A stretch of 64,000 bases of DNA from an uncultured Alphaproteobacteria bacterium (GTDB lineage Bacteria; Pseudomonadota; Alphaproteobacteria; Methylaequorales; Methylaequoraceae). A model generated the notes under the pieces. The model did no database searches and was not told the DNA's origin. It saw nothing but the letters and a program-made list of their open reading frames with translations. The stretch lies in assembly GCA_902536655.1 (NCBI GenBank), contig CACAYF010000004.1, forward strand, positions 1 through 64,000, read 5' to 3'. This document shows positions 1-64,000 of the stretch, in pieces; the stretch's first letter is position 1; each line of letters begins with the position of its first letter. A program made the translations under genes and the position numbers.

Positions 1-2961
1 TTTCTTGTTATACTTGGATTTATATCGTTAAAAGAACTCCCACTTAGACAATTCCCAGATATAGAAAGATCTGAAATAACTATAGACACTTTATACTCAG
101 GTGCAGCATCTGAAACCATAGAAACTAAAATAACTGAAATAATAGAAGGGCAGATTAGTGGTATTGATGGTATTGAATCAATTTCCTCCGTAAGTAGAGA
201 TGGGAGATCAAAAGTAACAATTGAATTTAAAATTGATAAGGACATTAATGAAGCAGCAAATGATGTAAGAGATGCGGTTGCAAGAATCTCAGACAACCTT
301 CCAAAAGATTCTAATCCCCCAGAGATTTCCAAAATAGATTCGGATGCAAATGCAATAATGTGGCTGAATTTGACATCTAACGATATAAATCAACTTGAAC
401 TAACTGACTATGCTGAAAGATTTTTAATTGACAGACTTTCAGTAGTTCCTGGCGTTGCGAAAGTAAGAATATCTGGTGGGAAAAAAAAATCTTTGAGAGT
501 TTGGGTCGATCCAGTAAAACTCTCGCAATATAGTATTTCAGTAAATGAAATAGAACAAAAAATACTAAGTGAAAATGTCGAAATTCCTGCAGGACGAATA
601 GAATCTAAATTTAGAGATTATACGGTCAAGCTAGAGAGTGGTTACAAAACTGCAAATGATTTCAGAAATTTAGTTATAAAAAAAGTTGATGATTTTTCAT
701 TCGTACGTCTAAGTGACGTTGCAAAAATTGAAATAGGTCCAGAAGAAACTAGACAAATTTTTAGAGGAAATGCCGAGGAAATGATTGGACTAGGTATTTT
801 AAAACAAAAATCTGCAAACTTGATAGATGTAACAGACAAGATTAAAGAAGAATTTAAAAAAATTCAAAGTGAACTTCCAACAAATATAAAAATTTACCAA
901 AGCTACGATACTTCTCTTTTTGTATCCGAGGCACTCCAGGAAGTAATATTTACTCTTTGTTTTGCAATGTTTTTGGTAACAATAATAATTTTAGTATTTC
1001 TTAAAAATATAAAAAGTACTTTGATTCCAGTTGTTACAGTTCCAATTTCAATTGTATCAACCTTTATTTTTCTTAACATTTTAGGTTTTTCTTTAAATTT
1101 AATAACACTATTGGCACTAGTTTTATGCACTGGGTTGGTAATAGATGATTCAATTGTAATGCTAGAAAATATCCACAAGAAAATTGAAGAAGGTGAATCT
1201 AAATTTCAAGCATCAATTAATGGTTCAAAGGAGGTATTATTTGCAATATTGTCAACATCTGTTGTTTTAATTAGTATTTTTATGCCAATTGTTTTTTTAG
1301 AGGGAGACACAGCAAAGTTATTTTTAGAATTGTCGATAACCATCATTTCTGCAGTTTTTTTTTCTACAATAATATCAATAACGCTAACACCAATGCTATG
1401 TTCAAAAATTTTGAATCATTCAAAACCAAAAAAACAATCTAAACCTTTTTTGGAGTTTTATTTAAAATTATTAAACTTTCTTCTTCAAAATAAATTTATT
1501 TATGTATTAATAATTATTCCGATGATCTTCTTTTCCTATCATCTCTATAAAAATATCTCCAAAGAATTTGCTCCCCAAGAAGATAGAGGGGTTTTTATAA
1601 TGGTTATGGAGTCCCCAGAAGGTAGTACTTTTGAAAACACTGTAAATCAAATGCTAAAGTTGGAAGAAAAATTGATCGATTTGAATGAAAACAAAGAAGC
1701 AAAAAGAATTTTATTAAGAGTACCTAGAAGTTTTTCGGGAACAGAAAACTTTAGTGATGGTTTAGGAATTATAGTACTAAATCACTGGGACGAACGCAGA
1801 AAAATTTGGGAAATAATAAAGGATTTCAGGATGGTTTCAAAAGATGTTACAGATTCAAATGTAATAATTTTTCCTCCAAGAGGCCTTGGACAGAGAAGAT
1901 CAGGTCAACAACTTCAATTTGTAATATCTGGAGATAACTATTCAGACATAAATAAGAATATGAGCATTATCTTAGATGAATTAAAAACAAATAAAAACTT
2001 TCTTTTTACTAGAATTGACTACAAAAAGAATAGACCTCAATTTAGAGTAAAAATTGATAGAAATAAGTCCTCTGATCTTAAAGTAACAAATAGTGAGATT
2101 GGTAGGACTCTTGAAATACTTCTTGCAGGAAGGAAAATCAATACTTTCATAGATAATGGGGAGGAATATTATGTTATAGTTCAATCAAAAAAAGAGAATA
2201 GAAAGAATATAAAAGACATAGGTGCATTTGAAGTAAAAAATTTAGACGGTAGATATATAAGGTTAGATAATTTATTGGAATTTAAGGAAGTAACTGAAGC
2301 AAAAGAGTTAAATAGATACAATAAAATGAGGTCAATCACCCTTAGCGCAGGACTCAAAAAAGGATACTCGCTAGGAGAAGCAATTGAATATCTTGAAAAA
2401 ATCTCAAAGGATAAACTTAAAGGAAATTACAAAATTGATTTTAAAGGGCAAAGTAAAGAATACAAAAAGTCTATGAATCAATTCTACTTTTTATTTTTAG
2501 TTTCAATTTTATTTGTTTATCTAGTTTTATGTGCACAGTTTGAGAGTTTTAAATTTCCACTAATAATCATGTTATCTGTTCCATTGACATTGATGGCACC
2601 ACTCGCAGCAATTATTTTTTTTGAAAATTCATTAAATATCTTTAGTCAAATTGGATTAATAATTCTAATCGGTATTTCTGCTAAAAACGGTATTTTAATA
2701 GTTGAATTTGCCAGGCAGATGAAAATAAAAGGGAAAAATTCCTACAACTCAATAATTGATGCATGCAAAATGAGATTTAGACCTATAATAATGACAGGCT
2801 TTTCAACTGTAATCGGTATAGCACCACTTCTTATTGGATCAGGAGCAGGATATGAATCTAGACTTACAATTGGGATTGTTCTAGTTACGGGTATAATTTT
2901 CTCAATAATTCTAACCTTACTTTTCACTCCATTTTTTTTTAAAGTTTTAGATAAAGATTAG
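1..2961 (+). CDS. RND family (HAE1/AcrB-like) efflux transporter, 5' truncated
   Basis: The inner-membrane pump subunit of a proton-driven tripartite efflux system. The reading frame is open from the first base of the window; 986 residues are visible and, by comparison with the usual length of about 1000-1050, only the first 20 or so (part of TM1) are missing. The visible N-terminus has the porter-domain stretch LRQFPDIE typical of AcrB/MexB relatives. The proton-relay residues are present: an Asp-Asp pair in TM4 (visible residues 382-383, GLVIDDS) and Lys in TM10 (visible residue 895, SAKNG). Hydrophobic blocks fall in the two six-helix bundles expected of the family. The substrate cannot be deduced. 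It converges with the fhcA-type gene with only 8 bases between the stops. The membrane-fusion partner, if adjacent, would lie to the left of the window. Confidence 0.95.
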   Translation, partial: FLVILGFISLKELPLRQFPDIERSEITIDTLYSGAASETIETKITEIIEGQISGIDGIESISSVSRDGRSKVTIEFKIDKDINEAANDVRDAVARISDNLPKDSNPPEISKIDSDANAIMWLNLTSNDINQLELTDYAERFLIDRLSVVPGVAKVRISGGKKKSLRVWVDPVKLSQYSISVNEIEQKILSENVEIPAGRIESKFRDYTVKLESGYKTANDFRNLVIKKVDDFSFVRLSDVAKIEIGPEETRQIFRGNAEEMIGLGILKQKSANLIDVTDKIKEEFKKIQSELPTNIKIYQSYDTSLFVSEALQEVIFTLCFAMFLVTIIILVFLKNIKSTLIPVVTVPISIVSTFIFLNILGFSLNLITLLALVLCTGLVIDDSIVMLENIHKKIEEGESKFQASINGSKEVLFAILSTSVVLISIFMPIVFLEGDTAKLFLELSITIISAVFFSTIISITLTPMLCSKILNHSKPKKQSKPFLEFYLKLLNFLLQNKFIYVLIIIPMIFFSYHLYKNISKEFAPQEDRGVFIMVMESPEGSTFENTVNQMLKLEEKLIDLNENKEAKRILLRVPRSFSGTENFSDGLGIIVLNHWDERRKIWEIIKDFRMVSKDVTDSNVIIFPPRGLGQRRSGQQLQFVISGDNYSDINKNMSIILDELKTNKNFLFTRIDYKKNRPQFRVKIDRNKSSDLKVTNSEIGRTLEILLAGRKINTFIDNGEEYYVIVQSKKENRKNIKDIGAFEVKNLDGRYIRLDNLLEFKEVTEAKELNRYNKMRSITLSAGLKKGYSLGEAIEYLEKISKDKLKGNYKIDFKGQSKEYKKSMNQFYFLFLVSILFVYLVLCAQFESFKFPLIIMLSVPLTLMAPLAAIIFFENSLNIFSQIGLIILIGISAKNGILIVEFARQMKIKGKNSYNSIIDACKMRFRPIIMTGFSTVIGIAPLLIGSGAGYESRLTIGIVLVTGIIFSIILTLLFTPFFFKVLDKD

Positions 2962-2969
2962 TGAAATAT

Positions 2970-4622
2970 TTAGGGTCTAATTTCTTCAAAGTTATTTTCA
3001 GTAAAAAAACTTTCATCAACTTCAAACTCGTCTAGGCTCAAAGAATAGTAGTTATTAAACCATGACTTTATTTTTTTATGAATTTTAGCATCGTATTTTA
3101 AATTTAAACATTTTGTGACTGTTTTCATATGTCTTAAAACCTTACCTTTTTTGACAATTTCATTACCATTTTTAAAAACATATTCAGCAGCTCTGAACAT
3201 GTCATCAATGGGTTTATTTGGATTATATATTGATATGTCAGCTACCGAACCAGGCTTTAAAGAACCTCTATCTTTTAAACCTAAAATTTTAGCTGGAGCA
3301 GCTCTTGTCATTATAACAATTTCATATAGATTATATGTTCTCTTTATAGATTTAATGTTTCCAATCTCTTTGGCATTAATATTAATATTATCTATTTCTG
3401 AGTTTCTAAAATCTGAGTCCATCAGAAGTCTTATCAATTCAGGGTAAGAAGTAAATGGTGCACCATTAGGATGGTCAGTTGTAAGAAAAACTCTCCAAGG
3501 ATCTTTTATCATTAAAAAGAGCTCTAGACCAATCGACCATTGGAGCGCATTTACAAAATTTTTTTGCTTATATTCATAGGGTATAACGCCCCCTCCCCCG
3601 TCTTCGATCTCAGAAATTACCCATTTTTTTGGATTTGCATTTGATTTGGCTTGATTTTGTTTCCAAATATCTGAGGAAATTGTAACTGTTGGTTTGAACA
3701 TTACTTGTCCAATATCAACAGAAATGTTTTGGTTTTTATTAATCTTTTCAGCTAATCTCAAAGCTCCAGACGAAAAACCTCTTTTTCCTTCATCTGCATA
3801 ACCATAAAACTGTATATGCGCTAGATGCATTCTCCTTCCTTGAGCTGCGTCAATTGTATCTATTATAGAATCCACATTTCCTGCCATTCCGAGATTATTA
3901 CAATGCACATGAATGGGATGAGGAATTCGTAAATTTTCGTTTGAAATATTTAGAGCTTCAAGAATTTTTCTAGAACTAACACCATATTGCGGTACTATAT
4001 CATCTAAACCAAAATTTTCAGATTCCCCTTTGTATTTAAATAATTCGGTTCCTCCAGCATTTATAACCTTAAGACCTATGCTTTTTGAAGAATTTACATT
4101 CCATGCAACGTAATCGTCAATATAGGATTGTCCTCGTTGTTGGTTTAAAGCATCAAGTAAAAAATTATCATTTCCAACTATAGCAAGACAACCTTTGTCA
4201 ATCATGGGTATTTTTTCCAATTCTAATTGCGTTAAAAAAGAGTTAATAGGTGTTACCGCAGGTTCTATAACAGTTGTAAAACCCATTTCTGCATATCTAT
4301 ACCCAGTACCTTCTGAAGTCCATCTAGAATTGAATCCAGGTAAATAACTTTTTCTTTTAAGATTATTTTCTAGAAAGTTGGCATGAATTTCTGGAGATAA
4401 AAGTCTTGCATTATTTACATTTCCACCTGCTATATGTGAATGTATGTCTATCCCCCCTGCCATAACAACCATTCCCTTGACATCATAGACAATATTATAT
4501 TTTGAAGACTCTGCAGTTGAAGGATTTGTAATAAATCCGTTTTCAACGTATATATCTTGAATTTTTCCATTTAATTTTTGTGTAGGATCGATAACTGTCC
4601 CATTTACGATTTTAAATTTCAT
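2970..4622 (-). CDS. fhcA: Formylmethanofuran dehydrogenase/formyltransferase-hydrolase subunit A (FwdA/FhcA family)
   Basis: A 550-residue amidohydrolase. In methylotrophic bacteria FhcA is the hydrolase subunit of the FhcABCD complex, which releases formate from formyl-methanofuran in the tetrahydromethanopterin C1 oxidation pathway. The metal-site pattern of the family is intact: HSH at residues 61-63 after the GGIDIHSH motif, a candidate carboxylated Lys185 (GLKVINAGG), His238/His240, His266/His269 and Asp383 (TTDHPNG). I chose the ATG at 4622, since the upstream extension to a TTG at 4685 is not family-like; no clear Shine-Dalgarno is visible. The gene stands alone: it is divergent from folE and convergent with the RND pump, and no fhcB, fhcC or fhcD is in the window. 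The family call is secure; whether it works in a complete Fhc complex cannot be judged here. Confidence 0.88.
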   Translation of the reverse strand: MKFKIVNGTVIDPTQKLNGKIQDIYVENGFITNPSTAESSKYNIVYDVKGMVVMAGGIDIHSHIAGGNVNNARLLSPEIHANFLENNLKRKSYLPGFNSRWTSEGTGYRYAEMGFTTVIEPAVTPINSFLTQLELEKIPMIDKGCLAIVGNDNFLLDALNQQRGQSYIDDYVAWNVNSSKSIGLKVINAGGTELFKYKGESENFGLDDIVPQYGVSSRKILEALNISNENLRIPHPIHVHCNNLGMAGNVDSIIDTIDAAQGRRMHLAHIQFYGYADEGKRGFSSGALRLAEKINKNQNISVDIGQVMFKPTVTISSDIWKQNQAKSNANPKKWVISEIEDGGGGVIPYEYKQKNFVNALQWSIGLELFLMIKDPWRVFLTTDHPNGAPFTSYPELIRLLMDSDFRNSEIDNININAKEIGNIKSIKRTYNLYEIVIMTRAAPAKILGLKDRGSLKPGSVADISIYNPNKPIDDMFRAAEYVFKNGNEIVKKGKVLRHMKTVTKCLNLKYDAKIHKKIKSWFNNYYSLSLDEFEVDESFFTENNFEEIRP

Positions 4623-4728
4623 TTTGCAAATTTTATATTTAAGTAGTATTAAATATATTACTTTAAATTTTTTTTTTAAACACAAGATAATTTAATGTCT
4701 ATATATTAATTTTGAAAAGAAAGTAATC

Positions 4729-5340
4729 ATGGATTCAAGTTCTCCAAAAAATGTTAAAATCGCGTTACAAAACAAAGTAACTAGGAAAGAAGCTGAAAAA
4801 GCAGTAGAAACTCTTATTAAGTGGGCCGGAGACGATCCCGAAAGAGAAGGATTGCGTGAAACCCCAAAAAGAGTAATTAATGCATTTGAAGAATTCTTTT
4901 CTGGATACAACGAATCTGCTGAGAAATATCTTTCCAAGACTTTTGAGGACGTTCAAGGTTACCAAGACATGGTCATGCTCAAAGATATCCCTTTTAACTC
5001 ACATTGTGAACATCATATGGTTCCAATCATTGGTATTGCCCATATCGCCTACATACCAATTAAAAAGGTAGTCGGTATTTCTAAATTAGCAAGAACAGTT
5101 GAAATTTTTGCCAGAAGACTTCAAACACAAGAAACAATGACACAGCAAATAGCTACATCGATTTACAATGCCATGAAACCAAAAGGTGTTGCAGTTTTCA
5201 TTAAAGCGATTCATCAATGTATGACAACAAGAGGTGTCGAGAAACCAAATGTATCGACAATTACAAATACTTATCTGGGTGATTTTAAAACAAACAATGA
5301 TCTTCAAAGGCAATTTTTAAATTATATTTCAAGTTCATGA
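4729..5340 (+). CDS. folE: GTP cyclohydrolase I
   Basis: Converts GTP to 7,8-dihydroneopterin triphosphate, the first step of folate (and other pterin) synthesis, in the cytoplasm. At 203 residues it has the usual length. The zinc/active-site signature is present: HCEHHMVP (about residues 88-95), the VVGISKLAR segment and CMTTRGVEKP near the C-terminus, which holds the second zinc Cys. It is divergent from the fhcA-type gene over a 106-base intergenic region and overlaps hisI by 4 bases (ATGA), so the two are probably translationally coupled. The pairing with fhcA is suggestive because both concern pterin-dependent C1 chemistry, but that is inference. Confidence 0.96.
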   Translation: MDSSSPKNVKIALQNKVTRKEAEKAVETLIKWAGDDPEREGLRETPKRVINAFEEFFSGYNESAEKYLSKTFEDVQGYQDMVMLKDIPFNSHCEHHMVPIIGIAHIAYIPIKKVVGISKLARTVEIFARRLQTQETMTQQIATSIYNAMKPKGVAVFIKAIHQCMTTRGVEKPNVSTITNTYLGDFKTNNDLQRQFLNYISSS

Positions 5341-5810
5341 TAAAAGATTTTTCTACAAGAAAATCCGTAGAAGAGGTTGAAGAAGGTGAAACTTTGCAAC
5401 CAAAGTTTGACCACAATAATTTAATTCCTGTAATTACAGTAGACCAGTCAAATAGCGAGATTTTAATGCACGGGTATATGAATCAAGAGGCTTTCAGATT
5501 ATCAATGCAAACAAAAGAAGCTCATTATTGGTCTCGCAGTCGAAAATGTATTTGGAAAAAAGGAGAGACTAGCGGATTAATTCAAAAAATTAAAGAAATC
5601 AAAATAGATGATGATCAAGATTGTGTGATTTTTAAAGTTGTACTTGGTGGTTTAAAAGCTAGTTGTCATGTCGGTTATAAATCATGTTTTTATAGAAAAA
5701 TTACCATGGAGGAAGGTCATTACATAGATAAACTTGAGTTTACTGAAAAAGAAAAAGTCTTCGATCCACAAGAGATTTATGGCAATGCTCCAAACCCGAC
5801 CAAACTTTAA
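5337..5810 (+). CDS. hisI: Phosphoribosyl-AMP cyclohydrolase
   Basis: Opens the adenine ring of phosphoribosyl-AMP, the third step of histidine biosynthesis. The 157-residue protein has the HisI core: VDQSNSEILMHGYMNQEA, the SRSRKCIWKKGETSG motif and the metal-binding DDDQDCVIFKV and CHVGYKSCFYR segments. It is a stand-alone HisI with no HisE pyrophosphohydrolase fusion, as is usual in alphaproteobacteria. It carries about 25 extra N-terminal residues (acidic, no predicted domain). The start is fixed by the ATGA overlap with folE. No other his genes are in the window. Confidence 0.95.
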   Translation: MIKDFSTRKSVEEVEEGETLQPKFDHNNLIPVITVDQSNSEILMHGYMNQEAFRLSMQTKEAHYWSRSRKCIWKKGETSGLIQKIKEIKIDDDQDCVIFKVVLGGLKASCHVGYKSCFYRKITMEEGHYIDKLEFTEKEKVFDPQEIYGNAPNPTKL

Positions 5811-5842
5811 ATAAAATCTAGATTAAATCATTCCTTTAAATT

Positions 5843-5880
5843 CAACAATTGTTGTAATTAGCCGTCACTGTGTTAATATT
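5843..5880 (+). promoter_or_regulatory. Candidate promoter with 12-bp palindrome upstream of the aldehyde dehydrogenase
   Basis: The 112-base gap before the aldehyde dehydrogenase holds a perfect 12-bp inverted repeat, CAACAATTGTTG (5843-5854). It overlaps a weak -35-like TTGTAA (5852-5857), followed after 17 bases by AATATT (5875-5880). The -10 match is poor, so this is a tentative promoter/operator; short palindromes also arise by chance in AT-rich DNA. Confidence 0.3.
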
Positions 5881-5922
5881 TAGTATTGAAGTTAATTAAA
5901 CATTTATTGGAGGAAATAAAAA

Positions 5923-7440
5923 ATGGATGCATCGATTCTTAATTATACGGTTAACGACAATGTTGCAAAGTTTTTAAACCAAACTCATAAGCTTTATATA
6001 AACGGCAAGTGGGTTGATTCAAAATCAGGCAAAACTTTCGACGTTGAAGACCCTGCTACCGGAAAGAAAATATCAACTTGTGCGGCTGGAGATAAAAACG
6101 ACATAGATTTGGCAGTTTCAGCAGCAAGAAAATGCTTTGACTCAGGAAAATGGCATAGCGTTCCACCGAATGAAAAAGGGAAAATAATATGGAAAATCGC
6201 TGAACTGATAGATGATCATACTGAGGAGCTTGCCCAATTAGAATCATTAGATAATGGTAAACCTGTAGCAATTGCAGCTGGTGCTGATGTTGCTTTATCT
6301 TCCGACATCTTTAGGTACATGGCAGGCTGGGCAACAAAGATTGAAGGTGAAACTATTCCTATTTCAGTTCCATATACTCCCGGTGCCCAATATCATAGTT
6401 ATACTCTAAGAGAACCTGTTGGGGTTGTCGGCCAAATAATACCATGGAACTTTCCACTTCTTATGGCAGCGTGGAAATTATCAGTTGCTCTTGCTGCTGG
6501 ATGTACCATTGTTTTAAAGCCAGCTGAGCAAACACCGTTATCCGCGTTAAGGTTAACTGAAATTATAAATAATTCTAATCTTTTACCTGAAGGAGTATTA
6601 AACGTTGTTACTGGTTTTGGTGAAGATGCTGGAGCTCCTTTAGCTGCCCACCCTCATGTCGACAAAGTTGCGTTTACTGGCTCGACAGAAGTTGGTAAGT
6701 TGATTACTAAAGCGTCAGCAGGAAACTTAAAAAAAGTTTCACTTGAGCTTGGTGGAAAATCTCCAACTATAATCTTTCCGGACGCCGATATAGATGCAGC
6801 AATTGCAGGAGCTGCAAGTGCTATATTTTTCAATCACGGACAGTGTTGTTGTGCCGGATCGAGGTTAATGGCTCATGAGAAAGTTTTTGATCAAGTTACT
6901 GAAGGTATTTCAAAGATAGCTTCGAATATCAAAGTTGGTCCTGGGATGGACTCCTCGTCAGAAATGGGTCCGTTAGTTTCAGACGAGCAATTTAAAAAAG
7001 TATCAGGTTATATTGAATCTGGTAAGTCCGAGGGTGGTGAAATCATTGCTGGTGGTAAGTATGATAACTCCTCTGGGGGACACTTTGTTCACCCAACTGT
7101 ATTTGCTAAAACTGATAAAGACATGTCAATAGTCAAAGAAGAAATATTTGGTCCAGTACTTTGTGCTCAACCATTTTCTGATCAAGATCTAGATAAGATT
7201 GCAGAAGTTGCCAATAACACTACATTCGGTCTAGCTGCAAGTGTATGGAGTCAAAACATCAGTACAGCACACAAGTTAGCCGCTAAAATAAGGGCAGGAA
7301 CCGTTTGGGTAAATTGCCATAATATATTTGACGCATCACTACCGTTTGGAGGATATAAAGAATCCGGATGGGGAAGAGAAATGGGTCATGAAGTTTTAAA
7401 AAACTACACAGAACTGAAAGCTGTAACTGTAAACCTCTAA
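5923..7440 (+). CDS. NAD(P)-dependent aldehyde dehydrogenase (ALDH1/2-like)
   Basis: Oxidises an aldehyde to the carboxylic acid with NAD(P)+. The 505-residue protein has all catalytic landmarks: Asn176 (PWNFP), general base Glu275 (ELGGKSP) and the GQCCCAGSR active-site loop, with Cys309 as the likely nucleophile. The triple-Cys loop is like that of mitochondrial ALDH2 and of bacterial acetaldehyde/phenylacetaldehyde dehydrogenases, so the exact substrate is open. A strong GGAGG ribosome site lies 9 bases before the ATG, and the gene ends at a clear intrinsic terminator. Base composition is clearly GC-richer than most neighbours (for example 30 of 60 in 6601-6660), which together with the strong ribosome site suggests high expression. 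An acid symporter pair follows. Confidence 0.93.
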   Translation: MDASILNYTVNDNVAKFLNQTHKLYINGKWVDSKSGKTFDVEDPATGKKISTCAAGDKNDIDLAVSAARKCFDSGKWHSVPPNEKGKIIWKIAELIDDHTEELAQLESLDNGKPVAIAAGADVALSSDIFRYMAGWATKIEGETIPISVPYTPGAQYHSYTLREPVGVVGQIIPWNFPLLMAAWKLSVALAAGCTIVLKPAEQTPLSALRLTEIINNSNLLPEGVLNVVTGFGEDAGAPLAAHPHVDKVAFTGSTEVGKLITKASAGNLKKVSLELGGKSPTIIFPDADIDAAIAGAASAIFFNHGQCCCAGSRLMAHEKVFDQVTEGISKIASNIKVGPGMDSSSEMGPLVSDEQFKKVSGYIESGKSEGGEIIAGGKYDNSSGGHFVHPTVFAKTDKDMSIVKEEIFGPVLCAQPFSDQDLDKIAEVANNTTFGLAASVWSQNISTAHKLAAKIRAGTVWVNCHNIFDASLPFGGYKESGWGREMGHEVLKNYTELKAVTVNL

Positions 7441-7445
7441 ATAAA

Positions 7446-7480
7446 AAAGCCAAGCATCAAAATGCTTGGCTTTAATAAAG
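7446..7480 (+). terminator. Intrinsic terminator after the aldehyde dehydrogenase
   Basis: A perfect 12-bp stem (7446-7457 with 7462-7473; AAAGCCAAGCAT / ATGCTTGGCTTT) closes a CAAA loop, starting 5 bases after the stop codon. The stem is A-rich at its base and T-rich at its end, which is the classic bidirectional terminator form. It isolates the aldehyde dehydrogenase transcript from the downstream symporter genes. Confidence 0.88.
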
Positions 7481-7487
7481 ATAATAA

Positions 7488-7760
7488 TTGAGTAAAAAAA
7501 TACTGTACGATAGATTTATTTTTTTAAATAAGTTAATAGCATTTACGTTCTCCTTACTAATTCTTTTTTTTTACTTTTCATTTATTTTCATAATTGGGTT
7601 TAAACCTGAAATATTAGGTATTTTACTTAATAATAGCTATATAACAATTGGAATTGTTTGGGGACTTTCTATAATTTTTTTTTCAATTATTCTTACATTA
7701 GCCTATACTCTAATCTCAAATAATTTCCTCGATAAAATTAAAGAAAAACTTAAAGAATGA
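7488..7760 (+). CDS. DUF485-like small membrane protein, partner of the ActP symporter
   Basis: A 90-residue protein with two hydrophobic segments (about residues 15-40 and 48-75) and basic ends. It matches the pattern of the DUF485 (YjcH) proteins encoded immediately before ActP-type acetate symporters. The start is a TTG at 7488 shortly after the aldehyde dehydrogenase terminator, without a strong Shine-Dalgarno; an internal start is possible. The stop overlaps the ATG of the symporter by 4 bases (ATGA), indicating translational coupling. The family assignment rests on size, topology and context more than on distinctive residues. Confidence 0.75.
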
Positions 7761-9361
7761 TTTTTTTTTTTTCAATAATTACAACTCTTCTTCCATCTTT
7801 TGTTTTAGCAAATAATAATGAAAGCAGTTACTTCGCAGCCATAATTTTTATTTTATTCGTTGTTGTTACTCTTTTGATTACTTACTTTGCCTCAAAAAAA
7901 ACGGATGTTAAAGAAAACTATTATGCTGCTGGAGGAAAAATTTCTGGATTTCAAAATGGTTTAGCTATAGCAGGTGATTATATGTCTGCAGCGTCATTTT
8001 TAGGAATTTCTGGATTAGTTTTTTATTCGGGTTTTGATGGATTGATTTATTCAATTGGTTTTTTAGTTGGATGGCCAATAATTCTTTTTTTAATTTCCGA
8101 AAGATTAAAGAACTTAGGTAAATTCACCTTTGCAGATATAACATCAATTCGATTAGAGCAATCAAAGATTAGAATGCTTTCTGCTACAGGAACATTAGTA
8201 ACTATTACTTTATACTTAATTGCACAAATGGTTGGGGCAGGTTCACTTATTCAAATCCTATTTGGGTTACCTTATGAAGTTGCTGTATGCATCGTAGGTA
8301 TTTTGATGATCATTTATGTTAGCTTTGGTGGGATGATTGCTACTACGTGGGTTCAAATAATAAAAGCCTTTTTATTAATATTTGGCGCATCAATCTTGGC
8401 CTTTTTAGTTTTCAAGGAATTTTCTTTTAATTTAAGTAGTTTATTGGAAGAAGCAGTTAAGGTACATGAAAGTAAAATGGAAATATTATTTCCTGGAAAA
8501 CTGATTAATGACCCCATATCAGCTATTTCTTTAGGTATTGCATTAATTTTAGGTACGGCCGGTTTACCCCACATATTAATGCGATTTTTTACAGTACCCG
8601 ATGCTAAAAGTGCAAGGATCTCAGCACTTTATGCAACTACATTTATTGGATATTTTTACATTCTTACTTTTGTAATAGGTTTTGGTGCAATTGTGTTCTT
8701 ATCTAATAACTCTATTTATCTAAATGAGAGCGGTAAATTAATTGGTTCAAATAATATGGCAGCAATACATTTGTCACATTCAATAGGAGGCGATGTTTTT
8801 CTAGGATTTATATCTGCAGTGGCATTCGCGACAATATTAGCAGTAGTTTCTGGACTAACGTTAGCGGGTGCATCAGCAATTGGAAGAGATTTATTTGTTT
8901 ATGTAATAAAAAAGGGTAATGCAGACGAAAAAACTGAATTAAAAGTTTCTAAAGTGTCGAGCGTTGTTATAGGTATAATTGCTATTGTTCTCGGAATATT
9001 TTTTGAGGGGCAAAACGTTGCTTTCATGGTTGGCTTGGCGTTCGCAGTTGCAGCAAGTACAAATTTTCCAATTCTGTTTCTTACAATTATATGGAAAAAT
9101 TTAACTACAAAAGGTGCTTATTATGGAGGAATGATTGGTCTTTTAACAACAATATCATTAGTTATATTAGGGCCAACCATATGGATCGAGGTATTTGGTT
9201 TTAAGGAAGCTATTTTTCCATATAAATATCCTGCAATATTTACAGTAAGTATTTCATTCTTGGCAATATTTGTAATTTCAAAAATGGATAAAACTATTAA
9301 AAAAAATGAGAATCATAAAAAATTTGAAAAGCTTACAAGAAAAGCTTATCTAGGAGGGTAA
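7757..9361 (+). CDS. actP: Sodium:solute symporter, ActP (acetate permease) type
   Basis: A 534-residue SSF-family transporter for small carboxylates such as acetate. It starts with a cleavable-signal-like segment (residues 1-19) followed by many hydrophobic helices, the usual ActP layout. The early [35 protein letters not shown] stretch (shown here only to name its family landmarks YYAAGG and [11 protein letters not shown]) and the later [11 protein letters not shown] motif are typical of ActP rather than proline or pantothenate symporters. It is coupled to the DUF485 gene by ATGA. It may remove or take up the acid made by the neighbouring aldehyde dehydrogenase, but a terminator separates them, so that link is inferred. 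Confidence 0.9.
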
Positions 9362-9365
9362 CTAA

Positions 9366-9635
9366 TTGCTTTTTCTTGATATCAATGAGCCTACCCCGAG
9401 TGAAATAAGAGAGTGGATGAGATTAAATAATTTAAATGTTGGAAATGCATCAGATGCATTAGGGATTAGTAAAAGGCAGTTTTCAAGAATCTTATCTGGA
9501 GAATCTAAAGCAAAAAGATTACATGCACTTGCAATGCAAATGGTATGGCTCATCAATGAAAATAAAAAAAAGATTATAGATGAAAATCAAAATAAAACCT
9601 TATCAAAAAAAACTATAAAAATTCCAATTCGTTAA
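9366..9635 (+). CDS. Small helix-turn-helix (XRE-like) DNA-binding protein
   Basis: An 89-residue protein with one HTH of the lambda-repressor type: PSEIREWMRLNNLNV, then NASDALGIS as second helix and turn, then KRQFSRILSGES as recognition helix. The C-terminus is a lysine-rich tail. The TTG start at 9366 is supported by a GGAGGG sequence (9353-9358) inside the last codons of actP, spaced about 7 bases upstream; the first downstream ATG would cut into the HTH. It is the last gene of the DUF485-actP operon, which makes it a candidate local regulator. Confidence 0.78.
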   Translation: MLFLDINEPTPSEIREWMRLNNLNVGNASDALGISKRQFSRILSGESKAKRLHALAMQMVWLINENKKKIIDENQNKTLSKKTIKIPIR

Positions 9636-9640
9636 GTTAA

Positions 9641-10558
9641 TCAGTCTTTGAAGAGAAGAAAATTCATTCTTTTATTTTCATATCTTACTTTTTTTATAAT
9701 ATCTAAAATGAGGCCTGAGAAAAAACTGAGAAAACAGAGTATCATAAGAAAGCCAGCCAAGATAGCTGAAGGAATCTTTTCTACAAGACCAGAATAGTAG
9801 AAATCTGTTACAACTGGTACACCTATAAATAGTGATAAAGAAAGAAAGAATAAACTAAAAATACTGAAAAATAAAAGTGGTTTTTCGTCTTTAATAAGAA
9901 TTAAGATTAGTTTAAGTATTTTAGTACCATCTTTAAATGTATTTAGTTTACTGTAAGAACCTTCAGTTCTTGCGTTATATTTGCATTCATATTCAGCAAC
10001 ATCTAATTTTTGCTCTAAAGCATGAATTGTTAGTTCAGCTTCAATTTCAAATTCATCTGAATATACGGGAAATGTTTTAACGAATCTTTTTGAAAAAACT
10101 CTTAATCCAGAAAAAATGTCAGTTATATCTTTACCAAAGAAGAAATTAACAAAATTTGAAAAAAATTTATTACCAATTACGTGACCTTTTCTGTAAGCTT
10201 GTGTATCTTTATGGACTCTTTTTCCTACAATCATGTCATAATTAAATCTTTCCATTAATTCAAACATTTTGTTTAAATTTGATAAATCGTAAGTATTATC
10301 TCCATCTACCATTACGAAATAGTCAGCATCAATTTGATCGGAAAACATGCCTCTTACAACATTCCCTTTACCCTTTTTGTTAATAAATCTAATTTCAGCA
10401 CCGTTTTTTTTAGCAATTTGAACAGATTGATCTTTTGATCCGTTGTCATATACAATAATTCTTGATTTTGGAATTATTTTTTTTATCTGTTTAATAACAT
10501 TTGAAATCCCTTTCTCTTCGTTGAGACAGGGGATTTGTACTACAATTTTTTTTTTCAT
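9641..10558 (-). CDS. Family 2 glycosyltransferase with C-terminal membrane helices
   Basis: A 305-residue GT2 enzyme resembling dolichol-phosphate-mannose-synthase and undecaprenyl-phosphate sugar transferases. It has the nucleotide-sugar start motif PCLNEEKGI, the metal-binding MVDGDNTYD (Asp85/Asp87) and a conserved DIFSGLRVFSKRF acceptor segment. Two hydrophobic helices (about residues 223-245 and 263-285) anchor it at the inner membrane. It overlaps yaaA by one base (TAATG), so both genes are likely co-transcribed. The substrate is unknown. Confidence 0.88.
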   Translation of the reverse strand: MKKKIVVQIPCLNEEKGISNVIKQIKKIIPKSRIIVYDNGSKDQSVQIAKKNGAEIRFINKKGKGNVVRGMFSDQIDADYFVMVDGDNTYDLSNLNKMFELMERFNYDMIVGKRVHKDTQAYRKGHVIGNKFFSNFVNFFFGKDITDIFSGLRVFSKRFVKTFPVYSDEFEIEAELTIHALEQKLDVAEYECKYNARTEGSYSKLNTFKDGTKILKLILILIKDEKPLLFFSIFSLFFLSLSLFIGVPVVTDFYYSGLVEKIPSAILAGFLMILCFLSFFSGLILDIIKKVRYENKRMNFLLFKD

Positions 10559-11316
10559 TATTTAGAAATAAAAAGAAATTTATTATTTTTGCTATTAAAT
10601 TCATAAAATTTAAATTTAAATTCTTTGAAATTTTTGATTTTTTCAAGACAAGTAATCTTATTTGAGATGATATAATTGGCCATCGCGCCTCGCATTTTTT
10701 TTATAACCATACCAATACCTGCTAACTTTTCATTTTTTACTTTTTTAAAATCAAAACTAATTACTTCATTTTCTAATTTTTCAAAATTAATGACTGAAGA
10801 ATATTCATTTGATGAGAGATTGAAAAGAAAATTGAATTTATTTTCTTGAATCTCTTTGTTAAGATTAGAGGTTAATTTGTTGCTCCAAAATTTATATAAA
10901 TCTTTACCAATTAAATCATTAACTTTTGTACCCATTTCAAGTCTGTAAGGTTCTATTAAATCAAATGGTTTCAGTATTCCATATAATCCTGATAGAATTC
11001 TAAGCCTTTTCTGTGCGTACTTTAGACAAGAAGAATCAAGAGATCTGATTGATAATCCGTTATAGGTATCACCAGAGAAAATAAAAGCAGCTGCTTTTCT
11101 AGTATTTGATTTTTTGGATATATTTTTAAATCTATCAAAATTTAGTTTAGCTAAAGAATCACTTATTTTCATTAAAGATTTAATTTGATCAGCATCTAGG
11201 TTTTTTATTTTTTTTGTTAGCTGTCTTGACTCAGATAGAAATTGAGGTAAAGAATGATTGATTTTGAGAGCTTCTTCATTCAGATCTAAGTTTTTAGATG
11301 GTGAGATAATAATCAT
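10558..11316 (-). CDS. yaaA: YaaA family peroxide-stress protein (DUF328/UPF0246)
   Basis: A 252-residue member of the YaaA family. In E. coli YaaA lowers free iron during peroxide stress and thereby limits DNA damage. Family landmarks are the N-terminal IIISPSKNLD, FSGDTYNGL (about residues 79-87), LRILSGLYGILKPFDLIEPYRLEMG split over about residues 105-130, and the C-terminal KKMRGAMANYII. The length is normal. It is upstream of, and coupled to, the glycosyltransferase. Given the large ISC operon nearby, an iron-related role is plausible, but the genes are not adjacent. Confidence 0.93.
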   Translation of the reverse strand: MIIISPSKNLDLNEEALKINHSLPQFLSESRQLTKKIKNLDADQIKSLMKISDSLAKLNFDRFKNISKKSNTRKAAAFIFSGDTYNGLSIRSLDSSCLKYAQKRLRILSGLYGILKPFDLIEPYRLEMGTKVNDLIGKDLYKFWSNKLTSNLNKEIQENKFNFLFNLSSNEYSSVINFEKLENEVISFDFKKVKNEKLAGIGMVIKKMRGAMANYIISNKITCLEKIKNFKEFKFKFYEFNSKNNKFLFISK

Positions 11317-11356
11317 AAATATATGATATAATATTATTTAGAAAAAATTAAATATA

Positions 11357-11830
11357 TTATTTCATCATGGCCCATTGGCCACTTTTTTCTCTACATGCAG
11401 CTCCAAAAGTATTTGAAGCTTGATTTCCAAGAACGTAAATATTTTCAATTAATCGACATTCAGGGGAACCATAATACCCTCTAATTTTAACAACTCCTTT
11501 ATTACCGCTTTTCGGATTTCGCCAATACCCAGAATTTACATATGCGTTATTGTCATTAATTTCTAAAACTCTTAATGTTTCTTTTTTAAAAAAGTAATAA
11601 TCATCTTGGTTAATAAACTCTGTTAAAGTGTTTCCAAATACTGCACCTAGAGTTGATCCGATTGTAGTAGCAAATAGATCTCCATCTCCTAATTGATATC
11701 CAAAGTAACCTCCAACTGCAGTAGATGTAGTTTTCACAAATGTACTTTTATCAAAATCTCCGTTTGATGAACATGAAATTAGAAAAGAACAGGTAATTAT
11801 AACTTTAATAAGTTTAAACTTATTCCTCAA
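11357..11830 (-). CDS. Lipoprotein with glycine-zipper segment (17-kDa-antigen-like)
   Basis: A 157-residue predicted outer-membrane lipoprotein: signal peptide with lipobox LISC (lipidated Cys20), then a glycine-rich membrane-prone segment (VGGYFGYQLGDGD ... STLGAVFGNTL, about residues 38-68), then a small C-terminal domain ending near AACREKSGQWAMM. This layout resembles rickettsial 17-kDa surface antigens and related glycine-zipper lipoproteins. The start overlaps the upstream gene by 11 bases. It is the last gene of a run of five genes for exported proteins (14057 to 11357, minus strand). Confidence 0.75.
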   Translation of the reverse strand: MRNKFKLIKVIITCSFLISCSSNGDFDKSTFVKTTSTAVGGYFGYQLGDGDLFATTIGSTLGAVFGNTLTEFINQDDYYFFKKETLRVLEINDNNAYVNSGYWRNPKSGNKGVVKIRGYYGSPECRLIENIYVLGNQASNTFGAACREKSGQWAMMK

Positions 11831-12293
11831 AATATCTCTCCATTACAATATTTCTATTATTTGAGTTAACAATGGACTTTGAAAAATTATTATTATTTCT
11901 CAATTCTATCATTTTAGAGGAGTATTTTTTTTCAATAAGAGTTTTCTCTAAGTTATTTAGATAATTTAATTTATCTACTCTTTGATTGACTGATATTATG
12001 TTGGCACTGTGTTTATCTAAAAGAAGGTTTTTCTTATATGCAAGTTTTGACAAATTTTCTATAGAATCTGGTGTTAAACCTAAAGGATCTAAGAAGTTGC
12101 TATCGTGAAGGCTCTTTAAAATGTATCCTAGTGAACCGGCCAATGTAGCATACTGCAACGTATAACTTAAACTTCTTGTTTTAGGATTTTCAATACCTGC
12201 TGCACCTTCACTACCGAACACTTCACTAAAAGCGTTACTTTTTAGTTGAGTGCAAAATGATATTGTAAAAAGAAATAATATTACTTTGACCAT
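11820..12293 (-). CDS. Exported protein of unknown function
   Basis: 157 residues, not recognised. The first 22 residues form a signal peptide (MVKVILFLFTISFCTQLKSNA). The mature part contains SRSLSYTLQYATLAGSLGY-like hydrophobic sequence around residue 45 (seen as TLQYATLAGSLGYILKSL), followed by a long, probably helical and coiled-coil-prone Asn/Lys/Leu-rich region. There are no cysteines in the mature protein and no enzyme motif. It overlaps the downstream lipoprotein gene by 11 bases and follows another small exported protein after 38 bases, so it is probably part of the same operon and compartment. Confidence 0.65.
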   Translation of the reverse strand: MVKVILFLFTISFCTQLKSNAFSEVFGSEGAAGIENPKTRSLSYTLQYATLAGSLGYILKSLHDSNFLDPLGLTPDSIENLSKLAYKKNLLLDKHSANIISVNQRVDKLNYLNNLEKTLIEKKYSSKMIELRNNNNFSKSIVNSNNRNIVMERYFEE

Positions 12294-12331
12294 TATTATA
12301 TGAACGACTTTCTACAAATTTGTTTAGTTTT

Positions 12332-12622
12332 TTAAAATTTTTCAATTTCTTCTATCAAAAGTAATTTTTGTTGAATTGGTAATTCGCGAAAATATTTAGG
12401 TGAAACTTTTCTTTTTTTACTTTCGTGAAATTTATCAAAAACTTCCTCTTTTAAAGCGTAACTATTTGAATATTCGACTGAATTATCGAAGCGTTGGTCT
12501 AAAATCAGACCAGCTCCAATTCCCATAAGAGAAATTTCAAAAAGATTGAAAGATTCAACTCTTTCTGAATTGAGTGAAATTAAAAAAAAAATAAATAGTA
12601 ATGACTTTTTTAGACTCAACAT
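12332..12622 (-). CDS. Small exported protein of unknown function
   Basis: 96 residues from the ATG at 12622, chosen because it begins a clean signal peptide (MLSLKKSLLFIFFLISLNSERVES) and follows a weak TGAGA ribosome site; the frame extends upstream to 12697, inside the end of the preceding gene, but that extension is not signal-like. The mature part starts NLFEISLMGIGAGLILDQRF, with a short hydrophobic Gly-rich stretch, and ends in a charged helix. No family recognised. It lies between the Met-rich barrel and another exported protein. Confidence 0.58.
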   Translation of the reverse strand: MLSLKKSLLFIFFLISLNSERVESFNLFEISLMGIGAGLILDQRFDNSVEYSNSYALKEEVFDKFHESKKRKVSPKYFRELPIQQKLLLIEEIEKF

Positions 12623-12678
12623 AATTCTCAATAATTCTATTTTATTATCTATAAATTTTAGTTTTTTACAACAATTAT

Positions 12679-13710
12679 TCATAGAGCATATTGCCATCCA
12701 ATCATAAACCTAAAAGTTTCTTGCATCTGTAATCCTCTTAAATTCTGATAAATTGGAAACATTCCTTCTATTCCTATTCTATGATTTTTAAAAATTTCAC
12801 TTGCGTTTACAAAATTGACTCCAAATCCTAAATTTATTTTGTTGTGTCCTTTATTGTATGAATCCATTACTGGGCTCATTCTTGGGTTCATTTCATTATC
12901 TGAACCATTCATTTTACTTTGATAATTATAGCAAATATTAATTGAAGAACTAACATTGTCAATCCAACGAAAAGACGACCATAAATTTAATTCAAATACA
13001 TCGCCATACTTATAATTTTTAGAATTATTTCCTGATAATGCTTTTTTATAGAGGAGTTGCTCTCCAATTTTTAATTTTCCAAATTTGTTAATATTATTCA
13101 AAAAAAATAATACATCATAGGTACCAGTACCATTTTGCATTGAATAACCTAACCTAGTATTAGATGACGCTGGCGTTGTATCTCTTTGATCAATACTTCC
13201 AGTAGGAAAACTAAATCCGGTTCCAATGTGAGTTTTAATAAGATCATTGTTAAATATATTAATAAGTGTAGAAATTCTAGTATCACCAAAACCAGAGGAA
13301 TTAACATTAAAACGTGAACCACCAGCCATTGGCATTCTTTGTTGAGTCATTTCTTTTTCTTGATAACTTGTCATTATCATAAAAGTTAAATTGTCTGACG
13401 GAGCATACATCCCGCCAAACATATGCATATTCATTTTCATTGATATTGGAGCATTCATATAATTACCTAAATTATTTGATGCACCATTTGGTGATGACAT
13501 CACTGAATTTGTATTTATTTTTTTTGTTCCGTTACCAACATTATTCATGTTCATTTGACCAAAACGGTAAGAAAACATTAATTCACCTTTTTTATGCATA
13601 TGGTCTCCCATAATTGATATTGGTCCATGACTATCAGCCAGCTGTATTTCATCTGCATTAATAAAAAATGAGATTGTAACGCATATAGTTAAAACTAAGA
13701 AATTAAACAT
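12679..13710 (-). CDS. Methionine-rich outer-membrane beta-barrel protein, probable metal-linked porin
   Basis: A 343-residue protein with a signal peptide (residues 1-19, ending NADE) and alternating beta-strand-like sequence to a C-terminal aromatic strand (RFMIGWQYAL), as in outer-membrane barrels of the phenol-degradation/transporter superfamily. The N-terminal third is strikingly rich in methionine: 17 Met in about 100 residues, including MGDHMH, MKMNMHMFGGM and MPMAGG. From memory, proteins with the MGDHMH start are often annotated simply as transporter and occur near copper-resistance genes, so copper or other soft-metal handling is a reasonable but unproven guess. It is preceded, 41 bases upstream, by a small Cys-rich exported peptide. 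Confidence 0.72.
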   Translation of the reverse strand: MFNFLVLTICVTISFFINADEIQLADSHGPISIMGDHMHKKGELMFSYRFGQMNMNNVGNGTKKINTNSVMSSPNGASNNLGNYMNAPISMKMNMHMFGGMYAPSDNLTFMIMTSYQEKEMTQQRMPMAGGSRFNVNSSGFGDTRISTLINIFNNDLIKTHIGTGFSFPTGSIDQRDTTPASSNTRLGYSMQNGTGTYDVLFFLNNINKFGKLKIGEQLLYKKALSGNNSKNYKYGDVFELNLWSSFRWIDNVSSSINICYNYQSKMNGSDNEMNPRMSPVMDSYNKGHNKINLGFGVNFVNASEIFKNHRIGIEGMFPIYQNLRGLQMQETFRFMIGWQYAL

Positions 13711-13751
13711 TATTTATCCTTTCGAGAAATTAGTGAGAAAAATTAAGAAAG

Positions 13752-14057
13752 TTAAATAATTGGCGGTGAGTTAGCCTTTTCTTCAATATGTTTAGTTTTA
13801 GTAAGGAAAGTTTTATGATTTTTAATTTGAGATTTATTTAAGAAATATTTTCTAGAATCTTCAACATGAATTAATTGATCTCTATCACATAAACAATTGT
13901 TTTCACATTTCTCATCAATATCGTTTTTTTCAGAGGAACAAATATTATCTTGACCTAAAATATAAGAGTTAACATTGAAACTGGAGAAAGCAAATAATAT
14001 GAAAAATAGAATGATTAAAGATCTAAATATTTTAGAGAAAAGATTAATATAAGTCAT
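13752..14057 (-). CDS. Small Cys-rich membrane-anchored or exported protein, unknown
   Basis: 101 residues, not recognised. A hydrophobic N-terminal segment (about residues 13-30) is a signal peptide or anchor. It is followed by a compact cysteine cluster, Cys40, Cys51, Cys55 and Cys57 (CEN NCLCD), in an acidic context that could bind a soft metal. The C-terminal part is Lys-rich with no domain. It is the first gene of the five-gene run that continues with the methionine-rich barrel. Start by the ATG at 14057; no strong ribosome site is visible. Confidence 0.55.
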   Translation of the reverse strand: MTYINLFSKIFRSLIILFFILFAFSSFNVNSYILGQDNICSSEKNDIDEKCENNCLCDRDQLIHVEDSRKYFLNKSQIKNHKTFLTKTKHIEEKANSPPII

Positions 14058-14105
14058 TTTTGCTACAATTTTATTTACGATATTCTTTCATAAACAAAAA
14101 ATCAA

Positions 14106-14828
14106 TTATATTTTGAAATGAATTTTGGAATTTCTTTTTTTCTCAAAAAAATAAGTCCAACCATATATCGAAACTAATCTATAATGATTTTTAATAAAAT
14201 ACTTATAAATATTATTTTTGAGTGGTGGGCAGCTCTCGTCATGTATCTCAATTGAAACTAAATTTGGATTATATTTTCTTATATTAAAACCTTTCAGAAC
14301 GTTCATTTCATAACCCTCAACATCTATGTTCAAGTAGTGAATTGTTTTAATTCTATTCTCACTAAGAATCTGGTTTAAAGTTGTTTGTTGTATTTTTTTT
14401 ATTAATGGCTCTTTATTGACACTCTTGGAAGTATATTTTTTAAATTTCTCATCAACAGTGTTCATTGTACAATTTTCATAAAAAATATATGAATTTACTT
14501 TTTTTTCGTTTGAACCAATAGAAATGTTTAAATTAAAATCATTCTTCCTAAAAAACTTGTATAAATTAATGCATCTCTCTGAGATATCAAAATTCATCCC
14601 TTTCCATCCTTTTTTATGTAATAAGAATGTCAACGAATTAATTTTGGGTTGATTGCAACCTATATCTATGTAAAACCCTTTATTTAGATCGGAAAAGTAA
14701 TTATAAACAAAGAGATCTTCTCCAAAACAATCTGAAAATGATTTAATAGGTTTATGTAACCAATTTTGAATTACGTTGTAAAAAAACGTACTTTTTAATT
14801 TCTTTCTCAATATTTTGAAGTAACTCAT
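14106..14828 (-). CDS. FkbM family SAM-dependent methyltransferase
   Basis: A 240-residue FkbM-type methyltransferase. It shows the SAM-binding motif I FYIDIGCNQP (about residues 53-62), the acidic end of strand 2 (NFDISERC), and the characteristic YLNIDVEGYEMNVLKG motif (about residues 165-180) followed by SIEIHD. Members methylate sugars or small molecules, often for surface glycans; the substrate here is unknown. It lies just upstream of the exported-protein cluster on the same strand, with about 50 bases between. Confidence 0.88.
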   Translation of the reverse strand: MSYFKILRKKLKSTFFYNVIQNWLHKPIKSFSDCFGEDLFVYNYFSDLNKGFYIDIGCNQPKINSLTFLLHKKGWKGMNFDISERCINLYKFFRKNDFNLNISIGSNEKKVNSYIFYENCTMNTVDEKFKKYTSKSVNKEPLIKKIQQTTLNQILSENRIKTIHYLNIDVEGYEMNVLKGFNIRKYNPNLVSIEIHDESCPPLKNNIYKYFIKNHYRLVSIYGWTYFFEKKRNSKIHFKI

Positions 14829-14952
14829 ATATTTTAAATTAACAATTTAAAATTTTAGATAATTTAATTTAAAAATAATTTAAAGATTATTATAGTAAAG
14901 TACAACCTAATAACTATGAATAATTTAAATTATTAAATAAAAAAGATTTATA

Positions 14953-15207
14953 GTGAAAAAGTTTATTGTCCATTTTAAAATTTTTTTTGAGAAACATTGC
15001 AACGCTATTCCAGGCAGTATGGAAGTAAAACTAGGCGAAGAAATGTCAGATAAAGAAGGTAATATTTACAAAGTAAAAAATGAAGATGATGCAATAAAGT
15101 ATATTAATGACTTCTATTATCACAATGCAGAGAGTGATATGGTAAGACTACCAAAAGATTTTGATGGTGATACTCATTTAGATGTAATTAAGGTAATTAA
15201 AAAATAA
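14953..15207 (+). CDS. Hypothetical 84-residue protein
   Basis: Not recognised. It starts at a GTG (14953) with only a weak A-rich ribosome site; composition and charge (many Lys, Asp, Glu) are protein-like and there is no signal peptide. The sequence reads as one small cytoplasmic domain: KKFIVHFKIFFEKH, then a middle with DKEGNIYKVKNEDDAIKYI and an acidic FDGDTHLDVIKVIKK end. It is the only plus-strand gene between the exported-protein cluster and the tRNA. Moderate confidence that it is real because the frame is open and well balanced over its length. Confidence 0.5.
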   Translation: MKKFIVHFKIFFEKHCNAIPGSMEVKLGEEMSDKEGNIYKVKNEDDAIKYINDFYYHNAESDMVRLPKDFDGDTHLDVIKVIKK

Positions 15208-15335
15208 TTATGTTGTTTAGATTCATAATGATTGGGACATTTATTTCATTAATAATTTTAATGATGTAGCGTTTGTTTTATATATTTTACTGTCTAATAA
15301 TCTATTTTACTTTTTATTTGTGATGAGGATTACAC

Positions 15336-15359
15336 AAACCCCTACTCTCTGTGGGTTTT
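15336..15359. terminator. Weak hairpin between the 84-aa gene and tRNA-Met
   Basis: A 6-bp stem AAACCC/GGGTTT (15336-15341 with 15353-15358) with an 11-base loop. On the plus strand it is followed by a short T run only, and on the minus strand by none, so it is a weak terminator candidate for either the 84-residue gene or the tRNA. Confidence 0.35.
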
Positions 15360-15360
15360 A

Positions 15361-15437
15361 TGGTAGCGGAGGAGGGACTTGAACCCCCGACACGCGGATT
15401 ATGATTCCGCTGCTCTAACCACCTGAGCTACTCCGCC
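15361..15437 (-). tRNA. Elongator tRNA-Met (anticodon CAT)
   Basis: A 77-base cloverleaf on the minus strand with encoded 3' CCA. Acceptor GGCGGAG pairs with CTCCGCT (G1:U72 wobble), the D arm is TAGCTCAGGTGGTTAGAGC, the anticodon stem GCGGA/TCCGC closes the loop ATCATAA with anticodon CAT, and the T arm contains GGTTCAAGT. The body resembles alphaproteobacterial elongator tRNA-Met. It lacks the initiator features (unpaired first base, three G-C pairs GGG/CCC in the anticodon stem), and the stem differs from tRNA-Ile2 (lysidine-modified CAT). Confidence 0.93.
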
Positions 15438-15570
15438 ATTTTAAGATAACAAAACATTTAACGTTGAGATTAGAATGATTAATCTTTATAGATGAATTTA
15501 CTGAAAAAAAAGTAAGTTTCAAGTAGTAGATGAAATTCTATTTATACTTGAATAAGGGTTTAGAAATGAT

Positions 15571-15598
15571 GACACGCACTAAATAGTTAGTGCGTGTC
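15571..15598 (-). terminator. Hairpin terminator after the sugar dehydrogenase operon
   Basis: A perfect 12-bp stem, GACACGCACTAA with TTAGTGCGTGTC, closing an ATAG loop, about 10 bases beyond the stop of the PQQ-dependent dehydrogenase. The following T run on the minus strand is poor, but stem strength and location favour a terminator that separates this operon from the tRNA-Met gene. Confidence 0.72.
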
Positions 15599-15608
15599 TA
15601 TCATAACA

Positions 15609-16913
15609 TTACTTAGCTGTAGCAGTGATTTTGTAGATTTCTCCTTCATCTACTGCAGCATAAAGAGCATTATCTGGACCTAATCTTAGACCTCTAAATC
15701 TCTTTGTTAGACCTGTTGGCATGTGAATTACACTCTTAATTGATTTACCGTCTTTGGCAATATCAACAACGTCAATTCTCATACCTGAAGGTGTTCCACC
15801 GAAACCAATGCCCATGATTCCAACAGCCATTCTACCTTCCCAGTAACCCCAGTTTTTACCTTTTAAGAATGCGGCAGAACCAGTTCCTTGAGATAGACCA
15901 TTGTTATTCCATGCAGGCGGCATTAGATCACTGAAACGTGTGTCGCTCATTGGCATGAACTGAGCACGTTTTGCAGGAAGCATACCTTCTTTTTGATTTG
16001 GCATATATCCACAATACTGATCTGGACAATCACCACGGCCACCTACGTTTGGACGCGGATCCCAACCACCATTACCACCATTTACTAAAGCAGTAATTTC
16101 GTCGTTTTGCCATGGTCCGTGTTCTGCAGTGAATGCTCTTCCATCACTTGGACGGAAATCAATACCTTGAACGTTTCTATGACCATAAGTATACATACGC
16201 TTATCGAAACCTCTTGGAGGTTTATTACCAGGATGTGCTTTACCATCAGTATCGATTCTTAATACGTTACCACCTAATAGTTTTGGTGATTGTGGTACAA
16301 CACCTCTGTGACGATCACCAGTTGTAGCCCAAAGATATCCATCAGGACCAAAACGTAGTCTGTTACCGTTATGAGCACCTGGACCACCGAATGGATGGTT
16401 AGACTCAAATGGTTTGTATTGAATGTCTTTTACAATATCAACACGGTTTGAAACACTTTTCATGTCTTTACTAACTTCCATTCTCATGACGATGTTTCCA
16501 TCGCATCTTTCTTCGTTAGTTTTACAACCGCTGCCGTGATATTTATTGGATGTAGATGCTACATAAATCCTTCTGTTTTTGTTAAAATTAGGATCCAAAG
16601 CAACGCCCATCATACCAGCTTGACCAGAACAGAAAAGATCATTAAAAGTACTTGCGTAACCTTTTGAGTCTTTCATACCAGCAAGAGCATGGACTGAACC
16701 AGAACTAGTTTTTACAGATAAACCTTTACACTTTTCTGTAACAAACATGTCGCCATCTTTAGTGAATGCCATATCCCACGGATTTTCTAATCCATTCATA
16801 ATAGACATAGCACTAATGTCCGGGGTATTCATAGTATCAGCATGACTAGGTGCAGCCATAAAGGATGCTGTAGCAATCGCCACTGCTGATAAAAGTTTAG
16901 ATTTTTTAATCAT
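15609..16913 (-). CDS. PQQ-dependent soluble aldose sugar dehydrogenase (GSDH family)
   Basis: A 434-residue periplasmic beta-propeller oxidoreductase. The signal peptide covers residues 1-25 (ends APSHADT). The GSDH/SorL-like fold is marked by GLENPWDMAFTKDG, the LDPNF blade motif, and GAHNGNRLRFGPDG, where His181 aligns with the catalytic base of sGDH/YliI-type enzymes; GHRNVQGIDFRP and the AEHGP motif follow. It oxidises an aldose or related alcohol with PQQ and passes electrons onward, plausibly to the c-type cytochrome encoded 35 bases upstream. An AGGGAG ribosome site precedes the ATG. Base composition is clearly GC-richer than nearby genes (34 of 60 in 16021-16080 against 9 of 60 in 14161-14220), compatible with high expression. 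No PQQ synthesis genes are in the window. Confidence 0.9.
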   Translation of the reverse strand: MIKKSKLLSAVAIATASFMAAPSHADTMNTPDISAMSIMNGLENPWDMAFTKDGDMFVTEKCKGLSVKTSSGSVHALAGMKDSKGYASTFNDLFCSGQAGMMGVALDPNFNKNRRIYVASTSNKYHGSGCKTNEERCDGNIVMRMEVSKDMKSVSNRVDIVKDIQYKPFESNHPFGGPGAHNGNRLRFGPDGYLWATTGDRHRGVVPQSPKLLGGNVLRIDTDGKAHPGNKPPRGFDKRMYTYGHRNVQGIDFRPSDGRAFTAEHGPWQNDEITALVNGGNGGWDPRPNVGGRGDCPDQYCGYMPNQKEGMLPAKRAQFMPMSDTRFSDLMPPAWNNNGLSQGTGSAAFLKGKNWGYWEGRMAVGIMGIGFGGTPSGMRIDVVDIAKDGKSIKSVIHMPTGLTKRFRGLRLGPDNALYAAVDEGEIYKITATAK

Positions 16914-16948
16914 TAAATAATCTCCCTTTATTATTAATGTTAATGTTA

Positions 16949-17260
16949 TTATTTTTGCGCATTTAAATACGCCGCTAAATTCGCTATTTCAACATCTGAC
17001 AATGGTTGAGCCATCATAATCATAAGATCTGAATTTGGGCCTATCTTAGTTCCAGCTCTGTAGGTATTCAGCCTATCTACAAGGTAGGATATCTCTTTAC
17101 CCTTTATTTTTGGGTAACTAGCTAGTCCCATACCTCCCGGACCATGGCAATTTCCACAGTTTTGAGCATATCTAGCTTCACCAGCTTTGATATCTCCGCT
17201 AAAAGCAGGTTCAGAAAGTAGTAAGAACAAGCCTACTATTCCTAAAATAAGACCTTTCAT
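16949..17260 (-). CDS. Periplasmic monohaem cytochrome c
   Basis: A 103-residue class I cytochrome c: signal peptide to about residue 21 (EPAFSG), haem site Cys35-x-x-Cys38-His39 (CGNCHG), and the C-terminal MMAQPLSDVEIANLAAYL segment with the candidate axial Met. I start at the ATG at 17260 because a near-perfect GGAGGAGGATT ribosome site lies directly before it; the frame opens upstream to 17278 but would start inside or before that site. It is the first gene of a two-gene operon with the PQQ-dependent dehydrogenase and is its likely electron acceptor. Confidence 0.93.
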   Translation of the reverse strand: MKGLILGIVGLFLLLSEPAFSGDIKAGEARYAQNCGNCHGPGGMGLASYPKIKGKEISYLVDRLNTYRAGTKIGPNSDLMIMMAQPLSDVEIANLAAYLNAQK

Positions 17261-17344
17261 AATCCTCCTCCACAACAACTAAAAAGACATAATATTAAGT
17301 CAGTTTAGTCGATTGTACAAATGCAAAATTGCAAATATAGTTAT

Positions 17345-17379
17345 AATATAGGGTTCTTAGAATTTGGTTGCAACCAAAT
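17345..17379 (-). promoter_or_regulatory. Promoter and 18-bp palindromic operator of the cytochrome c/sugar dehydrogenase operon
   Basis: On the minus strand, TTGCAA (17368-17373) is followed after exactly 17 bases by TATATT (17345-17350), a good sigma-70-type promoter about 85-90 bases before the cytochrome c start. The -35 hexamer is the centre of a perfect 18-bp palindrome, ATTTGGTTGCAACCAAAT (17362-17379). A dimeric regulator bound there would block or contact RNA polymerase, so controlled expression is likely. The regulator is not identifiable here. Confidence 0.62.
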
Positions 17380-17437
17380 AAATCTTATTTAAATTATTGA
17401 CAAAATTTTGTTATCTATTATGGAAAAAATTGAAATT

Positions 17438-18592
17438 CTATTTCAACTCGCTTGCTGAAATCCATCCTCCGCCCAGCATTTTTTTGAAATTGTTATAAAA
17501 AACACATGCCTGACCAGGAGCAACTCCAAATTCAGGTTCATCTAGTTGGACAACTCCTTTATTTAGATTTTTTTTATCTAACTCTACTTTTGCAGATATT
17601 AATCTCTTTCCAGATCTAATTTTTATTAATGCATCAAATTCAAGGTTAGATATATTTTTTGAGAAAAAATTTAAATCTTTAACATATATAGAGTATTTTT
17701 TAAGCTTGCACTTTGGGCCTACAATTATCTCATTTTTACCTTTATCAATTTTAAGCACATACATCGGCTGATGTTCTTTAACACCTTTAATGCCCCCTAC
17801 CCCAATACCTTTTCTTTGACCAATTGTGTAATTAATTATACCGTTATGAGTTCCAACAATGTCACCATTTAGATTAACAATGTTTCCGTTAATATTGGAT
17901 TTTCTATCTTTTTCTTTAACAAATTTTCTATAATTTCCGTCAGGAATAAAACAAATGTCTTGACTATCAGGTTTTTCAGCATTGGAAAGACCTAGGTTTG
18001 AGGCTAGTTCTCGTATATATGATTTTGAAAAATTTCCCAAGGGAAATCTTAGTGTTTTTAATTGATTTTGAGTTGTAGCAAATAAAAAATAACTCTGATC
18101 TTTTGAATCATCGTCGGCCTGATAAAGGTTGATATCATCTCCATTCTCAATTCTCTTTACATAGTGACCTGTAGCTAGTATTGGACTTTTTAATAGTTTA
18201 GAAAATTCAATAAGATCGGTAAACTTAACCGTTTGGTTGCATAAAATACAGGGTATGGGTGTTTGACCATCAATGTAGCTGTTCACAAATTTATCTATTA
18301 CTGATTCTTTAAACTTTTCCTTGTAGTCAATTATATAATGCTTAATATTTAATTTTTTTGCCACACTCTTAGCATCAGCTATATCAATGCCTGAGCAACA
18401 AGTTTTAGATTTGCTTGGATTTGCTGCTTCATATAATTTCATTGTGACTCCAATTACTTCATATCCGACATATTTCAGAAGTGCAGCTGTTACTGACGAA
18501 TCAACTCCTCCAGACATTGCTACGGTTATCTTGCTCCCAATTTCTGGTAAATTATTTTCTTTTATAAATTTTTCTTTGTTAATCTCTTTCAT
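17438..18592 (-). CDS. mnmA: tRNA-specific 2-thiouridylase
   Basis: Thiolates U34 of tRNA-Lys, -Glu and -Gln using sulfur that starts at IscS. The 384-residue protein has the PP-loop AMSGGVDSS (about residues 24-32), the catalytic Cys in PCILCNQTVKF, ATGHYV, the DQSYFLF tRNA-binding segment and the second catalytic Cys in GQACVFYN. The start overlaps iscX by 14 bases, placing it as the last gene of the ISC operon. That arrangement joins the sulfur donor and a main sulfur consumer in one transcript. Confidence 0.96.
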   Translation of the reverse strand: MKEINKEKFIKENNLPEIGSKITVAMSGGVDSSVTAALLKYVGYEVIGVTMKLYEAANPSKSKTCCSGIDIADAKSVAKKLNIKHYIIDYKEKFKESVIDKFVNSYIDGQTPIPCILCNQTVKFTDLIEFSKLLKSPILATGHYVKRIENGDDINLYQADDDSKDQSYFLFATTQNQLKTLRFPLGNFSKSYIRELASNLGLSNAEKPDSQDICFIPDGNYRKFVKEKDRKSNINGNIVNLNGDIVGTHNGIINYTIGQRKGIGVGGIKGVKEHQPMYVLKIDKGKNEIIVGPKCKLKKYSIYVKDLNFFSKNISNLEFDALIKIRSGKRLISAKVELDKKNLNKGVVQLDEPEFGVAPGQACVFYNNFKKMLGGGWISASELK

Positions 18593-18779
18593 CTATCCAA
18601 GCCATTTGTATGGCTTCAAGTATTTTTTCATTTGAAGCCTCAGGATCATCATCAAATTCTTCAAGTTCTAAAATCCATTTGTGAAGATCTGTAAACCTTA
18701 AGTTTACATTGTCTTTTTCAGAATGCTTTTCTTCAAGAAGTATCGCTATATCTACTGTATCTGACCATTTCAATTTCAT
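18579..18779 (-). CDS. iscX: Fe-S cluster assembly protein IscX
   Basis: A 66-residue acidic protein with the IscX pattern: KWSDTVDIAILLEEKH near the start, the VNLRFTDLHKWILEL middle and EEFDDDPEASNEKILEAIQMAWIDE at the end (named here by its DDDPEASNE and AIQMAWIDE parts). In E. coli it binds IscS and tunes Fe-S assembly. It shares one base with the fdx stop (TAATG) and overlaps mnmA by 14 bases. Confidence 0.95.
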   Translation of the reverse strand: MKLKWSDTVDIAILLEEKHSEKDNVNLRFTDLHKWILELEEFDDDPEASNEKILEAIQMAWIDERD

Positions 18780-19111
18780 TATTCAACACTCATATTTCTT
18801 GTACCTGTTGGAATTTTTACTTTCATTCCGTCTAACTTTTCATCTACTATTATTTGACAACCTAATCTTGAGGTATGGGTTAAACCAAATGCTAAATCCA
18901 ACATATCCTCTTCCTCTTCACTTGGTTCAGGAAGACTATCAAAAAAACTTTTTTCTATAACAATATGGCAGGTTGAACAGGCAAGTGAACCCTCACAAGC
19001 ACCCTCAAGGTCGATTCCATTATTATGTGCAACCTCAAGTATTGAAAGGCCGTGCTCAGCATCAACAATCTTTTCTTTACCATCAGGTTCTATAAAAATA
19101 ATTTTTGCCAT
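18779..19111 (-). CDS. fdx: ISC-type [2Fe-2S] ferredoxin
   Basis: A 110-residue adrenodoxin-like ferredoxin that supplies electrons to Fe-S cluster assembly. The cluster ligands are in place: Cys39, Cys45, Cys48 and Cys85 ([10 protein letters not shown], then RLGC). The C-terminus is ...GTRNMSVE, without the conserved C-terminal His-rich tail of some relatives. It lies between hscA (3 bases) and iscX (1-base overlap) in the operon. Confidence 0.97.
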
Positions 19112-19114
19112 AAT

Positions 19115-20908
19115 TCAATCTATTTTATCAACGTCTTTTCCTATTACTTCAGAAAAATCTTTCTCGATTTTCTTTTGAGCAAAGGACTCGGTGGATTTAT
19201 TTAATTTTTCAATATTTTGATTAATCATATCACAATCATTAGTCTGAAGAGAGCTTTTCAATAAATTAATATTTTTTTCAATTAATTTTATATCATTCAC
19301 TGAGCATAGTAATTCAATGTCTTTTTTTACAGATTCTATTTCATTTAAAAAAATCTTGGCTTTAACTTTTGCTTCTATGACCATCCTTTGATGAATATCA
19401 TCTTTGGCGTTTTCTATACTACTCTCAACTATTTTTCTCATATCATTTAAGTCTAGCTCATGATTGGTTTTCACTGAAAGCTTATTTTCAGCTCCGGTTT
19501 CTTCGTCTGTGGCCGTGACAAAGAGAATTCCGTCTGCGTCCAAAGAAAACATTACCTTTATTCTTGGAATCCCAGCAGGCTTTGGCCGAATATTGGATAA
19601 AATAAATTCTCCAAGTTTTCTGTTATTTGATGAAGTTTCTCTTTCTCCCTGAAGTATTAAAAACTTTAATGCAGTCTGCCCATTTTCATGCGTGGTAAAG
19701 GTTTGTTCCTTTATGGCTGGAATTGGAGTATTTCTTGAAATTATTTTTTCCATCAATCCCCCCATAGTTTCAATACCAAGTGAAAGGGGAGTTACATCTA
19801 AAAGAACATTATCAGAACCATTAAGAAGTTCATATCCGTGAAGCGCAGCACCTTTTGAAACTACCAAATCAGGATTCACATCATCAAAGATTTTTGTTTC
19901 AAAATTTTCTTTAATTTTTTTTGAAATACACTTTATTCTAGATGACCCCCCAACTAACACAAAACCATTTACTTTATTTATCTCAACATCAACTTCGTTG
20001 AGTAATTCAGCAGAAATCTTAATTGTTCTATCAATAAGTTTTTCAACAGATTTATTAAAGTCTTTAGTATTTATTTCAACTTTTTTTATGCATCCATTTA
20101 CTTTGAGCTCCTCATAAAAAGATGCTGAATGAGTAAGTTTTTCTTTAAATAATTTAGAATTTTTAACTAACTTCAACCTCTCTCTTTTATCTAATTCATC
20201 AAACTGAATTTTAAAAAATTTTTTTACCAACCATTTTGCGTATAGATTATCAAAATCATCTCCTCCTAGATTAGGATCTCCACTTGTTGCAATTACTTTA
20301 AATATACCATTTGATAATTTAAGTAATGACACATCAAAAGTTCCACCGCCTAGGTCGTAAACAAAAAAAATACCTTTCTTTTTTTTTTCAAGTCCATACG
20401 CGAATGCAGCGGCTGTTGGTTCGTTAATAAGTCTTCTTACCCTTAAACCTGCCATAAAGGCTGCGCGCATTATTCCTGACCTAGCTTTTTCGTCAAAATA
20501 AGCTGGAACAGTAATTACGCAATCAAAAACATTATGATTAAGATTCTTCTCACATACATTTTTCAAATAGACGAAAAAATCCTTTGATACTTCAATGGAA
20601 GAAATCTTATTATCATTTTCATCTTCAAATATTTTTTTTTGAAAATCTTTGGTAAAATTTCTTTTCACTGAAAAAATAGAATTAAAATAATTTTCATCTT
20701 TTATTATTTGATTCCCAAATTTTTTAGTTTTCTTATTGTATAAAATTAAAGTTGGTATAAGTGTTTCTCCTTTTTCATCAACAATAAATTGAAATTTATC
20801 TTCAACTTTAACCGAACAAACTGAATTTGTTGTACCAAAATCTATTCCTAAACAAATTTTAGCGTCATTTTTTGACGACATCGGTTCTTTTATCTTGATT
20901 AAATTCAT
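19115..20908 (-). CDS. hscA: Fe-S assembly Hsp70 chaperone HscA
   Basis: A 597-residue specialised Hsp70 that, with HscB, drives cluster transfer from IscU. The N-terminus LIKIKEP preceding [11 protein letters not shown] is typical of HscA rather than DnaK, and supports the ATG at 20908, which overlaps hscB by 4 bases. Other landmarks: [29 protein letters not shown], and the substrate domain beginning [18 protein letters not shown]. Length is normal (about 600-620). Confidence 0.97.
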
Positions 20909-21489
20909 AACTGCTTCTTAAAATCTATCCTTATTTTTTTTAGATATGATAATTTTATATTTAACCTGTTAGCAACCTCGTATTCCTTCTTTTTAAATGA
21001 TGTTGATAAACTATTCATTGTTTCGCTTATTTTACGATTTAATTTCTGAATTGAATTTTTTTTTTGTTCAGGATTTTCTGCTTCTAAAAAATTATTTTGA
21101 ATGTCCATGATTTCCTCCAATACTTCAGGATCATTAAATGATTGATCTTCTGAATGAGAATTAAATCCATTTAATTTTAATAATATTGAGGCTCTTGATA
21201 TAGAACTACTTAATTTTTGGTATGCTTCATTAATCATGGATGACAATAATGTTGAATATTTAATTTCTTGATCAGAAAGTTGCGAATACTTGTCAGGGTG
21301 AAATAACCGTTGCAATTTTAAATATGCAATTTCAAGTTCTTCCAAGTCTAAGTCAAACTTTTCTGGAATACCAAATAACTTAAATTCATCAATCTTTTTA
21401 GGTGGTTGAATTTTATTACATTTTTGGCATAAGAAAGTATTTGGAGGAATAGCGCTTTGGCAATTCCAACATACGGGGCTTACAGACAT
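20905..21489 (-). CDS. hscB: Fe-S assembly co-chaperone HscB with N-terminal zinc-finger
   Basis: The J-protein partner of HscA, recruiting IscU. The 194-residue protein has an N-terminal tetracysteine finger, Cys7-Trp-Asn-Cys10 and Cys21-Gln-Lys-Cys24, then the J domain with the HPD motif (LFHPDKYSQ, about residue 63), then a C-terminal three-helix domain that binds IscU. E. coli HscB (171 residues) lacks such a finger, while human HSCB/HSC20 has one with the same CWNC opening. The start at 21489 is required to include the finger. It lies 9 bases after iscA and overlaps hscA by 4. Confidence 0.95.
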   Translation of the reverse strand: MSVSPVCWNCQSAIPPNTFLCQKCNKIQPPKKIDEFKLFGIPEKFDLDLEELEIAYLKLQRLFHPDKYSQLSDQEIKYSTLLSSMINEAYQKLSSSISRASILLKLNGFNSHSEDQSFNDPEVLEEIMDIQNNFLEAENPEQKKNSIQKLNRKISETMNSLSTSFKKKEYEVANRLNIKLSYLKKIRIDFKKQL

Positions 21490-21498
21490 AATTTAGAA

Positions 21499-21822
21499 TC
21501 AGACGTGAAAAGACTCTCCACAACCGCATCTACCTTTTTCGTTAGGATTAATAAATTTGAAGCCAGACTCTAGAATGCCCTCCTCGTAGTCCATGGTTGT
21601 ACCAAGAAGGAAAAGAGTGGCTTTTGGATCAATATATATCTTTATATTATCAACATTTAACACTTCGTCTTTTTTATCAGGTGTATCTACAAACTCCATG
21701 TTGTATGAAAGTCCTGAACAACCTTTTGTCTCTATACTAAGCTTTATGCCTAGCGTCTTGGAATCTCGAGATGACAAAAGTTTTTTTATATGATTAGCAG
21801 CATTGCTGGTAACAGTAATCAT
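21499..21822 (-). CDS. iscA: A-type Fe-S carrier IscA
   Basis: A 107-residue A-type carrier with the three conserved cysteines: Cys35 (ETKGCSGLSY) and Cys99/Cys101 (GRCGCGESF). The position between iscU and hscB identifies it as IscA rather than ErpA or SufA. It accepts and delivers clusters to target proteins. Confidence 0.96.
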   Translation of the reverse strand: MITVTSNAANHIKKLLSSRDSKTLGIKLSIETKGCSGLSYNMEFVDTPDKKDEVLNVDNIKIYIDPKATLFLLGTTMDYEEGILESGFKFINPNEKGRCGCGESFHV

Positions 21823-21840
21823 TATTCTCTTTATAAGTGA

Positions 21841-22230
21841 CTATCTATTTTTTCTATTTTTTTTCTTGTAATCATCTATCGCAGCTTTAATAGCATCTTC
21901 AGCTAATATAGAACAATGTATTTTTACAGGCGGAAGAGCAAGATGATTTGCTATCTCTGTATTTTTTATAGAGTGTGCTTCATCAAGGTTTTTTCCTTTA
22001 ACCCATTCAGTAATAAGAGAACTTGACGCAATTGCTGAACCACAACCAAAAGTTTTAAACTTTGCGTCTTCTATTACTCCTTTATTATTAACTTTAATTT
22101 GAAGTTTCATAACGTCACCACAAGCTGGGGCTCCAACAAGACCTGTCCCAACTTGCTCAGACTCCTTGTCCATAGACCCAACGTTTTTAGGGTTTTCGTA
22201 GTGATCTAGAAGTTCTTTACTGTAAGCCAT
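21841..22230 (-). CDS. iscU: Fe-S cluster scaffold IscU
   Basis: The scaffold on which [2Fe-2S] clusters are built. In 129 residues it shows Cys37 and Asp39 (APACGDV), Cys63 (GCGSAIASS), the HscA-binding LPPVK sequence (residues 99-103) and Cys106. All ligands are intact. It follows iscS by 22 bases. Confidence 0.98.
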   Translation of the reverse strand: MAYSKELLDHYENPKNVGSMDKESEQVGTGLVGAPACGDVMKLQIKVNNKGVIEDAKFKTFGCGSAIASSSLITEWVKGKNLDEAHSIKNTEIANHLALPPVKIHCSILAEDAIKAAIDDYKKKNRKNR

Positions 22231-22252
22231 AACTATGTCTCCTTTCGTAATG

Positions 22253-23470
22253 TTAGTGATGAGCCCATTTTATTTTACTGATGTCCACACCTTCTTGGGC
22301 CATTTCCCAAAGTGGACTAAGCTCTCTAAGTCTTTTGACTTCCTTAACAATAATGTCTGTTGCATATTTTACCTCATTTTCGGTAGTAAATCTACCAAAA
22401 CCTATCCTTAAGCTTGTATGGGCAAGTTCTTCTTCAACACCAAGCGCTTTCAGGACATAAGAGGGCTCTAAAGATGCCGAGGTGCAAGCTGAGCCGGAAG
22501 AAACTGCTAGATCTTTTATACCCATCATTAAAGATTCCCCTTCTACATACGCAAAACTTAGATTAAGATTACCAGGAACTCTTGAGTGTTCTGATCCGTT
22601 TAGGTATACATCTGGACAGGATTTCCTAATGCCTTCAAGCATCATATCTTTATATTTTATTAACATTTTATTCTCTTTTTCCATTTCGTTGAAGTAAATG
22701 TTACATGCTTCTCCGAGGCCAACGCATAATGCTGGAGATAATGTTCCTGATCTCATACCTCTTTCCTGACCTCCTCCACTAATCATTGAGGAAATTCTGA
22801 CTCTTGGCTTACGTCTTATATATAAAGCACCAACACCTTTTGGGGCATAAATTTTATGACCTGAGATACTCATTAAATCTATATTCATTTTATTAACGTC
22901 CAAAGGAATTTTTCCGATAGCTTGGGCACAATCAGTATGGAAAAAGATATCTTTAGATCTACATATGTTACCAATCTCTTCTAGAGGCTGGATAACCCCA
23001 ATCTCGTTATGAACCCCCATTATAGAAACCATGAGTGTTTTGTCAGTAATTGATTTTTTTAATTCGCTCAGGTTTATTAAACCGTCACTCTGCACAGGTA
23101 AATATGTGATTTCAAAACCTTTTCCGGACAAATGTCTACATGATTCTAATACACATTTATGTTCAGTAACACAAGTAATGATGTGATTTTTCTTATCTCC
23201 ATAAAATTCAGAAACACCTTTTAGAGCTAAATTGTTTGATTCTGTTGCTCCAGAGGTAAAAATTATCTCTTTCGGGTTAGCATTGATAATCTTTGCTACT
23301 TGCTCTCTTGCTACTTCAACGCCTTCCTCAGCTTCCCAACCAAAGGCATGGTTTCTTGAATGAGGGTTTCCGTAGATTTCACCGAAATAGGGCATCATTT
23401 TTTTTAAAACCCTAGGATCTACAGGGGTTGTAGCTTGATAATCGAAATATATATTTTTAATTTTTTGCAT
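22253..23470 (-). CDS. iscS: Cysteine desulfurase IscS
   Basis: PLP enzyme that takes sulfur from cysteine for Fe-S clusters and tRNA thiolation. The 405-residue protein carries the PLP Lys206 ([10 protein letters not shown]), TSGATESNN and the long IscS-type active-site loop with Cys329 ([17 protein letters not shown]). It is the first gene of the operon iscS-iscU-iscA-hscB-hscA-fdx-iscX-mnmA; an iscR regulator gene, which often leads such operons, is absent, and the next gene upstream is cysE. Confidence 0.98.
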
Positions 23471-23484
23471 ACTCTCCTATTATT

Positions 23485-23560
23485 TAGTAATTTATACTAT
23501 TTTGTCCACATTTTCCTTATGTTTATACCAAAAAATTCTTTGTACCAAAAAATTGGTCAA
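23485..23560 (-). promoter_or_regulatory. Candidate control region of the isc operon (direct repeats and inverted repeat)
   Basis: The 128-base gap between cysE and iscS contains two exact 12-bp direct repeats on the minus strand, AATTTTTTGGTA (23543-23554 and 23526-23537), with a 17-base period. They are preceded by a -35-like TTGACC (23555-23560) and followed by TATAAA (23522-23527). Nearer the gene is an inverted repeat TAGTA-5-TACTA (23485-23499), 15 bases before the start codon. These could be operator sites replacing IscR control, but the -10/-35 spacing is not ideal. Confidence 0.38.
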
Positions 23561-23598
23561 TAATAACATTTAATTTGCAAGTTTTAACTCCAAAGTAA

Positions 23599-24354
23599 TT
23601 ACTTCTGCCTTTCTTGTTTACCTTTACTTCCTCGATTAATTTGAATTTCATTTGGAATTTTGATTCTCTGACCGACCTGTTTTTTCAAGTCATCAACTTT
23701 TTGATTTAGTGTGTAGATTTCTTTAAATAAAGCATTAATACTTTTTTTGTTGGGATCGTCAATAACACCTTTAGATATTCCATATGGGTTGAATGATTCG
23801 CTTAAATTTCTTGGTTCGATTTTTCTTGCCGGTACTCCGACGTAAGTTATGTTTTCAGGAACATCCTTTAGTACAACTGCATTTGCTCCAATCCTTGAGT
23901 TTTTTCCAATTACAACTGGACCTAGAATTTGTGCACCTGATCCTACAATAACATTATCTTTGATAGTTGGATGTCTTTTAATGTTTCTTTGGGAGTCTGA
24001 ATCTACAGATGGAGAAAGTCCTCCTAATGTTGTCTGTTGATAAATGGTAACATTTTTACCAATAATGGTGGTTTCTCCAATTACTAAACCAGCTCCATGA
24101 TCTATAAAAAAACCTTCATCAATTGTCGCTGCAGGGTGTATTTCAATTGAAGTTAGAATACGTGAAATGCTACTCATTGCTCTTGCAATAAATTTTAATT
24201 TTAACCTCCAAAGAAGATTGCAAAATCTGTGAATTAATGTTGCATGAAAGCCTGAGTATGTAAAAATTATTTCTAGATAATGTCTTGCCGCTGGATCTCT
24301 TTTCATAGCAGCCTTTAAGTCAGAATGAATCAGGCTTAATAAACTTTTTGACAT
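23599..24354 (-). CDS. cysE: Serine O-acetyltransferase
   Basis: Acetylates L-serine for cysteine synthesis. The 251-residue protein (from the ATG at 24354; an in-frame TTG at 24360 is less likely) has the N-terminal SATase helical domain, ARHYLEIIFTYSGFHA, followed by the left-handed hexapeptide-repeat domain: IHPAATIDEGFFIDHGAG, GETTIIGKNVTIYQQTTLGG and VIGKNSRIGANAVVL. The extended, basic C-terminal tail after residue 205 is not in the core family. It lies directly upstream of iscS on the same strand, which links cysteine supply to the cysteine desulfurase. Confidence 0.94.
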   Translation of the reverse strand: MSKSLLSLIHSDLKAAMKRDPAARHYLEIIFTYSGFHATLIHRFCNLLWRLKLKFIARAMSSISRILTSIEIHPAATIDEGFFIDHGAGLVIGETTIIGKNVTIYQQTTLGGLSPSVDSDSQRNIKRHPTIKDNVIVGSGAQILGPVVIGKNSRIGANAVVLKDVPENITYVGVPARKIEPRNLSESFNPYGISKGVIDDPNKKSINALFKEIYTLNQKVDDLKKQVGQRIKIPNEIQINRGSKGKQERQK

Positions 24355-24416
24355 AATCAAACTTTTGTATTATACACTAAAGAATTATTATATCCTAACT
24401 ATTTAGTCAAGTATAA

Positions 24417-25049
24417 ATGCCAGAAATCCACCTAAATGGTCCAGTCGGAAGACTCGAAGCTCGATACACTCATAATAACTTAGCTAACGCACCGTCAGTA
24501 CTTATTTTGCACGCTCATCCTGGACATGGTGGAAATATGAATAATCCATTATCTCTTCAACTCCATAAATTTTTTTCTGACCTAGGTTTTTCCAGTCTTA
24601 GATTTAATTTTAGAGGTGTTGGTAAGTCAGATGGCGAGCATGATGGTAGTGAGGGTGAACTTGCTGACTCTGCAATTGCTCTTGACTGGCTTCAGAATCA
24701 AAATCAAGAGTCAAACCAGTACTGGGTTTGCGGCATCTCCTTTGGAGCATGGGTTGGCATGCAGTTACTAATGAGAAGACCTGAAATACCCAAATTTGTA
24801 TTGATCAGTCCACCTGTTGGTAAATATGATTTTAACTTTCTAGCTCCGTGTCCAGCATCCGGATTGGTAATCTCAGCTGAAAAGGATAATCTCGTTGACA
24901 ATAGTGCTGTTTTAGATGCAGTTAGAAAACTTAACAAACAAAAATCAATCGAAGTCAAGCATGAACTTATCAAATCCGCGGACCATTTTTTCTCGAACAA
25001 TGAACAGAAAGTTATTGAGAAAATAAAGAAGTATATTGGAAAAGATTAA
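24417..25049 (+). CDS. Alpha/beta hydrolase (COG2945-like)
   Basis: A 210-residue small alpha/beta hydrolase. It shows the oxyanion region HAHPGHGG, FRGVGKSDG, the nucleophile elbow GISFGA with Ser about residue 105, a candidate acid in SAEKDNLVD and the catalytic His in SADHFF near the C-terminus. The family is widespread in proteobacteria but has no well-defined substrate. It is divergent from cysE (62-base gap), and its stop codon overlaps that of anmK. Confidence 0.87.
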   Translation: MPEIHLNGPVGRLEARYTHNNLANAPSVLILHAHPGHGGNMNNPLSLQLHKFFSDLGFSSLRFNFRGVGKSDGEHDGSEGELADSAIALDWLQNQNQESNQYWVCGISFGAWVGMQLLMRRPEIPKFVLISPPVGKYDFNFLAPCPASGLVISAEKDNLVDNSAVLDAVRKLNKQKSIEVKHELIKSADHFFSNNEQKVIEKIKKYIGKD

Positions 25050-26164
25050 TTTGGCATATATATTTTCCCAGATATTGAACTTTTTACACAACCAGTAGTG
25101 CTTGGAAAAGACGAAGGTAATTTTTTCAAAGTTCTCACAGCAATGTATGCAAAAGCCTGAGATTCAATAAAAAAAGGATTCAATTTGTAATTAAGTGTTG
25201 TTTCTACTATGTCACTAGATAAGAGATTCTTAATATCAGACATTAAAGTTTTATTTTTTACCCCACCACCTGAAAAAATCCATTTATCTATATTTAAATT
25301 TATTCTTAATTTTAAATTCAACAACTGATAAGCAGTGAAATATGTTAATGTTCTTAAAGCATCAAATTTATTTAAGTTTTTTTTTAAAAACTCATCTAAC
25401 TTAAAAAATGAATTATCAAATGAAATAGGAAATGGATATCTCAAAAAAGGTTGTTTTTTCCATAGTTTGAGAAGATCCTCCAATAATCTACCATTTTTTG
25501 AGAGATTTCCTTTGTCATCAAAATCTTTTTTAAATTTTTTAAGACAAAACTCGTCAATTAATTTGTTTCCGGGCCCAATGTCCGAGGCGAATAATTTTGT
25601 CTTGCCTTCTAATAATGTAAAATTTGTAATTCCACCAATATTTACCACCATAATATTTTTGTTTTTTTCTGAGAACTGGCTTTGATGAAATATCGGAACT
25701 AATGGAGCTCCCTGACCTTTCATTTTAATATCATTATCTCTGAAGTCAGCAACTATAGATTTGTTAAGACTTTTTGATAAAAAATTGGGTATCCCTAGTT
25801 GGATTGATATTCCTTTCTCTGGTTGATGCATAATTGTATTACCATGAATTCCTATTACATCTAAATCTTTCATTTGAGATTTATTTTTAAGTCTAAAATC
25901 TTTGATTAGTTTTAAAACTAATTCACTATACTTAAGATTTAAATTTGCGAGTTCATCTGAATCTTTAATTAATTGAAGATTAAAGTTGTCAATTTTATTA
26001 ATTAATTTTCTAATGCTTTTTTTAAAATTGCTATTAAATTCATAATATTGATCCACTAAAGTTTGTATGTTAAATTTACCATCAGTTTTTATTAGAGAAA
26101 AATCAAAGCCATCCAATGATGTTCCACTCATTATACCTAAGGAACAATATTCTTTTTTTTTCAT
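25046..26164 (-). CDS. anmK: Anhydro-N-acetylmuramic acid kinase
   Basis: Phosphorylates and hydrolyses 1,6-anhydro-MurNAc to MurNAc-6-phosphate in peptidoglycan recycling. The 372-residue protein starts with the signature GIMSGTSLDGFDFSL (ATP-binding), followed by DVIGIHGNTIMHQP and ASDIGPGNKLID, then WIFSGGGVKN near the C-terminus. It is convergent with the hydrolase gene (4-base stop overlap) and divergent from tyrS with only 30 bases between start codons, so the promoters must overlap. Confidence 0.95.
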   Translation of the reverse strand: MKKKEYCSLGIMSGTSLDGFDFSLIKTDGKFNIQTLVDQYYEFNSNFKKSIRKLINKIDNFNLQLIKDSDELANLNLKYSELVLKLIKDFRLKNKSQMKDLDVIGIHGNTIMHQPEKGISIQLGIPNFLSKSLNKSIVADFRDNDIKMKGQGAPLVPIFHQSQFSEKNKNIMVVNIGGITNFTLLEGKTKLFASDIGPGNKLIDEFCLKKFKKDFDDKGNLSKNGRLLEDLLKLWKKQPFLRYPFPISFDNSFFKLDEFLKKNLNKFDALRTLTYFTAYQLLNLKLRINLNIDKWIFSGGGVKNKTLMSDIKNLLSSDIVETTLNYKLNPFFIESQAFAYIAVRTLKKLPSSFPSTTGCVKSSISGKIYMPN

Positions 26165-26194
26165 CTTTATTATTATAACCTATTCTCAAATAGT

Positions 26195-27475
26195 ATGTTA
26201 AAAGATTTTTACAATTTACTAACAGAGAGAGGGTTCCTTCATCAATCCACCGATGAAAAAGGAATCAAAGAAATTCTATCAAAAGAAACAACAGGTTATA
26301 TTGGTTTCGATTGCACATCAGACAGCCTGCATGTTGGCTCGCTTTTACCGTTAATGCTTTTGAGACTTTTCCAAAAATGTGGTCACAAACCTATTATCTT
26401 AATTGGAGGAGGTACAACATTAATTGGCGATCCATCTGGAAAAGACGAAACAAGAAGAATACTGCACAAAAATGATATTGATTCAAATAAAAAAAAACTT
26501 ACGGATATATTCAAAAAATTTCTATCTTTCGATAAATCAAAATCAAATTGTGCTTTAATGGTAGATAACTATGAATGGTTGTGCACATTAAATTTAATTT
26601 CATTTCTTAGAGACATTGGTAGCAAATTTTCCATCAACCGGATGCTAGGATTAGAGTCCATCAAGCAAAGGCTTAATAGGGAACAACATTTGAGTTTTTT
26701 GGAATTTAACTATTCAATTTTTCAAGCCTATGATTTTATGATTCTAAATCAAAAATATAACTGCGAAATTCAATTTGGGGGATCTGACCAATGGGGAAAT
26801 ATTGTTTCAGGCATAGATTTAGTTAAAAAAGAGAAAAATAAGCAAGTTTATGGATTAACCTCTCCACTAGTCACTAGTGCAACAGGAAAAAAAATGGGAA
26901 AAACAAGCACGGGAGCTATTTGGCTTTCTGAATCAAAATTATCAGTTATGGATTTTTGGCAATATTGGAGAAATACAGATGATAAGGACGTAATCAAATT
27001 TTTAAAACTATTTACTGAGATAGAAAGTCGTGAAATTGAAAATTTCAAAAATTTCAAAGGATCGGGGTTGAATGAATTAAAAGTTTTGTTGGCAAATGAG
27101 GTCACTTCACTATGCCACGGTAAAGATAAAGCAAAAAATGTTGAAGTAGAATCCAAAAAGATCAGAGATTCTTTGAATATCGATTCAAGTACAATAGATA
27201 AATGTAAGCAAAAAATATCTATTAGAAAAGAAACCCTGGATAAAGGTATTACTCTAAAACAAATCTTAGTTGATCTCAAGCTTTCAAATTCAAACGGTGA
27301 ATCTAAAAGACTCATTGAACAAGGTGCTGTAAAAATCAACCAAAATATAATAGAAGATAAGGATATTCTTATAACAAAAGAGAATTTTATTGCACATCCA
27401 GACAAAAAAAAGTTTTATTATTCAATTGTATTTGTAGGAAAAAAAAAATACGGACTAGTCGAACTAGTCTCCTAA
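26195..27475 (+). CDS. tyrS: Tyrosyl-tRNA synthetase
   Basis: Class I aminoacyl-tRNA synthetase. The 426-residue bacterial-type enzyme has the HIGH-like HVGS (SLHVGSLLPL), the YNCEIQFGGSDQWGNI tyrosine/tRNA segment, the KMSKS-like KMGKT loop (GKKMGKTST) and a C-terminal S4 RNA-binding domain (ESKRLIEQGAVKIN). The 3' end overlaps the convergent AsmA-like gene by 12 bases. Confidence 0.97.
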   Translation: MLKDFYNLLTERGFLHQSTDEKGIKEILSKETTGYIGFDCTSDSLHVGSLLPLMLLRLFQKCGHKPIILIGGGTTLIGDPSGKDETRRILHKNDIDSNKKKLTDIFKKFLSFDKSKSNCALMVDNYEWLCTLNLISFLRDIGSKFSINRMLGLESIKQRLNREQHLSFLEFNYSIFQAYDFMILNQKYNCEIQFGGSDQWGNIVSGIDLVKKEKNKQVYGLTSPLVTSATGKKMGKTSTGAIWLSESKLSVMDFWQYWRNTDDKDVIKFLKLFTEIESREIENFKNFKGSGLNELKVLLANEVTSLCHGKDKAKNVEVESKKIRDSLNIDSSTIDKCKQKISIRKETLDKGITLKQILVDLKLSNSNGESKRLIEQGAVKINQNIIEDKDILITKENFIAHPDKKKFYYSIVFVGKKKYGLVELVS

Positions 27476-30349
27476 AAAGTTCTTAATTATATTTGGCACA
27501 AAAACTGATATTGGGTTGTAGAAAACTTCATATTCACCATCAACCTTTTCAACTTTAAATTTTGCCCCTATTAAACCATCTTCAGGTGAACCAGCAGTTA
27601 CAATATCGCCTACAATAGGAAATTTTGTAATCAGAGTATTTATAGTATAAGCTGGAATAATTGATCCATTCATTAAAAAATAATCATCATTCATACCAAT
27701 AACACTGTCGAATTGAATGCCTAGTTCACTTCCCTTTAAAAGACTGTCAACAATCTTAAATTTATCGTTTTCTAGTTTATAATTAGCATTAAAATTGTTA
27801 AAAATGATTCCACCGTCCTTTAATTTTTGTGCAAATCCGTCTAATGAAAAAATACTAAAAAAATTAGCAAGAAAAGGTGCGTCAAAAAATACTATATTTT
27901 TTCCAGCTATTGCCCCTTCATATTTATCAGAGTTTTCTTTTTTGAAGCCTTCAATTTTTATACTCCCTTTATTGATATTAAAATCTAAATCAAAAATATT
28001 GAGCAAACCAGGAATATAATTTGATTCCAGAATAAATTCTTTATCAGCATCTCTATCATTAATTGAAAGTGTGTGAAAATCATTTTCTCCAGCAAAATTA
28101 ACATTGATTTTCTGAAAAAAATTATTCAATTTTTTAGCATATATGGTTGAGTTTGAAAAATTCATATCTCCAATACTTAAATCATTTATTTTAAAATCTA
28201 ATTCAAAGTTTTCGATTTTAAAATTATCTTCCTCAAAAATATCAATAGAATTAAGTGACAATTTGTTTGCATTAAGTAGAAATTTATTATTCTCACTTTC
28301 ATACTTCAAATTGAAATCTTGTTTAGGAGATTTAAAAGTCTGAACATCAAGCTCAATTATTTCACCTAAATTAAAAATTGAATTTACTTCAACATTTAAG
28401 TTCCTAGTTTTTATATCTGCAAATCCAGAAAAAGAATTATCATAAGGTCTGACTAGAAACCTTAATTTGCCATTGTTAAAATCCAAATTTGGACCAAGAA
28501 AATCTGATTTTAAATTCAAATTTGCAAGATTGCCTAACCCTTCAATTTTTGAAAATCCATTATCATCCTCAAGAATATTATATGATATTTCAGCATTACC
28601 CTTTATTATGAAATCACCATTTGGGAAAAAGTACTCAGAAAAAGATGGTTCAATGGTATACTTACCTTTTATTTCGCCTCTAAATCCATCTTTGATATTT
28701 GATTGTTCTCCACTAAACTCTGTGTAAGAGTTAAATATCTTACCTCCACCATTGTACATCACTTTTGAATTGTTGATATCAATATTTAAATAAAAGTCTT
28801 TTAAATCATAATTACTTAAAATATCTTCGAATGTAGAATCTGTTATAGTAACATTTGAATTGTAAGTAATCTTGTTTGTTGGCAAGTCAACTAAAAGAGG
28901 AAATTTTAGATCAAGGTATATCAAAGTATCACCTTTAATGTTCCTCAATTTTGAAAAATTTTTTTTATTTATTGGAGAACTATCAAGATAATTTATTACA
29001 TCTTGATTGCTTGAAAATATTTCTAACAAAACGTCAGCATTTTCTAAATCAGTGTCCAAATTTTTTAATTTTACAGTTCCGCCTTTAATATTGAGATTTT
29101 GAGATTTTCCGGAATTAATAGTAAATATTAACTCATGATTTTTAATTTTGGCAAACCCATTTATATTTTCAATTATCGGCATTGATTCCATGTATCTGAT
29201 TTTTGTATTTTTAAAATCAAATTTTCCTTTTACATTTTCAACCAAAAAAGTATCATCCTTTTTTAATATATTTAAACTTAACAAAGCATTAAATATTTGA
29301 CCTTTGGAATTATTTTTCATCCAAACGTGAACTGATTCTTTAAAATCAACTGGCCAAAGATCTAACAACTCATTGACATAAATTTTTTCCACATTTACCA
29401 AAAACTTTGCAGAGCTCTTTTGTTTAGGGTCAATTCTTAAAACAAATTTTATTTGAGATTGTAGGTGTTTTAAATTTAATATTATATCTAAAAAATCTTT
29501 ATTCTTTTCTCCATAAATTTTAGAATTATTAAAACTTATGGTTTCAAATCCTTTATATGTTGGATATTTAAAATTACCACCAAGTTTCAAATTAAAAATC
29601 ATGTCATCAATTTGTTTATCGTTATTAATTGTAAATTTAGAAGATCCAGACAAATTTAAATTATTGAATGATATGTATTCAAAGTCAAAAATATACTTTA
29701 CAAAATCAAAATTAAATTTTCTTAATTCAAGACTAATTTCGTTTGCCTTTTCTTTATTTAATACATTAAGTAATAAAAAATTCTCAAATAAATTCATTTC
29801 AGAAACTGAAAGATTTAATTCTTCATTATTAAAATTAAAATCAATTGAATATTTTTTTATATCTTGATCATTAATTTCTAGTTTAACTTTAGTATTTGAA
29901 ATTTGAATATTTGAGAAATTTTTTAAAAACTCAAAGTTTGATTTTAGCTTTTCTATTGTTAAAAAATTATCTTCTTTATTTTGAGATTTTCCTGAAAGTA
30001 TAATTTTAATGTCTCCATCAAAAACTTTTAAAGATGTTTTAAAAAATTGTTTTTCAAATGTGGGGTCGATAATAATCAAAGTATTTGGAAAATATGAGTC
30101 TTCATAAACAAGATCTTCGATTAGTAATTCAAAATTTTTAGTAACTTTATTGAAACTTAAAAATATATCTCCTATCTCCTCAACTTTTACTTTTTCAAAA
30201 ATTTTACTTTCTCTATCAAAGTAATCTAAGAAGTTTATTTTCAATGGCTTAAGGGATATGATAAATATAAAAGATGAAATTATCGTAAAGAAAAACAAGA
30301 AAATTATTGAAATGATAAATGAGAATCTAATTTTTCTTTTTGATTTCAT
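27464..30349 (-). CDS. Large AsmA-like/DUF3971 envelope protein (YhdP-type)
   Basis: A 961-residue protein with one N-terminal membrane anchor (about residues 9-30) and a long beta-rich periplasmic region. The sequence of repeated strand patterns and the C-terminal AsmA-like part (GLIGAKFKVEKVDGEYEVFYNPISVFVP, named by its GAKFKVEK and YNPISVF pieces) fits the AsmA/DUF3971 group, relatives of TamB and YhdP that help move phospholipids between the inner and outer membranes. Composition is very rich in Asn, Lys, Ile and Phe. Convergent overlap of 12 bases with tyrS; divergent from the peroxiredoxin. Family call is good; the exact paralogue is uncertain. Confidence 0.82.
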   Translation of the reverse strand: MKSKRKIRFSFIISIIFLFFFTIISSFIFIISLKPLKINFLDYFDRESKIFEKVKVEEIGDIFLSFNKVTKNFELLIEDLVYEDSYFPNTLIIIDPTFEKQFFKTSLKVFDGDIKIILSGKSQNKEDNFLTIEKLKSNFEFLKNFSNIQISNTKVKLEINDQDIKKYSIDFNFNNEELNLSVSEMNLFENFLLLNVLNKEKANEISLELRKFNFDFVKYIFDFEYISFNNLNLSGSSKFTINNDKQIDDMIFNLKLGGNFKYPTYKGFETISFNNSKIYGEKNKDFLDIILNLKHLQSQIKFVLRIDPKQKSSAKFLVNVEKIYVNELLDLWPVDFKESVHVWMKNNSKGQIFNALLSLNILKKDDTFLVENVKGKFDFKNTKIRYMESMPIIENINGFAKIKNHELIFTINSGKSQNLNIKGGTVKLKNLDTDLENADVLLEIFSSNQDVINYLDSSPINKKNFSKLRNIKGDTLIYLDLKFPLLVDLPTNKITYNSNVTITDSTFEDILSNYDLKDFYLNIDINNSKVMYNGGGKIFNSYTEFSGEQSNIKDGFRGEIKGKYTIEPSFSEYFFPNGDFIIKGNAEISYNILEDDNGFSKIEGLGNLANLNLKSDFLGPNLDFNNGKLRFLVRPYDNSFSGFADIKTRNLNVEVNSIFNLGEIIELDVQTFKSPKQDFNLKYESENNKFLLNANKLSLNSIDIFEEDNFKIENFELDFKINDLSIGDMNFSNSTIYAKKLNNFFQKINVNFAGENDFHTLSINDRDADKEFILESNYIPGLLNIFDLDFNINKGSIKIEGFKKENSDKYEGAIAGKNIVFFDAPFLANFFSIFSLDGFAQKLKDGGIIFNNFNANYKLENDKFKIVDSLLKGSELGIQFDSVIGMNDDYFLMNGSIIPAYTINTLITKFPIVGDIVTAGSPEDGLIGAKFKVEKVDGEYEVFYNPISVFVPNIIKNFLGD

Positions 30350-30407
30350 AATATCTTTACTAATATAACTTACATGTTAAAAAACTATACATAAAATGTA
30401 ATTAATT

Positions 30408-30860
30408 ATGAAAATTGGAGAAAAACTAAAAAATTTAAGATTTATTATTGATAGCGATAATATAATCTCCGCTTCTGATCTTGCTGGAAAGAAACTCGTT
30501 GTCTATTTTTATCCGAAAGACGACACACCAGGTTGTACAAAAGAAGCATTAGAGTTTTCAAATCTCAAAAATGAGTTTGATAAAAAAAACGTTAATATTA
30601 TAGGTGTATCAAAAGACTCTGTCCAAAAACATAAAAAATTTATTTCTAAATATAAATTAAGTCTTAAGTTGGCTTCAGATGAGGATCTTAAAATATGCGA
30701 AACCTTTAAAGTTTGGGTGGAAAAGTCAATGTATGGAAAAAAATATATGGGTATTGAAAGATCCACTTTTTTGTTCGATGAAAATCTGCATCTCATTAAA
30801 TCGTGGAGAAAAGTCAAAGTTAATGGACATGCAGAAGAAGTTTTAAACTCTTTAGACTAA
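30408..30860 (+). CDS. bcp: Thioredoxin-dependent peroxiredoxin, Bcp/PrxQ type
   Basis: Reduces hydrogen peroxide and organic peroxides. The 150-residue protein has the PrxQ active site PKDDTPGCTKEA with peroxidatic Cys43. The resolving Cys that E. coli Bcp has five residues later is replaced by Leu48; instead Cys97 (KICETF) sits in the helix where the alternative (alpha-3) type of PrxQ carries its resolving Cys. The usual active-site Thr/Arg context (ERSTFLFDE) is present. It is convergent with prfB with a 4-base overlap. Confidence 0.94.
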   Translation: MKIGEKLKNLRFIIDSDNIISASDLAGKKLVVYFYPKDDTPGCTKEALEFSNLKNEFDKKNVNIIGVSKDSVQKHKKFISKYKLSLKLASDEDLKICETFKVWVEKSMYGKKYMGIERSTFLFDENLHLIKSWRKVKVNGHAEEVLNSLD

Positions 30861-31952
30861 CTAAATTTTATCAATTGATTTTCTAAAAAGAAATCAATCT
30901 TTCCATCAAGCACACCACTTGTATCAGAAATTTGCTTATTTGTTCGATGATCTTTCACCATTGTATAGGGTTGAAGAATATATGACCTTATTTGGTTACC
31001 CCAACCAATCTCACCTTTTTGATCTCTATTTTTTTTATTTTCCTCCTCTTCCTTAATTATTTGTTTCTCGTATAATTTTGATTTAAGCATCTCAATTGCT
31101 AATGACTTATTCCTGTGTTGAGATCTACTACTTTGGCATTGAACTGAAATTTTTGTGGGTAAATGCGTAATTCTTATTGCACTGTCTGTTTTGTTGACGT
31201 GCTGCCCGCCAGCTCCTGACGCTCTAAAAGTATCTACTTTAATATCTTTGTCAGAAATTATAATTTCAACGCTATTATCGATCTCAGGATAACAATAAAC
31301 TGAAGCAAAACTTGTGTGTCTTCTGGACTGAGAGTCAAATGGAGAAATCCTTACAAGTCGGTGCACGCCATTTTCATATTTTAACCATCCATATGAATTT
31401 TCCCCGCTTACTTTAAACGTTAAAGATTTGTATCCAGCTTCGTCACCAACATTTTGATCAACTAATTCTGTATTAAAACCTCTTGAATCACACCATCTTG
31501 AATACATTCTAAATAAAATTGCTACCCAATCCTGAGACTCAACTCCGCCAGCTCCAGAATGAATTTCTACTAAAGAATTGTTGGAATCAGCTTTTCCAGT
31601 CAAAAGAGTTTCTAAATAAAGTTTTGTTAAATTTTTTTCAATTGTAATTAATTCACTTTTTAAATCATTAAGAAGATTTTTATCGTTGCTGTTATGTGAA
31701 ATTGTAAGTAGCTCTCTGGTATCTATGAAATTTTGCTCATTATTGCCAATAGAGTTCAAAAAATTTATCAGGAAATTTTTTCTTTTCATATCTCGATTTA
31801 GAAGATCGTGATTTTTCCAATTTTCTTGATCTTGAAGCCTTGAATCAATTGATCTTAGTTCATCTTCTAGGCCTTTTTTTTCAAACAAACCCCCTTAGGT
31901 TCTCTAATAAACCTTGCAACTTAGTAATCAAATCTGAATTTTCAATACTCAT
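30857..31952 (-). CDS. prfB: Peptide chain release factor 2, with programmed +1 frameshift
   Basis: Reads UGA and UAA stops. The gene is in two frames: 23 codons from the ATG at 31952 to an in-frame TGA (31883-31881), then, after a +1 shift, 341 residues starting EKKGLEDEL, giving about 364 residues, the normal RF2 length. The shift site is AGG GGG TTT GTT TGA, with the stimulatory internal Shine-Dalgarno three bases before the shift codon as in E. coli, but with GTT in place of CTT. RF2 motifs: the SPF anticodon tripeptide (RISPFDSQSRRHTSF) and GGQ (SGAGGQHVNKTDSA). The ATG overlaps the mrcA stop by one base (TGATG) and has an AAGAGGA ribosome site, which supports this start. Confidence 0.95.
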
Positions 31953-34309
31953 CAATAAAATCCTCTTAAATCAAATTTATTACTCTTGTTATCATTGTTT
32001 TGATCAAAGTCAAAATCAAAGTTACTTTTAAATGCCTCCGTAATGAAGTCTGTGTTAGTAGGTTTTCCTGAAACTAAATCAACATTTATAAACTTTATAT
32101 TTTCTGGAATTACAAATGGTTGAGGGGTGTGTTTCTTATGAATTTTCTTCATTAAATCGTGAAAGATTGGCGCTGCAACTTTTGATCCGGTTTCAAATTT
32201 TCCTAGAGACTTAGGAACATCATAACCAACAAATACGCCTATAGTAATCTCTGAATTGTACCCTACAAACCATGCATCCTGGTTATTATTTGTCGTTCCT
32301 GTTTTCCCTGCTACTTGAAAATCGAAGTTGTTTATATTTTTTGCAGTTCCTCTTTGAATAACTCCCATTAAAAATGAAGTCATCTGGTATGCTGATTCAC
32401 TTGAAAAAACATTTTTTTTATTATTTTTAATTTTAGGTATTTCAAAATTATTAATTTTTGATGTCTCCAGATCAGATTTAATTGAAATATTACAATTTAA
32501 ACACTTTCTTTTGTCACCTTTAAATAAAAAATTCCCATTATTATCATATATTGCATCTATTATAACCGGATCTATTTTTTTACCTCCATTAGCTAAAGTC
32601 GCGTACGCTGATGTAATCTTAATTAATGAACTTTCAAGAGAGCCCAAGGAACTTGATATTAAGGGTGGAAACTTTTCATAAATTCCAAGATCTGTTGAAA
32701 TTTTTGCAATTTTATCAAGACCAATTCTATCCGAAAGTCTTACTGTCATTAAATTTCTAGACTTTTCAATACCAAGTCTTAATGTACTCAATCCGTAAAA
32801 TTTATCACCATAATTTGTTGGACGCCAAATACCGTCTTTTGAATAATCATCGATAACAAATGGAGCATCAAGCACTTTTGTAACTGGAGAATATCCATTT
32901 TCCAGTGCTGCGAGATAAACTATCGGCTTAAAAGATGAACCAAGTTGTCTCTTTGCCTGTGTTGATCTATTAAAAGAAGAACTTGAATCATAACCACCTA
33001 CCATGGCTAAGATTCTTCCAGTCTTATTTTCTAACACAACAAGCCCACCGTTGACTTTTGGAATTTGACTTAAATGATAAGTTTTAGTTATTTCATCAAA
33101 TTCTAATACAATAACATCGCCTACTTTAAATTTTTTCTGCATTTGAAAATTTTTATCTCTGATAAGTTTTACATTGTCAAAACCAAGCTTTACTTTTTTT
33201 TTATCACTTAATAAAATTTTTACGAATTTTTCATTAGTTTTTGTGACAACTCCAATTTGTTTATCAAACAAACCTTCCGGCTTTTTAAATTGTTCAATTT
33301 GTTTAACAAAATTTTTTTTTACTTTAAAATTTGTAAGTGGACCCTGCCAACCTTTTCTATTTGAAAATTCATCAATTCCTTTTCTAAAAGATTCTTCAGC
33401 TTGAAGTTGAATACTTTCGTCTAAACTCGTCATAATTGTCATTCCACCATCATAAAGTTTACTTTCGTTAAACATCGAAATAATTTCTCTTCTAACCTCC
33501 TCTTTGAAGAATGAAGCCTTATTATTTAGAATTTTTTTGGTTTTTAAGAGTTTTATAGGTTTGCTTATAATCATATCGTATTCTGAAACCTCAATAAAAT
33601 TTTCATCTAGAAGTCTTTTGAGAACCCAATTTCTTCTTTTTAAAGCTTTAATGGGGTTTTTATAGGGATTATAAGTTGAAGGGGCTTTTGGAAGAGCTGC
33701 CAGCATAGCCATTTCGTCTAATTCAAGATTAGATAATGATTTATTAAAATAATTTAGTGACGCTGACCTAATTCCGTATGAACCATTACCCAAATAAATC
33801 TCATTAAGATAAAGTTCCATAATTTTTTCTTTTTTAAGAACCTTTTCCATTCTTAATGCTAGGATAATTTCTTTTATTTTTCTGCTATAAGAAATCTCAT
33901 TTGTTAATAAAAAGTTTTTGGCAACTTGTTGTGTAATAGTTGAAGCACCCTCTGGTCTTTTATTACTAAATGTTTTGAGAACATTTTTTAGAAAAGCTCT
34001 AAAAATTCCTTTAATATCAATTCCAACATGGTTATAAAAATTCACGTCCTCTGATACTAAAAAACAATTGATTAATTCAGTCGGAATTTCTTCGTATTTT
34101 GCAAAGATTCGATTTTCATTTGAATAGTCCTCTAAAAAATTCCCATTAGATGTAAAAATTTTAGATACTAATCTTGGTTGATAGTAAGAAAGTTTATCAA
34201 AATTTGGAAGATCTTTCCCAAAATTATAAGCTATAAAAATTAAAAAAAAGAAGGCAGATATTGTACCAATTGAAAATAACATAAAAAAATTTTTTAAATA
34301 CCTTCTCAT
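31952..34309 (-). CDS. mrcA: Bifunctional penicillin-binding protein 1A
   Basis: Polymerises and cross-links peptidoglycan in the periplasm. The 785-residue protein has an N-terminal membrane anchor (about residues 8-28), the GT51 glycosyltransferase domain (SEDVNFYNHVGID; GASTITQQVAKN; NEIYLGNGSYG), a central linker/OB-like region, and a transpeptidase domain with the SxxK motif in GSSFKP, SxN in KSRNLMT and KTGTT. A very Asn/Lys-rich tail follows. It is translated just before prfB (1-base overlap) and 9 bases after amiC, so cell-wall genes and RF2 share a transcript. Confidence 0.96.
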   Translation of the reverse strand: MRRYLKNFFMLFSIGTISAFFFLIFIAYNFGKDLPNFDKLSYYQPRLVSKIFTSNGNFLEDYSNENRIFAKYEEIPTELINCFLVSEDVNFYNHVGIDIKGIFRAFLKNVLKTFSNKRPEGASTITQQVAKNFLLTNEISYSRKIKEIILALRMEKVLKKEKIMELYLNEIYLGNGSYGIRSASLNYFNKSLSNLELDEMAMLAALPKAPSTYNPYKNPIKALKRRNWVLKRLLDENFIEVSEYDMIISKPIKLLKTKKILNNKASFFKEEVRREIISMFNESKLYDGGMTIMTSLDESIQLQAEESFRKGIDEFSNRKGWQGPLTNFKVKKNFVKQIEQFKKPEGLFDKQIGVVTKTNEKFVKILLSDKKKVKLGFDNVKLIRDKNFQMQKKFKVGDVIVLEFDEITKTYHLSQIPKVNGGLVVLENKTGRILAMVGGYDSSSSFNRSTQAKRQLGSSFKPIVYLAALENGYSPVTKVLDAPFVIDDYSKDGIWRPTNYGDKFYGLSTLRLGIEKSRNLMTVRLSDRIGLDKIAKISTDLGIYEKFPPLISSSLGSLESSLIKITSAYATLANGGKKIDPVIIDAIYDNNGNFLFKGDKRKCLNCNISIKSDLETSKINNFEIPKIKNNKKNVFSSESAYQMTSFLMGVIQRGTAKNINNFDFQVAGKTGTTNNNQDAWFVGYNSEITIGVFVGYDVPKSLGKFETGSKVAAPIFHDLMKKIHKKHTPQPFVIPENIKFINVDLVSGKPTNTDFITEAFKSNFDFDFDQNNDNKSNKFDLRGFY

Positions 34310-34318
34310 CTTAAATCC

Positions 34319-35392
34319 TTAAATATCATTTTTTTCTTTCCAATTAAAATAATTTATAATAGCTTTTACTATTTTATCAGATAATTTTCTTTGATAATCC
34401 TCTGAAATTAATAATTTTGAATCTTTTTTATTGGATAAATATCCCATTTCCAGGAGCACAGAGGGTATGTCGAGAGATTTCAATACTGCAAATCCAGCTG
34501 AGCGGTGGGTTCTTTGAAGAAGATTAAAATCATTTTCAAAGGATTTAATCAAAAATTTTACTAATAAACTAGACTGATTCAAAGTATCCCGTTTTGTCAG
34601 GTCTAAAAGTATTGAAGTAACTTCAGAAGTTTCCTCAGACAAATCTACGCCATCAATTAAGTCTGACTTATTTTCCCTTCTTGCAAGAGCTTCAGCTTCT
34701 TTATCAGAAGCTCTCTCTGAGAGGGTATATAGCGATATACCCCTAGCTCTTGAGTTTCTATTGAAGTCAGCATGTAAAGAAATAAAAATATCAGCATTGT
34801 TTTTTTTGGCTATTCTTGTTCTACTTCTTAGTTTTAAAAAAAAATCTTTATCTCGAGTCAGAATGACCTTATAGTCAGTCCTTTCTTCAAATCTTTTTTT
34901 AAGAAGTAAGCCTACTTTTAAGGTTATGTTTTTCTCAAGATTTTTAAAAATGCCAACTGCACCAGAGTCTTTACCTCCATGCCCAGGATCAATAATAATT
35001 ATTTTTCTTTTTTTTTTCTTTGAAGAATAATCAATAACAATTCTTGAGTGAAATTCCTTTTTTTTTTTAAGTAAGTAAATATTTGTAGAGAAAATCTTTT
35101 TATTAAAATTCAACGATAATTTTTTAAACTCTTTATTATAGGCAATATCACCTAAATCATTTTTAGTTTTAAATTTTTTATTTACTTCTATCTGATCTTT
35201 AAAAAAAATCTCAATCTTCTTGTCGTAAACTTTCGAATCAAACGAAGTATCTCTAGTAAGATCAAGTACTATTCTTTTTACTTCACCATTTGAACCAAAT
35301 CTTAAATTTACTAATTCAATAGAATATGCTTGATTAGGATAAATAATAAAAAGAAAAATAAATTTAATAAAATAAATCAATTTTAAAAACAT
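34319..35392 (-). CDS. amiC: N-acetylmuramoyl-L-alanine amidase with AMIN domain
   Basis: Splits septal peptidoglycan. The 357-residue protein has a signal peptide (about residues 1-23), an AMIN-type targeting domain (about residues 25-125) and an Amidase_3 catalytic domain with the zinc ligands and catalytic Glu in IIDPGHGGKDSGA, SLHADFN and LLEMGYLSN. A regulatory inserted helix (the SDLIDGVDLSEETSEVT region) is present, as in EnvC/NlpD-controlled amidases. It lies 9 bases upstream of mrcA and is divergent from rne. Confidence 0.93.
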   Translation of the reverse strand: MFLKLIYFIKFIFLFIIYPNQAYSIELVNLRFGSNGEVKRIVLDLTRDTSFDSKVYDKKIEIFFKDQIEVNKKFKTKNDLGDIAYNKEFKKLSLNFNKKIFSTNIYLLKKKKEFHSRIVIDYSSKKKKRKIIIIDPGHGGKDSGAVGIFKNLEKNITLKVGLLLKKRFEERTDYKVILTRDKDFFLKLRSRTRIAKKNNADIFISLHADFNRNSRARGISLYTLSERASDKEAEALARRENKSDLIDGVDLSEETSEVTSILLDLTKRDTLNQSSLLVKFLIKSFENDFNLLQRTHRSAGFAVLKSLDIPSVLLEMGYLSNKKDSKLLISEDYQRKLSDKIVKAIINYFNWKEKNDI

Positions 35393-35517
35393 ATAGTTAT
35401 ACTAAATATAGTGTTTTTTTTTTAAAAAAATCAATATCTTCCATGATTTTTTTTAATTTATGTGCAATACTGCAATAATAATGTAGATAAAACTTAAGAA
35501 TTTATAAGGATTACAAA

Positions 35518-37548
35518 ATGAAGAAGAAAATGTTAATTGATGCATCTCACAAAGAAATTACTCGAGTTGCTATAATTGAAAAAAATAATTTAATAGATTA
35601 CGAGTCTGAAAAAATTAAAAACGAAAGAATCAAAGGTAATATTTATTTAGCAAAAATTGTTAGAGTTGAACCATCGCTGCAGGCTGCATTTGTTGATTAT
35701 GGAGGAAATAAACACGGATTTCTCGCATATAATGAAATTCATCCTGATTATTTTAAGATCCCAACTTCTGATAAAAAAAAATTGCTAGAACAAGAATTAG
35801 AAGCCTCTAAAACTGTTCCAATTGAAGAGGATGAGGAGGACTTTGAAGATCAACAAATCAACAACGAGACAAATGTAAATCTGCACAACAAACCCCATGA
35901 GTCTGATCAACAAAGAGGTTTCCTCTCAAAAGTATTTGATTTCTTTAATTATAAACCTTTAGAAGAATTTCCTGTACAAAGAATTAGAAAAAGAAAAAAG
36001 TTCAGACCTTCTCAAAAAAGATCTCAAATTATTTTTCACAGAAAATATAGCATTCAGGAGGTAATTAAAAGTAATCAAGTAATATTAATTCAGGTTGTTA
36101 AAGAGGAAAGAGGGAATAAAGGGGCTGCAGTCACAACAAGATTATCATTAGCTGGAAAATATTGTGTCCTAATGCCTAATACAAATAAAGGTGGGGGTAT
36201 ATCAAGAAAAATTGAAGACTTAAAATTGAGAAAAAAATTAAAAGATCTTTTAAACAAATTAAATATAAAAAAAGGTATGGGCGTTATTATAAGAACAGCT
36301 GGGCAAATAATGGGAATAAAGGAAATTAAAAGAGATTATAATTCCCTTATAAAGCTTTGGAATGAAATAACATCCAAAACAATAAAATCCAATGCGCCAT
36401 GTCTTATTCATGAGGAGGATAACATTATTAAAAGATGTATAAGAGATTATTTTGATTCCTCCTTTGATCAAATTTTAATTAATGACAAAGAAACACTTAA
36501 AAAATCGAGAGAAATTGTTAAACAATTTATGCCGAGTTCTTTAAAAGCAGTAAAAAATTATGCTGATAAAAAACCACTTTTTTCTTGCTTTGGACTTGAA
36601 AAAAAAATTATAAGCATAAATAATCCAATCGTTAATTTGAAATCTGGAGGATATCTTGTAATAAATCAAACAGAGGCCCTTGTCTCTATTGATATCAATT
36701 CAGGCAGATACACGAAACAACGAAATATAGAAGACACAGCTTTTAAGACAAACTTAGAAGCTTCAGAGGAAATTAGCAAACAATTGCGAATAAGAGATTT
36801 AGCTGGATTAATTGTAATAGATTTTATAGATATGCTTGACAGAGCTCATAACATTAAAGTTGAAAGAAAATTTAAAGAATGTCTCAGAGAAGATCGAGCA
36901 AGGATTCAAGTTGGCAGAATAAGTAACTTTGGATTATTAGAGCTTTCTAGACAAAGATTAAAAGTAACCACTGATACGGTTATGTCCTCTAGATGTCACA
37001 CTTGTAACGGTTATGGTAGTATAACATCGCTAGATTTTTTACATGAGCAATTAATAAAAGTTTGTAATGAGTATTCCCTCAATGCCATTTATAAAAATAT
37101 TTTTCTTCTTACAGGTAAACAATTGTATGACTTAATTTTAAAAAAAGCTGAAAATAATATGCAATATTTACTTTCTAAAAAAGTCATAGTTACTCACTAT
37201 CCTAATTTAAAAAATAATGAATTTTTGATTTGTTCAGCAACTGAAGTTTTATATAAAAGTTGTCATGAAAGCAATAATATTGAAAATTTCACTGATTATT
37301 TAATAAACTCAAATAATGATTTCGAGAAAAAAGATTTTCAAGAAGACGATAATAACCTTAAAGCTAAAAAGAAAAGAGTTAGTTACAGAGCGAAAGCAAA
37401 TGACTTTGAGAAGAAAAAAAATCTAAAAAAAACTGAATCACCTATAAATAAAAACAAAAACCAAAATGATAGTTTAGAACAGATAAAGGTATTATCAAAA
37501 AATAAGGATAAGAAAATAGAAAAAAGACAAGGTTGGTGGAGTCAATAG
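35518..37548 (+). CDS. rne: Ribonuclease E
   Basis: Main endoribonuclease of mRNA decay and rRNA processing. In 676 residues it has an S1 domain interrupted by an acidic insertion (about residues 90-175), common in alphaproteobacteria, the catalytic Asp392 and Asp435 (the same 43-residue spacing as E. coli Asp303/Asp346) and the zinc-link Cys493/Cys496 (CHTC). The C-terminal part (about 500-676) is short, charged and of low complexity, but ends in RQGWWSQ; a C-terminal GWW motif is the known PNPase-binding site in Caulobacter RNase E. The long 5' leader used for autoregulation in E. coli is not possible here (125 bases to the next gene). An AAGGA site precedes the ATG; the 3' end overlaps the aminotransferase by 7 bases. 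Confidence 0.96.
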   Translation: MKKKMLIDASHKEITRVAIIEKNNLIDYESEKIKNERIKGNIYLAKIVRVEPSLQAAFVDYGGNKHGFLAYNEIHPDYFKIPTSDKKKLLEQELEASKTVPIEEDEEDFEDQQINNETNVNLHNKPHESDQQRGFLSKVFDFFNYKPLEEFPVQRIRKRKKFRPSQKRSQIIFHRKYSIQEVIKSNQVILIQVVKEERGNKGAAVTTRLSLAGKYCVLMPNTNKGGGISRKIEDLKLRKKLKDLLNKLNIKKGMGVIIRTAGQIMGIKEIKRDYNSLIKLWNEITSKTIKSNAPCLIHEEDNIIKRCIRDYFDSSFDQILINDKETLKKSREIVKQFMPSSLKAVKNYADKKPLFSCFGLEKKIISINNPIVNLKSGGYLVINQTEALVSIDINSGRYTKQRNIEDTAFKTNLEASEEISKQLRIRDLAGLIVIDFIDMLDRAHNIKVERKFKECLREDRARIQVGRISNFGLLELSRQRLKVTTDTVMSSRCHTCNGYGSITSLDFLHEQLIKVCNEYSLNAIYKNIFLLTGKQLYDLILKKAENNMQYLLSKKVIVTHYPNLKNNEFLICSATEVLYKSCHESNNIENFTDYLINSNNDFEKKDFQEDDNNLKAKKKRVSYRAKANDFEKKKNLKKTESPINKNKNQNDSLEQIKVLSKNKDKKIEKRQGWWSQ

Positions 37549-38702
37549 TTCTTTTTAAACCAACTGTGAATCTTTTGCACAGCTTCGAGAACTAAGTTTT
37601 GTTTTGATGAAAAAGATAATCTGACAGTCCTTGAGCCAAATTTCTTGTCAAAATCTATACCAGGCGTTAAAACCACACCAGTATCATGCATCAACTTATT
37701 AACAAATTTGAACGAATCTAGTTTAGTATTTTGTATATCAAGGTAAAAATAGAAAGATCCTTGTGGTTCACTAAATTTAATTAAAGGAATACTTTTTAAT
37801 ATTTTCAAAACTTCGTTTCTTGTAGAATGGTATACTTTAACAATTTCGTTTAATTCATTTATTGAATCAAATACTTTCAAAGCAGCGTATTGTGCAATGT
37901 TTCCTGATGAAATAAAAAGATTTTGCGATAATTTTAAAAAATTTTCTTTTAATTCATTTGGAATTATTGCCCAACCAAGTCTCCACCCTGGCATGCAAAA
38001 AAACTTAGAAAAGCTATTAATGACTATTGCTTTATCTCCATAATTAAGCATCGACTTAATTCGTTTTCCATATTCAATTCCGTGATAAATTTCATCTGAT
38101 ATCAAAATTACTTTTTTTTTCTTGCAATGTTCGTAAACGAATTTTAATTCACTATCTGTGAATGTCTGACCATTAGGATTATTAGGGTTTGATATAATAA
38201 GTCCGTCAATTTTTTGCTTAGAAATTAAAGAAAGATCAATTTTGTCAATATTTTTATTGTCAGGAAAAATTTCCACCACATCAATATTTAGAGATTTAAG
38301 TATATTCCTGTAAGCTGGATATACTGGATTAAATATTCCTACCCTAGAACCTTTATCGAAACATGATAAAAAAGTTAATAAAAATGCCCCAGAAGAACCC
38401 GTTGTTATAAAGATTTGCTCAGAATTTATTTTTAAATTATATCTATATTTATAAAATTTTGAAATTTTCTCTCTTAGTTCTTCTATTCCATTTGAAGGTG
38501 TATAACCAGGAAGTGAAAGTCGCGATAATCTTGAAGCTTCTTTTAAAACAACTTTTGGAGTTTTCGGAATTGGTTCACCCAATTCTAGATGAAAGATTTT
38601 TTTTCCGTTCGCTTCAAGTTTATTGGCATTGTATAATAATTCCATAACATAAAACGAATCTATATTGGATCTATTAGCTGGAAGATATATTCTGTTTGTC
38701 AT
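37542..38702 (-). CDS. Class I/II PLP-dependent aminotransferase
   Basis: A 386-residue fold-type I aminotransferase of the aspartate/aromatic group. Landmarks: LGEPIPKTP (instead of the more usual GEPDF), YTPSNGIEELREKI, the SNPNNPNGQ motif, DEIYHGIEYG and the PLP Lys in NSFSKFFCMPGWRLGW. The C-terminal Arg that binds the substrate carboxylate is in RTVRLSFS. The specificity cannot be fixed from the sequence. It is divergent from the M48 protease gene over 33 bases. Confidence 0.93.
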   Translation of the reverse strand: MTNRIYLPANRSNIDSFYVMELLYNANKLEANGKKIFHLELGEPIPKTPKVVLKEASRLSRLSLPGYTPSNGIEELREKISKFYKYRYNLKINSEQIFITTGSSGAFLLTFLSCFDKGSRVGIFNPVYPAYRNILKSLNIDVVEIFPDNKNIDKIDLSLISKQKIDGLIISNPNNPNGQTFTDSELKFVYEHCKKKKVILISDEIYHGIEYGKRIKSMLNYGDKAIVINSFSKFFCMPGWRLGWAIIPNELKENFLKLSQNLFISSGNIAQYAALKVFDSINELNEIVKVYHSTRNEVLKILKSIPLIKFSEPQGSFYFYLDIQNTKLDSFKFVNKLMHDTGVVLTPGIDFDKKFGSRTVRLSFSSKQNLVLEAVQKIHSWFKKNY

Positions 38703-38735
38703 TCGAAAATACTAAGTTAAATTAAACTAATTTTT

Positions 38736-40034
38736 ATGAGAATACTAATAACTTTTGTAATAATTTTTTTCTATAGTTCTATTAAAGCTACTTCAATAAA
38801 TGTGATTAGAGATGCTGAGATAGAAAATCTTTTAAAAGATATTAGTAAAATACTTGTAAAAGGAACACAACTCGAAAATGATGTTTTAACCTTTTATTTA
38901 GATAATCAAAAATTTATTAATGCTTTAGTGACTCCTGATAAAAAGTTTTTTTTTACAACTGAATTGTTACTAAAAAGTAAAAATGTTGAAGATGTCGCAG
39001 GAGTTATTTCTCACGAAATTGGACATATTATCGGTGGGCATTTTCAAAAAAGACAAAAAAAAATGGAAAGAAATTCCGTTATAAATATTTTATCTTCCAT
39101 TCTCGCAGTCGGAGCAATTGCTGGTGGTGCTTATGATGCTGGATCAGCAATATTAATGGGTGGACAGCATCTTAGTGCTGCAAGAATGTTAGCTTTTTCT
39201 CGATCTCAAGAATCTTTAGCAGATCAAACTGCCATAAGATTGCTAAAAAGAAATGGTTTCTCACTTCAAGGATTGATTAATATTTTTGGTGAAATTCAGA
39301 GAAATGAAAAATTAAGAAAAATAAACCCATATTTTCTTACTCACCCACTTTCAACAGAGAGAATCAGAAATATAAGGATTAATTTTGAAAATCAAAAAAT
39401 AAAAAAATATGTAAAACTTAACACTAGATTTAAGTTGGCAAAAGCTAAACTAAATGGATTTTTTTTAAAAAAAGAACAAATAGATTTCCTGTACCCAAAA
39501 TTAATAAATTTAGAGAGTTACTATGCACATGCTCTGCATAATTATAGAATTGGAAAAATTGATTTAGCCATGAAATATATAGATAAATGTATTCAAAAAG
39601 ATAAAAAAAATCCCTATTTTTATGAACTCAAAGGTCAGATGTATTATGAAAGAGGAAATTTTCAAAATGCAATAAAATCATTTTTAATTTCTAAATCCAT
39701 ATTACCTAATGAAAAAGGGTTTGAATTGTTTTTAGCTAAATCACTTTATCACAGTAATATTAAAGACAACCAAAAGAAATCGATACAACTTTTATTGAAA
39801 TATGTAAAAAAAGATGAATTTCCCATTGAAGCGTGGCATTATTTAGGGTTAAATTATGGAAAGTTAAAAAAACTAGACTATTCCTCATATGCATTTGCGG
39901 AAAAATATTTGTTAACCGGAAAGATTGAAAATGCTAAAATTCACCTTGATAGAGCGACAAAAATAACCAAAGATCCTATTCTTAAAAAAAAATTATCAGA
40001 CCTCAATTATGAGATGAAAAGAAGAAAAAAGTGA
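38736..40034 (+). CDS. M48 family metalloprotease with TPR repeats (BepA-like)
   Basis: A periplasmic protease/chaperone for outer-membrane protein quality control. The 432-residue protein has a signal peptide (about residues 1-18), the zinc motif His93-Glu94-Ile-Gly-His97, a downstream metal-binding Glu in RSQESLADQTA and the peptidase C-terminal segment THPLSTERI. A second half (about residues 255-425) has TPR-like helix pairs (ALHNYRIGKIDLAMKYID, ELKGQMYYERGNFQNAIKSF). It overlaps aroQ by 4 bases. Confidence 0.92.
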   Translation: MRILITFVIIFFYSSIKATSINVIRDAEIENLLKDISKILVKGTQLENDVLTFYLDNQKFINALVTPDKKFFFTTELLLKSKNVEDVAGVISHEIGHIIGGHFQKRQKKMERNSVINILSSILAVGAIAGGAYDAGSAILMGGQHLSAARMLAFSRSQESLADQTAIRLLKRNGFSLQGLINIFGEIQRNEKLRKINPYFLTHPLSTERIRNIRINFENQKIKKYVKLNTRFKLAKAKLNGFFLKKEQIDFLYPKLINLESYYAHALHNYRIGKIDLAMKYIDKCIQKDKKNPYFYELKGQMYYERGNFQNAIKSFLISKSILPNEKGFELFLAKSLYHSNIKDNQKKSIQLLLKYVKKDEFPIEAWHYLGLNYGKLKKLDYSSYAFAEKYLLTGKIENAKIHLDRATKITKDPILKKKLSDLNYEMKRRKK

Positions 40035-40456
40035 AAAATATTGTAATTATTAATGGTCCTAACTTAAATTTACTTGGAGAAAGAGAAATAGAATTATACG
40101 GCACAAAGACTCTTAAAGAAATAGAGGAAGAGTGTTGTAAAATATTTAAAAACGACAAATTAAATTTAGATTTTTTCCAAAGCAACTCAGAAAGTGAAAT
40201 CATTGATAAAATTCATATTTGTAAAAGTTATGATGGAATGATAATTAATGCTGGAGCATTCACACATACTTCAATTGCAATTCATGACGCACTAAAAATG
40301 ATTAAAATTCCAAAAATTGAGGTACATATTTCGAATATTTACAACAGAGAAGAGTTTAGAAAAAATTCTTTTATAAGTCCGGTAGTTAATGGTATTATAG
40401 CTGGATTTGGTACTCAAGTTTATCAAGTTGCAATTAGCTCATTAAAATATTTGTAA
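40031..40456 (+). CDS. aroQ: Type II 3-dehydroquinate dehydratase
   Basis: Third step of the shikimate pathway. The 141-residue type II enzyme shows NGPNLNLLGERE (with catalytic region), the Tyr in ELYGTKT, NAGAFTHTS and the HISNIYNREEFR motif with catalytic His. It lies between a BepA-like protease and accB, a gene order (aroQ-accB-accC-aat) that is usual in alphaproteobacteria. Confidence 0.96.
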   Translation: MKNIVIINGPNLNLLGEREIELYGTKTLKEIEEECCKIFKNDKLNLDFFQSNSESEIIDKIHICKSYDGMIINAGAFTHTSIAIHDALKMIKIPKIEVHISNIYNREEFRKNSFISPVVNGIIAGFGTQVYQVAISSLKYL

Positions 40457-40457
40457 A

Positions 40458-40892
40458 ATGAAAAAACAAGATAAGAAAATAATTGATGATGTCGACTTTT
40501 TATCACAATTAATGGAAAGAAATAATCTGAATGAATTGGAAATTTCCGACGGTAAAGTTTCTTATAAATTAAAAAAGAATCAAAATGAAATTAAAAAAAA
40601 TACAAATTTCAAAAAAGTCGTTGATACTTCTCATAAAGCACCAAGTGATCAAAAGTCAGAAACATCACTAAAATCACCGTTAGTTGGAACAGCGTATTTA
40701 AGCCCAGAGCCAGGCGCAAAACAGTTCATCGAGATTGGTCAACATGTAAAAATTGGTCAAGTTCTTTTAATAATTGAGGCCATGAAAACAATGAATGAAA
40801 TAGTTGCTGATAAAAATGGTACCGTAAAGAAAATATATGTTAAAAATGAAACTCCAGTCGAATTCGGCGAACCTCTTATCTTAATTGAATAA
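40458..40892 (+). CDS. accB: Biotin carboxyl carrier protein of acetyl-CoA carboxylase
   Basis: A 144-residue BCCP. The N-terminal helical part is followed by a charged linker (about residues 40-70) and the biotinyl domain KSPLVGTAYLSPEPGA...EAMKTMNE with the biotinylated Lys110. The domain begins at SPLVGT and ends at the C-terminus. It overlaps accC by one base (TAATG). Confidence 0.97.
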   Translation: MKKQDKKIIDDVDFLSQLMERNNLNELEISDGKVSYKLKKNQNEIKKNTNFKKVVDTSHKAPSDQKSETSLKSPLVGTAYLSPEPGAKQFIEIGQHVKIGQVLLIIEAMKTMNEIVADKNGTVKKIYVKNETPVEFGEPLILIE

Positions 40893-42226
40893 TGCTTAAA
40901 AAAATTCTAGTTGCTAACAGAGGCGAAATTGCTCTAAGAATTCTAAGAGCATGTAAAGAGCTCGACATCAAAACAGTCGTTGTCCATTCTACAGCAGACG
41001 AGAAAGAAATGTTTGTAAGATTGGCTGATGAGAGCGTTTGCATTGGTCCCCCACAAGTCAAAAATTCTTATTTAAATATTCCTTCAATAATTTCAGCAGC
41101 AACAATTGCTAACGTTGACGCAATTCATCCTGGAATTGGAATGTTATCAGAAAATTTCAGTTTTGCAAAAATTGTAAATGATCATGGGTTCAAGTTTATT
41201 GGTCCAAAATATGATCACATTGAAAAAATGTCTGACAAAGTAAAAGCAAAAAATTTTGCTAAAGAATTAGGGCTTCCAATTATTCCAGGAAGTAAAAAAA
41301 ATATTAAAAATTTCTCAGAAGCAAAGACTATTTCGAAAGAAATTGGATATCCAGTTTTAGTGAAAGCAACCAATGGGGGGGGAGGAAGAGGAATCAAGAA
41401 AGTTTATAATGAAAGTGAACTAAAAGATAATTTTTTATTGGCAAAAAAAGAAACAATTCAAAGTTTTGGTAATGATAATGTATACATCGAAAAGTTTATT
41501 GAAAATCCAAGACACATAGAAGTACAAATCATTGGAGATAATAATGGAAATTTAATTCATGTAGGAGAGAGAGAATGCTCCATTCAGAGGAGAAATCAAA
41601 AAATCATTGAGGAATGTCCTAGTCCTGCAATTAGTGAAAAAGAAAGACAAAAAGTCTGTAATATTACCCTGAATGCATTCGAAAAAGTGGGTTACCAGAA
41701 TTTAGGAACTGTTGAATATCTTTACAGTAAAGGAAATTTTTTTTTCATTGAAATGAACACCAGACTTCAAGTAGAACACACAATAACTGAAGAAGTATTT
41801 AATATTGATATTGTAAAAGAACAAATAAATGTAGCCTCTAACGGCAAACTATCATTAAATCAGAATGATATACAAAAAACTTGTCACTCTATTGAATGCA
41901 GGATTAATGCGGAGAATCCAATCACAATGTTTCCTTCAACTGGGTTAGTTAAAACTTACCATCCACCAGGTGGTCCAGGGATAAGGATTGATTCACTTCT
42001 TTATTCAGGTTGTAGTGTTACCTCCTTTTACGATGGTTTAGTTGCAAAAATTATTTCAAAAGGAAAAAACCGAGGAGAATGCATTATGAGGCTTAAAAGA
42101 GCCTTAGATGAATACGTTATTGAAGGTATAGAAACTAATATTCAAGTTTTAAAAAAAATTTTAAGTCATCAGGAATTTTTGGAAGCAAAATTTGATATTA
42201 ATTGGTATGATAGGTTGAATTCTTAA
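40892..42226 (+). CDS. accC: Biotin carboxylase subunit of acetyl-CoA carboxylase
   Basis: Carboxylates the biotin of AccB with ATP and bicarbonate, the first step of fatty-acid synthesis. The 444-residue protein shows LVANRGEIALRI at the N-terminus, the ATP-grasp glycine loop NGGGGRGIKK, RECSIQRRNQKI and EMNTRLQVEHTITE. Length is normal. Coupled to accB by a 1-base overlap and followed by aat after 3 bases. The carboxyltransferase genes accA/accD are not in the window. Confidence 0.98.
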   Translation: MLKKILVANRGEIALRILRACKELDIKTVVVHSTADEKEMFVRLADESVCIGPPQVKNSYLNIPSIISAATIANVDAIHPGIGMLSENFSFAKIVNDHGFKFIGPKYDHIEKMSDKVKAKNFAKELGLPIIPGSKKNIKNFSEAKTISKEIGYPVLVKATNGGGGRGIKKVYNESELKDNFLLAKKETIQSFGNDNVYIEKFIENPRHIEVQIIGDNNGNLIHVGERECSIQRRNQKIIEECPSPAISEKERQKVCNITLNAFEKVGYQNLGTVEYLYSKGNFFFIEMNTRLQVEHTITEEVFNIDIVKEQINVASNGKLSLNQNDIQKTCHSIECRINAENPITMFPSTGLVKTYHPPGGPGIRIDSLLYSGCSVTSFYDGLVAKIISKGKNRGECIMRLKRALDEYVIEGIETNIQVLKKILSHQEFLEAKFDINWYDRLNS

Positions 42227-42229
42227 ATT

Positions 42230-42856
42230 ATGTTTTTGTCAACTGATCTTGTTCTTAAAGCCTACGAAAAAGGAATATTCCCAATGTCAGATTCAAACTT
42301 CGATCCTTACATATATTGGGTTGAACCTAAAGAGAGAGGTGTTATAGATTTAAAAGAATTTAAAGTTTCTAAAAGTCTAACTAAGCTGATAAAAAAAGAA
42401 ACTCATACCATAGAAATCAATTTGAATTTTGAAAAAGTAATTAACCTTTGTGCGAAAAACAAAAAAAGAAAAAATTCCTGGATTAATAAGCAAATTATTG
42501 AAAATTACACAAAGCTTCACAAATTAGGTTTTGCCAAATCAATTGAATGTTATTTTGATAAATCATTAGTTGGTGGGTTGTATGGAATTATTGTTGGAGG
42601 AATCTTTTGTGGGGAAAGTATGTTTAGCATAAAAGAGAACGCAAGTAAGATTGCTTTAACTTATTTAGCTGCATTACTGAAACAGGGGGGATTTAAATTT
42701 ATAGATACCCAATTTTATTCTGATCATTTAAAGCAATTCGGCACTAAAAAGATTTCTAGAAATAAATATTTAAAATTACTCAAAGATAATAAACTCATAG
42801 ATAATCTGACTTTTCCAGAACGACTTGAAAATAATGTTTTAGATTACTTTAAATAG
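42230..42856 (+). CDS. aat: Leucyl/phenylalanyl-tRNA-protein transferase
   Basis: Adds Leu or Phe to proteins with N-terminal Arg or Lys, creating degrons recognised by ClpS-ClpAP. The 208-residue protein has the family motifs YEKGIFPMSD, YWVEPKERGVI, SLVGGLYGIIVGGIFCGESMFS (about residues 118-139) and the C-terminal DTQFYSDHLKQFGTKKISR. Its partners clpS and clpA are in the same window about 5 kb away. It overlaps the convergent DUF2155 gene by 8 bases. Confidence 0.95.
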   Translation: MFLSTDLVLKAYEKGIFPMSDSNFDPYIYWVEPKERGVIDLKEFKVSKSLTKLIKKETHTIEINLNFEKVINLCAKNKKRKNSWINKQIIENYTKLHKLGFAKSIECYFDKSLVGGLYGIIVGGIFCGESMFSIKENASKIALTYLAALLKQGGFKFIDTQFYSDHLKQFGTKKISRNKYLKLLKDNKLIDNLTFPERLENNVLDYFK

Positions 42857-43247
42857 ATTTTTTATTATTTAGAAAAATGGGGTCTTCAATAAGACATTTT
42901 TCAAGCTTTATATCATAAATTGGATTGTTAGGTGAATTTAAATATTGAGTTGATTTAAAAATCCATCCTAAAAAAACTTCCTCTTTACTAAATTTATTTT
43001 TTAGCTTATGGCTAACGAGAGCTATCTCATCATTTTTCCCTTCATTTTCTACTTTGACACATCTGTGAATTATAATACTTGAATTAAAAAGTTCGATTGT
43101 TTGAGAAAGCGGAGTAATGAAATAATTTTTTTCGTTTGTAGTTTTATTTAAAATCCTTAAAACCGCGCCTTGACACTCAACTTCTTGGGCAATTAGTGAG
43201 CTGAAATTTATTAGAATTAAAGATATTAAATTAACTACGAAACTCAT
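42849..43247 (-). CDS. DUF2155 family exported protein
   Basis: A 132-residue member of DUF2155 (COG4765), a family found almost only in alphaproteobacteria next to aat and accB/C. It has a signal peptide (to about residue 20, SLIAQE), then a compact beta domain with RILNKTTNEKNYF, HRCVKVENEGKNDEIAL and the GWIFKSTQYLN segment, and cysteines in pairs (Cys24, about 62 and 119) that may form disulfides in the periplasm. Function unknown. Its start overlaps the next gene's stop by 4 bases. Confidence 0.85.
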   Translation of the reverse strand: MSFVVNLISLILINFSSLIAQEVECQGAVLRILNKTTNEKNYFITPLSQTIELFNSSIIIHRCVKVENEGKNDEIALVSHKLKNKFSKEEVFLGWIFKSTQYLNSPNNPIYDIKLEKCLIEDPIFLNNKKSI

Positions 43248-43468
43248 TCTTTGCCAATTGAAAACTCTAAACTATTCATAAGTTTTATAATTTTTTTTTT
43301 AAAATCTTTTTCGTCACAACCTATCAAAATTGCGTCATCATAAGCATTCTGAAGAACTGAACAAATCTCAATAAAATTTTCGTTTAGAACTTTGTTGGTC
43401 TCTTCACATGAAATTATTTTATTATTTTTGTCAATCCATAAAAATTCTTTGTCATTCACTTTATTCAT
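43244..43468 (-). CDS. Hypothetical 74-residue protein
   Basis: Not recognised. A small acidic, probably cytoplasmic protein with no signal peptide, ending MNSLEFSIGKE. It lies between the MlaD-like gene (2-base gap) and DUF2155 (4-base overlap), so it is translated as part of this operon. No enzyme motif or cysteine pair pattern is evident apart from three scattered Cys. Confidence 0.5.
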   Translation of the reverse strand: MNKVNDKEFLWIDKNNKIISCEETNKVLNENFIEICSVLQNAYDDAILIGCDEKDFKKKIIKLMNSLEFSIGKE

Positions 43469-43470
43469 AC

Positions 43471-43920
43471 TTATTGAGTTGCTAAAAAGATTATTCTGCT
43501 GACCTGATCCTCAATTGATTCAAAATCTTTAACATTTTTAATTTCACTATTAGCTTTTAAAAAATTTTTGTTGTCTCTGTTAATTGGTGTAATTGACAAA
43601 TATTTATTTCCAAGAATACCATCATTTGAAACTTCAATGCTTACTTCCTCAGGAATATTAATTGTTGAATAGACTTTAAAAGTTACTTCTGCAAAGTATT
43701 CTTTATCAAGTCTAACATTACTTACAACTCCAATCTTTACACCACTCAGTTTTACATCATTCCCTATCATTATTCCCCCTACCTTTATAAACTTGGCTTT
43801 TAAAAGATAATAATCTTCAGATTTTTCATCTGAGTTGACATCTATGAATTTTAATAGAAAAGAAAAAGCGATCAAGAATGTGACCCCACCTAAGATTGTT
43901 TCAATATAATTTTGTTTCAT
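43471..43920 (-). CDS. MCE-domain protein, MlaD-like (first copy)
   Basis: A 149-residue inner-membrane-anchored substrate-binding protein of an MCE lipid transporter. One N-terminal helix (about residues 10-28) precedes the MCE domain: YLLKAKFIKVGGIMIGNDVKLSGVKIGVVSNV (named by its GNDVKLSGVKIG motif) and SNDGILGNKYLSI. In Gram-negative bacteria MlaD works with MlaE and MlaF to move phospholipids and keep outer-membrane asymmetry; no permease or ATPase gene is in the window. The coding end overlaps the second MCE gene by 4 bases, and the two proteins are clear relatives. Confidence 0.88.
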   Translation of the reverse strand: MKQNYIETILGGVTFLIAFSFLLKFIDVNSDEKSEDYYLLKAKFIKVGGIMIGNDVKLSGVKIGVVSNVRLDKEYFAEVTFKVYSTINIPEEVSIEVSNDGILGNKYLSITPINRDNKNFLKANSEIKNVKDFESIEDQVSRIIFLATQ

Positions 43921-44369
43921 AATCCTTTATTTTTTTCACCAATTAATATTATTTTTCCCAAAAGTTCTTCTATAACAATCGAGTCCTCAGCATAAGAAAA
44001 TTTTTCTCCGTTTTTTAGATACACATCGTTACCACCAACTTCAATTAACAGGAATTTTTTTCCAAAAAGTCCATCTGTTTGAATTGAAACAGATGAATCA
44101 TCTGAAATTCTTAAATTTTTATTTACGTTAACTGATATTTGAGGATAATTGTCTTTAATGAATATTTCTTTGACTTCGCCTACTTTTATACCAGAGATGA
44201 CAACATCTGTTCCAACCGAGACTCCATCGATTTTGTTAAACGTTGCAAAATAGCTATTAAAATCCCCCCCTTCTCCGTTCTTTTCAGTAAAAACAAGGTT
44301 GATCAGAATTATAAAAGTAATAATTCCGTAAAAAAACTTTTTTATTCTTATTTTTTTTTCGGTTTCCAT
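43917..44369 (-). CDS. MCE-domain protein, MlaD-like (second, tandem copy)
   Basis: A 150-residue paralogue of the adjacent MCE protein: N-terminal membrane helix (about residues 11-27), MCE motif IDGVSVGTDVVISGIKVGEV and QTDGLFGKKFLLIEVG. It differs substantially from the neighbour, so the duplication is old. Tandem MCE subunits could form a mixed ring. The ATG overlaps the end of the NDUFA12 gene by 22 bases, a larger overlap than elsewhere in the operon. Confidence 0.85.
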   Translation of the reverse strand: METEKKIRIKKFFYGIITFIILINLVFTEKNGEGGDFNSYFATFNKIDGVSVGTDVVISGIKVGEVKEIFIKDNYPQISVNVNKNLRISDDSSVSIQTDGLFGKKFLLIEVGGNDVYLKNGEKFSYAEDSIVIEELLGKIILIGEKNKGL

Positions 44370-44716
44370 ATTGAATATAAATTTTTGATTTTTGATGAAT
44401 CCTTTTTATCTTTGTACTCATAGGCAAAAGGAGTACCAGTCAGATTTGGGGTGTGTTCTTTAGTCCAGAATGGTTTGTTAGCTTTAATGTCTGGAACATC
44501 GTCAGTAATGTGATGAAGCCATGCATTCCATTCTTGAGGTATTTTACTTGCCTCAACATTTCCCTTATAAATGACAAATCTTCGTTTCCTAAAGTTATTT
44601 TTTTGAGAAGTTTGTTGTTTTTGAAAATATTGATTTCCATAATTGTCCACACCAATTTTTTTTGCAAAAAAGTTACAATATATTTTAAAAAACCAAGAAT
44701 TATATGATAAGCTCAT
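44348..44716 (-). CDS. NDUFA12 (B17.2-like) NADH dehydrogenase accessory subunit
   Basis: A 122-residue member of the NDUFA12 family, a peripheral subunit or assembly factor of respiratory complex I shared by mitochondria and alphaproteobacteria. Landmarks: VDNYGNQYFQ, RRFVIYKGNVEASKIPQEWNAWLHH (named by EASKIPQEWNAWLHH) and KEHTPNLTGTPFAYEYKD. It leads the operon NDUFA12-MCE-MCE-hypothetical-DUF2155 and is divergent from the TSCPD gene (26 bases). None of the nuo genes are in the window. Confidence 0.92.
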   Translation of the reverse strand: MSLSYNSWFFKIYCNFFAKKIGVDNYGNQYFQKQQTSQKNNFRKRRFVIYKGNVEASKIPQEWNAWLHHITDDVPDIKANKPFWTKEHTPNLTGTPFAYEYKDKKDSSKIKNLYSIWKPKKK

Positions 44717-44742
44717 GATATTATTTATAATTATATTATTTC

Positions 44743-45579
44743 ATGAATAAATATAACGATTTAAAAAACTTTATCGACAACTTTGTTGAAAAAATTAACC
44801 ATCATTTGATTAATACAAATCAAAAAAATGTAAAACGTGCATTGAAAAAGGTTGATAATGATAAAGAAATTTTAATGAATCAAATAAAAAATATTTTAGG
44901 AAATGACATCGATAAAGTCGATTCAGCTAATAGAAGGAAACTTCCACACAGAAGAAAAGGGTATACGCAAAAAGCATCTATCAATAAACACAAGGTTTAT
45001 TTAAGAACCGGAGAATATATGGACGGGTCAATAGGTGAAATATTTATTGATATGCATAAAGAGGGTGCAGCGTTTAGAAGTTTAATGAATAATTTTGCAA
45101 TAGCAGTTTCAATAGCGCTACAGTATGGAGTTCCATTGGAAGAATTTGTTGAGGCCTTTACTTTCACAAGATTTGAACCAAGCGGTCAAGTTCATGGTAA
45201 TACAGAAATAAAGTTTTCGACATCAGTACTTGATTATATTTTCAAAGAATTGGCTATATCATACCTTGGAAGAGACGATTTTAGTAATCAAGATCAGAAC
45301 CAAACTACTGAACTTTTTCCTGACGAAAATATAAATAGTAAAAAGAAAGATGCTGAAATTGTCTTAAAAGAATTTACAAGCAAAGGTTATATAAGAAAAA
45401 AGGTTTTTGACAACAATCTTACTTTAATTACCAATGAAAATGAAAAATCTCAAACTAAGAAAATCCAGAATGACTACAAATTTGAAGGCGATCCTTGTGA
45501 CAAATGCGGAAACTTTACAATGTATAAAGAATCAAAAAAATTTAAATGTTTAACTTGTAATCACGAAATTAATGAATGA
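44743..45579 (+). CDS. Stand-alone TSCPD domain of adenosylcobalamin-dependent (class II) ribonucleotide reductase
   Basis: A 278-residue protein matching only the C-terminal part of the long vitamin-B12-dependent ribonucleotide reductase NrdJ. The match includes [14 protein letters not shown] (about residues 65-78), [47 protein letters not shown] and [14 protein letters not shown], then YLGRDDF. A C-terminal zinc-ribbon-like CxxC pair follows: Cys252/Cys255 and Cys269/Cys272. The catalytic barrel with the cobalamin and active-site cysteines is absent, and the frame starts with a plausible own N-terminus. No truncated upstream half is nearby (NDUFA12 is 26 bases away on the other strand). It overlaps ridA by 8 bases. 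Function open: it may assist or regulate a catalytic subunit encoded elsewhere, or be a remnant that has taken a new role. Confidence 0.8.
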
Positions 45580-46057
45580 TTTTTATGAAAAAAAATTAAA
45601 CGAATGCAATATAAAAAGATATCTTCCAAAAAACAACTCACTAGCAAATTATCTTCCATTTTTATTAAGCAATAATTTCGTATTTATATCAGGGCAACTT
45701 CCAATGACTGAGAGAGGAATTGAATCGCCTGGGAAAATAAAAAAAAAAGTAGTTTTAAGTAAATATAAAAAAGTAATGGAAATTACAACTTCAAATCTTT
45801 TGTGGAATTTAAATGATTGTGTTAAAGATTCAAAGAAAAAGATAATTGATATTAAGTGCTGTTCTATCAAGGGTTATTTTAATTGTGACCAAGAATTTGA
45901 AGATCATTCAACTTTATTAAATTTTACATCAGATTGTATTATAAAAGTACTAGGTCCAAATGGAAAACATAGCAGAGTCGCAATAGGTGTTTCGAGTTTA
46001 CCGAAAAACTCTCCAGTTGAAATTGAAGGAATATTTTCTATTTCATATATAAGTTAA
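45572..46057 (+). CDS. ridA: RidA/YjgF family protein
   Basis: A 161-residue member of the Rid superfamily; RidA itself hydrolyses reactive enamines/imines made by PLP enzymes. The fold is indicated by [14 protein letters not shown], the central [17 protein letters not shown] and the end [23 protein letters not shown]. The substrate-binding Arg that follows LGPNGKHSR is present. Longer by about 30 residues at the N-terminus than classical RidA (about 130). It overlaps the TSCPD gene by 8 bases and precedes the COG3146 gene with no gap. Confidence 0.9.
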
Positions 46058-47188
46058 ATGAAAATTGAAATAATTTCTTCTATTAAAGATGCAGAAAATT
46101 TTTGTAAAGCAAATTTTTCTGACAATTCACCTTTTTTGAAGTACAGTTTTTTTAAGTTATTAGAAGATTCTAAATGTACTGATGAAAATTCTGGTTGGAT
46201 TCCTCAACATTTTGTTTTTAAAGAAAATAATGAAATAGTTGCATTTGTACCAAATTTTAAAAAACTTAATTCAAATGGCGAGTACATCTTTGACCATATG
46301 TTTGAAAACGCATATTATCAAATTGGACTAAATTATTTTCCAAAATACCTATCAGGCATTCCATTTACTCCGGTAACGAGGCTCAAATTTATTTATTCAA
46401 AAAATTCTATCGACCACGATAAAGTCATTGATCTTATTCTTAAAGTTTTAAAAGATAAGAATATATCTTCATTTCATGCAAATTTCATTGATTGCGAAAT
46501 TTCAAAAAAACTGGAAAGATATAAATTTTTAAAAAGGATTGGTATACAATACCACTGGGTAAATGACTCTTTTTCTGATTTTAATGATTTTCTAAACTCA
46601 ATGAAAAGTAGAAAGAAAAAAACAATAATTAAAGAAAGAAGGTTTCTTAAGGATTATGGAGTTACATTCATAAAAAAAGAGGGAGAAATGGTTAATGAAG
46701 AAGATGTTAAAAACCTATATTCTTGTTATCTCAATACAATAGAAAAAAAATGGTCCAGGCCATATCTAAATTTTAATTTTTTTAAAGGTCTTATTAGTAC
46801 AAAAACTGAAAAAAAAATCCTACTTATTTCAGCTTATAAAAATAAAAGGTTATTAGGATGTTCTATCCATTTTATTGGCAATGAAATACTTTACGGGAGA
46901 TATTGGGGATGCACTGAAAATGTTCCCTATTTGCATTTTGAGTTATGTTATTATCAGGCCATCGAATATGCAATAAAGAATAAGTTACAAAAAGTTGAGG
47001 CTGGCGCTCAAGGTGAACACAAAATTTCTAGGGGGTATTTACCTAATCTCACTTACAGTAACCACTGGTTCAACAATGAGACTTTGAGCAAACCTATCCA
47101 AGATTTTCTTGAAAAGGAAAATAAAAAAACTGTGGAAGTAGCAGATTATTTATCAAAGTTCTCACCTTTCAGCGAAAACGGTAACTAA
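46058..47188 (+). CDS. COG3146-type acyltransferase (GNAT/FemAB-like, DUF482)
   Basis: A 376-residue protein of the COG3146 (DUF482) family, related to GNAT and FemAB acyltransferases and annotated as peptidogalycan biosynthesis/recognition. Landmarks: the C-terminal KVEAGAQGEHKISRGYLPNLTYSNHWF, especially EAGAQGEHKISRG, and the preceding GRYWGCTENVPYLHFELCYYQ (named by RYWG and HFELCYYQ). The order ridA-COG3146-clpA/clpS is a familiar alphaproteobacterial neighbourhood. The 3' end overlaps clpA by 27 bases, the largest convergent overlap in the window. Confidence 0.88.
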   Translation: MKIEIISSIKDAENFCKANFSDNSPFLKYSFFKLLEDSKCTDENSGWIPQHFVFKENNEIVAFVPNFKKLNSNGEYIFDHMFENAYYQIGLNYFPKYLSGIPFTPVTRLKFIYSKNSIDHDKVIDLILKVLKDKNISSFHANFIDCEISKKLERYKFLKRIGIQYHWVNDSFSDFNDFLNSMKSRKKKTIIKERRFLKDYGVTFIKKEGEMVNEEDVKNLYSCYLNTIEKKWSRPYLNFNFFKGLISTKTEKKILLISAYKNKRLLGCSIHFIGNEILYGRYWGCTENVPYLHFELCYYQAIEYAIKNKLQKVEAGAQGEHKISRGYLPNLTYSNHWFNNETLSKPIQDFLEKENKKTVEVADYLSKFSPFSENGN

Positions 47189-49444
47189 TTTTTTTTTTTT
47201 ATCAGTAAAAGAAAATTTAAAAGCTCTCACTTTATTGCAGTAATCTACTTTTATATGGCTTAATTTGTCATTTTTCTTCAACATAATATCGGCAAGTGGA
47301 AGTTTAATTTTTTCTTCGATCACCCTAGCCATTGGCCTTGCTCCGTTAATACTGTTAAAACCAAGTTGCAAAATCTTCGATTTAGCTTTTTCATTAATGC
47401 TTAAGGTAATGTTTTTATTTATTAGAATTGATTCTAGTTCCATTAAAAACTTTTCAACTACCTTAATGGCATTTTGTTTATTCAACATTTCGAAATTCAC
47501 AATTGAGTCTAGTCTGTTTCTAAACTCGGGGCTGAAAAATTTAGAAATGGCCTTTTGATTATCATCTTTAACATTTTCGCCCAAAAACCCTACTTTCTCT
47601 TTCACAATTTCCTCTGCACCAATATTACTGGTCATAATTAGGATCACATTTGTAAAATCTACTTTTTTTCCAAGATGGTCTGTTAGTTTGCCATAGTCCA
47701 TGACTTGAAGTAAAATATTGAAAAGATCAGGGTGTGCTTTTTCTATTTCATCCAGTAGAACAACCGAATATGGATTTTTATCTACTGCATCAGTTAAAAG
47801 TCCACCTTGATCGAATCCCACGTATCCAGGAGGAGCTCCAATAAGTTTGGATACGCTATGCCTTTCCATATATTCAGACATGTCAAATCTTATAAAATTC
47901 ATCTTCATAGTGTTTGCTAACTGTTTAGTTAGCTCTGTTTTTCCAACTCCAGTCGGACCCGCAAATAAAAAAGAGCCTATTGGTTTCTCATTATTTCTCA
48001 ATCCAACTTTTGAGAGTTTTATGCATGAGGAAACAATCTTGATGGCTTTGTCCTGACCAAATATTAGGGTTTTTAGATCTCTTTCTAAACTTTTAAGTTT
48101 AACTTTATCATCTGATTTAATACTATTCTCAGGAATATTGGCTATCTTTGAAATAGTCTTCTGAATGTCTAACTTACATATATTTTTAGATAATCGAGAG
48201 TCGTTTATTTTAATGGCTGCGGCTGTTTCATCTAAAACATCTAGCGCATTATCTGGAAGTTTAAGATTTATCAAATATTTTTTTGAAAGATTAACAGCTT
48301 CTTTAGAACAATCTTCATCAAATTTCACGCCATGATAACTTTCGTAGTAAGATTTAAGACCATCGAGAATCTTTATGGAATCCTCTATTGAAGGTTCATC
48401 AACATCAATCTTCTGAAACCTTCTACATAAAGCCCTGTCTTTTTCAAAGTAGTTTCTGTATTCACTGTAAGTAGTTGAACCAATACATTTAAAATTTCCT
48501 TTTGTAAGAGCTGGTTTTAATATATTGGAAGCATCCATTGAACCTGAGCTTGTTCCACCAGCACCTATAAGTGTGTGAATTTCATCAATAAATAAGATAT
48601 TGCTCTCAAATTTATGAAAAAAATCAATAACTTTTTTTAAACGTTCCTCAAAATCACCCCTAAACTTCGTGCCCGCTAATAAGGCACCTAAATCGAGTGA
48701 ATAGATTTTTGAATCTAAAAGTGATTTTGGCACCTCCTTTTTAATAATCTTCAAAGCTAGACCCTCAGCTAGAGCAGTTTTTCCAACACCTGGGTCTCCA
48801 ACAAATATAGGATTGTTTTTATTTCTTCTTGCAAGGACATGGATCGTTCTATTTATTTCGCTTTCTCTACCAATGATTGGATCAATCTTACCTGATGAGG
48901 CTTTTTTGTTTAAATCTACACAAAACTTTTCAATAATTTCGTTTGTTTTTTTTTTTTGATTGTCCTCTGGATAGTCATTCAACATCTGATCAAAATCATC
49001 CTTTTCATTTTCTTTCTCGATGCCATGTGATAAATAATTAACTACATCTAACCTATTTAAATTTTCTTGTTGTAGAAAATACACAGCATGAGACTCTCTT
49101 TCACTAAATATTGCAACTAACACATTTGCTGCATTAGCTTCTTCTTTACCAGAGGATTGAACATGGATAACTGCCCTTTGTATAACTCTTTGGAAGCCTA
49201 ATGTAGGCTTAACTTCGTTTTCTGAGGAATCATTGATTAAATCTCTAAGATTGTCTTCTACAAACTTTTCTAGTTTGTTTCTTAATTTATCTTTGTCAAT
49301 AACACATGCATCTAAAACTTTTATTACATCATTGTCATCAAGCATAGAGAAAAGCAAATGTTCAAGCGTCATATACTGATGTTTGAAGGATTTTGCATAT
49401 TTTTGTGTTCTTTGCAGAGTTTTTTCTAATTCATCAGAAATCAT
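47162..49444 (-). CDS. clpA: ATP-dependent Clp protease ATP-binding subunit ClpA
   Basis: Unfolds substrates for ClpP. The start at 49444 is preferred because it shares its A with the clpS stop (TAATG) and gives the typical ISDELEKTLQ N-terminus; the frame extends a few codons upstream to 49465. The 760-residue protein has the N domain (about 1-140), D1 with Walker A GDPGVGKTALAEG and IDEIHTLIGAGG, and D2 with GPTGVGKTELTKQ, followed by the D2-small domain. An IGF/IGL-type ClpP-binding loop is expected in the D2 region (VGFLGENVK is near). Translationally coupled to clpS. Confidence 0.97.
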   Translation of the reverse strand: MISDELEKTLQRTQKYAKSFKHQYMTLEHLLFSMLDDNDVIKVLDACVIDKDKLRNKLEKFVEDNLRDLINDSSENEVKPTLGFQRVIQRAVIHVQSSGKEEANAANVLVAIFSERESHAVYFLQQENLNRLDVVNYLSHGIEKENEKDDFDQMLNDYPEDNQKKKTNEIIEKFCVDLNKKASSGKIDPIIGRESEINRTIHVLARRNKNNPIFVGDPGVGKTALAEGLALKIIKKEVPKSLLDSKIYSLDLGALLAGTKFRGDFEERLKKVIDFFHKFESNILFIDEIHTLIGAGGTSSGSMDASNILKPALTKGNFKCIGSTTYSEYRNYFEKDRALCRRFQKIDVDEPSIEDSIKILDGLKSYYESYHGVKFDEDCSKEAVNLSKKYLINLKLPDNALDVLDETAAAIKINDSRLSKNICKLDIQKTISKIANIPENSIKSDDKVKLKSLERDLKTLIFGQDKAIKIVSSCIKLSKVGLRNNEKPIGSFLFAGPTGVGKTELTKQLANTMKMNFIRFDMSEYMERHSVSKLIGAPPGYVGFDQGGLLTDAVDKNPYSVVLLDEIEKAHPDLFNILLQVMDYGKLTDHLGKKVDFTNVILIMTSNIGAEEIVKEKVGFLGENVKDDNQKAISKFFSPEFRNRLDSIVNFEMLNKQNAIKVVEKFLMELESILINKNITLSINEKAKSKILQLGFNSINGARPMARVIEEKIKLPLADIMLKKNDKLSHIKVDYCNKVRAFKFSFTDKKKKLVTVFAER

Positions 49445-49758
49445 TAATCTAACTCCATAATACATTTTAGGGGATGTTGATCACTTTGTGCCATTCTTAA
49501 AACGGTAGCTACTTTCGTTTCAGCAATTTCTTTCGTAAAAATACCACATATACCAGAGCCTTTTTTGTGAACCATAAGCATTATATTTACAGCTTCATCT
49601 TCGCTCTTCTTAAAAACTATACGTAACAAATTTACCACATATTCCATTGGAGTATAATCGTCATTTAATAAAATAACTTTATACAACTTTGGTTTTTGAA
49701 CCTCAATTTTTTCTTTTGTTGCTATTCCGGTTGAAATTGTTTTATTTTCGTCGGTCAT
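49444..49758 (-). CDS. clpS: ClpAP adaptor protein ClpS
   Basis: Delivers N-degron proteins to ClpAP. The 104-residue protein has a disordered N-terminal tail (about residues 1-22), then KVILLNDDYTPMEYVVNLL, with the Asp-Asp/Tyr-Met binding pocket, the KGSGICGIFTKEIAETK region and VLRMAQSDQHPLKCIMEL at the C-terminus. It shares one base with clpA. Together with aat in the same window it makes the Leu/Phe N-degron route. Confidence 0.97.
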   Translation of the reverse strand: MTDENKTISTGIATKEKIEVQKPKLYKVILLNDDYTPMEYVVNLLRIVFKKSEDEAVNIMLMVHKKGSGICGIFTKEIAETKVATVLRMAQSDQHPLKCIMELD

Positions 49759-49802
49759 AATTTAAAAATATTTTCATATTTAATAAATTAGAAAAATATT
49801 TT

Positions 49803-51188
49803 TTAATTTTCAACTACTATTTTTTGAGAAATTTTATTATCAAATTCATTTATAGCTTCCTTTACCTGTAACAACTGATTTTTTAATCCAACTTTACTAA
49901 TTGATTCACATCTCAAGACAATACAGGGCTGCGTATTTGAAGCTCTAAGCAACCACCAACCATCTTGTGATTGTACTCTTATTCCGTCAATATTAACTAT
50001 TTTTTTATTTAATTTTTTTTGACTTTTAGAAATATTATCTATCAATGTGAACTTCTTACCATCTTCGCAATCTATTCTGATTTCAGGAGTGTTAAATACC
50101 TTTGGAATGTTATCTACATGGTCAGAAAGTTTTTTATTAGAGTTTGAAATAATGTTGATAAGTTGAATGGCAGCATATAATGCATCATCAAACCCATAGT
50201 TTGATTTAAAAAAAATATGACCACTCATTTCTCCTGCTAAATCTGCATCATGTTTTTTCATATTTATTTTTACATGACTATGACCTGTTTGAGAAATAAT
50301 AGGTTTTCCACCTAAATTTTCTATTTCGTCAAATAGAACCTGACTGCATTTCACATCTCCAATAATTGTAGAATTTTTTTTAATCAGACTTTTGGAGAGA
50401 ATTAACAGTAAAATATCACCTGCAATAATTCTTCCTTTATCATCAATTACTCCGATTCTATCTCCATCACCGTCAAAAGCTATTCCAAAGTCAAAATTAT
50501 TTTTTTTTATTTCTGCGATACATTGAACAAGGTTTTCTGGATCAGATGGATCTGGGTGATGATTTGGAAAGTTCCCGTCAATTTCTTTAAATAAAAGTTT
50601 CTGTTGCCCTCTAATCTTTCCTGCAATTTCTTCCATGATTTTACCGGCTGAACCATTACCTGAATCCCAGACTATGTTAAGTTTTTTACCTTGAGAAAAA
50701 TTATTAAAAATATTTTTTAAATATTCTGATTCAAAATTAACCTTCTTTTTTTTTCCTGTATTCTTTTCAAGTAAAAAGTTTTGCGCCCTTTTCTTCAAAT
50801 TTATCAAATCTTCACCGTAAAATGGAAGACCATCTAAGATAAATTTAAATCCATTGTAATTCTTTGGGTTATGAGACCCAGTAACCATCACACCACCTCT
50901 CGAATTATTTGAGATGGTAGAAAAATATAATAATGGGGTTGGAACTAAACCTATTTCACAAACATCTGCCCCAGACTCCAGTATTCCTTCAATTAAAGAA
51001 TCCTTCAGTGGTTCTGAGGATTTTCTTCCATCGTATCCCACATTGATTTTTTTATTCTTTCCAACCTCTAAACCAAATAATTGTCCAATTACCTTTGCAT
51101 CTTTTTCGAAAAGTGTTTTGTTAAAAATGCCTCTGATATCGTAAGAGCGAATTATCGAATCATCAAAAAAGTGTTTAATAGTTGTCAT
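49803..51188 (-). CDS. Phosphomannomutase/phosphoglucomutase
   Basis: Interconverts hexose 6- and 1-phosphates for sugar-nucleotide synthesis. The 461-residue alpha-D-phosphohexomutase has the phosphoserine Ser105 loop (VTGSHNP), the metal-binding DGDGDRIGV, the sugar-binding GEMSGHIFF (the GEMSGH form common to PMM/PGM) and the phosphate-binding RASNTQPCIVLRCE segment at the C-terminus. It is coupled by a 1-base overlap to ugd and so is the last gene of the galU-ugd-pgm operon. Glucose- versus mannose-specificity cannot be told. Confidence 0.93.
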   Translation of the reverse strand: MTTIKHFFDDSIIRSYDIRGIFNKTLFEKDAKVIGQLFGLEVGKNKKINVGYDGRKSSEPLKDSLIEGILESGADVCEIGLVPTPLLYFSTISNNSRGGVMVTGSHNPKNYNGFKFILDGLPFYGEDLINLKKRAQNFLLEKNTGKKKKVNFESEYLKNIFNNFSQGKKLNIVWDSGNGSAGKIMEEIAGKIRGQQKLLFKEIDGNFPNHHPDPSDPENLVQCIAEIKKNNFDFGIAFDGDGDRIGVIDDKGRIIAGDILLLILSKSLIKKNSTIIGDVKCSQVLFDEIENLGGKPIISQTGHSHVKINMKKHDADLAGEMSGHIFFKSNYGFDDALYAAIQLINIISNSNKKLSDHVDNIPKVFNTPEIRIDCEDGKKFTLIDNISKSQKKLNKKIVNIDGIRVQSQDGWWLLRASNTQPCIVLRCESISKVGLKNQLLQVKEAINEFDNKISQKIVVEN

Positions 51189-52507
51189 TATAAAGCTCTT
51201 CCGACTGAGTAATATTCAAAACCATTTTCTTTGATCTCTGTTGGATTATAAATATTCCTTAAGTCAACTATTACATTTCTTTTCAAAAGTTTTTTTAGTT
51301 TTTTGAGATCTAAAGCTCTAAATTCGTTCCACTCTGTGAGAATTACTAATACGTCAGCATTTAATGCTGCCTCATATGCATTCTTACACCAAATAATTTT
51401 AGACTTATATTTTATCAAACTCTTTTTTGCTTCCTCCATACCCTCTGGATCAAAAACTCTTACCTCATAGTTTTGTTTTATTAATGCAGGTATTAGATCT
51501 AGACTTGGGCTATCTCTCATATCATCTGTATTGGGCTTAAAAGTTAAACCAAGTACTGAGATTTTCTTTTTTGTTTTATCTCGAGGGAGTATTTTAGTGA
51601 TCCTTTTGTGGATTGATCTTTTTCTTTTTTTATTACTTTCAACAACATGTTCAATTAATGTTAATGGAGATTTGTAGTCTTGCGCAGTTTTAACTAATGC
51701 AAGAGTATCTTTAGGGAAACAAGAGCCACCATAACCTGGACCAGGATGAAGAAATTTTTTACCTATTCTACCGTCTAATCCAATACCTGTGGAAACATCA
51801 CTGATATTGGCTCCTACTTTTTCACACAAATCAGCAATTTCATTAATAAAGGTAATTTTAGTAGCCAAAAAAGAATTCGCTGCATATTTAATTAGTTCAG
51901 CTGTTTCTCTTTTTGTAAACAAAATAGGTGTTTCTAAAAGATATAAAGGTCTATAAAGTTCCTTAAGGATATCTTGTGCTTTTTTGGTTTCGCAACCTAT
52001 AACAACTCTATCGGGGCGCATGAAATCATTAATTGCAGATCCCTCTCTTAGAAATTCTGGGTTTGATGCCACATCAAATTCTAGCTTAGGTTTAATTTTT
52101 TTTATTATATCAAAAACTTTTTTTCCAGTTCCAATCGGCACAGTTGATTTATTTACAACTACTGCATATTTATTCAAATTTTTTGCAATATCCTTCGCAG
52201 CAGAATAAACATAACTTAAATCTGCATGCCCATCACCTCTTCTTGATGGAGTTCCGACAGCTATAAAAACAGCCTCCGAATCTCTCAACGATTCAGACAA
52301 GCTTGTCTTAAAAAATAATCTTTTCTCCTTTAAATTTTTTTTAACCAGATCTTTTAATCCTGGTTCAAATATTGGAATAATCCCTTTCTTTAACTTTTTA
52401 ATTTTTTCTTTGTTATTATCGACGCAAACAACAGTGACTCCAAACTCAGCAAAACAAGTTCCAGAGACTAAGCCAACATAACCTGTACCGACTACTGTTA
52501 TTTTCAT
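51188..52507 (-). CDS. ugd: UDP-glucose 6-dehydrogenase
   Basis: Oxidises UDP-glucose to UDP-glucuronate with NAD+. The 439-residue protein begins with the Rossmann motif GTGYVGLVSG, has DVASNPEFLREGSA, the catalytic Cys in GPGYGGSCFPKDT (about residue 260) and ALTFKPNTDDMRDSPS in the C-terminal NAD-domain. It overlaps galU by 4 bases (ATGA) and pgm by 1. The operon supplies glucuronate-containing surface sugars. Confidence 0.97.
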   Translation of the reverse strand: MKITVVGTGYVGLVSGTCFAEFGVTVVCVDNNKEKIKKLKKGIIPIFEPGLKDLVKKNLKEKRLFFKTSLSESLRDSEAVFIAVGTPSRRGDGHADLSYVYSAAKDIAKNLNKYAVVVNKSTVPIGTGKKVFDIIKKIKPKLEFDVASNPEFLREGSAINDFMRPDRVVIGCETKKAQDILKELYRPLYLLETPILFTKRETAELIKYAANSFLATKITFINEIADLCEKVGANISDVSTGIGLDGRIGKKFLHPGPGYGGSCFPKDTLALVKTAQDYKSPLTLIEHVVESNKKRKRSIHKRITKILPRDKTKKKISVLGLTFKPNTDDMRDSPSLDLIPALIKQNYEVRVFDPEGMEEAKKSLIKYKSKIIWCKNAYEAALNADVLVILTEWNEFRALDLKKLKKLLKRNVIVDLRNIYNPTEIKENGFEYYSVGRAL

Positions 52508-53373
52508 ATTTTTCTCAATAAATTTCTTAGATTTTTACTAATATTTTTATCTTTCAATCCGAAATTAACGTTAGCTTCAATAAAACCTAACTTGTTCCCA
52601 CAATCATACCTATTTCCATCAAATTCCAAACCATATAAACCCGGTTTCTCAATCAAAGAAATCAAACTATCGGTAAGTTGAATTTCATTTCCATGACCTT
52701 TTTTCTGTTTTTCAAGAAGGTCAAAAACTTTGTAGTTCAAAATATATCTTCCAACAACAGTAAGATTTGAAGGTGCTTTTGATGGATGTGGTTTTTCGAT
52801 AAGATTTTTTATTTGATAATAGTTATCTTTTTTTTTTTGGAAATCAATTACACCGTATTTAAATACTTCTTTCTTTGGAACTTTCTCTAAAGCTAAAACT
52901 GAACCTCCTGAGGTTTTTTCATGAATTTTTAGCATTTGTGCTATAACAGGCTTTTTTGAGAGAATAATGTCATCAGGTAACATCACAACAAAATTTTCAT
53001 TTTTCTCAATGAATCTTTTTGCACACCATACAGCATGTCCAAGCCCTTTAGGCTCATCTTGAATAACGTAAGTGAATTTTCCGAGCCCACTTTGGCTTTG
53101 AATCGAAGAAATCTGATTATTCTTTTTTTTTTTTTTTAACAAATTTTCAAGCTCTAATGATCTATTAAAATGTTCAATTATTGAGTTTTTCTTCGAAGAA
53201 GTTACAAAAATCATTTCTTCAACCCCAGACCTTGATGCCTCGATTACAGCCCATTCTAAAATAGGTCTATCCATGACAATTAACATTTCCTTTGCTAATG
53301 TTTTAGTTGCAGGAAGAAATCGACTTCCCAAACCTGCAATTGGAAAAATAGCTTTTTTTATTTTACTTTGCAT
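52504..53373 (-). CDS. galU: UTP-glucose-1-phosphate uridylyltransferase
   Basis: Makes UDP-glucose, the substrate of Ugd. In 289 residues it has the nucleotidyltransferase start KAIFPIAGLGSRFLPATK, the AKEMLIVMDRPILEW segment, GLGHAVWCAKRF and the C-terminal YDCGNKLGFIEAN. It starts the galU-ugd-pgm operon, 33 bases after a small J-domain gene on the same strand. Confidence 0.97.
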   Translation of the reverse strand: MQSKIKKAIFPIAGLGSRFLPATKTLAKEMLIVMDRPILEWAVIEASRSGVEEMIFVTSSKKNSIIEHFNRSLELENLLKKKKKNNQISSIQSQSGLGKFTYVIQDEPKGLGHAVWCAKRFIEKNENFVVMLPDDIILSKKPVIAQMLKIHEKTSGGSVLALEKVPKKEVFKYGVIDFQKKKDNYYQIKNLIEKPHPSKAPSNLTVVGRYILNYKVFDLLEKQKKGHGNEIQLTDSLISLIEKPGLYGLEFDGNRYDCGNKLGFIEANVNFGLKDKNISKNLRNLLRKI

Positions 53374-53406
53374 AAGAACTGAAGGTTAAAGAAAAAAAAA
53401 AAAATC

Positions 53407-53850
53407 TCAACTTAAAAGAGTATCTCTGGCTTTATTAATTTGTTTTGTAATCCATTCTGACCCACCTTTATCAGGATGATTTTTTTTTATTAATTCTTGA
53501 TACCTTTTCAAAATCTCATTTTTTGAAGCATTTTGTTTCAAGCCAAGAATTTCATAAGCATCTTCCTTTTTTAATGACTTCGAAGAGTTATTTCTTTTCT
53601 TGAAGAAAAATGTTTGTAGCAAAAAATTGATAAAAACACGCCATCTATATAGAATTAAAAAAACAGCAGGAATTACCGATATAATATTAGGAAATCTTGT
53701 CATTATTAAAAGAATTATAATGACCAAAATTATAGACAAGATGAATTTTATTTTCTTTTTGAATTTTTCATGGGATTCATGAATAAATTCTAAAAACAAT
53801 GAAAGTAAAATTGTTGCTAAAATTATTCCAAAAATAATGTAATATAACAT
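53407..53850 (-). CDS. Membrane-anchored DnaJ-domain protein (TIM14-like)
   Basis: A 147-residue protein with two or three N-terminal hydrophobic helices (about residues 2-20, 34-52 and 55-75) and a C-terminal short J domain, EDAYEILGLKQNASKNEILKRYQELIKKNHPDKGG, ending RDTLLS; the HPD motif is about residue 125. This topology resembles Tim14/Pam18-type and small alphaproteobacterial J-proteins of unknown client. The start is only 14 bases from the divergent glycosyltransferase start, so one of the promoters lies in the opposing coding region. Confidence 0.87.
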   Translation of the reverse strand: MLYYIIFGIILATILLSLFLEFIHESHEKFKKKIKFILSIILVIIILLIMTRFPNIISVIPAVFLILYRWRVFINFLLQTFFFKKRNNSSKSLKKEDAYEILGLKQNASKNEILKRYQELIKKNHPDKGGSEWITKQINKARDTLLS

Positions 53851-53864
53851 TTTATTACCTAACT

Positions 53865-54989
53865 ATGAGAAAATATAAACTTTTATATTTCGTAAGTGAA
53901 GATGAATATTTTTTGTCCCATAAAATCGATCAAGCTTGCTCAGCGTTAAAAAATAACTTCGAGGTACTTGTAGTTTGTAATTTTACAGACAAGGAAAAAA
54001 AAATACAATCTTATGGTTTTAAAACAAAGCACATTGAAATAATTAGAGGATCAATAAATCCTTTAAGAGAATTATTTTGTATCATAAAATTATTTTTGAT
54101 TATTATAAAGTTTAAGCCAGATTTAATTCAAAGTGTTGCTCTAAAACCTATCTTGTACACCTCGATAATATCTAAGGTATTTAGAAAACAAAAAATGATA
54201 TTTTGCGTTGTTGGGCTGGGTTACGTTTTTATAAGCAAAAAAATATCATCAAAAATTTTAAAATTTACGTATGTAAGTTTAATAAATATTTTTTTAAAAA
54301 AAATGAGGGTTCTTTTTATTTTCCAGAATAAAGAAGATAAATTGATTTTTAAAAATAACAAAATTACTAAGTTTGCCAAAACAACTATTATTTATGGTTC
54401 TGGAGTAGATACAGATTTATTTAAAAGTAAAAAAACAAAAAAAATATATGATATAATATTTCATTCAAGGATATTATATGACAAAGGGATTCTGGAATTA
54501 ATAAATGCAATAAAAGAAATAAGAAAAAAAAAAAAAATTTCTGTTTTGATTCTTGGTAATCCAGACATGCAAAATCGAGCATCAGTTAAAGTAAGTATGT
54601 TAGAGCAGTGGCAGAGTGAAAAATTAATTATATGGAAAGGGGAAAAAAAGAATGTTCTACCATATCTTCAAAAATCAAAAATTGCTGTTTTACCCTCTTA
54701 CAGAGAAGGACTCCCAAAAAATCTTCTCGAAGCTGCCAGCTGTGAACTCCCCATCATAACAACAGATGTAGTTGGTTGCAAAGAAATATGCCGTAATAAT
54801 TTTAATGGACAATTGGTTCCTGCACAAAATTATATTCACTTATCTAAAGCTATCGAAAACATTCTCAACAACCCTAAACTTTCAAATTTTTACGGTAAAA
54901 ATGGTAGAAAGTTAGTTATTGAAAAATTTTCAACCAAGATAATTATAAAAAAATTCCTCGAAGTTTATAATGAGTTTTTATTAGAATAA
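53865..54989 (+). CDS. GT-B glycosyltransferase (family 4-type)
   Basis: A 374-residue glycosyltransferase for surface polysaccharide or lipid-linked glycan. The N-terminal domain has the [19 protein letters not shown] opening typical of WcaA/WbpX-type enzymes; the C-terminal domain has [24 protein letters not shown], the motif [22 protein letters not shown] (named by [11 protein letters not shown]) and [10 protein letters not shown]. It is a GT-B retaining enzyme with unknown donor. The 3' end overlaps fhs by 9 bases. Confidence 0.9.
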
Positions 54990-56663
54990 ACCTTGAATGT
55001 TTCCATCAGATCCTATTTTTACTTCGTAAGCAGCAGGTTTCTTAGGCAAACCAGGCATGGTCATTATGTCTCCAGCTATTGCGACGATGAATTCGGCTCC
55101 CGCAGATAACCTGATCTCTCTAATATGAATATCATGATTTTCAGGGGCACATTTATTTTTTGGATCGGTACTAAAGCTATATTGAGTTTTTGCCATGCAG
55201 ACTGGAAAATGGTTATAACCTAACTTTGATATTTCGTCTAATTTTTTTAGTGCAGGTTGCGAAAAGGTAACATCTGATGCCCTGTAAATTTCTTTTGATA
55301 TTTTCTTTATTTTTTCTTTTACGTCGTCTTCATCATCATAGGTAAATTTTAGTTCTGCCTTTTTATTTTGGATGGTTGAAATAACAGTTTCTGCTAATTT
55401 TGAAGCTCCTTTTCCACCATCTTTCCAATGTTCAGCTAGTATTGCATTAACTCCAAGTTCCTCACACACTTTTTGAACTTTTATAATTTCGTTTTTAGTA
55501 TCTGTGGGAAATCTATTTAAAGCTACTACAGTAGGTATTCCAAATTTTGAAAGATTTTCTATGTGTCTTAATAGATTTGGTAGTCCCTTCTCAACAGCTT
55601 TTAGGTTTTCTTCACCAAGATTTTTAGGGTCAACTTCTCCATGAAGTTTGAGAGCCCTTACTGTAGCAACTACAACAGCACATGAAGGTCTCAAACCGGT
55701 TTTTCTGCATTTTATATTTAAAAATTTCTCAGCACCTAAATCGGCTCCAAAACCTGCCTCTGTTACGACATAATCAGAGAGTTTCAAAGCAGTCTTAGTT
55801 GCAATAACTGTGTTGCATCCATGTGCAATATTTGCAAATGGTCCCCCATGAATAAAAGCAGGATTATTCTCAAGTGTTTGTACTAAATTTGGTTGAAGCG
55901 CGTCCTTGAGCAGTACTGACATTGCGCCATCAGCTTTTATATCTCTGCAAAAAATTGGATCCAGATCTCTTGTGTACCCTATAATAATTTTTCCTAACCT
56001 CTCCTTCAAGTCCTCAAAATCTGTTGCCAAACAGAGTATTGCCATGACTTCAGATGCGACTGTTATATCAAAACCATCTTCCCTTGAGAATCCGTTCGAA
56101 ATTCCACCCAAAGAGTTTGTAATTGACCTCAGTGCTCTGTCATTCATGTCTACAACTCTTCTCCAAGCAACTCTCCTGCTGTCAATTTTAGGCTCTAAAT
56201 TCCAATATATATGATTATCAATCATTGCAGAAAGAAGCATATGCGCAGATGTAATTGCATGAAAATCACCAGTAAAGTGTAAATTAATATCCTCCATGGG
56301 AACAACTTGTGCATATCCACCACCTGCTGCACCACCTTTCATGCCGAAACATGGCCCTAGGCTCGGTTCTCTTAGTGCAACCATGGCTTTTTTACCAATA
56401 AAATTAAGACCATCAGTAAGTCCAACTGAAGTTGTAGTCTTACCTTCTCCAGCAGTTGTGGGGGTCATCGCAGTAACTAAGATTAATTTTCCGTCATCTT
56501 TTTTACTAAGTTCACTAATGAAGCCTGAATCAACTTTTGCTTTGAAATGTCCGTATGGAACTAAGTTTTTTTCATCGATAGATAGTCTATTTGAAGCAAC
56601 CTCAGAGATTTTTAGTTTTTTTGCTTCTCTCGCAATCTCAAGATCTGTTTTATAATCGCTCAA
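54981..56663 (-). CDS. fhs: Formate-tetrahydrofolate ligase
   Basis: Makes 10-formyl-tetrahydrofolate from formate, ATP and THF. The 560-residue protein has the P-loop [16 protein letters not shown] (about residues 67-82), [24 protein letters not shown] (named by [15 protein letters not shown]) and [10 protein letters not shown]. In methylotrophs Fhs returns formate carbon to the folate pool; here it would process formate that the Fhc route could release, but fhcA is 50 kb away in this window. Transcribed toward the glycosyltransferase, overlapping it by 9 bases. Confidence 0.97.
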
Positions 56664-56682
56664 AATTTCACCTTACAAACAA

Positions 56683-57072
56683 TCAATTAGATTGTTTTGA
56701 TCTACATTTTTTTATATTCAAAATATTTATCATATCATTTTTTATTGATAATTCCTCTAAAAATTTATTTTGTAGTTCATATGCTTCTTTTTCTTTAAAA
56801 GCATTTTCAATTTTTAGATCAGACTGAAAAGAATGAATAATTTCATGAAGTAAAATTGATTGATTACACGGGTCATTATAATCACTGTTTGAAATAAATA
56901 TTCCGTATTCATCTGAGAAAAACGCAATTACTGGACATTTACCTCCACAAACCATTTCCTGGATGACTTTTGGTTCTACAACATTGATTGGAAAATCAAA
57001 TTTACTAGTATCATAATTTGTGTTAATTGAAATCCATTGTAATAAAATATTAATTAAATTTGAAAGTGTCAT
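56683..57072 (-). CDS. Putative zincin-like metallopeptidase (DUF6647-like)
   Basis: A 129-residue small protein with the zinc-protease motif HEIIH (LLHEIIHSFQ, about residue 84) and a downstream acidic helix (KEKEAYELQNKFLEELS) that would supply the third ligand. It resembles small proteobacterial zincin-like domains, DUF6647 among them. There is no signal peptide. The start is 12 bases from the divergent pyrE start. It may be a protease or an inactive zincin fold. Confidence 0.72.
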   Translation of the reverse strand: MTLSNLINILLQWISINTNYDTSKFDFPINVVEPKVIQEMVCGGKCPVIAFFSDEYGIFISNSDYNDPCNQSILLHEIIHSFQSDLKIENAFKEKEAYELQNKFLEELSIKNDMINILNIKKCRSKQSN

Positions 57073-57084
57073 AAATTCTATAAC

Positions 57085-57723
57085 ATGGTTAAAAATGTAT
57101 CTGACATAGCTGCTGAAATTCTTATTGACTTAAAATGTATTAACTTTAGTCCAAAAAAACAATTTAAATTGACATCTGGTAAAAAAAGTCCTGTATATTG
57201 TGATTGTAGACGCATAATTTCGTTTCCTAAAGAAAGAAAAAAGTTAATTAATCTTGGTATATCCAAATTAAAAAAAAAATCAAAGTTTAATAAGATTTCA
57301 AATATTGCAGGTGGTGAATCTGCTGGTATTCCATTTGCTGCATTTATTGCACAAAAACTTAATTTACCAATGACCTATATAAGAAAAGAAAAAAAAAAGT
57401 TTGGGAAAAGTTCACAGATTGAAGGTTTGTTGAATAAAGAAGATAATGTTCTTTTAGCTGAGGATTTAATGACTGATGGTGGAAGCAAGCTTAGATTCTT
57501 AGATGCAATTCATAAATTAGGAGCAAATATTAGCGGCATATTTGTCATCTTCAACTACGGAATAATCAAAGATTATTATATATTTAAGAAAAAAAAGATC
57601 GAGGTTATTTTTCTTACTGAATGGAGTAATGTTCTAAACGTAGCACTTAGGAAAAAACTGCTAACAAATGAAGAAGTAGGTATTATCAATTCATTTCTTG
57701 AAAAATTGAAAGTTAAAAGTTAG
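57085..57723 (+). CDS. pyrE: Orotate phosphoribosyltransferase
   Basis: Adds ribose phosphate to orotate in pyrimidine synthesis. The 212-residue protein shows FKLTSGKKSPVYCDCRRIISFP (named by TSGKKSPVYCDCRRIISF), IAGGESAGIPFAA and the PRPP loop VLLAEDLMTDGGS. Length is normal. It is divergent from the zincin-like gene with only 12 bases between start codons and overlaps thiG by 11 bases at the 3' end. Confidence 0.96.
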   Translation: MVKNVSDIAAEILIDLKCINFSPKKQFKLTSGKKSPVYCDCRRIISFPKERKKLINLGISKLKKKSKFNKISNIAGGESAGIPFAAFIAQKLNLPMTYIRKEKKKFGKSSQIEGLLNKEDNVLLAEDLMTDGGSKLRFLDAIHKLGANISGIFVIFNYGIIKDYYIFKKKKIEVIFLTEWSNVLNVALRKKLLTNEEVGIINSFLEKLKVKS

Positions 57724-58486
57724 AAATTTTACCTTTAAATGATGTGCTTTCTAAAGCCATTTTTCTTTTTTCTATAATTCCAGATTTATACCCTAATCTT
57801 CCTGAAATTATAGCTAACTTCATAGCATTAGCCATACTTATTGGATCTAATGATCTTGCAACAGAAGAATTTAATAAAACTCCATCAAATCCCATTTCCA
57901 TTATTTTTGTGGCATCACTTGGTTTACCAATTCCGGCATCAATAAATATTTTTCCAGAGCACATTCTTCTAATAATTTCTAGATTATGTTCATTTCTTAC
58001 TCCGAGTCCTGATCCGATTGGAGATACTAAAGGCATAACTATTTCACAACCTAGATCCTCTAATCTTTTACAAAGAATTGGATCATCAGAGCAGTATACA
58101 AAAACTCTAAAATTTTTTTTTACCAGGTTCTTACATGCATCAAACAACTCAATAGGGTCAGGTAATAACATTTCTTTGTCACTAATCAATTCAAGTTTTA
58201 TCCAATTCGTTTGAAGAGTTTCTCGAGCTAATTCTGCTGTTAAAATTGCTTCTTTTTGAGTAAAACAACCTGCAGTATTTGGTAAGAAAGAATATTCCTT
58301 ACTTAGTTGATCTAAAAAATTTTCTGCGGAAGACAAATTTAGTCTTCTTATTGCAACTGTGATTATTTGTGTTTCAGAAATTTCCAAGGACTTATTCATA
58401 ACATCTAAATTAGGATAGAGAGATGTACCCATAATCAAACGAGAATTAAATTTTTTTCCATCAATTACTAAATAATCTGATTTCAT
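57713..58486 (-). CDS. thiG: Thiazole synthase
   Basis: Condenses ThiS-thiocarboxylate, dehydroglycine and deoxyxylulose phosphate to the thiazole of thiamine. The 257-residue TIM-barrel enzyme has NTAGCFTQKEAILTAELARE (named by NTAGCFT), IKLELISDKEMLLPDP with the Schiff-base Lys, IGSGLGVRN and IDAGIGKPSDATKIMEMGFDGVLLNSSVA (named by DAGIGKPSDA and GVLLNSSVA). It forms a thiO-thiS-thiG operon; thiG follows thiS by 3 bases. ThiF, ThiC, ThiE and ThiD are not in the window. Confidence 0.97.
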   Translation of the reverse strand: MKSDYLVIDGKKFNSRLIMGTSLYPNLDVMNKSLEISETQIITVAIRRLNLSSAENFLDQLSKEYSFLPNTAGCFTQKEAILTAELARETLQTNWIKLELISDKEMLLPDPIELFDACKNLVKKNFRVFVYCSDDPILCKRLEDLGCEIVMPLVSPIGSGLGVRNEHNLEIIRRMCSGKIFIDAGIGKPSDATKIMEMGFDGVLLNSSVARSLDPISMANAMKLAIISGRLGYKSGIIEKRKMALESTSFKGKISNF

Positions 58487-58489
58487 AAA

Positions 58490-58720
58490 TCACCCCCCAA
58501 AAAATGGAGCAACAATTTCAATTTTGTCTTGAAAGTTTATTTTTTTTTTTTTCCATTTATATCTCTCAATTAACTGATTATTTACAGCTACAGCAATTTT
58601 TGATTCCTTCAGAACAGATTTGTTAAGAAAGATTTCAATTAAATCCTCTAAATAAGGTTCTTTAAGTTCACAAATAAAATTCTTGCCATTAATAAAGTAT
58701 TTATTTTTTAAGTTCTTCAT
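58490..58720 (-). CDS. thiS: Sulfur carrier protein ThiS
   Basis: A 76-residue ubiquitin-like sulfur carrier ending in the required Gly-Gly (APFFGG), which is adenylated and thiocarboxylated by ThiF. I start at the ATG at 58720 (MKNLKNKYFING); the longer frame to 58801 would overlap thiO and has an unusual N-terminal extension. Internal landmarks are AVAVNNQLIERYKW and IEIVAPFF. It lies between thiO and thiG, 22 bases from the former. Confidence 0.88.
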   Translation of the reverse strand: MKNLKNKYFINGKNFICELKEPYLEDLIEIFLNKSVLKESKIAVAVNNQLIERYKWKKKKINFQDKIEIVAPFFGG

Positions 58721-58742
58721 AATTAAATGATAAACTAAAAAA

Positions 58743-59837
58743 TTATAAATTAAATCTTTTAGGGGAAAAAAATTTGTGTTCTTTTGCAATGTTTTCCTCA
58801 AATATATATTGTGAAATAATTTGTGAAGTAATCGGAGCTAATAAAATTCCATTCCTATAGTGACCGAAATTACAAATTATATCTGGTGAAACTGATTCTA
58901 ATGGTCCAATAATTGGATTTCCGTCGTAAACTGCTGGACGCAGACCTACCTTTATTTCATTCAAAGTTACATCCTCAAGTTTTGGTAAAGATTCCCACAA
59001 TGAATTAGTTAAAAAAAACAATTCATCCATTTTTACAGAACTATCAAAACCCTTTTCTTCCTCAGTTGCACCAACAGCTAAAATTTCATTTTCCCTTTGA
59101 GCAATATAAATATTCTTAAACCAAAGATTGTGATTGAATTTTAATAATGGGGCCTTGAGTAACAACGAAATTCCTTTAAGTGGTCTTGTAGGAAATTTAA
59201 TTCCAAAAGAATTATATATTATTTCATTACTCCAAACTCCGCATGAAATGACAACCTTATCAAAGCCAAAACTTTTATCATTTAATAATATTTTTTTTTT
59301 CTTTATGGTTATACTTTTTATTTTCTTTTCATAAATTATTTCTCCTCCTAATCCCAAAACTTCTTTAATAAGAAAGTTCTTATAAAGCATTGGGTTTACC
59401 TGATTTTGTTTATCACAGAATAAGGATCCAACAATATTAGAGTTTAGAAATGGCTCCATCCTTAGAGTCTCATTTTTTGATAGAATAATCGAATCATAAC
59501 CTAAAGTTTCAAAAAACTTTTGCTTAAACCTTAATTTTTCTTCATCATCTTTATTAAGAGCTATCATTAAGGAAGAATTATTTTTCAATCCCACGATTTT
59601 AGAAAAATTCGTATTTTTTTGGAGTTTCTCCCAAATAATTTTGGATTCTATCATTAGATCAAAAAGTTTTCTTTCAAGGGGCTTAGCCTCTATAAGAGGT
59701 GCTAACATCCCTACTGAAGCGATGGTGGATTTTGCTTTAATATCGCTTGTGTCAAAAATTTTTACTTTTTTTCCTTTATTCAATAAATCGTACCCTAAAG
59801 ATAGTCCAATAATACCTGCACCTAAAATTATGATCAT
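58743..59837 (-). CDS. thiO: Glycine oxidase ThiO
   Basis: Makes dehydroglycine for ThiG in the aerobic thiazole route. The 364-residue FAD-dependent oxidase starts IILGAGIIGLSLGYDL (dinucleotide motif at the N-terminus) and has KGISLLLKAP, GATEEEKGFDSS and VGLRPAVYDGNPIIGP with FGHYRNGILLAP at the C-terminus. The ATG at 59837 is preferred over an in-frame TTG. First gene of thiO-thiS-thiG, divergent from msrB by 65 bases; that gap is too short for a TPP riboswitch. Confidence 0.93.
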   Translation of the reverse strand: MIIILGAGIIGLSLGYDLLNKGKKVKIFDTSDIKAKSTIASVGMLAPLIEAKPLERKLFDLMIESKIIWEKLQKNTNFSKIVGLKNNSSLMIALNKDDEEKLRFKQKFFETLGYDSIILSKNETLRMEPFLNSNIVGSLFCDKQNQVNPMLYKNFLIKEVLGLGGEIIYEKKIKSITIKKKKILLNDKSFGFDKVVISCGVWSNEIIYNSFGIKFPTRPLKGISLLLKAPLLKFNHNLWFKNIYIAQRENEILAVGATEEEKGFDSSVKMDELFFLTNSLWESLPKLEDVTLNEIKVGLRPAVYDGNPIIGPLESVSPDIICNFGHYRNGILLAPITSQIISQYIFEENIAKEHKFFSPKRFNL

Positions 59838-59902
59838 AAAAAACAATAAACTGTAAATATTTTTATTTTAATTTATAATAACTTTATTATATGTGAATTA
59901 GA

Positions 59903-60283
59903 ATGAGGAAATCAGAATTAAAATTTAAACTATCAGAACTTGCATTTCAAGTCACTCAAAATGCTGCAACGGAACCCCCTTTTACGGGTGAATTCTTCGA
60001 TTTTTTTGAAGATGGTGTATATAAGTGCATATGTTGTGATGTTACACTATTTAGCTCGGAACACAAGTTTAACTCCTCCACTGGTTGGCCTAGTTTTTAT
60101 TCATGTATCAATGAGGGAGTAATTGATGAAATTGAGGACAATACATTTGGAATGAAAAGAGTTGAAGTTGTTTGTTCTAACTGTAAAGCACATCTTGGGC
60201 ATGTGTTTGATGATGGACCAAAACCATCTTCTAGAAGATACTGTATTAATTCAGTTGCATTGAGCTTTACAAAAAATGATTGA
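59903..60283 (+). CDS. msrB: Peptide-methionine (R)-S-oxide reductase
   Basis: Repairs methionine-R-sulfoxide. The 126-residue zinc MsrB has CxxC pairs CICC and CSNC, the FNSSTGWPSF motif, HLGHVFDDGPKPSSRRYCINSVALSF (named by RRYCINSVALSF) and catalytic Cys114. The usual start TEPPFTGEF at about residue 26 follows a basic N-terminus. It overlaps hemA by 8 bases. Confidence 0.97.
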   Translation: MRKSELKFKLSELAFQVTQNAATEPPFTGEFFDFFEDGVYKCICCDVTLFSSEHKFNSSTGWPSFYSCINEGVIDEIEDNTFGMKRVEVVCSNCKAHLGHVFDDGPKPSSRRYCINSVALSFTKND

Positions 60284-61574
60284 TTATTTAGAAATTTTTA
60301 AAAAAAGTTTAGACAAACTTAAATACGAAGGCAATTATAGAGTTTTTGCTGATCTAGAAAAATTAGCTGGAAATTTTCCTCAAGCCTTGAACTATAAAGA
60401 CAACTCAGTATCAGAAGTTACAGTTTGGTGTAGCAACGATTACTTGGGAATGAGTCAAAATAAGGATGTTCTAGAGAATATGACCAATGCTTTAAAAAAA
60501 GTTGGTGCTGGTTCTGGGGGAACTAGAAATATTTCTGGGACCAATCATTATCATGTTCTTCTAGAAAGAGAACTTTGCTATCTACATCAAAAAGAGGCCG
60601 CACTTTTGTTTAACTCTGGATATTTAGCTAACCAAGCTACCTTATCAACATTAGGTAAAAAAATTCCTAATTGCGTATTTTTTTCTGATGAAAAAAACCA
60701 TGCATCTATGATTCAGGGTATAAAAAACTCAGGTGCAAAAAAGGTAATCTTTAAACATAATAATTTAAATGATTTAGAAAAAAATCTCCAAAAATTCCCG
60801 AAATCTCAGCCTAAAATAATTGCATTTGAATCTGTTTATTCTATGGATGGCGATTTTTCACCTATAAGAAGCATCAGTAATCTTGCTAAAAAATATAATG
60901 CCTTAACTTTTTTGGACGAAGTTCACGCGGTCGGAATCTATGGAGAACGAGGAGCAGGAGTAGCTGAACGAGACAAAGTCATGGATCAAGTAGACATAAT
61001 ACAGGGAACTTTAGCAAAAGCTTTCGGAGTCATTGGTGGTTATATAACTGCAAAAAAAGAAACAATTGATTTCGTAAGAAGTTTTTCCTCTGGTTTCATT
61101 TTTACGACTTCTTTACCTCCTTGTATTGCCGCTGGCGCTTACGCATCTATCAGACATTTAAAGTTTTCCTCATCAGAGAGAGAAAAGTTGTTTAAAGTTG
61201 TAAAGGACCTAAAGAGTTCACTCAAAAAAAATAATATACCCTTTATAGATAATAACAGTCATATCATTCCAGTTATCATAGGCGACCCCTTACTTTGTAA
61301 AAAAGCAAGCCAAATATTGCTTGATGATTTCCAGGTATACGTTCAACCAATAAACTATCCGACAGTGCCTAAGGGTGAAGAAAGGTTAAGAATTACTGCT
61401 TCTCCCCAACATACGCCAAAGATGATCAAAAAACTTGTGACGGCTTTGTGTTCTGTGTATAAAAACCTTGAGATCAACAAATCGATACCCGTCTCACTTG
61501 ATAAAGACTCTGTAGCGCCTAGCACAACTAACCTTGCGTCTAGCAATGTTAATGCCCCTATACCAGCATCCTAA
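60276..61574 (+). CDS. hemA: 5-Aminolevulinate synthase (ALAS)
   Basis: Condenses glycine and succinyl-CoA to 5-aminolevulinate, the C4 entry to haem found in alphaproteobacteria and mitochondria. The 432-residue protein has WCSNDYLGMS, GSGGTRNISGT, the SVYSMDGDF motif, LDEVHAVGIYGERGAG, and the PLP Lys248 (TLAKAFGVIGGY), the same residue number as in Rhodobacter ALAS. A Ser/Asn/Ala-rich tail (SLDKDSVAPSTTNLA...) is extra. It overlaps msrB by 8 bases and converges with pdxH by 2 bases. Confidence 0.97.
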   Translation: MIDYLEIFKKSLDKLKYEGNYRVFADLEKLAGNFPQALNYKDNSVSEVTVWCSNDYLGMSQNKDVLENMTNALKKVGAGSGGTRNISGTNHYHVLLERELCYLHQKEAALLFNSGYLANQATLSTLGKKIPNCVFFSDEKNHASMIQGIKNSGAKKVIFKHNNLNDLEKNLQKFPKSQPKIIAFESVYSMDGDFSPIRSISNLAKKYNALTFLDEVHAVGIYGERGAGVAERDKVMDQVDIIQGTLAKAFGVIGGYITAKKETIDFVRSFSSGFIFTTSLPPCIAAGAYASIRHLKFSSSEREKLFKVVKDLKSSLKKNNIPFIDNNSHIIPVIIGDPLLCKKASQILLDDFQVYVQPINYPTVPKGEERLRITASPQHTPKMIKKLVTALCSVYKNLEINKSIPVSLDKDSVAPSTTNLASSNVNAPIPAS

Positions 61575-61575
61575 T

Positions 61576-62145
61576 CTATGGTGAAAGCATCTTTCTTTGC
61601 CAAACTTTGTTTCTTAAAAAATAAACTTCACGCTGGTGCAATCTAAAGTTACCTTGCTGCCAAAATTCAAATTCCTTTGGTTGTATTTTTATTCCAACCC
61701 AATAATCTGGTCTTGGAACATCGGAGCCTTTGAACATTTTTTCAAACTTTTTTTCTCTTTGCTTTAAGTAGCTGAATGATTTTATTTGAGAAGACTGATC
61801 AGATGCCCATGCGCCAATTTGGCTACCTCTTGGTCTTGAGGCAAAATATTTGTCGGATGTTTTATCGTCAACAATACTACCTTTACCAACAATCCTTATC
61901 TGCTTATGAATGGATTCCCAATAAAAACACATAGAAAGTTTCTTATTGTATTTGAAATGACTGCCTTTGTTACTATTTAAGTTTGTAAAGAAAACAAAAC
62001 CATCTTCAAGGATTAATTTTAAAAGAACCATTCGCGTGTGTGGTTGTCCCTTATTTTCAGTTCCAAGAGCAAAGGCGGTATGGTCGAAGGTATGGTTTTT
62101 TTTTGCAAGATTAAACCACATATTAAATTTTTTAAAAGGATTCAT
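61576..62145 (-). CDS. pdxH: Pyridoxamine 5'-phosphate oxidase
   Basis: Oxidises pyridoxine or pyridoxamine phosphate to PLP with FMN. From the ATG at 62145 (NPFKKFNMWFNLAKK start, AGGATT nearby) it is 189 residues; the frame extends upstream to 62196 but the N-terminal addition is not family-like. Landmarks: GQPHTRMVLLK, FFTNLNSNKGSH, SRPRGSQIGAWAS and the C-terminal FRLHQREVY. ALAS itself needs PLP, so adjacency of pdxH and hemA is functionally sensible. Confidence 0.95.
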   Translation of the reverse strand: MNPFKKFNMWFNLAKKNHTFDHTAFALGTENKGQPHTRMVLLKLILEDGFVFFTNLNSNKGSHFKYNKKLSMCFYWESIHKQIRIVGKGSIVDDKTSDKYFASRPRGSQIGAWASDQSSQIKSFSYLKQREKKFEKMFKGSDVPRPDYWVGIKIQPKEFEFWQQGNFRLHQREVYFLRNKVWQRKMLSP

Positions 62146-62217
62146 TATGTATTTTATGTTAAAAATATTATATAAGAGTAAATAACTGTTAATCAATAAG
62201 TTTGCTAAGGATCAAAG

Positions 62218-63030
62218 ATGGACTCACTAATAAAATTAAATGGTAAAAAAGGCTTAATTCTTGGAATAGCTAATGAAAAATCAATAGCATGGGGAATTGC
62301 AGAAAAGTTAAGTCAGTGCGGAGCAGAACTGGCATTTTCATATGTTAATGAGTCTATAAAAAAAAGAGTTCTTCCACTAGCAGAAAAATGTAAATCACAA
62401 ATAGTTCTTGAATGCGACGTAACTTCTGATTCAAGCATTGATAATTTTTTTACGGAATTATCAGGAATTTGGGAGTCGTTTGATTTTCTTGTCCACTCCA
62501 TTGCATTTTCCGACAAAAATCAATTAAAAGGTGACTATGTAGATACTTCCAGAGAAAATTTTATTAATACACTTGACGTATCTTGTTATTCATTTACTGC
62601 TTTATGTCAAAGAGCTCAACATTTTATGAAAGCAGGAGGTCAAATACTAACACTTTCATATCTTGGTGCTGAAAGAGTAATGCCACATTATAATGTGATG
62701 GGTATAGCAAAGGCGGCATTAGAAACTAGCGTAAAATACATGGCGGTTGATCTCGGTAAAAAAAATATTAGAGTTAATGCAATATCAGCTGGACCTATAA
62801 AAACTTTAGCTGCGTCAGGAATTTCTGATTTCAGATACATATTAAAATGGAATGAATATAATTCACCATTAAAAAGAGTCACTTCAATAGATGAAGTTGG
62901 TAAAAATTCGGTGTACCTTTTATCAGACTTGTCATCAGGAGTAACCGGAGAAATAGTTCATGTAGACTGTGGATACCATGTTGTTGGCATGAAATCTGTT
63001 GATGCACCAGATATTACTGTAGAACGCTGA
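62218..63030 (+). CDS. fabI: Enoyl-[acyl-carrier-protein] reductase [NADH]
   Basis: Last step of each fatty-acid elongation cycle. The 270-residue SDR-like enzyme has the FabI-specific N-terminal [23 protein letters not shown] (named by [12 protein letters not shown]), [23 protein letters not shown] with catalytic Tyr158 and Lys165, and [14 protein letters not shown]. FabI-type catalytic Tyr148 also falls in place. It is 3 bases upstream of aroC and divergent from pdxH. Confidence 0.97.
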
Positions 63031-63032
63031 GC

Positions 63033-64000
63033 ATGACTGGAAGTTCAATTGGACAACTTTTTAAAGTAACAACTTGGGGCGAAAGCCATGGCGAAGCCTT
63101 AGGATGTGTTATAGAAGGCGTTCCTCCAAACTTAAAAATTGATGAAAAATATATACAAAGTTTTTTAGACAGAAGAAAACCTGGTCAGTCTAAATTCACA
63201 ACACAAAGAAAAGAAGATGACAGAGTCAAAATTTTATCCGGTTTATTTGATAAAAAGACAACTGGCACACCAATATCAATGATTATTTACAATTCTGATC
63301 AAAAATCAAAAGATTACAGTGACATAAAAAATAAATTTAGACCTGGTCATGCAGATTACACTTATCAAATGAAATACGGTATCAGAGATTTTCGTGGAGG
63401 AGGAAGAGCGTCAGCGAGAGAAACAGCCATGCGAGTTGCTGCAGGGGCAATAGCACACAAAATTTTAGGAAAAAAAATTAAGATTAGAGGTGCTTTAATC
63501 CAAATAGGTGAAAAAAAAATAAATTATAACAATTGGAACTGGAAAGAAGTGGAAAAGAATAACTTCTTTTGTCCTGACAAGAATATTTTAAAAACTTGGG
63601 AAGATTATGTTATGAAAATACGAAAAGAAGGATCTTCAATTGGTGCCGTCATTCAAATTACTGCATCTGGTGTCCCTCCAGGTTTAGGAGAACCAGTTTT
63701 TTCAAAAATTGACGCTCTCTTAGCGCAAGGCATAATGAGCATTCCAGCAGTAAAAGGGGTTGAAATCGGAAATGGTTTTAAAAGTGCAGCATTAAGAGGT
63801 GAACAAAATGCTGATGAGATGAAATATCAAAACAATAAAGTTATATTCGAATCTAACAACTCTGGAGGAACCCTTGGAGGAATTTCTTCTGGTCAGGATA
63901 TTGTGGTAAAATTTGCAGTAAAACCGACTAGTTCAATTCTCAAAGAGAGAAAAACAGTAAATCTTGCCAATAAAAATACAATTATTAAAACAAAGGGAAG
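63033..64000 (+). CDS. aroC: Chorismate synthase, 3' truncated by the window
   Basis: Makes chorismate from EPSP with reduced FMN. The first 322 residues are visible of about 360. The family start is clear: [21 protein letters not shown], followed by [29 protein letters not shown] and [18 protein letters not shown], all FMN/EPSP-binding motifs. The start codon at 63033 follows the fabI stop by 2 bases. The reading frame continues past the right end of the window. With aroQ (40031) it is the second shikimate gene here. Confidence 0.96.

Follow-up and report, generated by a model that had tools for sequence, protein, structure and literature searches.

The fhcA Gene of the Methylaequorales Lies Opposite folE, Apart from fhcB, fhcD, and fhcC

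The window analyzed here (the whole stretch of 64,000 nucleotides, from an uncultured alphaproteobacterium) carries an fhcA gene with none of its usual partners beside it. We find that the separation of fhcA from the fhc cluster is a property of an entire order, TMED127 or Methylaequorales, and not a quirk of one genome. The window gene very probably supplies the only FhcA subunit to an FhcABCD complex of the ordinary kind, for which fhcB, fhcD, and fhcC lie together elsewhere in the genome. This unusual but conserved encoding probably arose after a subunit exchange. The function of the window FhcA is thus ordinary; what is new is the history of the gene and a link between zinc and a gammaproteobacterial FhcA copy, FhcA2. 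The organisms concerned have recently been proposed as the main methanol oxidizers of oligotrophic surface water.

The Window fhcA Gene and Its Product

The product of the window gene matches NCBIfam model TIGR03121 with a score of 614.5 bits (cut-off 392.75) over model positions 2–554 of 556, and its score against the FwdA exception model (408 bits against 950) is far below the threshold. Translation is taken to begin at the ATG at 4622, where the family has its conserved start (MKFK...); the mechanically derived open reading frame extends further, to a TTG at 4685. Six residues (H61, H63, K185, H240, H269, and D383) are invariant across 65 aligned FhcA and FwdA sequences, and from what is generally known of the amidohydrolase superfamily, we take them to be metal ligands. 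A preliminary description of this DNA, made from its letters alone, had reported an intact gene of the FwdA/FhcA family with all metal-site residues, flanked by a convergent RND pump gene and a divergent folE-hisI pair. The family score, the alignment, and the coordinates of the open reading frames (Table 1) agree with it on each of these points.

When the tree is given an archaeal outgroup, the window protein falls within bacterial FhcA, inside a group that we call type B (100/98). Among solved chains, FhcA of Methylorubrum extorquens (6s6y) comes closest to it, and FhcA chains of 6s6y are also the top fold matches of a predicted model of the window protein (TM 0.87–0.88, about 40% identity; pLDDT 80 and pTM 0.86, with several active-site loops weak). 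The two proteins are alike in family, length, fold, metal-site residues, and the type B residues CNYG at positions 241/242/273/344, but the remaining pathway proteins of the window family are not of the M. extorquens type. The metal-site residues are also the same as those of the homologous archaeal subunit FwdA/FmdA, subunit A of the W/Mo formylmethanofuran dehydrogenase. Archaeal FwdA works in CO2 reduction together with the W/Mo-bearing FwdB.

The end of the RND pump gene is 8 bp from fhcA. On the other side, the region between fhcA and folE contains a near-perfect inverted repeat, AAGTAGTATTAAATATATTACTT, which is conserved in close relatives and degenerate in others. We considered this palindrome as a classical Zur box and rejected it, because it does not match one; its arms may be just overlapping promoter elements.

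Table 1. Positions of the features discussed, in the window unless contig C17 is named
Feature	Positions	Strand	Remarks
RND efflux pump permease gene	358..2961	(+)	5' end lost at contig edge; convergent with fhcA
fhcA	2970..4622	(-)	intact; 550 residues + stop; ATG at 4622; predicted formyl-methylofuran hydrolase, the catalytic A subunit of the Fhc complex
D383 codon	3474..3476	(-)	putative catalytic aspartate; 65-sequence alignment
H269 codon	3816..3818	(-)	putative metal ligand; 65-sequence alignment
H240 codon	3903..3905	(-)	putative metal ligand; adjoins C241/N242, marks of FhcA type B; alignment
K185 codon	4068..4070	(-)	putative carboxylated bridging lysine; 65-sequence alignment
H63 codon	4434..4436	(-)	putative metal ligand; 65-sequence alignment
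H61 codon	4440..4442	(-)	putative metal ligand (HxH motif); invariant in 65 sequences
fhcA-folE intergenic region	4623..4728		106 bp; presumably with both divergent promoters
Inverted repeat AAGTAGTATTAAATATATTACTT	4641..4663		near-perfect; at the same place in close relatives
folE	4729..5340	(+)	zinc-type GTP cyclohydrolase I; motifs CEHH (residue 93) and QCM (residue 163, second Cys motif)
hisI	5337..5810	(+)	phosphoribosyl-AMP cyclohydrolase (zinc enzyme); 4-bp overlap with folE
fhcB, contig C17	252-1352		gene order fhcB-fhcD-fhcC
fhcD, contig C17	1349-2233		
fhcC, contig C17	2233-3039		

Partner Genes and the C1 Pathway

The window is contig C4 of a 1.42 Mb assembly (32 contigs, 93% complete), in which exactly one FhcA scores above the family cut-off. 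Contig C17 holds the only fhcB and fhcD matches of this genome, with fhcC adjacent to them; the window contains none of the three genes, as the preliminary description had said. FhcD and FhcC exceed the cut-offs of their NCBIfam families. FhcB of the window family matches TIGR03129 in its C-terminal part only, at 72 bits (cut-off 328); because FhcB is so diverged, we infer the formation of an Fhc complex from the co-occurrence of the genes.

We did not find mch, mtdB, or the main fae gene in the window assembly, which is 93% complete. They are missing because contig C17 starts within the gene for pterin-4a-carbinolamine dehydratase. In relatives, the cluster continues with genes for PCD, RFAP synthase, MtdB, an ATP-grasp protein, Mch, a second ATP-grasp protein, a CitG-like protein, and Fae, and the segment that neighbors the cluster in a relative is without a counterpart in the window assembly. 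We rejected a biological absence of mch in favor of an assembly gap, since relatives carry mch next to the cluster. A search for fhcBCD, mch, mtdB, fae, and the cofactor genes, which the preliminary description had proposed, thus located fhcB, fhcD, and fhcC in the genome itself and the others in relatives. Also encoded in the window genome is a PQQ methanol dehydrogenase whose motif, DEWDYDG, we take to be the Asp-X-Asp pattern of the lanthanide enzyme XoxF. A second Fae-like gene (L056:9999-10547; 134 bits to TIGR03126) lies away from the C1 island of the window genome, directly upstream of an apparent phosphate-uptake gene cluster.

These genes suggest the following scheme. XoxF would yield formaldehyde, and with tetrahydromethanopterin as carrier, Fae and MtdB/Mch would take this to the formyl level. 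FhcD would transfer the formyl group onto methylofuran, and the binuclear metal center of FhcA, with FhcB and FhcC as its partners, would hydrolyze formyl-methylofuran to formate. Both the assembly of the window FhcA into the complex and its hydrolysis of formyl-methylofuran are predictions from sequence.

The lack of linkage between fhcA and fhcB, fhcC, and fhcD could instead reflect a stand-alone amidohydrolase with a new substrate and no relation to the Fhc complex, and the preliminary description had offered this as an alternative. We consider it highly improbable. The window protein is the only FhcA of its genome, in which fhcB, fhcD, fhcC, and a gene for XoxF are present, as are fae, mtdB, mch, and genes of cofactor synthesis in relatives; the protein keeps every putative ligand residue; the best fold match of its predicted model is the FhcA of an Fhc complex; and within the family it is conserved at the rate of FhcD (see below). 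The preliminary description had also named two observations that would make the gene a generic amidohydrolase, a complete fhcABCD cluster with its own fhcA elsewhere in the genome and a position of this copy outside the FhcA clade, and we found neither.

Separation of fhcA from the fhc Cluster throughout the Order

In all 20 family genomes examined (20/20), fhcA is absent from the fhc cluster, where its slot would be between fhcB and fhcD. These two genes are adjacent, with no fhcA between them, in all 18 family loci that were measured; their spacing is −23 to +13 bp in 16 of these loci, and in the other two, the fhcB frames are broken or shortened. Conversely, fhcA lies opposite folE in each of the 20 genomes, the window genome included, whose contig reaches that side (20/20). 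These genomes represent 10 genera, and the family as sampled here comprises 12. In genus g2, the RND-pump side of the locus is replaced, and fhcA, folE, hisI, and the ALDH gene are still together.

Given an assembly in 32 contigs that is 93% complete, one might suspect an artifact of assembly or binning, such that the window is a contig of a foreign organism. This is hardly credible, because the genes around fhcA are ordered alike in 20 genomes from 10 genera, among which are named records from single cells and metagenomes. Operon break-up with the complex encoded elsewhere, the other reading in the preliminary description, is correct, because fhcB-fhcD-fhcC lies on contig C17 of a genome with one FhcA and the split extends across the order, and a new role for the protein is unsupported.

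Where the fhc cluster of other Alphaproteobacteria is intact, it includes fhcA, upstream of fhcD, and fhcA is likewise clustered upstream of fhcD in the operons of gammaproteobacterial methylotrophs that we examined (gene order in GC-rich loci was read from HMM searches of stop-to-stop frames). An exception outside the family is a short contig (L226) on which fhcD-fhcC is repeated and no fhcA is present. Clustering of fhcA with fhcB, fhcD, and fhcC is usual, but it is not a functional requirement.

The records MED715 and MED657 carry the same fhcA locus as the window, and both are listed as members of TMED127 “Clade X,” for which the name Methylaequorales has been proposed (PMC12542740). TMED127 comprises marine methylotrophs of 12 genera, with genomes of about 1.5 Mb, XoxF5, and the H4MPT pathway, and in them a hopanoid cluster adjoins the C1 island (PMC12542740). 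The “methylotrophy island” described in that study comes from the same organisms and has the same order of hopanoid and H4MPT/C1 genes as the window family; the fhcBDC locus is part of this island, whereas fhcA lies outside it. The fhc genes are not mentioned in the main text of PMC12542740. As the Fhc complement is complete despite an island that lacks fhcA, TMED127 should not be scored as being without this step.

The mean pairwise identity within the family is 68% for FhcA, 70% for FhcD, 37% for FhcB, and 40% for FhcC. Judged by these values, the presumed catalytic subunits, FhcA and FhcD, are constrained, and FhcB and FhcC drift. Fae is 95% identical within the order, while FhcB (e.g., L055:252-1352) and FhcC drift fast.

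Several variations in gene arrangement were seen in passing. In genus g9 (G020 and G027), fhcB is also parted from fhcD-fhcC, such that the genes of the complex are spread over three loci (L067:8159-11588, L202:9936-, L200:9646-, and L201:8840-), and in G020, fhcD overlaps the end of an unrelated open reading frame of 577 aa by 4 bp. A gene for a TIGR04559 quinoprotein-relay zinc metallohydrolase lies between hisI and the ALDH gene in some genera (L075:11488-12420, L081, L082, and L091); the window genus does not have it there. In Sedimenticola and other Gammaproteobacteria, an fhcB-fhcA pair occurs without adjoining fhcD or fhcC (L150, L151, L156, L160, L171, L179, and L183).

FhcA Types and Conflict with the Rest of the Pathway

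When the tree of bacterial FhcA is rooted on archaeal FwdA, two types can be distinguished. Type A includes the operonic FhcA of gammaproteobacterial methylotrophs and of most of the Alphaproteobacteria sampled; in window numbering, its marks are a Cys at either 241 or 242, a Cys at 344, and, in most cases, a His at 273. The window family belongs to type B (100/98), together with M. extorquens and its kin, the gammaproteobacterial operon L157, a gammaproteobacterial group with fhcBA, and gammaproteobacterial stand-alone copies. The type B rows that we inspected have CNYG in columns 241/242/273/344, and because the operonic proteins of M. extorquens (6s6y) and L157 have these same residues, we rejected the idea that type B is the mark of a zinc-linked paralog. 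Columns 242, 273, and 344 are near the active-site ligands and hold Cys/His/Cys in type A versus Asn/Tyr/Gly in type B; C242/H273/C344 of type A may possibly form an additional metal site.

We compared this tree with one from a concatenation of seven proteins (FhcD, Mch, MtdB, the products of two cofactor genes, Fae, and FhcC). The concatenation places the window family with the type A Alphaproteobacteria, as opposed to the Gammaproteobacteria and the M. extorquens-type Alphaproteobacteria (100/98). In AU tests, for which the groups were partly picked after the trees had been seen and in which composition was skewed in many rows, the concatenation rejects both L157 (p 9e-7) and the M. extorquens type (p 2e-6) as partners of the family, as well as the FhcA split itself (AU p 2e-4), and FhcA rejects a grouping of the family with the type A Alphaproteobacteria that are closest to it in the remaining pathway (AU p 8e-7). 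The FhcA tree was rebuilt with and without long alphaproteobacterial branches, and hidden paralogy in the Gammaproteobacteria adds to the conflict between the two trees. From this conflict, we conclude that FhcA was exchanged relative to the remaining pathway somewhere in its history. As an exchange of FhcA need not involve FhcB, FhcC, or FhcD, FhcA trees are no proxy for the history of the pathway.

On the present sampling, the exchange may have taken place in the window family itself. We think it reasonably likely that the operon fhcA of the family was lost and that a type B FhcA beside folE became the only copy. A plain relocation, in which an ancestral type B fhcA moved from an fhcBADC operon to the folE locus without a subunit exchange in this lineage, would be consistent with the existence of operonic type B FhcA (M. 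extorquens 6s6y and L157) and with the clean closure of the former slot between fhcB and fhcD. It is at odds, however, with the affinity of the remaining pathway proteins to those of Alphaproteobacteria that have a type A operonic FhcA, with their rejection of M. extorquens-type Alphaproteobacteria or L157 as partners of the family, and with the rejection by FhcA of a grouping with the type A Alphaproteobacteria. We therefore regard a mere relocation as possible but somewhat doubtful, and we favor loss of the operon copy and its replacement by the type B gene beside folE.

Gammaproteobacterial FhcA2 and Zinc Starvation

Outside the family, the closest relatives of the window FhcA are the stand-alone gammaproteobacterial copies, or FhcA2. 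The FhcA trees give no clear preference for FhcA2 over the rest of type B as the sister of the family. Two FhcA copies are present in 15 of the 16 gammaproteobacterial genomes searched, one scoring 770–814 bits and a stand-alone one scoring 630–666 bits. The higher-scoring copy is operonic in the cases checked, and in one genome (G416) it is interrupted and spans two frames. In Sedimenticola (G424), a single FhcA copy is present, and it is linked to fhcB.

The loci of 48 stand-alone copies contain genes for DUF1826 (39 loci), a COG0523 GTPase (39), ZigA (28), a ZIP transporter (23), FolE2 (14), and HisI (4), counts that are lower bounds because many of the loci are partial. The cluster of Methylomonas sp. 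LW13 runs ZigA, ZIP, DUF1826, FhcA2, FolE2, COG0523, COG0523. A Zur box, GTTATANTATAAC (at most one mismatch, within 150 bp), was found in 17 of the 29 clusters with a readable region upstream of ZigA; among 150-bp stretches drawn at random from these loci, the rate was 0.6%.

Nine families of Zur-linked zinc-enzyme paralogs have been described, including HisI and PyrC, and FolE2 is named as well (Haas 2009, PMC2770081). FhcA is not one of the nine (Haas 2009, PMC2770081), but the gammaproteobacterial FhcA2 is placed in the same way as the Zur-regulated paralogs that lie beside COG0523 (HisI, PyrC, and FolE2; PMC2770081). In the limited collection of literature that we searched, we found no paper that deals with FhcA and zinc starvation or Zur jointly, and the zinc-starvation FhcA2 of Gammaproteobacteria has apparently been undescribed until now. 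It would link zinc supply to C1 oxidation.

One specific form of subunit exchange would derive the window FhcA from this gammaproteobacterial FhcA2, which would have been transferred to the vicinity of folE and hisI and would later have replaced the operon copy. The genomic settings are reminiscent of each other, in that the ZigA/ZIP/DUF1826/COG0523 clusters that hold FhcA2 also include FolE2 or HisI genes as well as Zur boxes, and the window fhcA too adjoins FolE and HisI genes. A tree constrained to unite FhcA2 with the family also slightly beats the free tree (lnL +0.7 and +1.9), but not significantly so (AU p about 0.5; support 80/55), and column 349 is the only signature column that the family and FhcA2 alone have in common. 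Moreover, the window FolE is of the zinc type, and in contrast to the Zur-regulated paralogs (PMC2770081), no Zur box and no link to COG0523 were found for the window fhcA. The best match to a Zur box in the 106 bp between fhcA and folE has five mismatches, whichever strand is read; the window genome contains no convincing COG0523 gene, with weak cobW matches only; and the neighbors of the window fhcA are folE, hisI, the ALDH gene, and the RND pump gene, with no ZigA/COG0523, ZIP, or DUF1826 gene among them. We consider descent from FhcA2 unlikely. The broader proposal that the swapped-in FhcA of these methanol oxidizers, abundant in the open ocean, is a former zinc-starvation back-up paralog (FhcA2), whose retention near the zinc enzymes FolE and HisI is adaptive in surface water poor in zinc, is speculative, and we would not expect it to hold.

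All six putative ligands are retained in FhcA2. Clusters of this kind are found at L193:7027-14688 and in L144, L147, L153, L158, L164, L166, L173, L181, L191, and L198.
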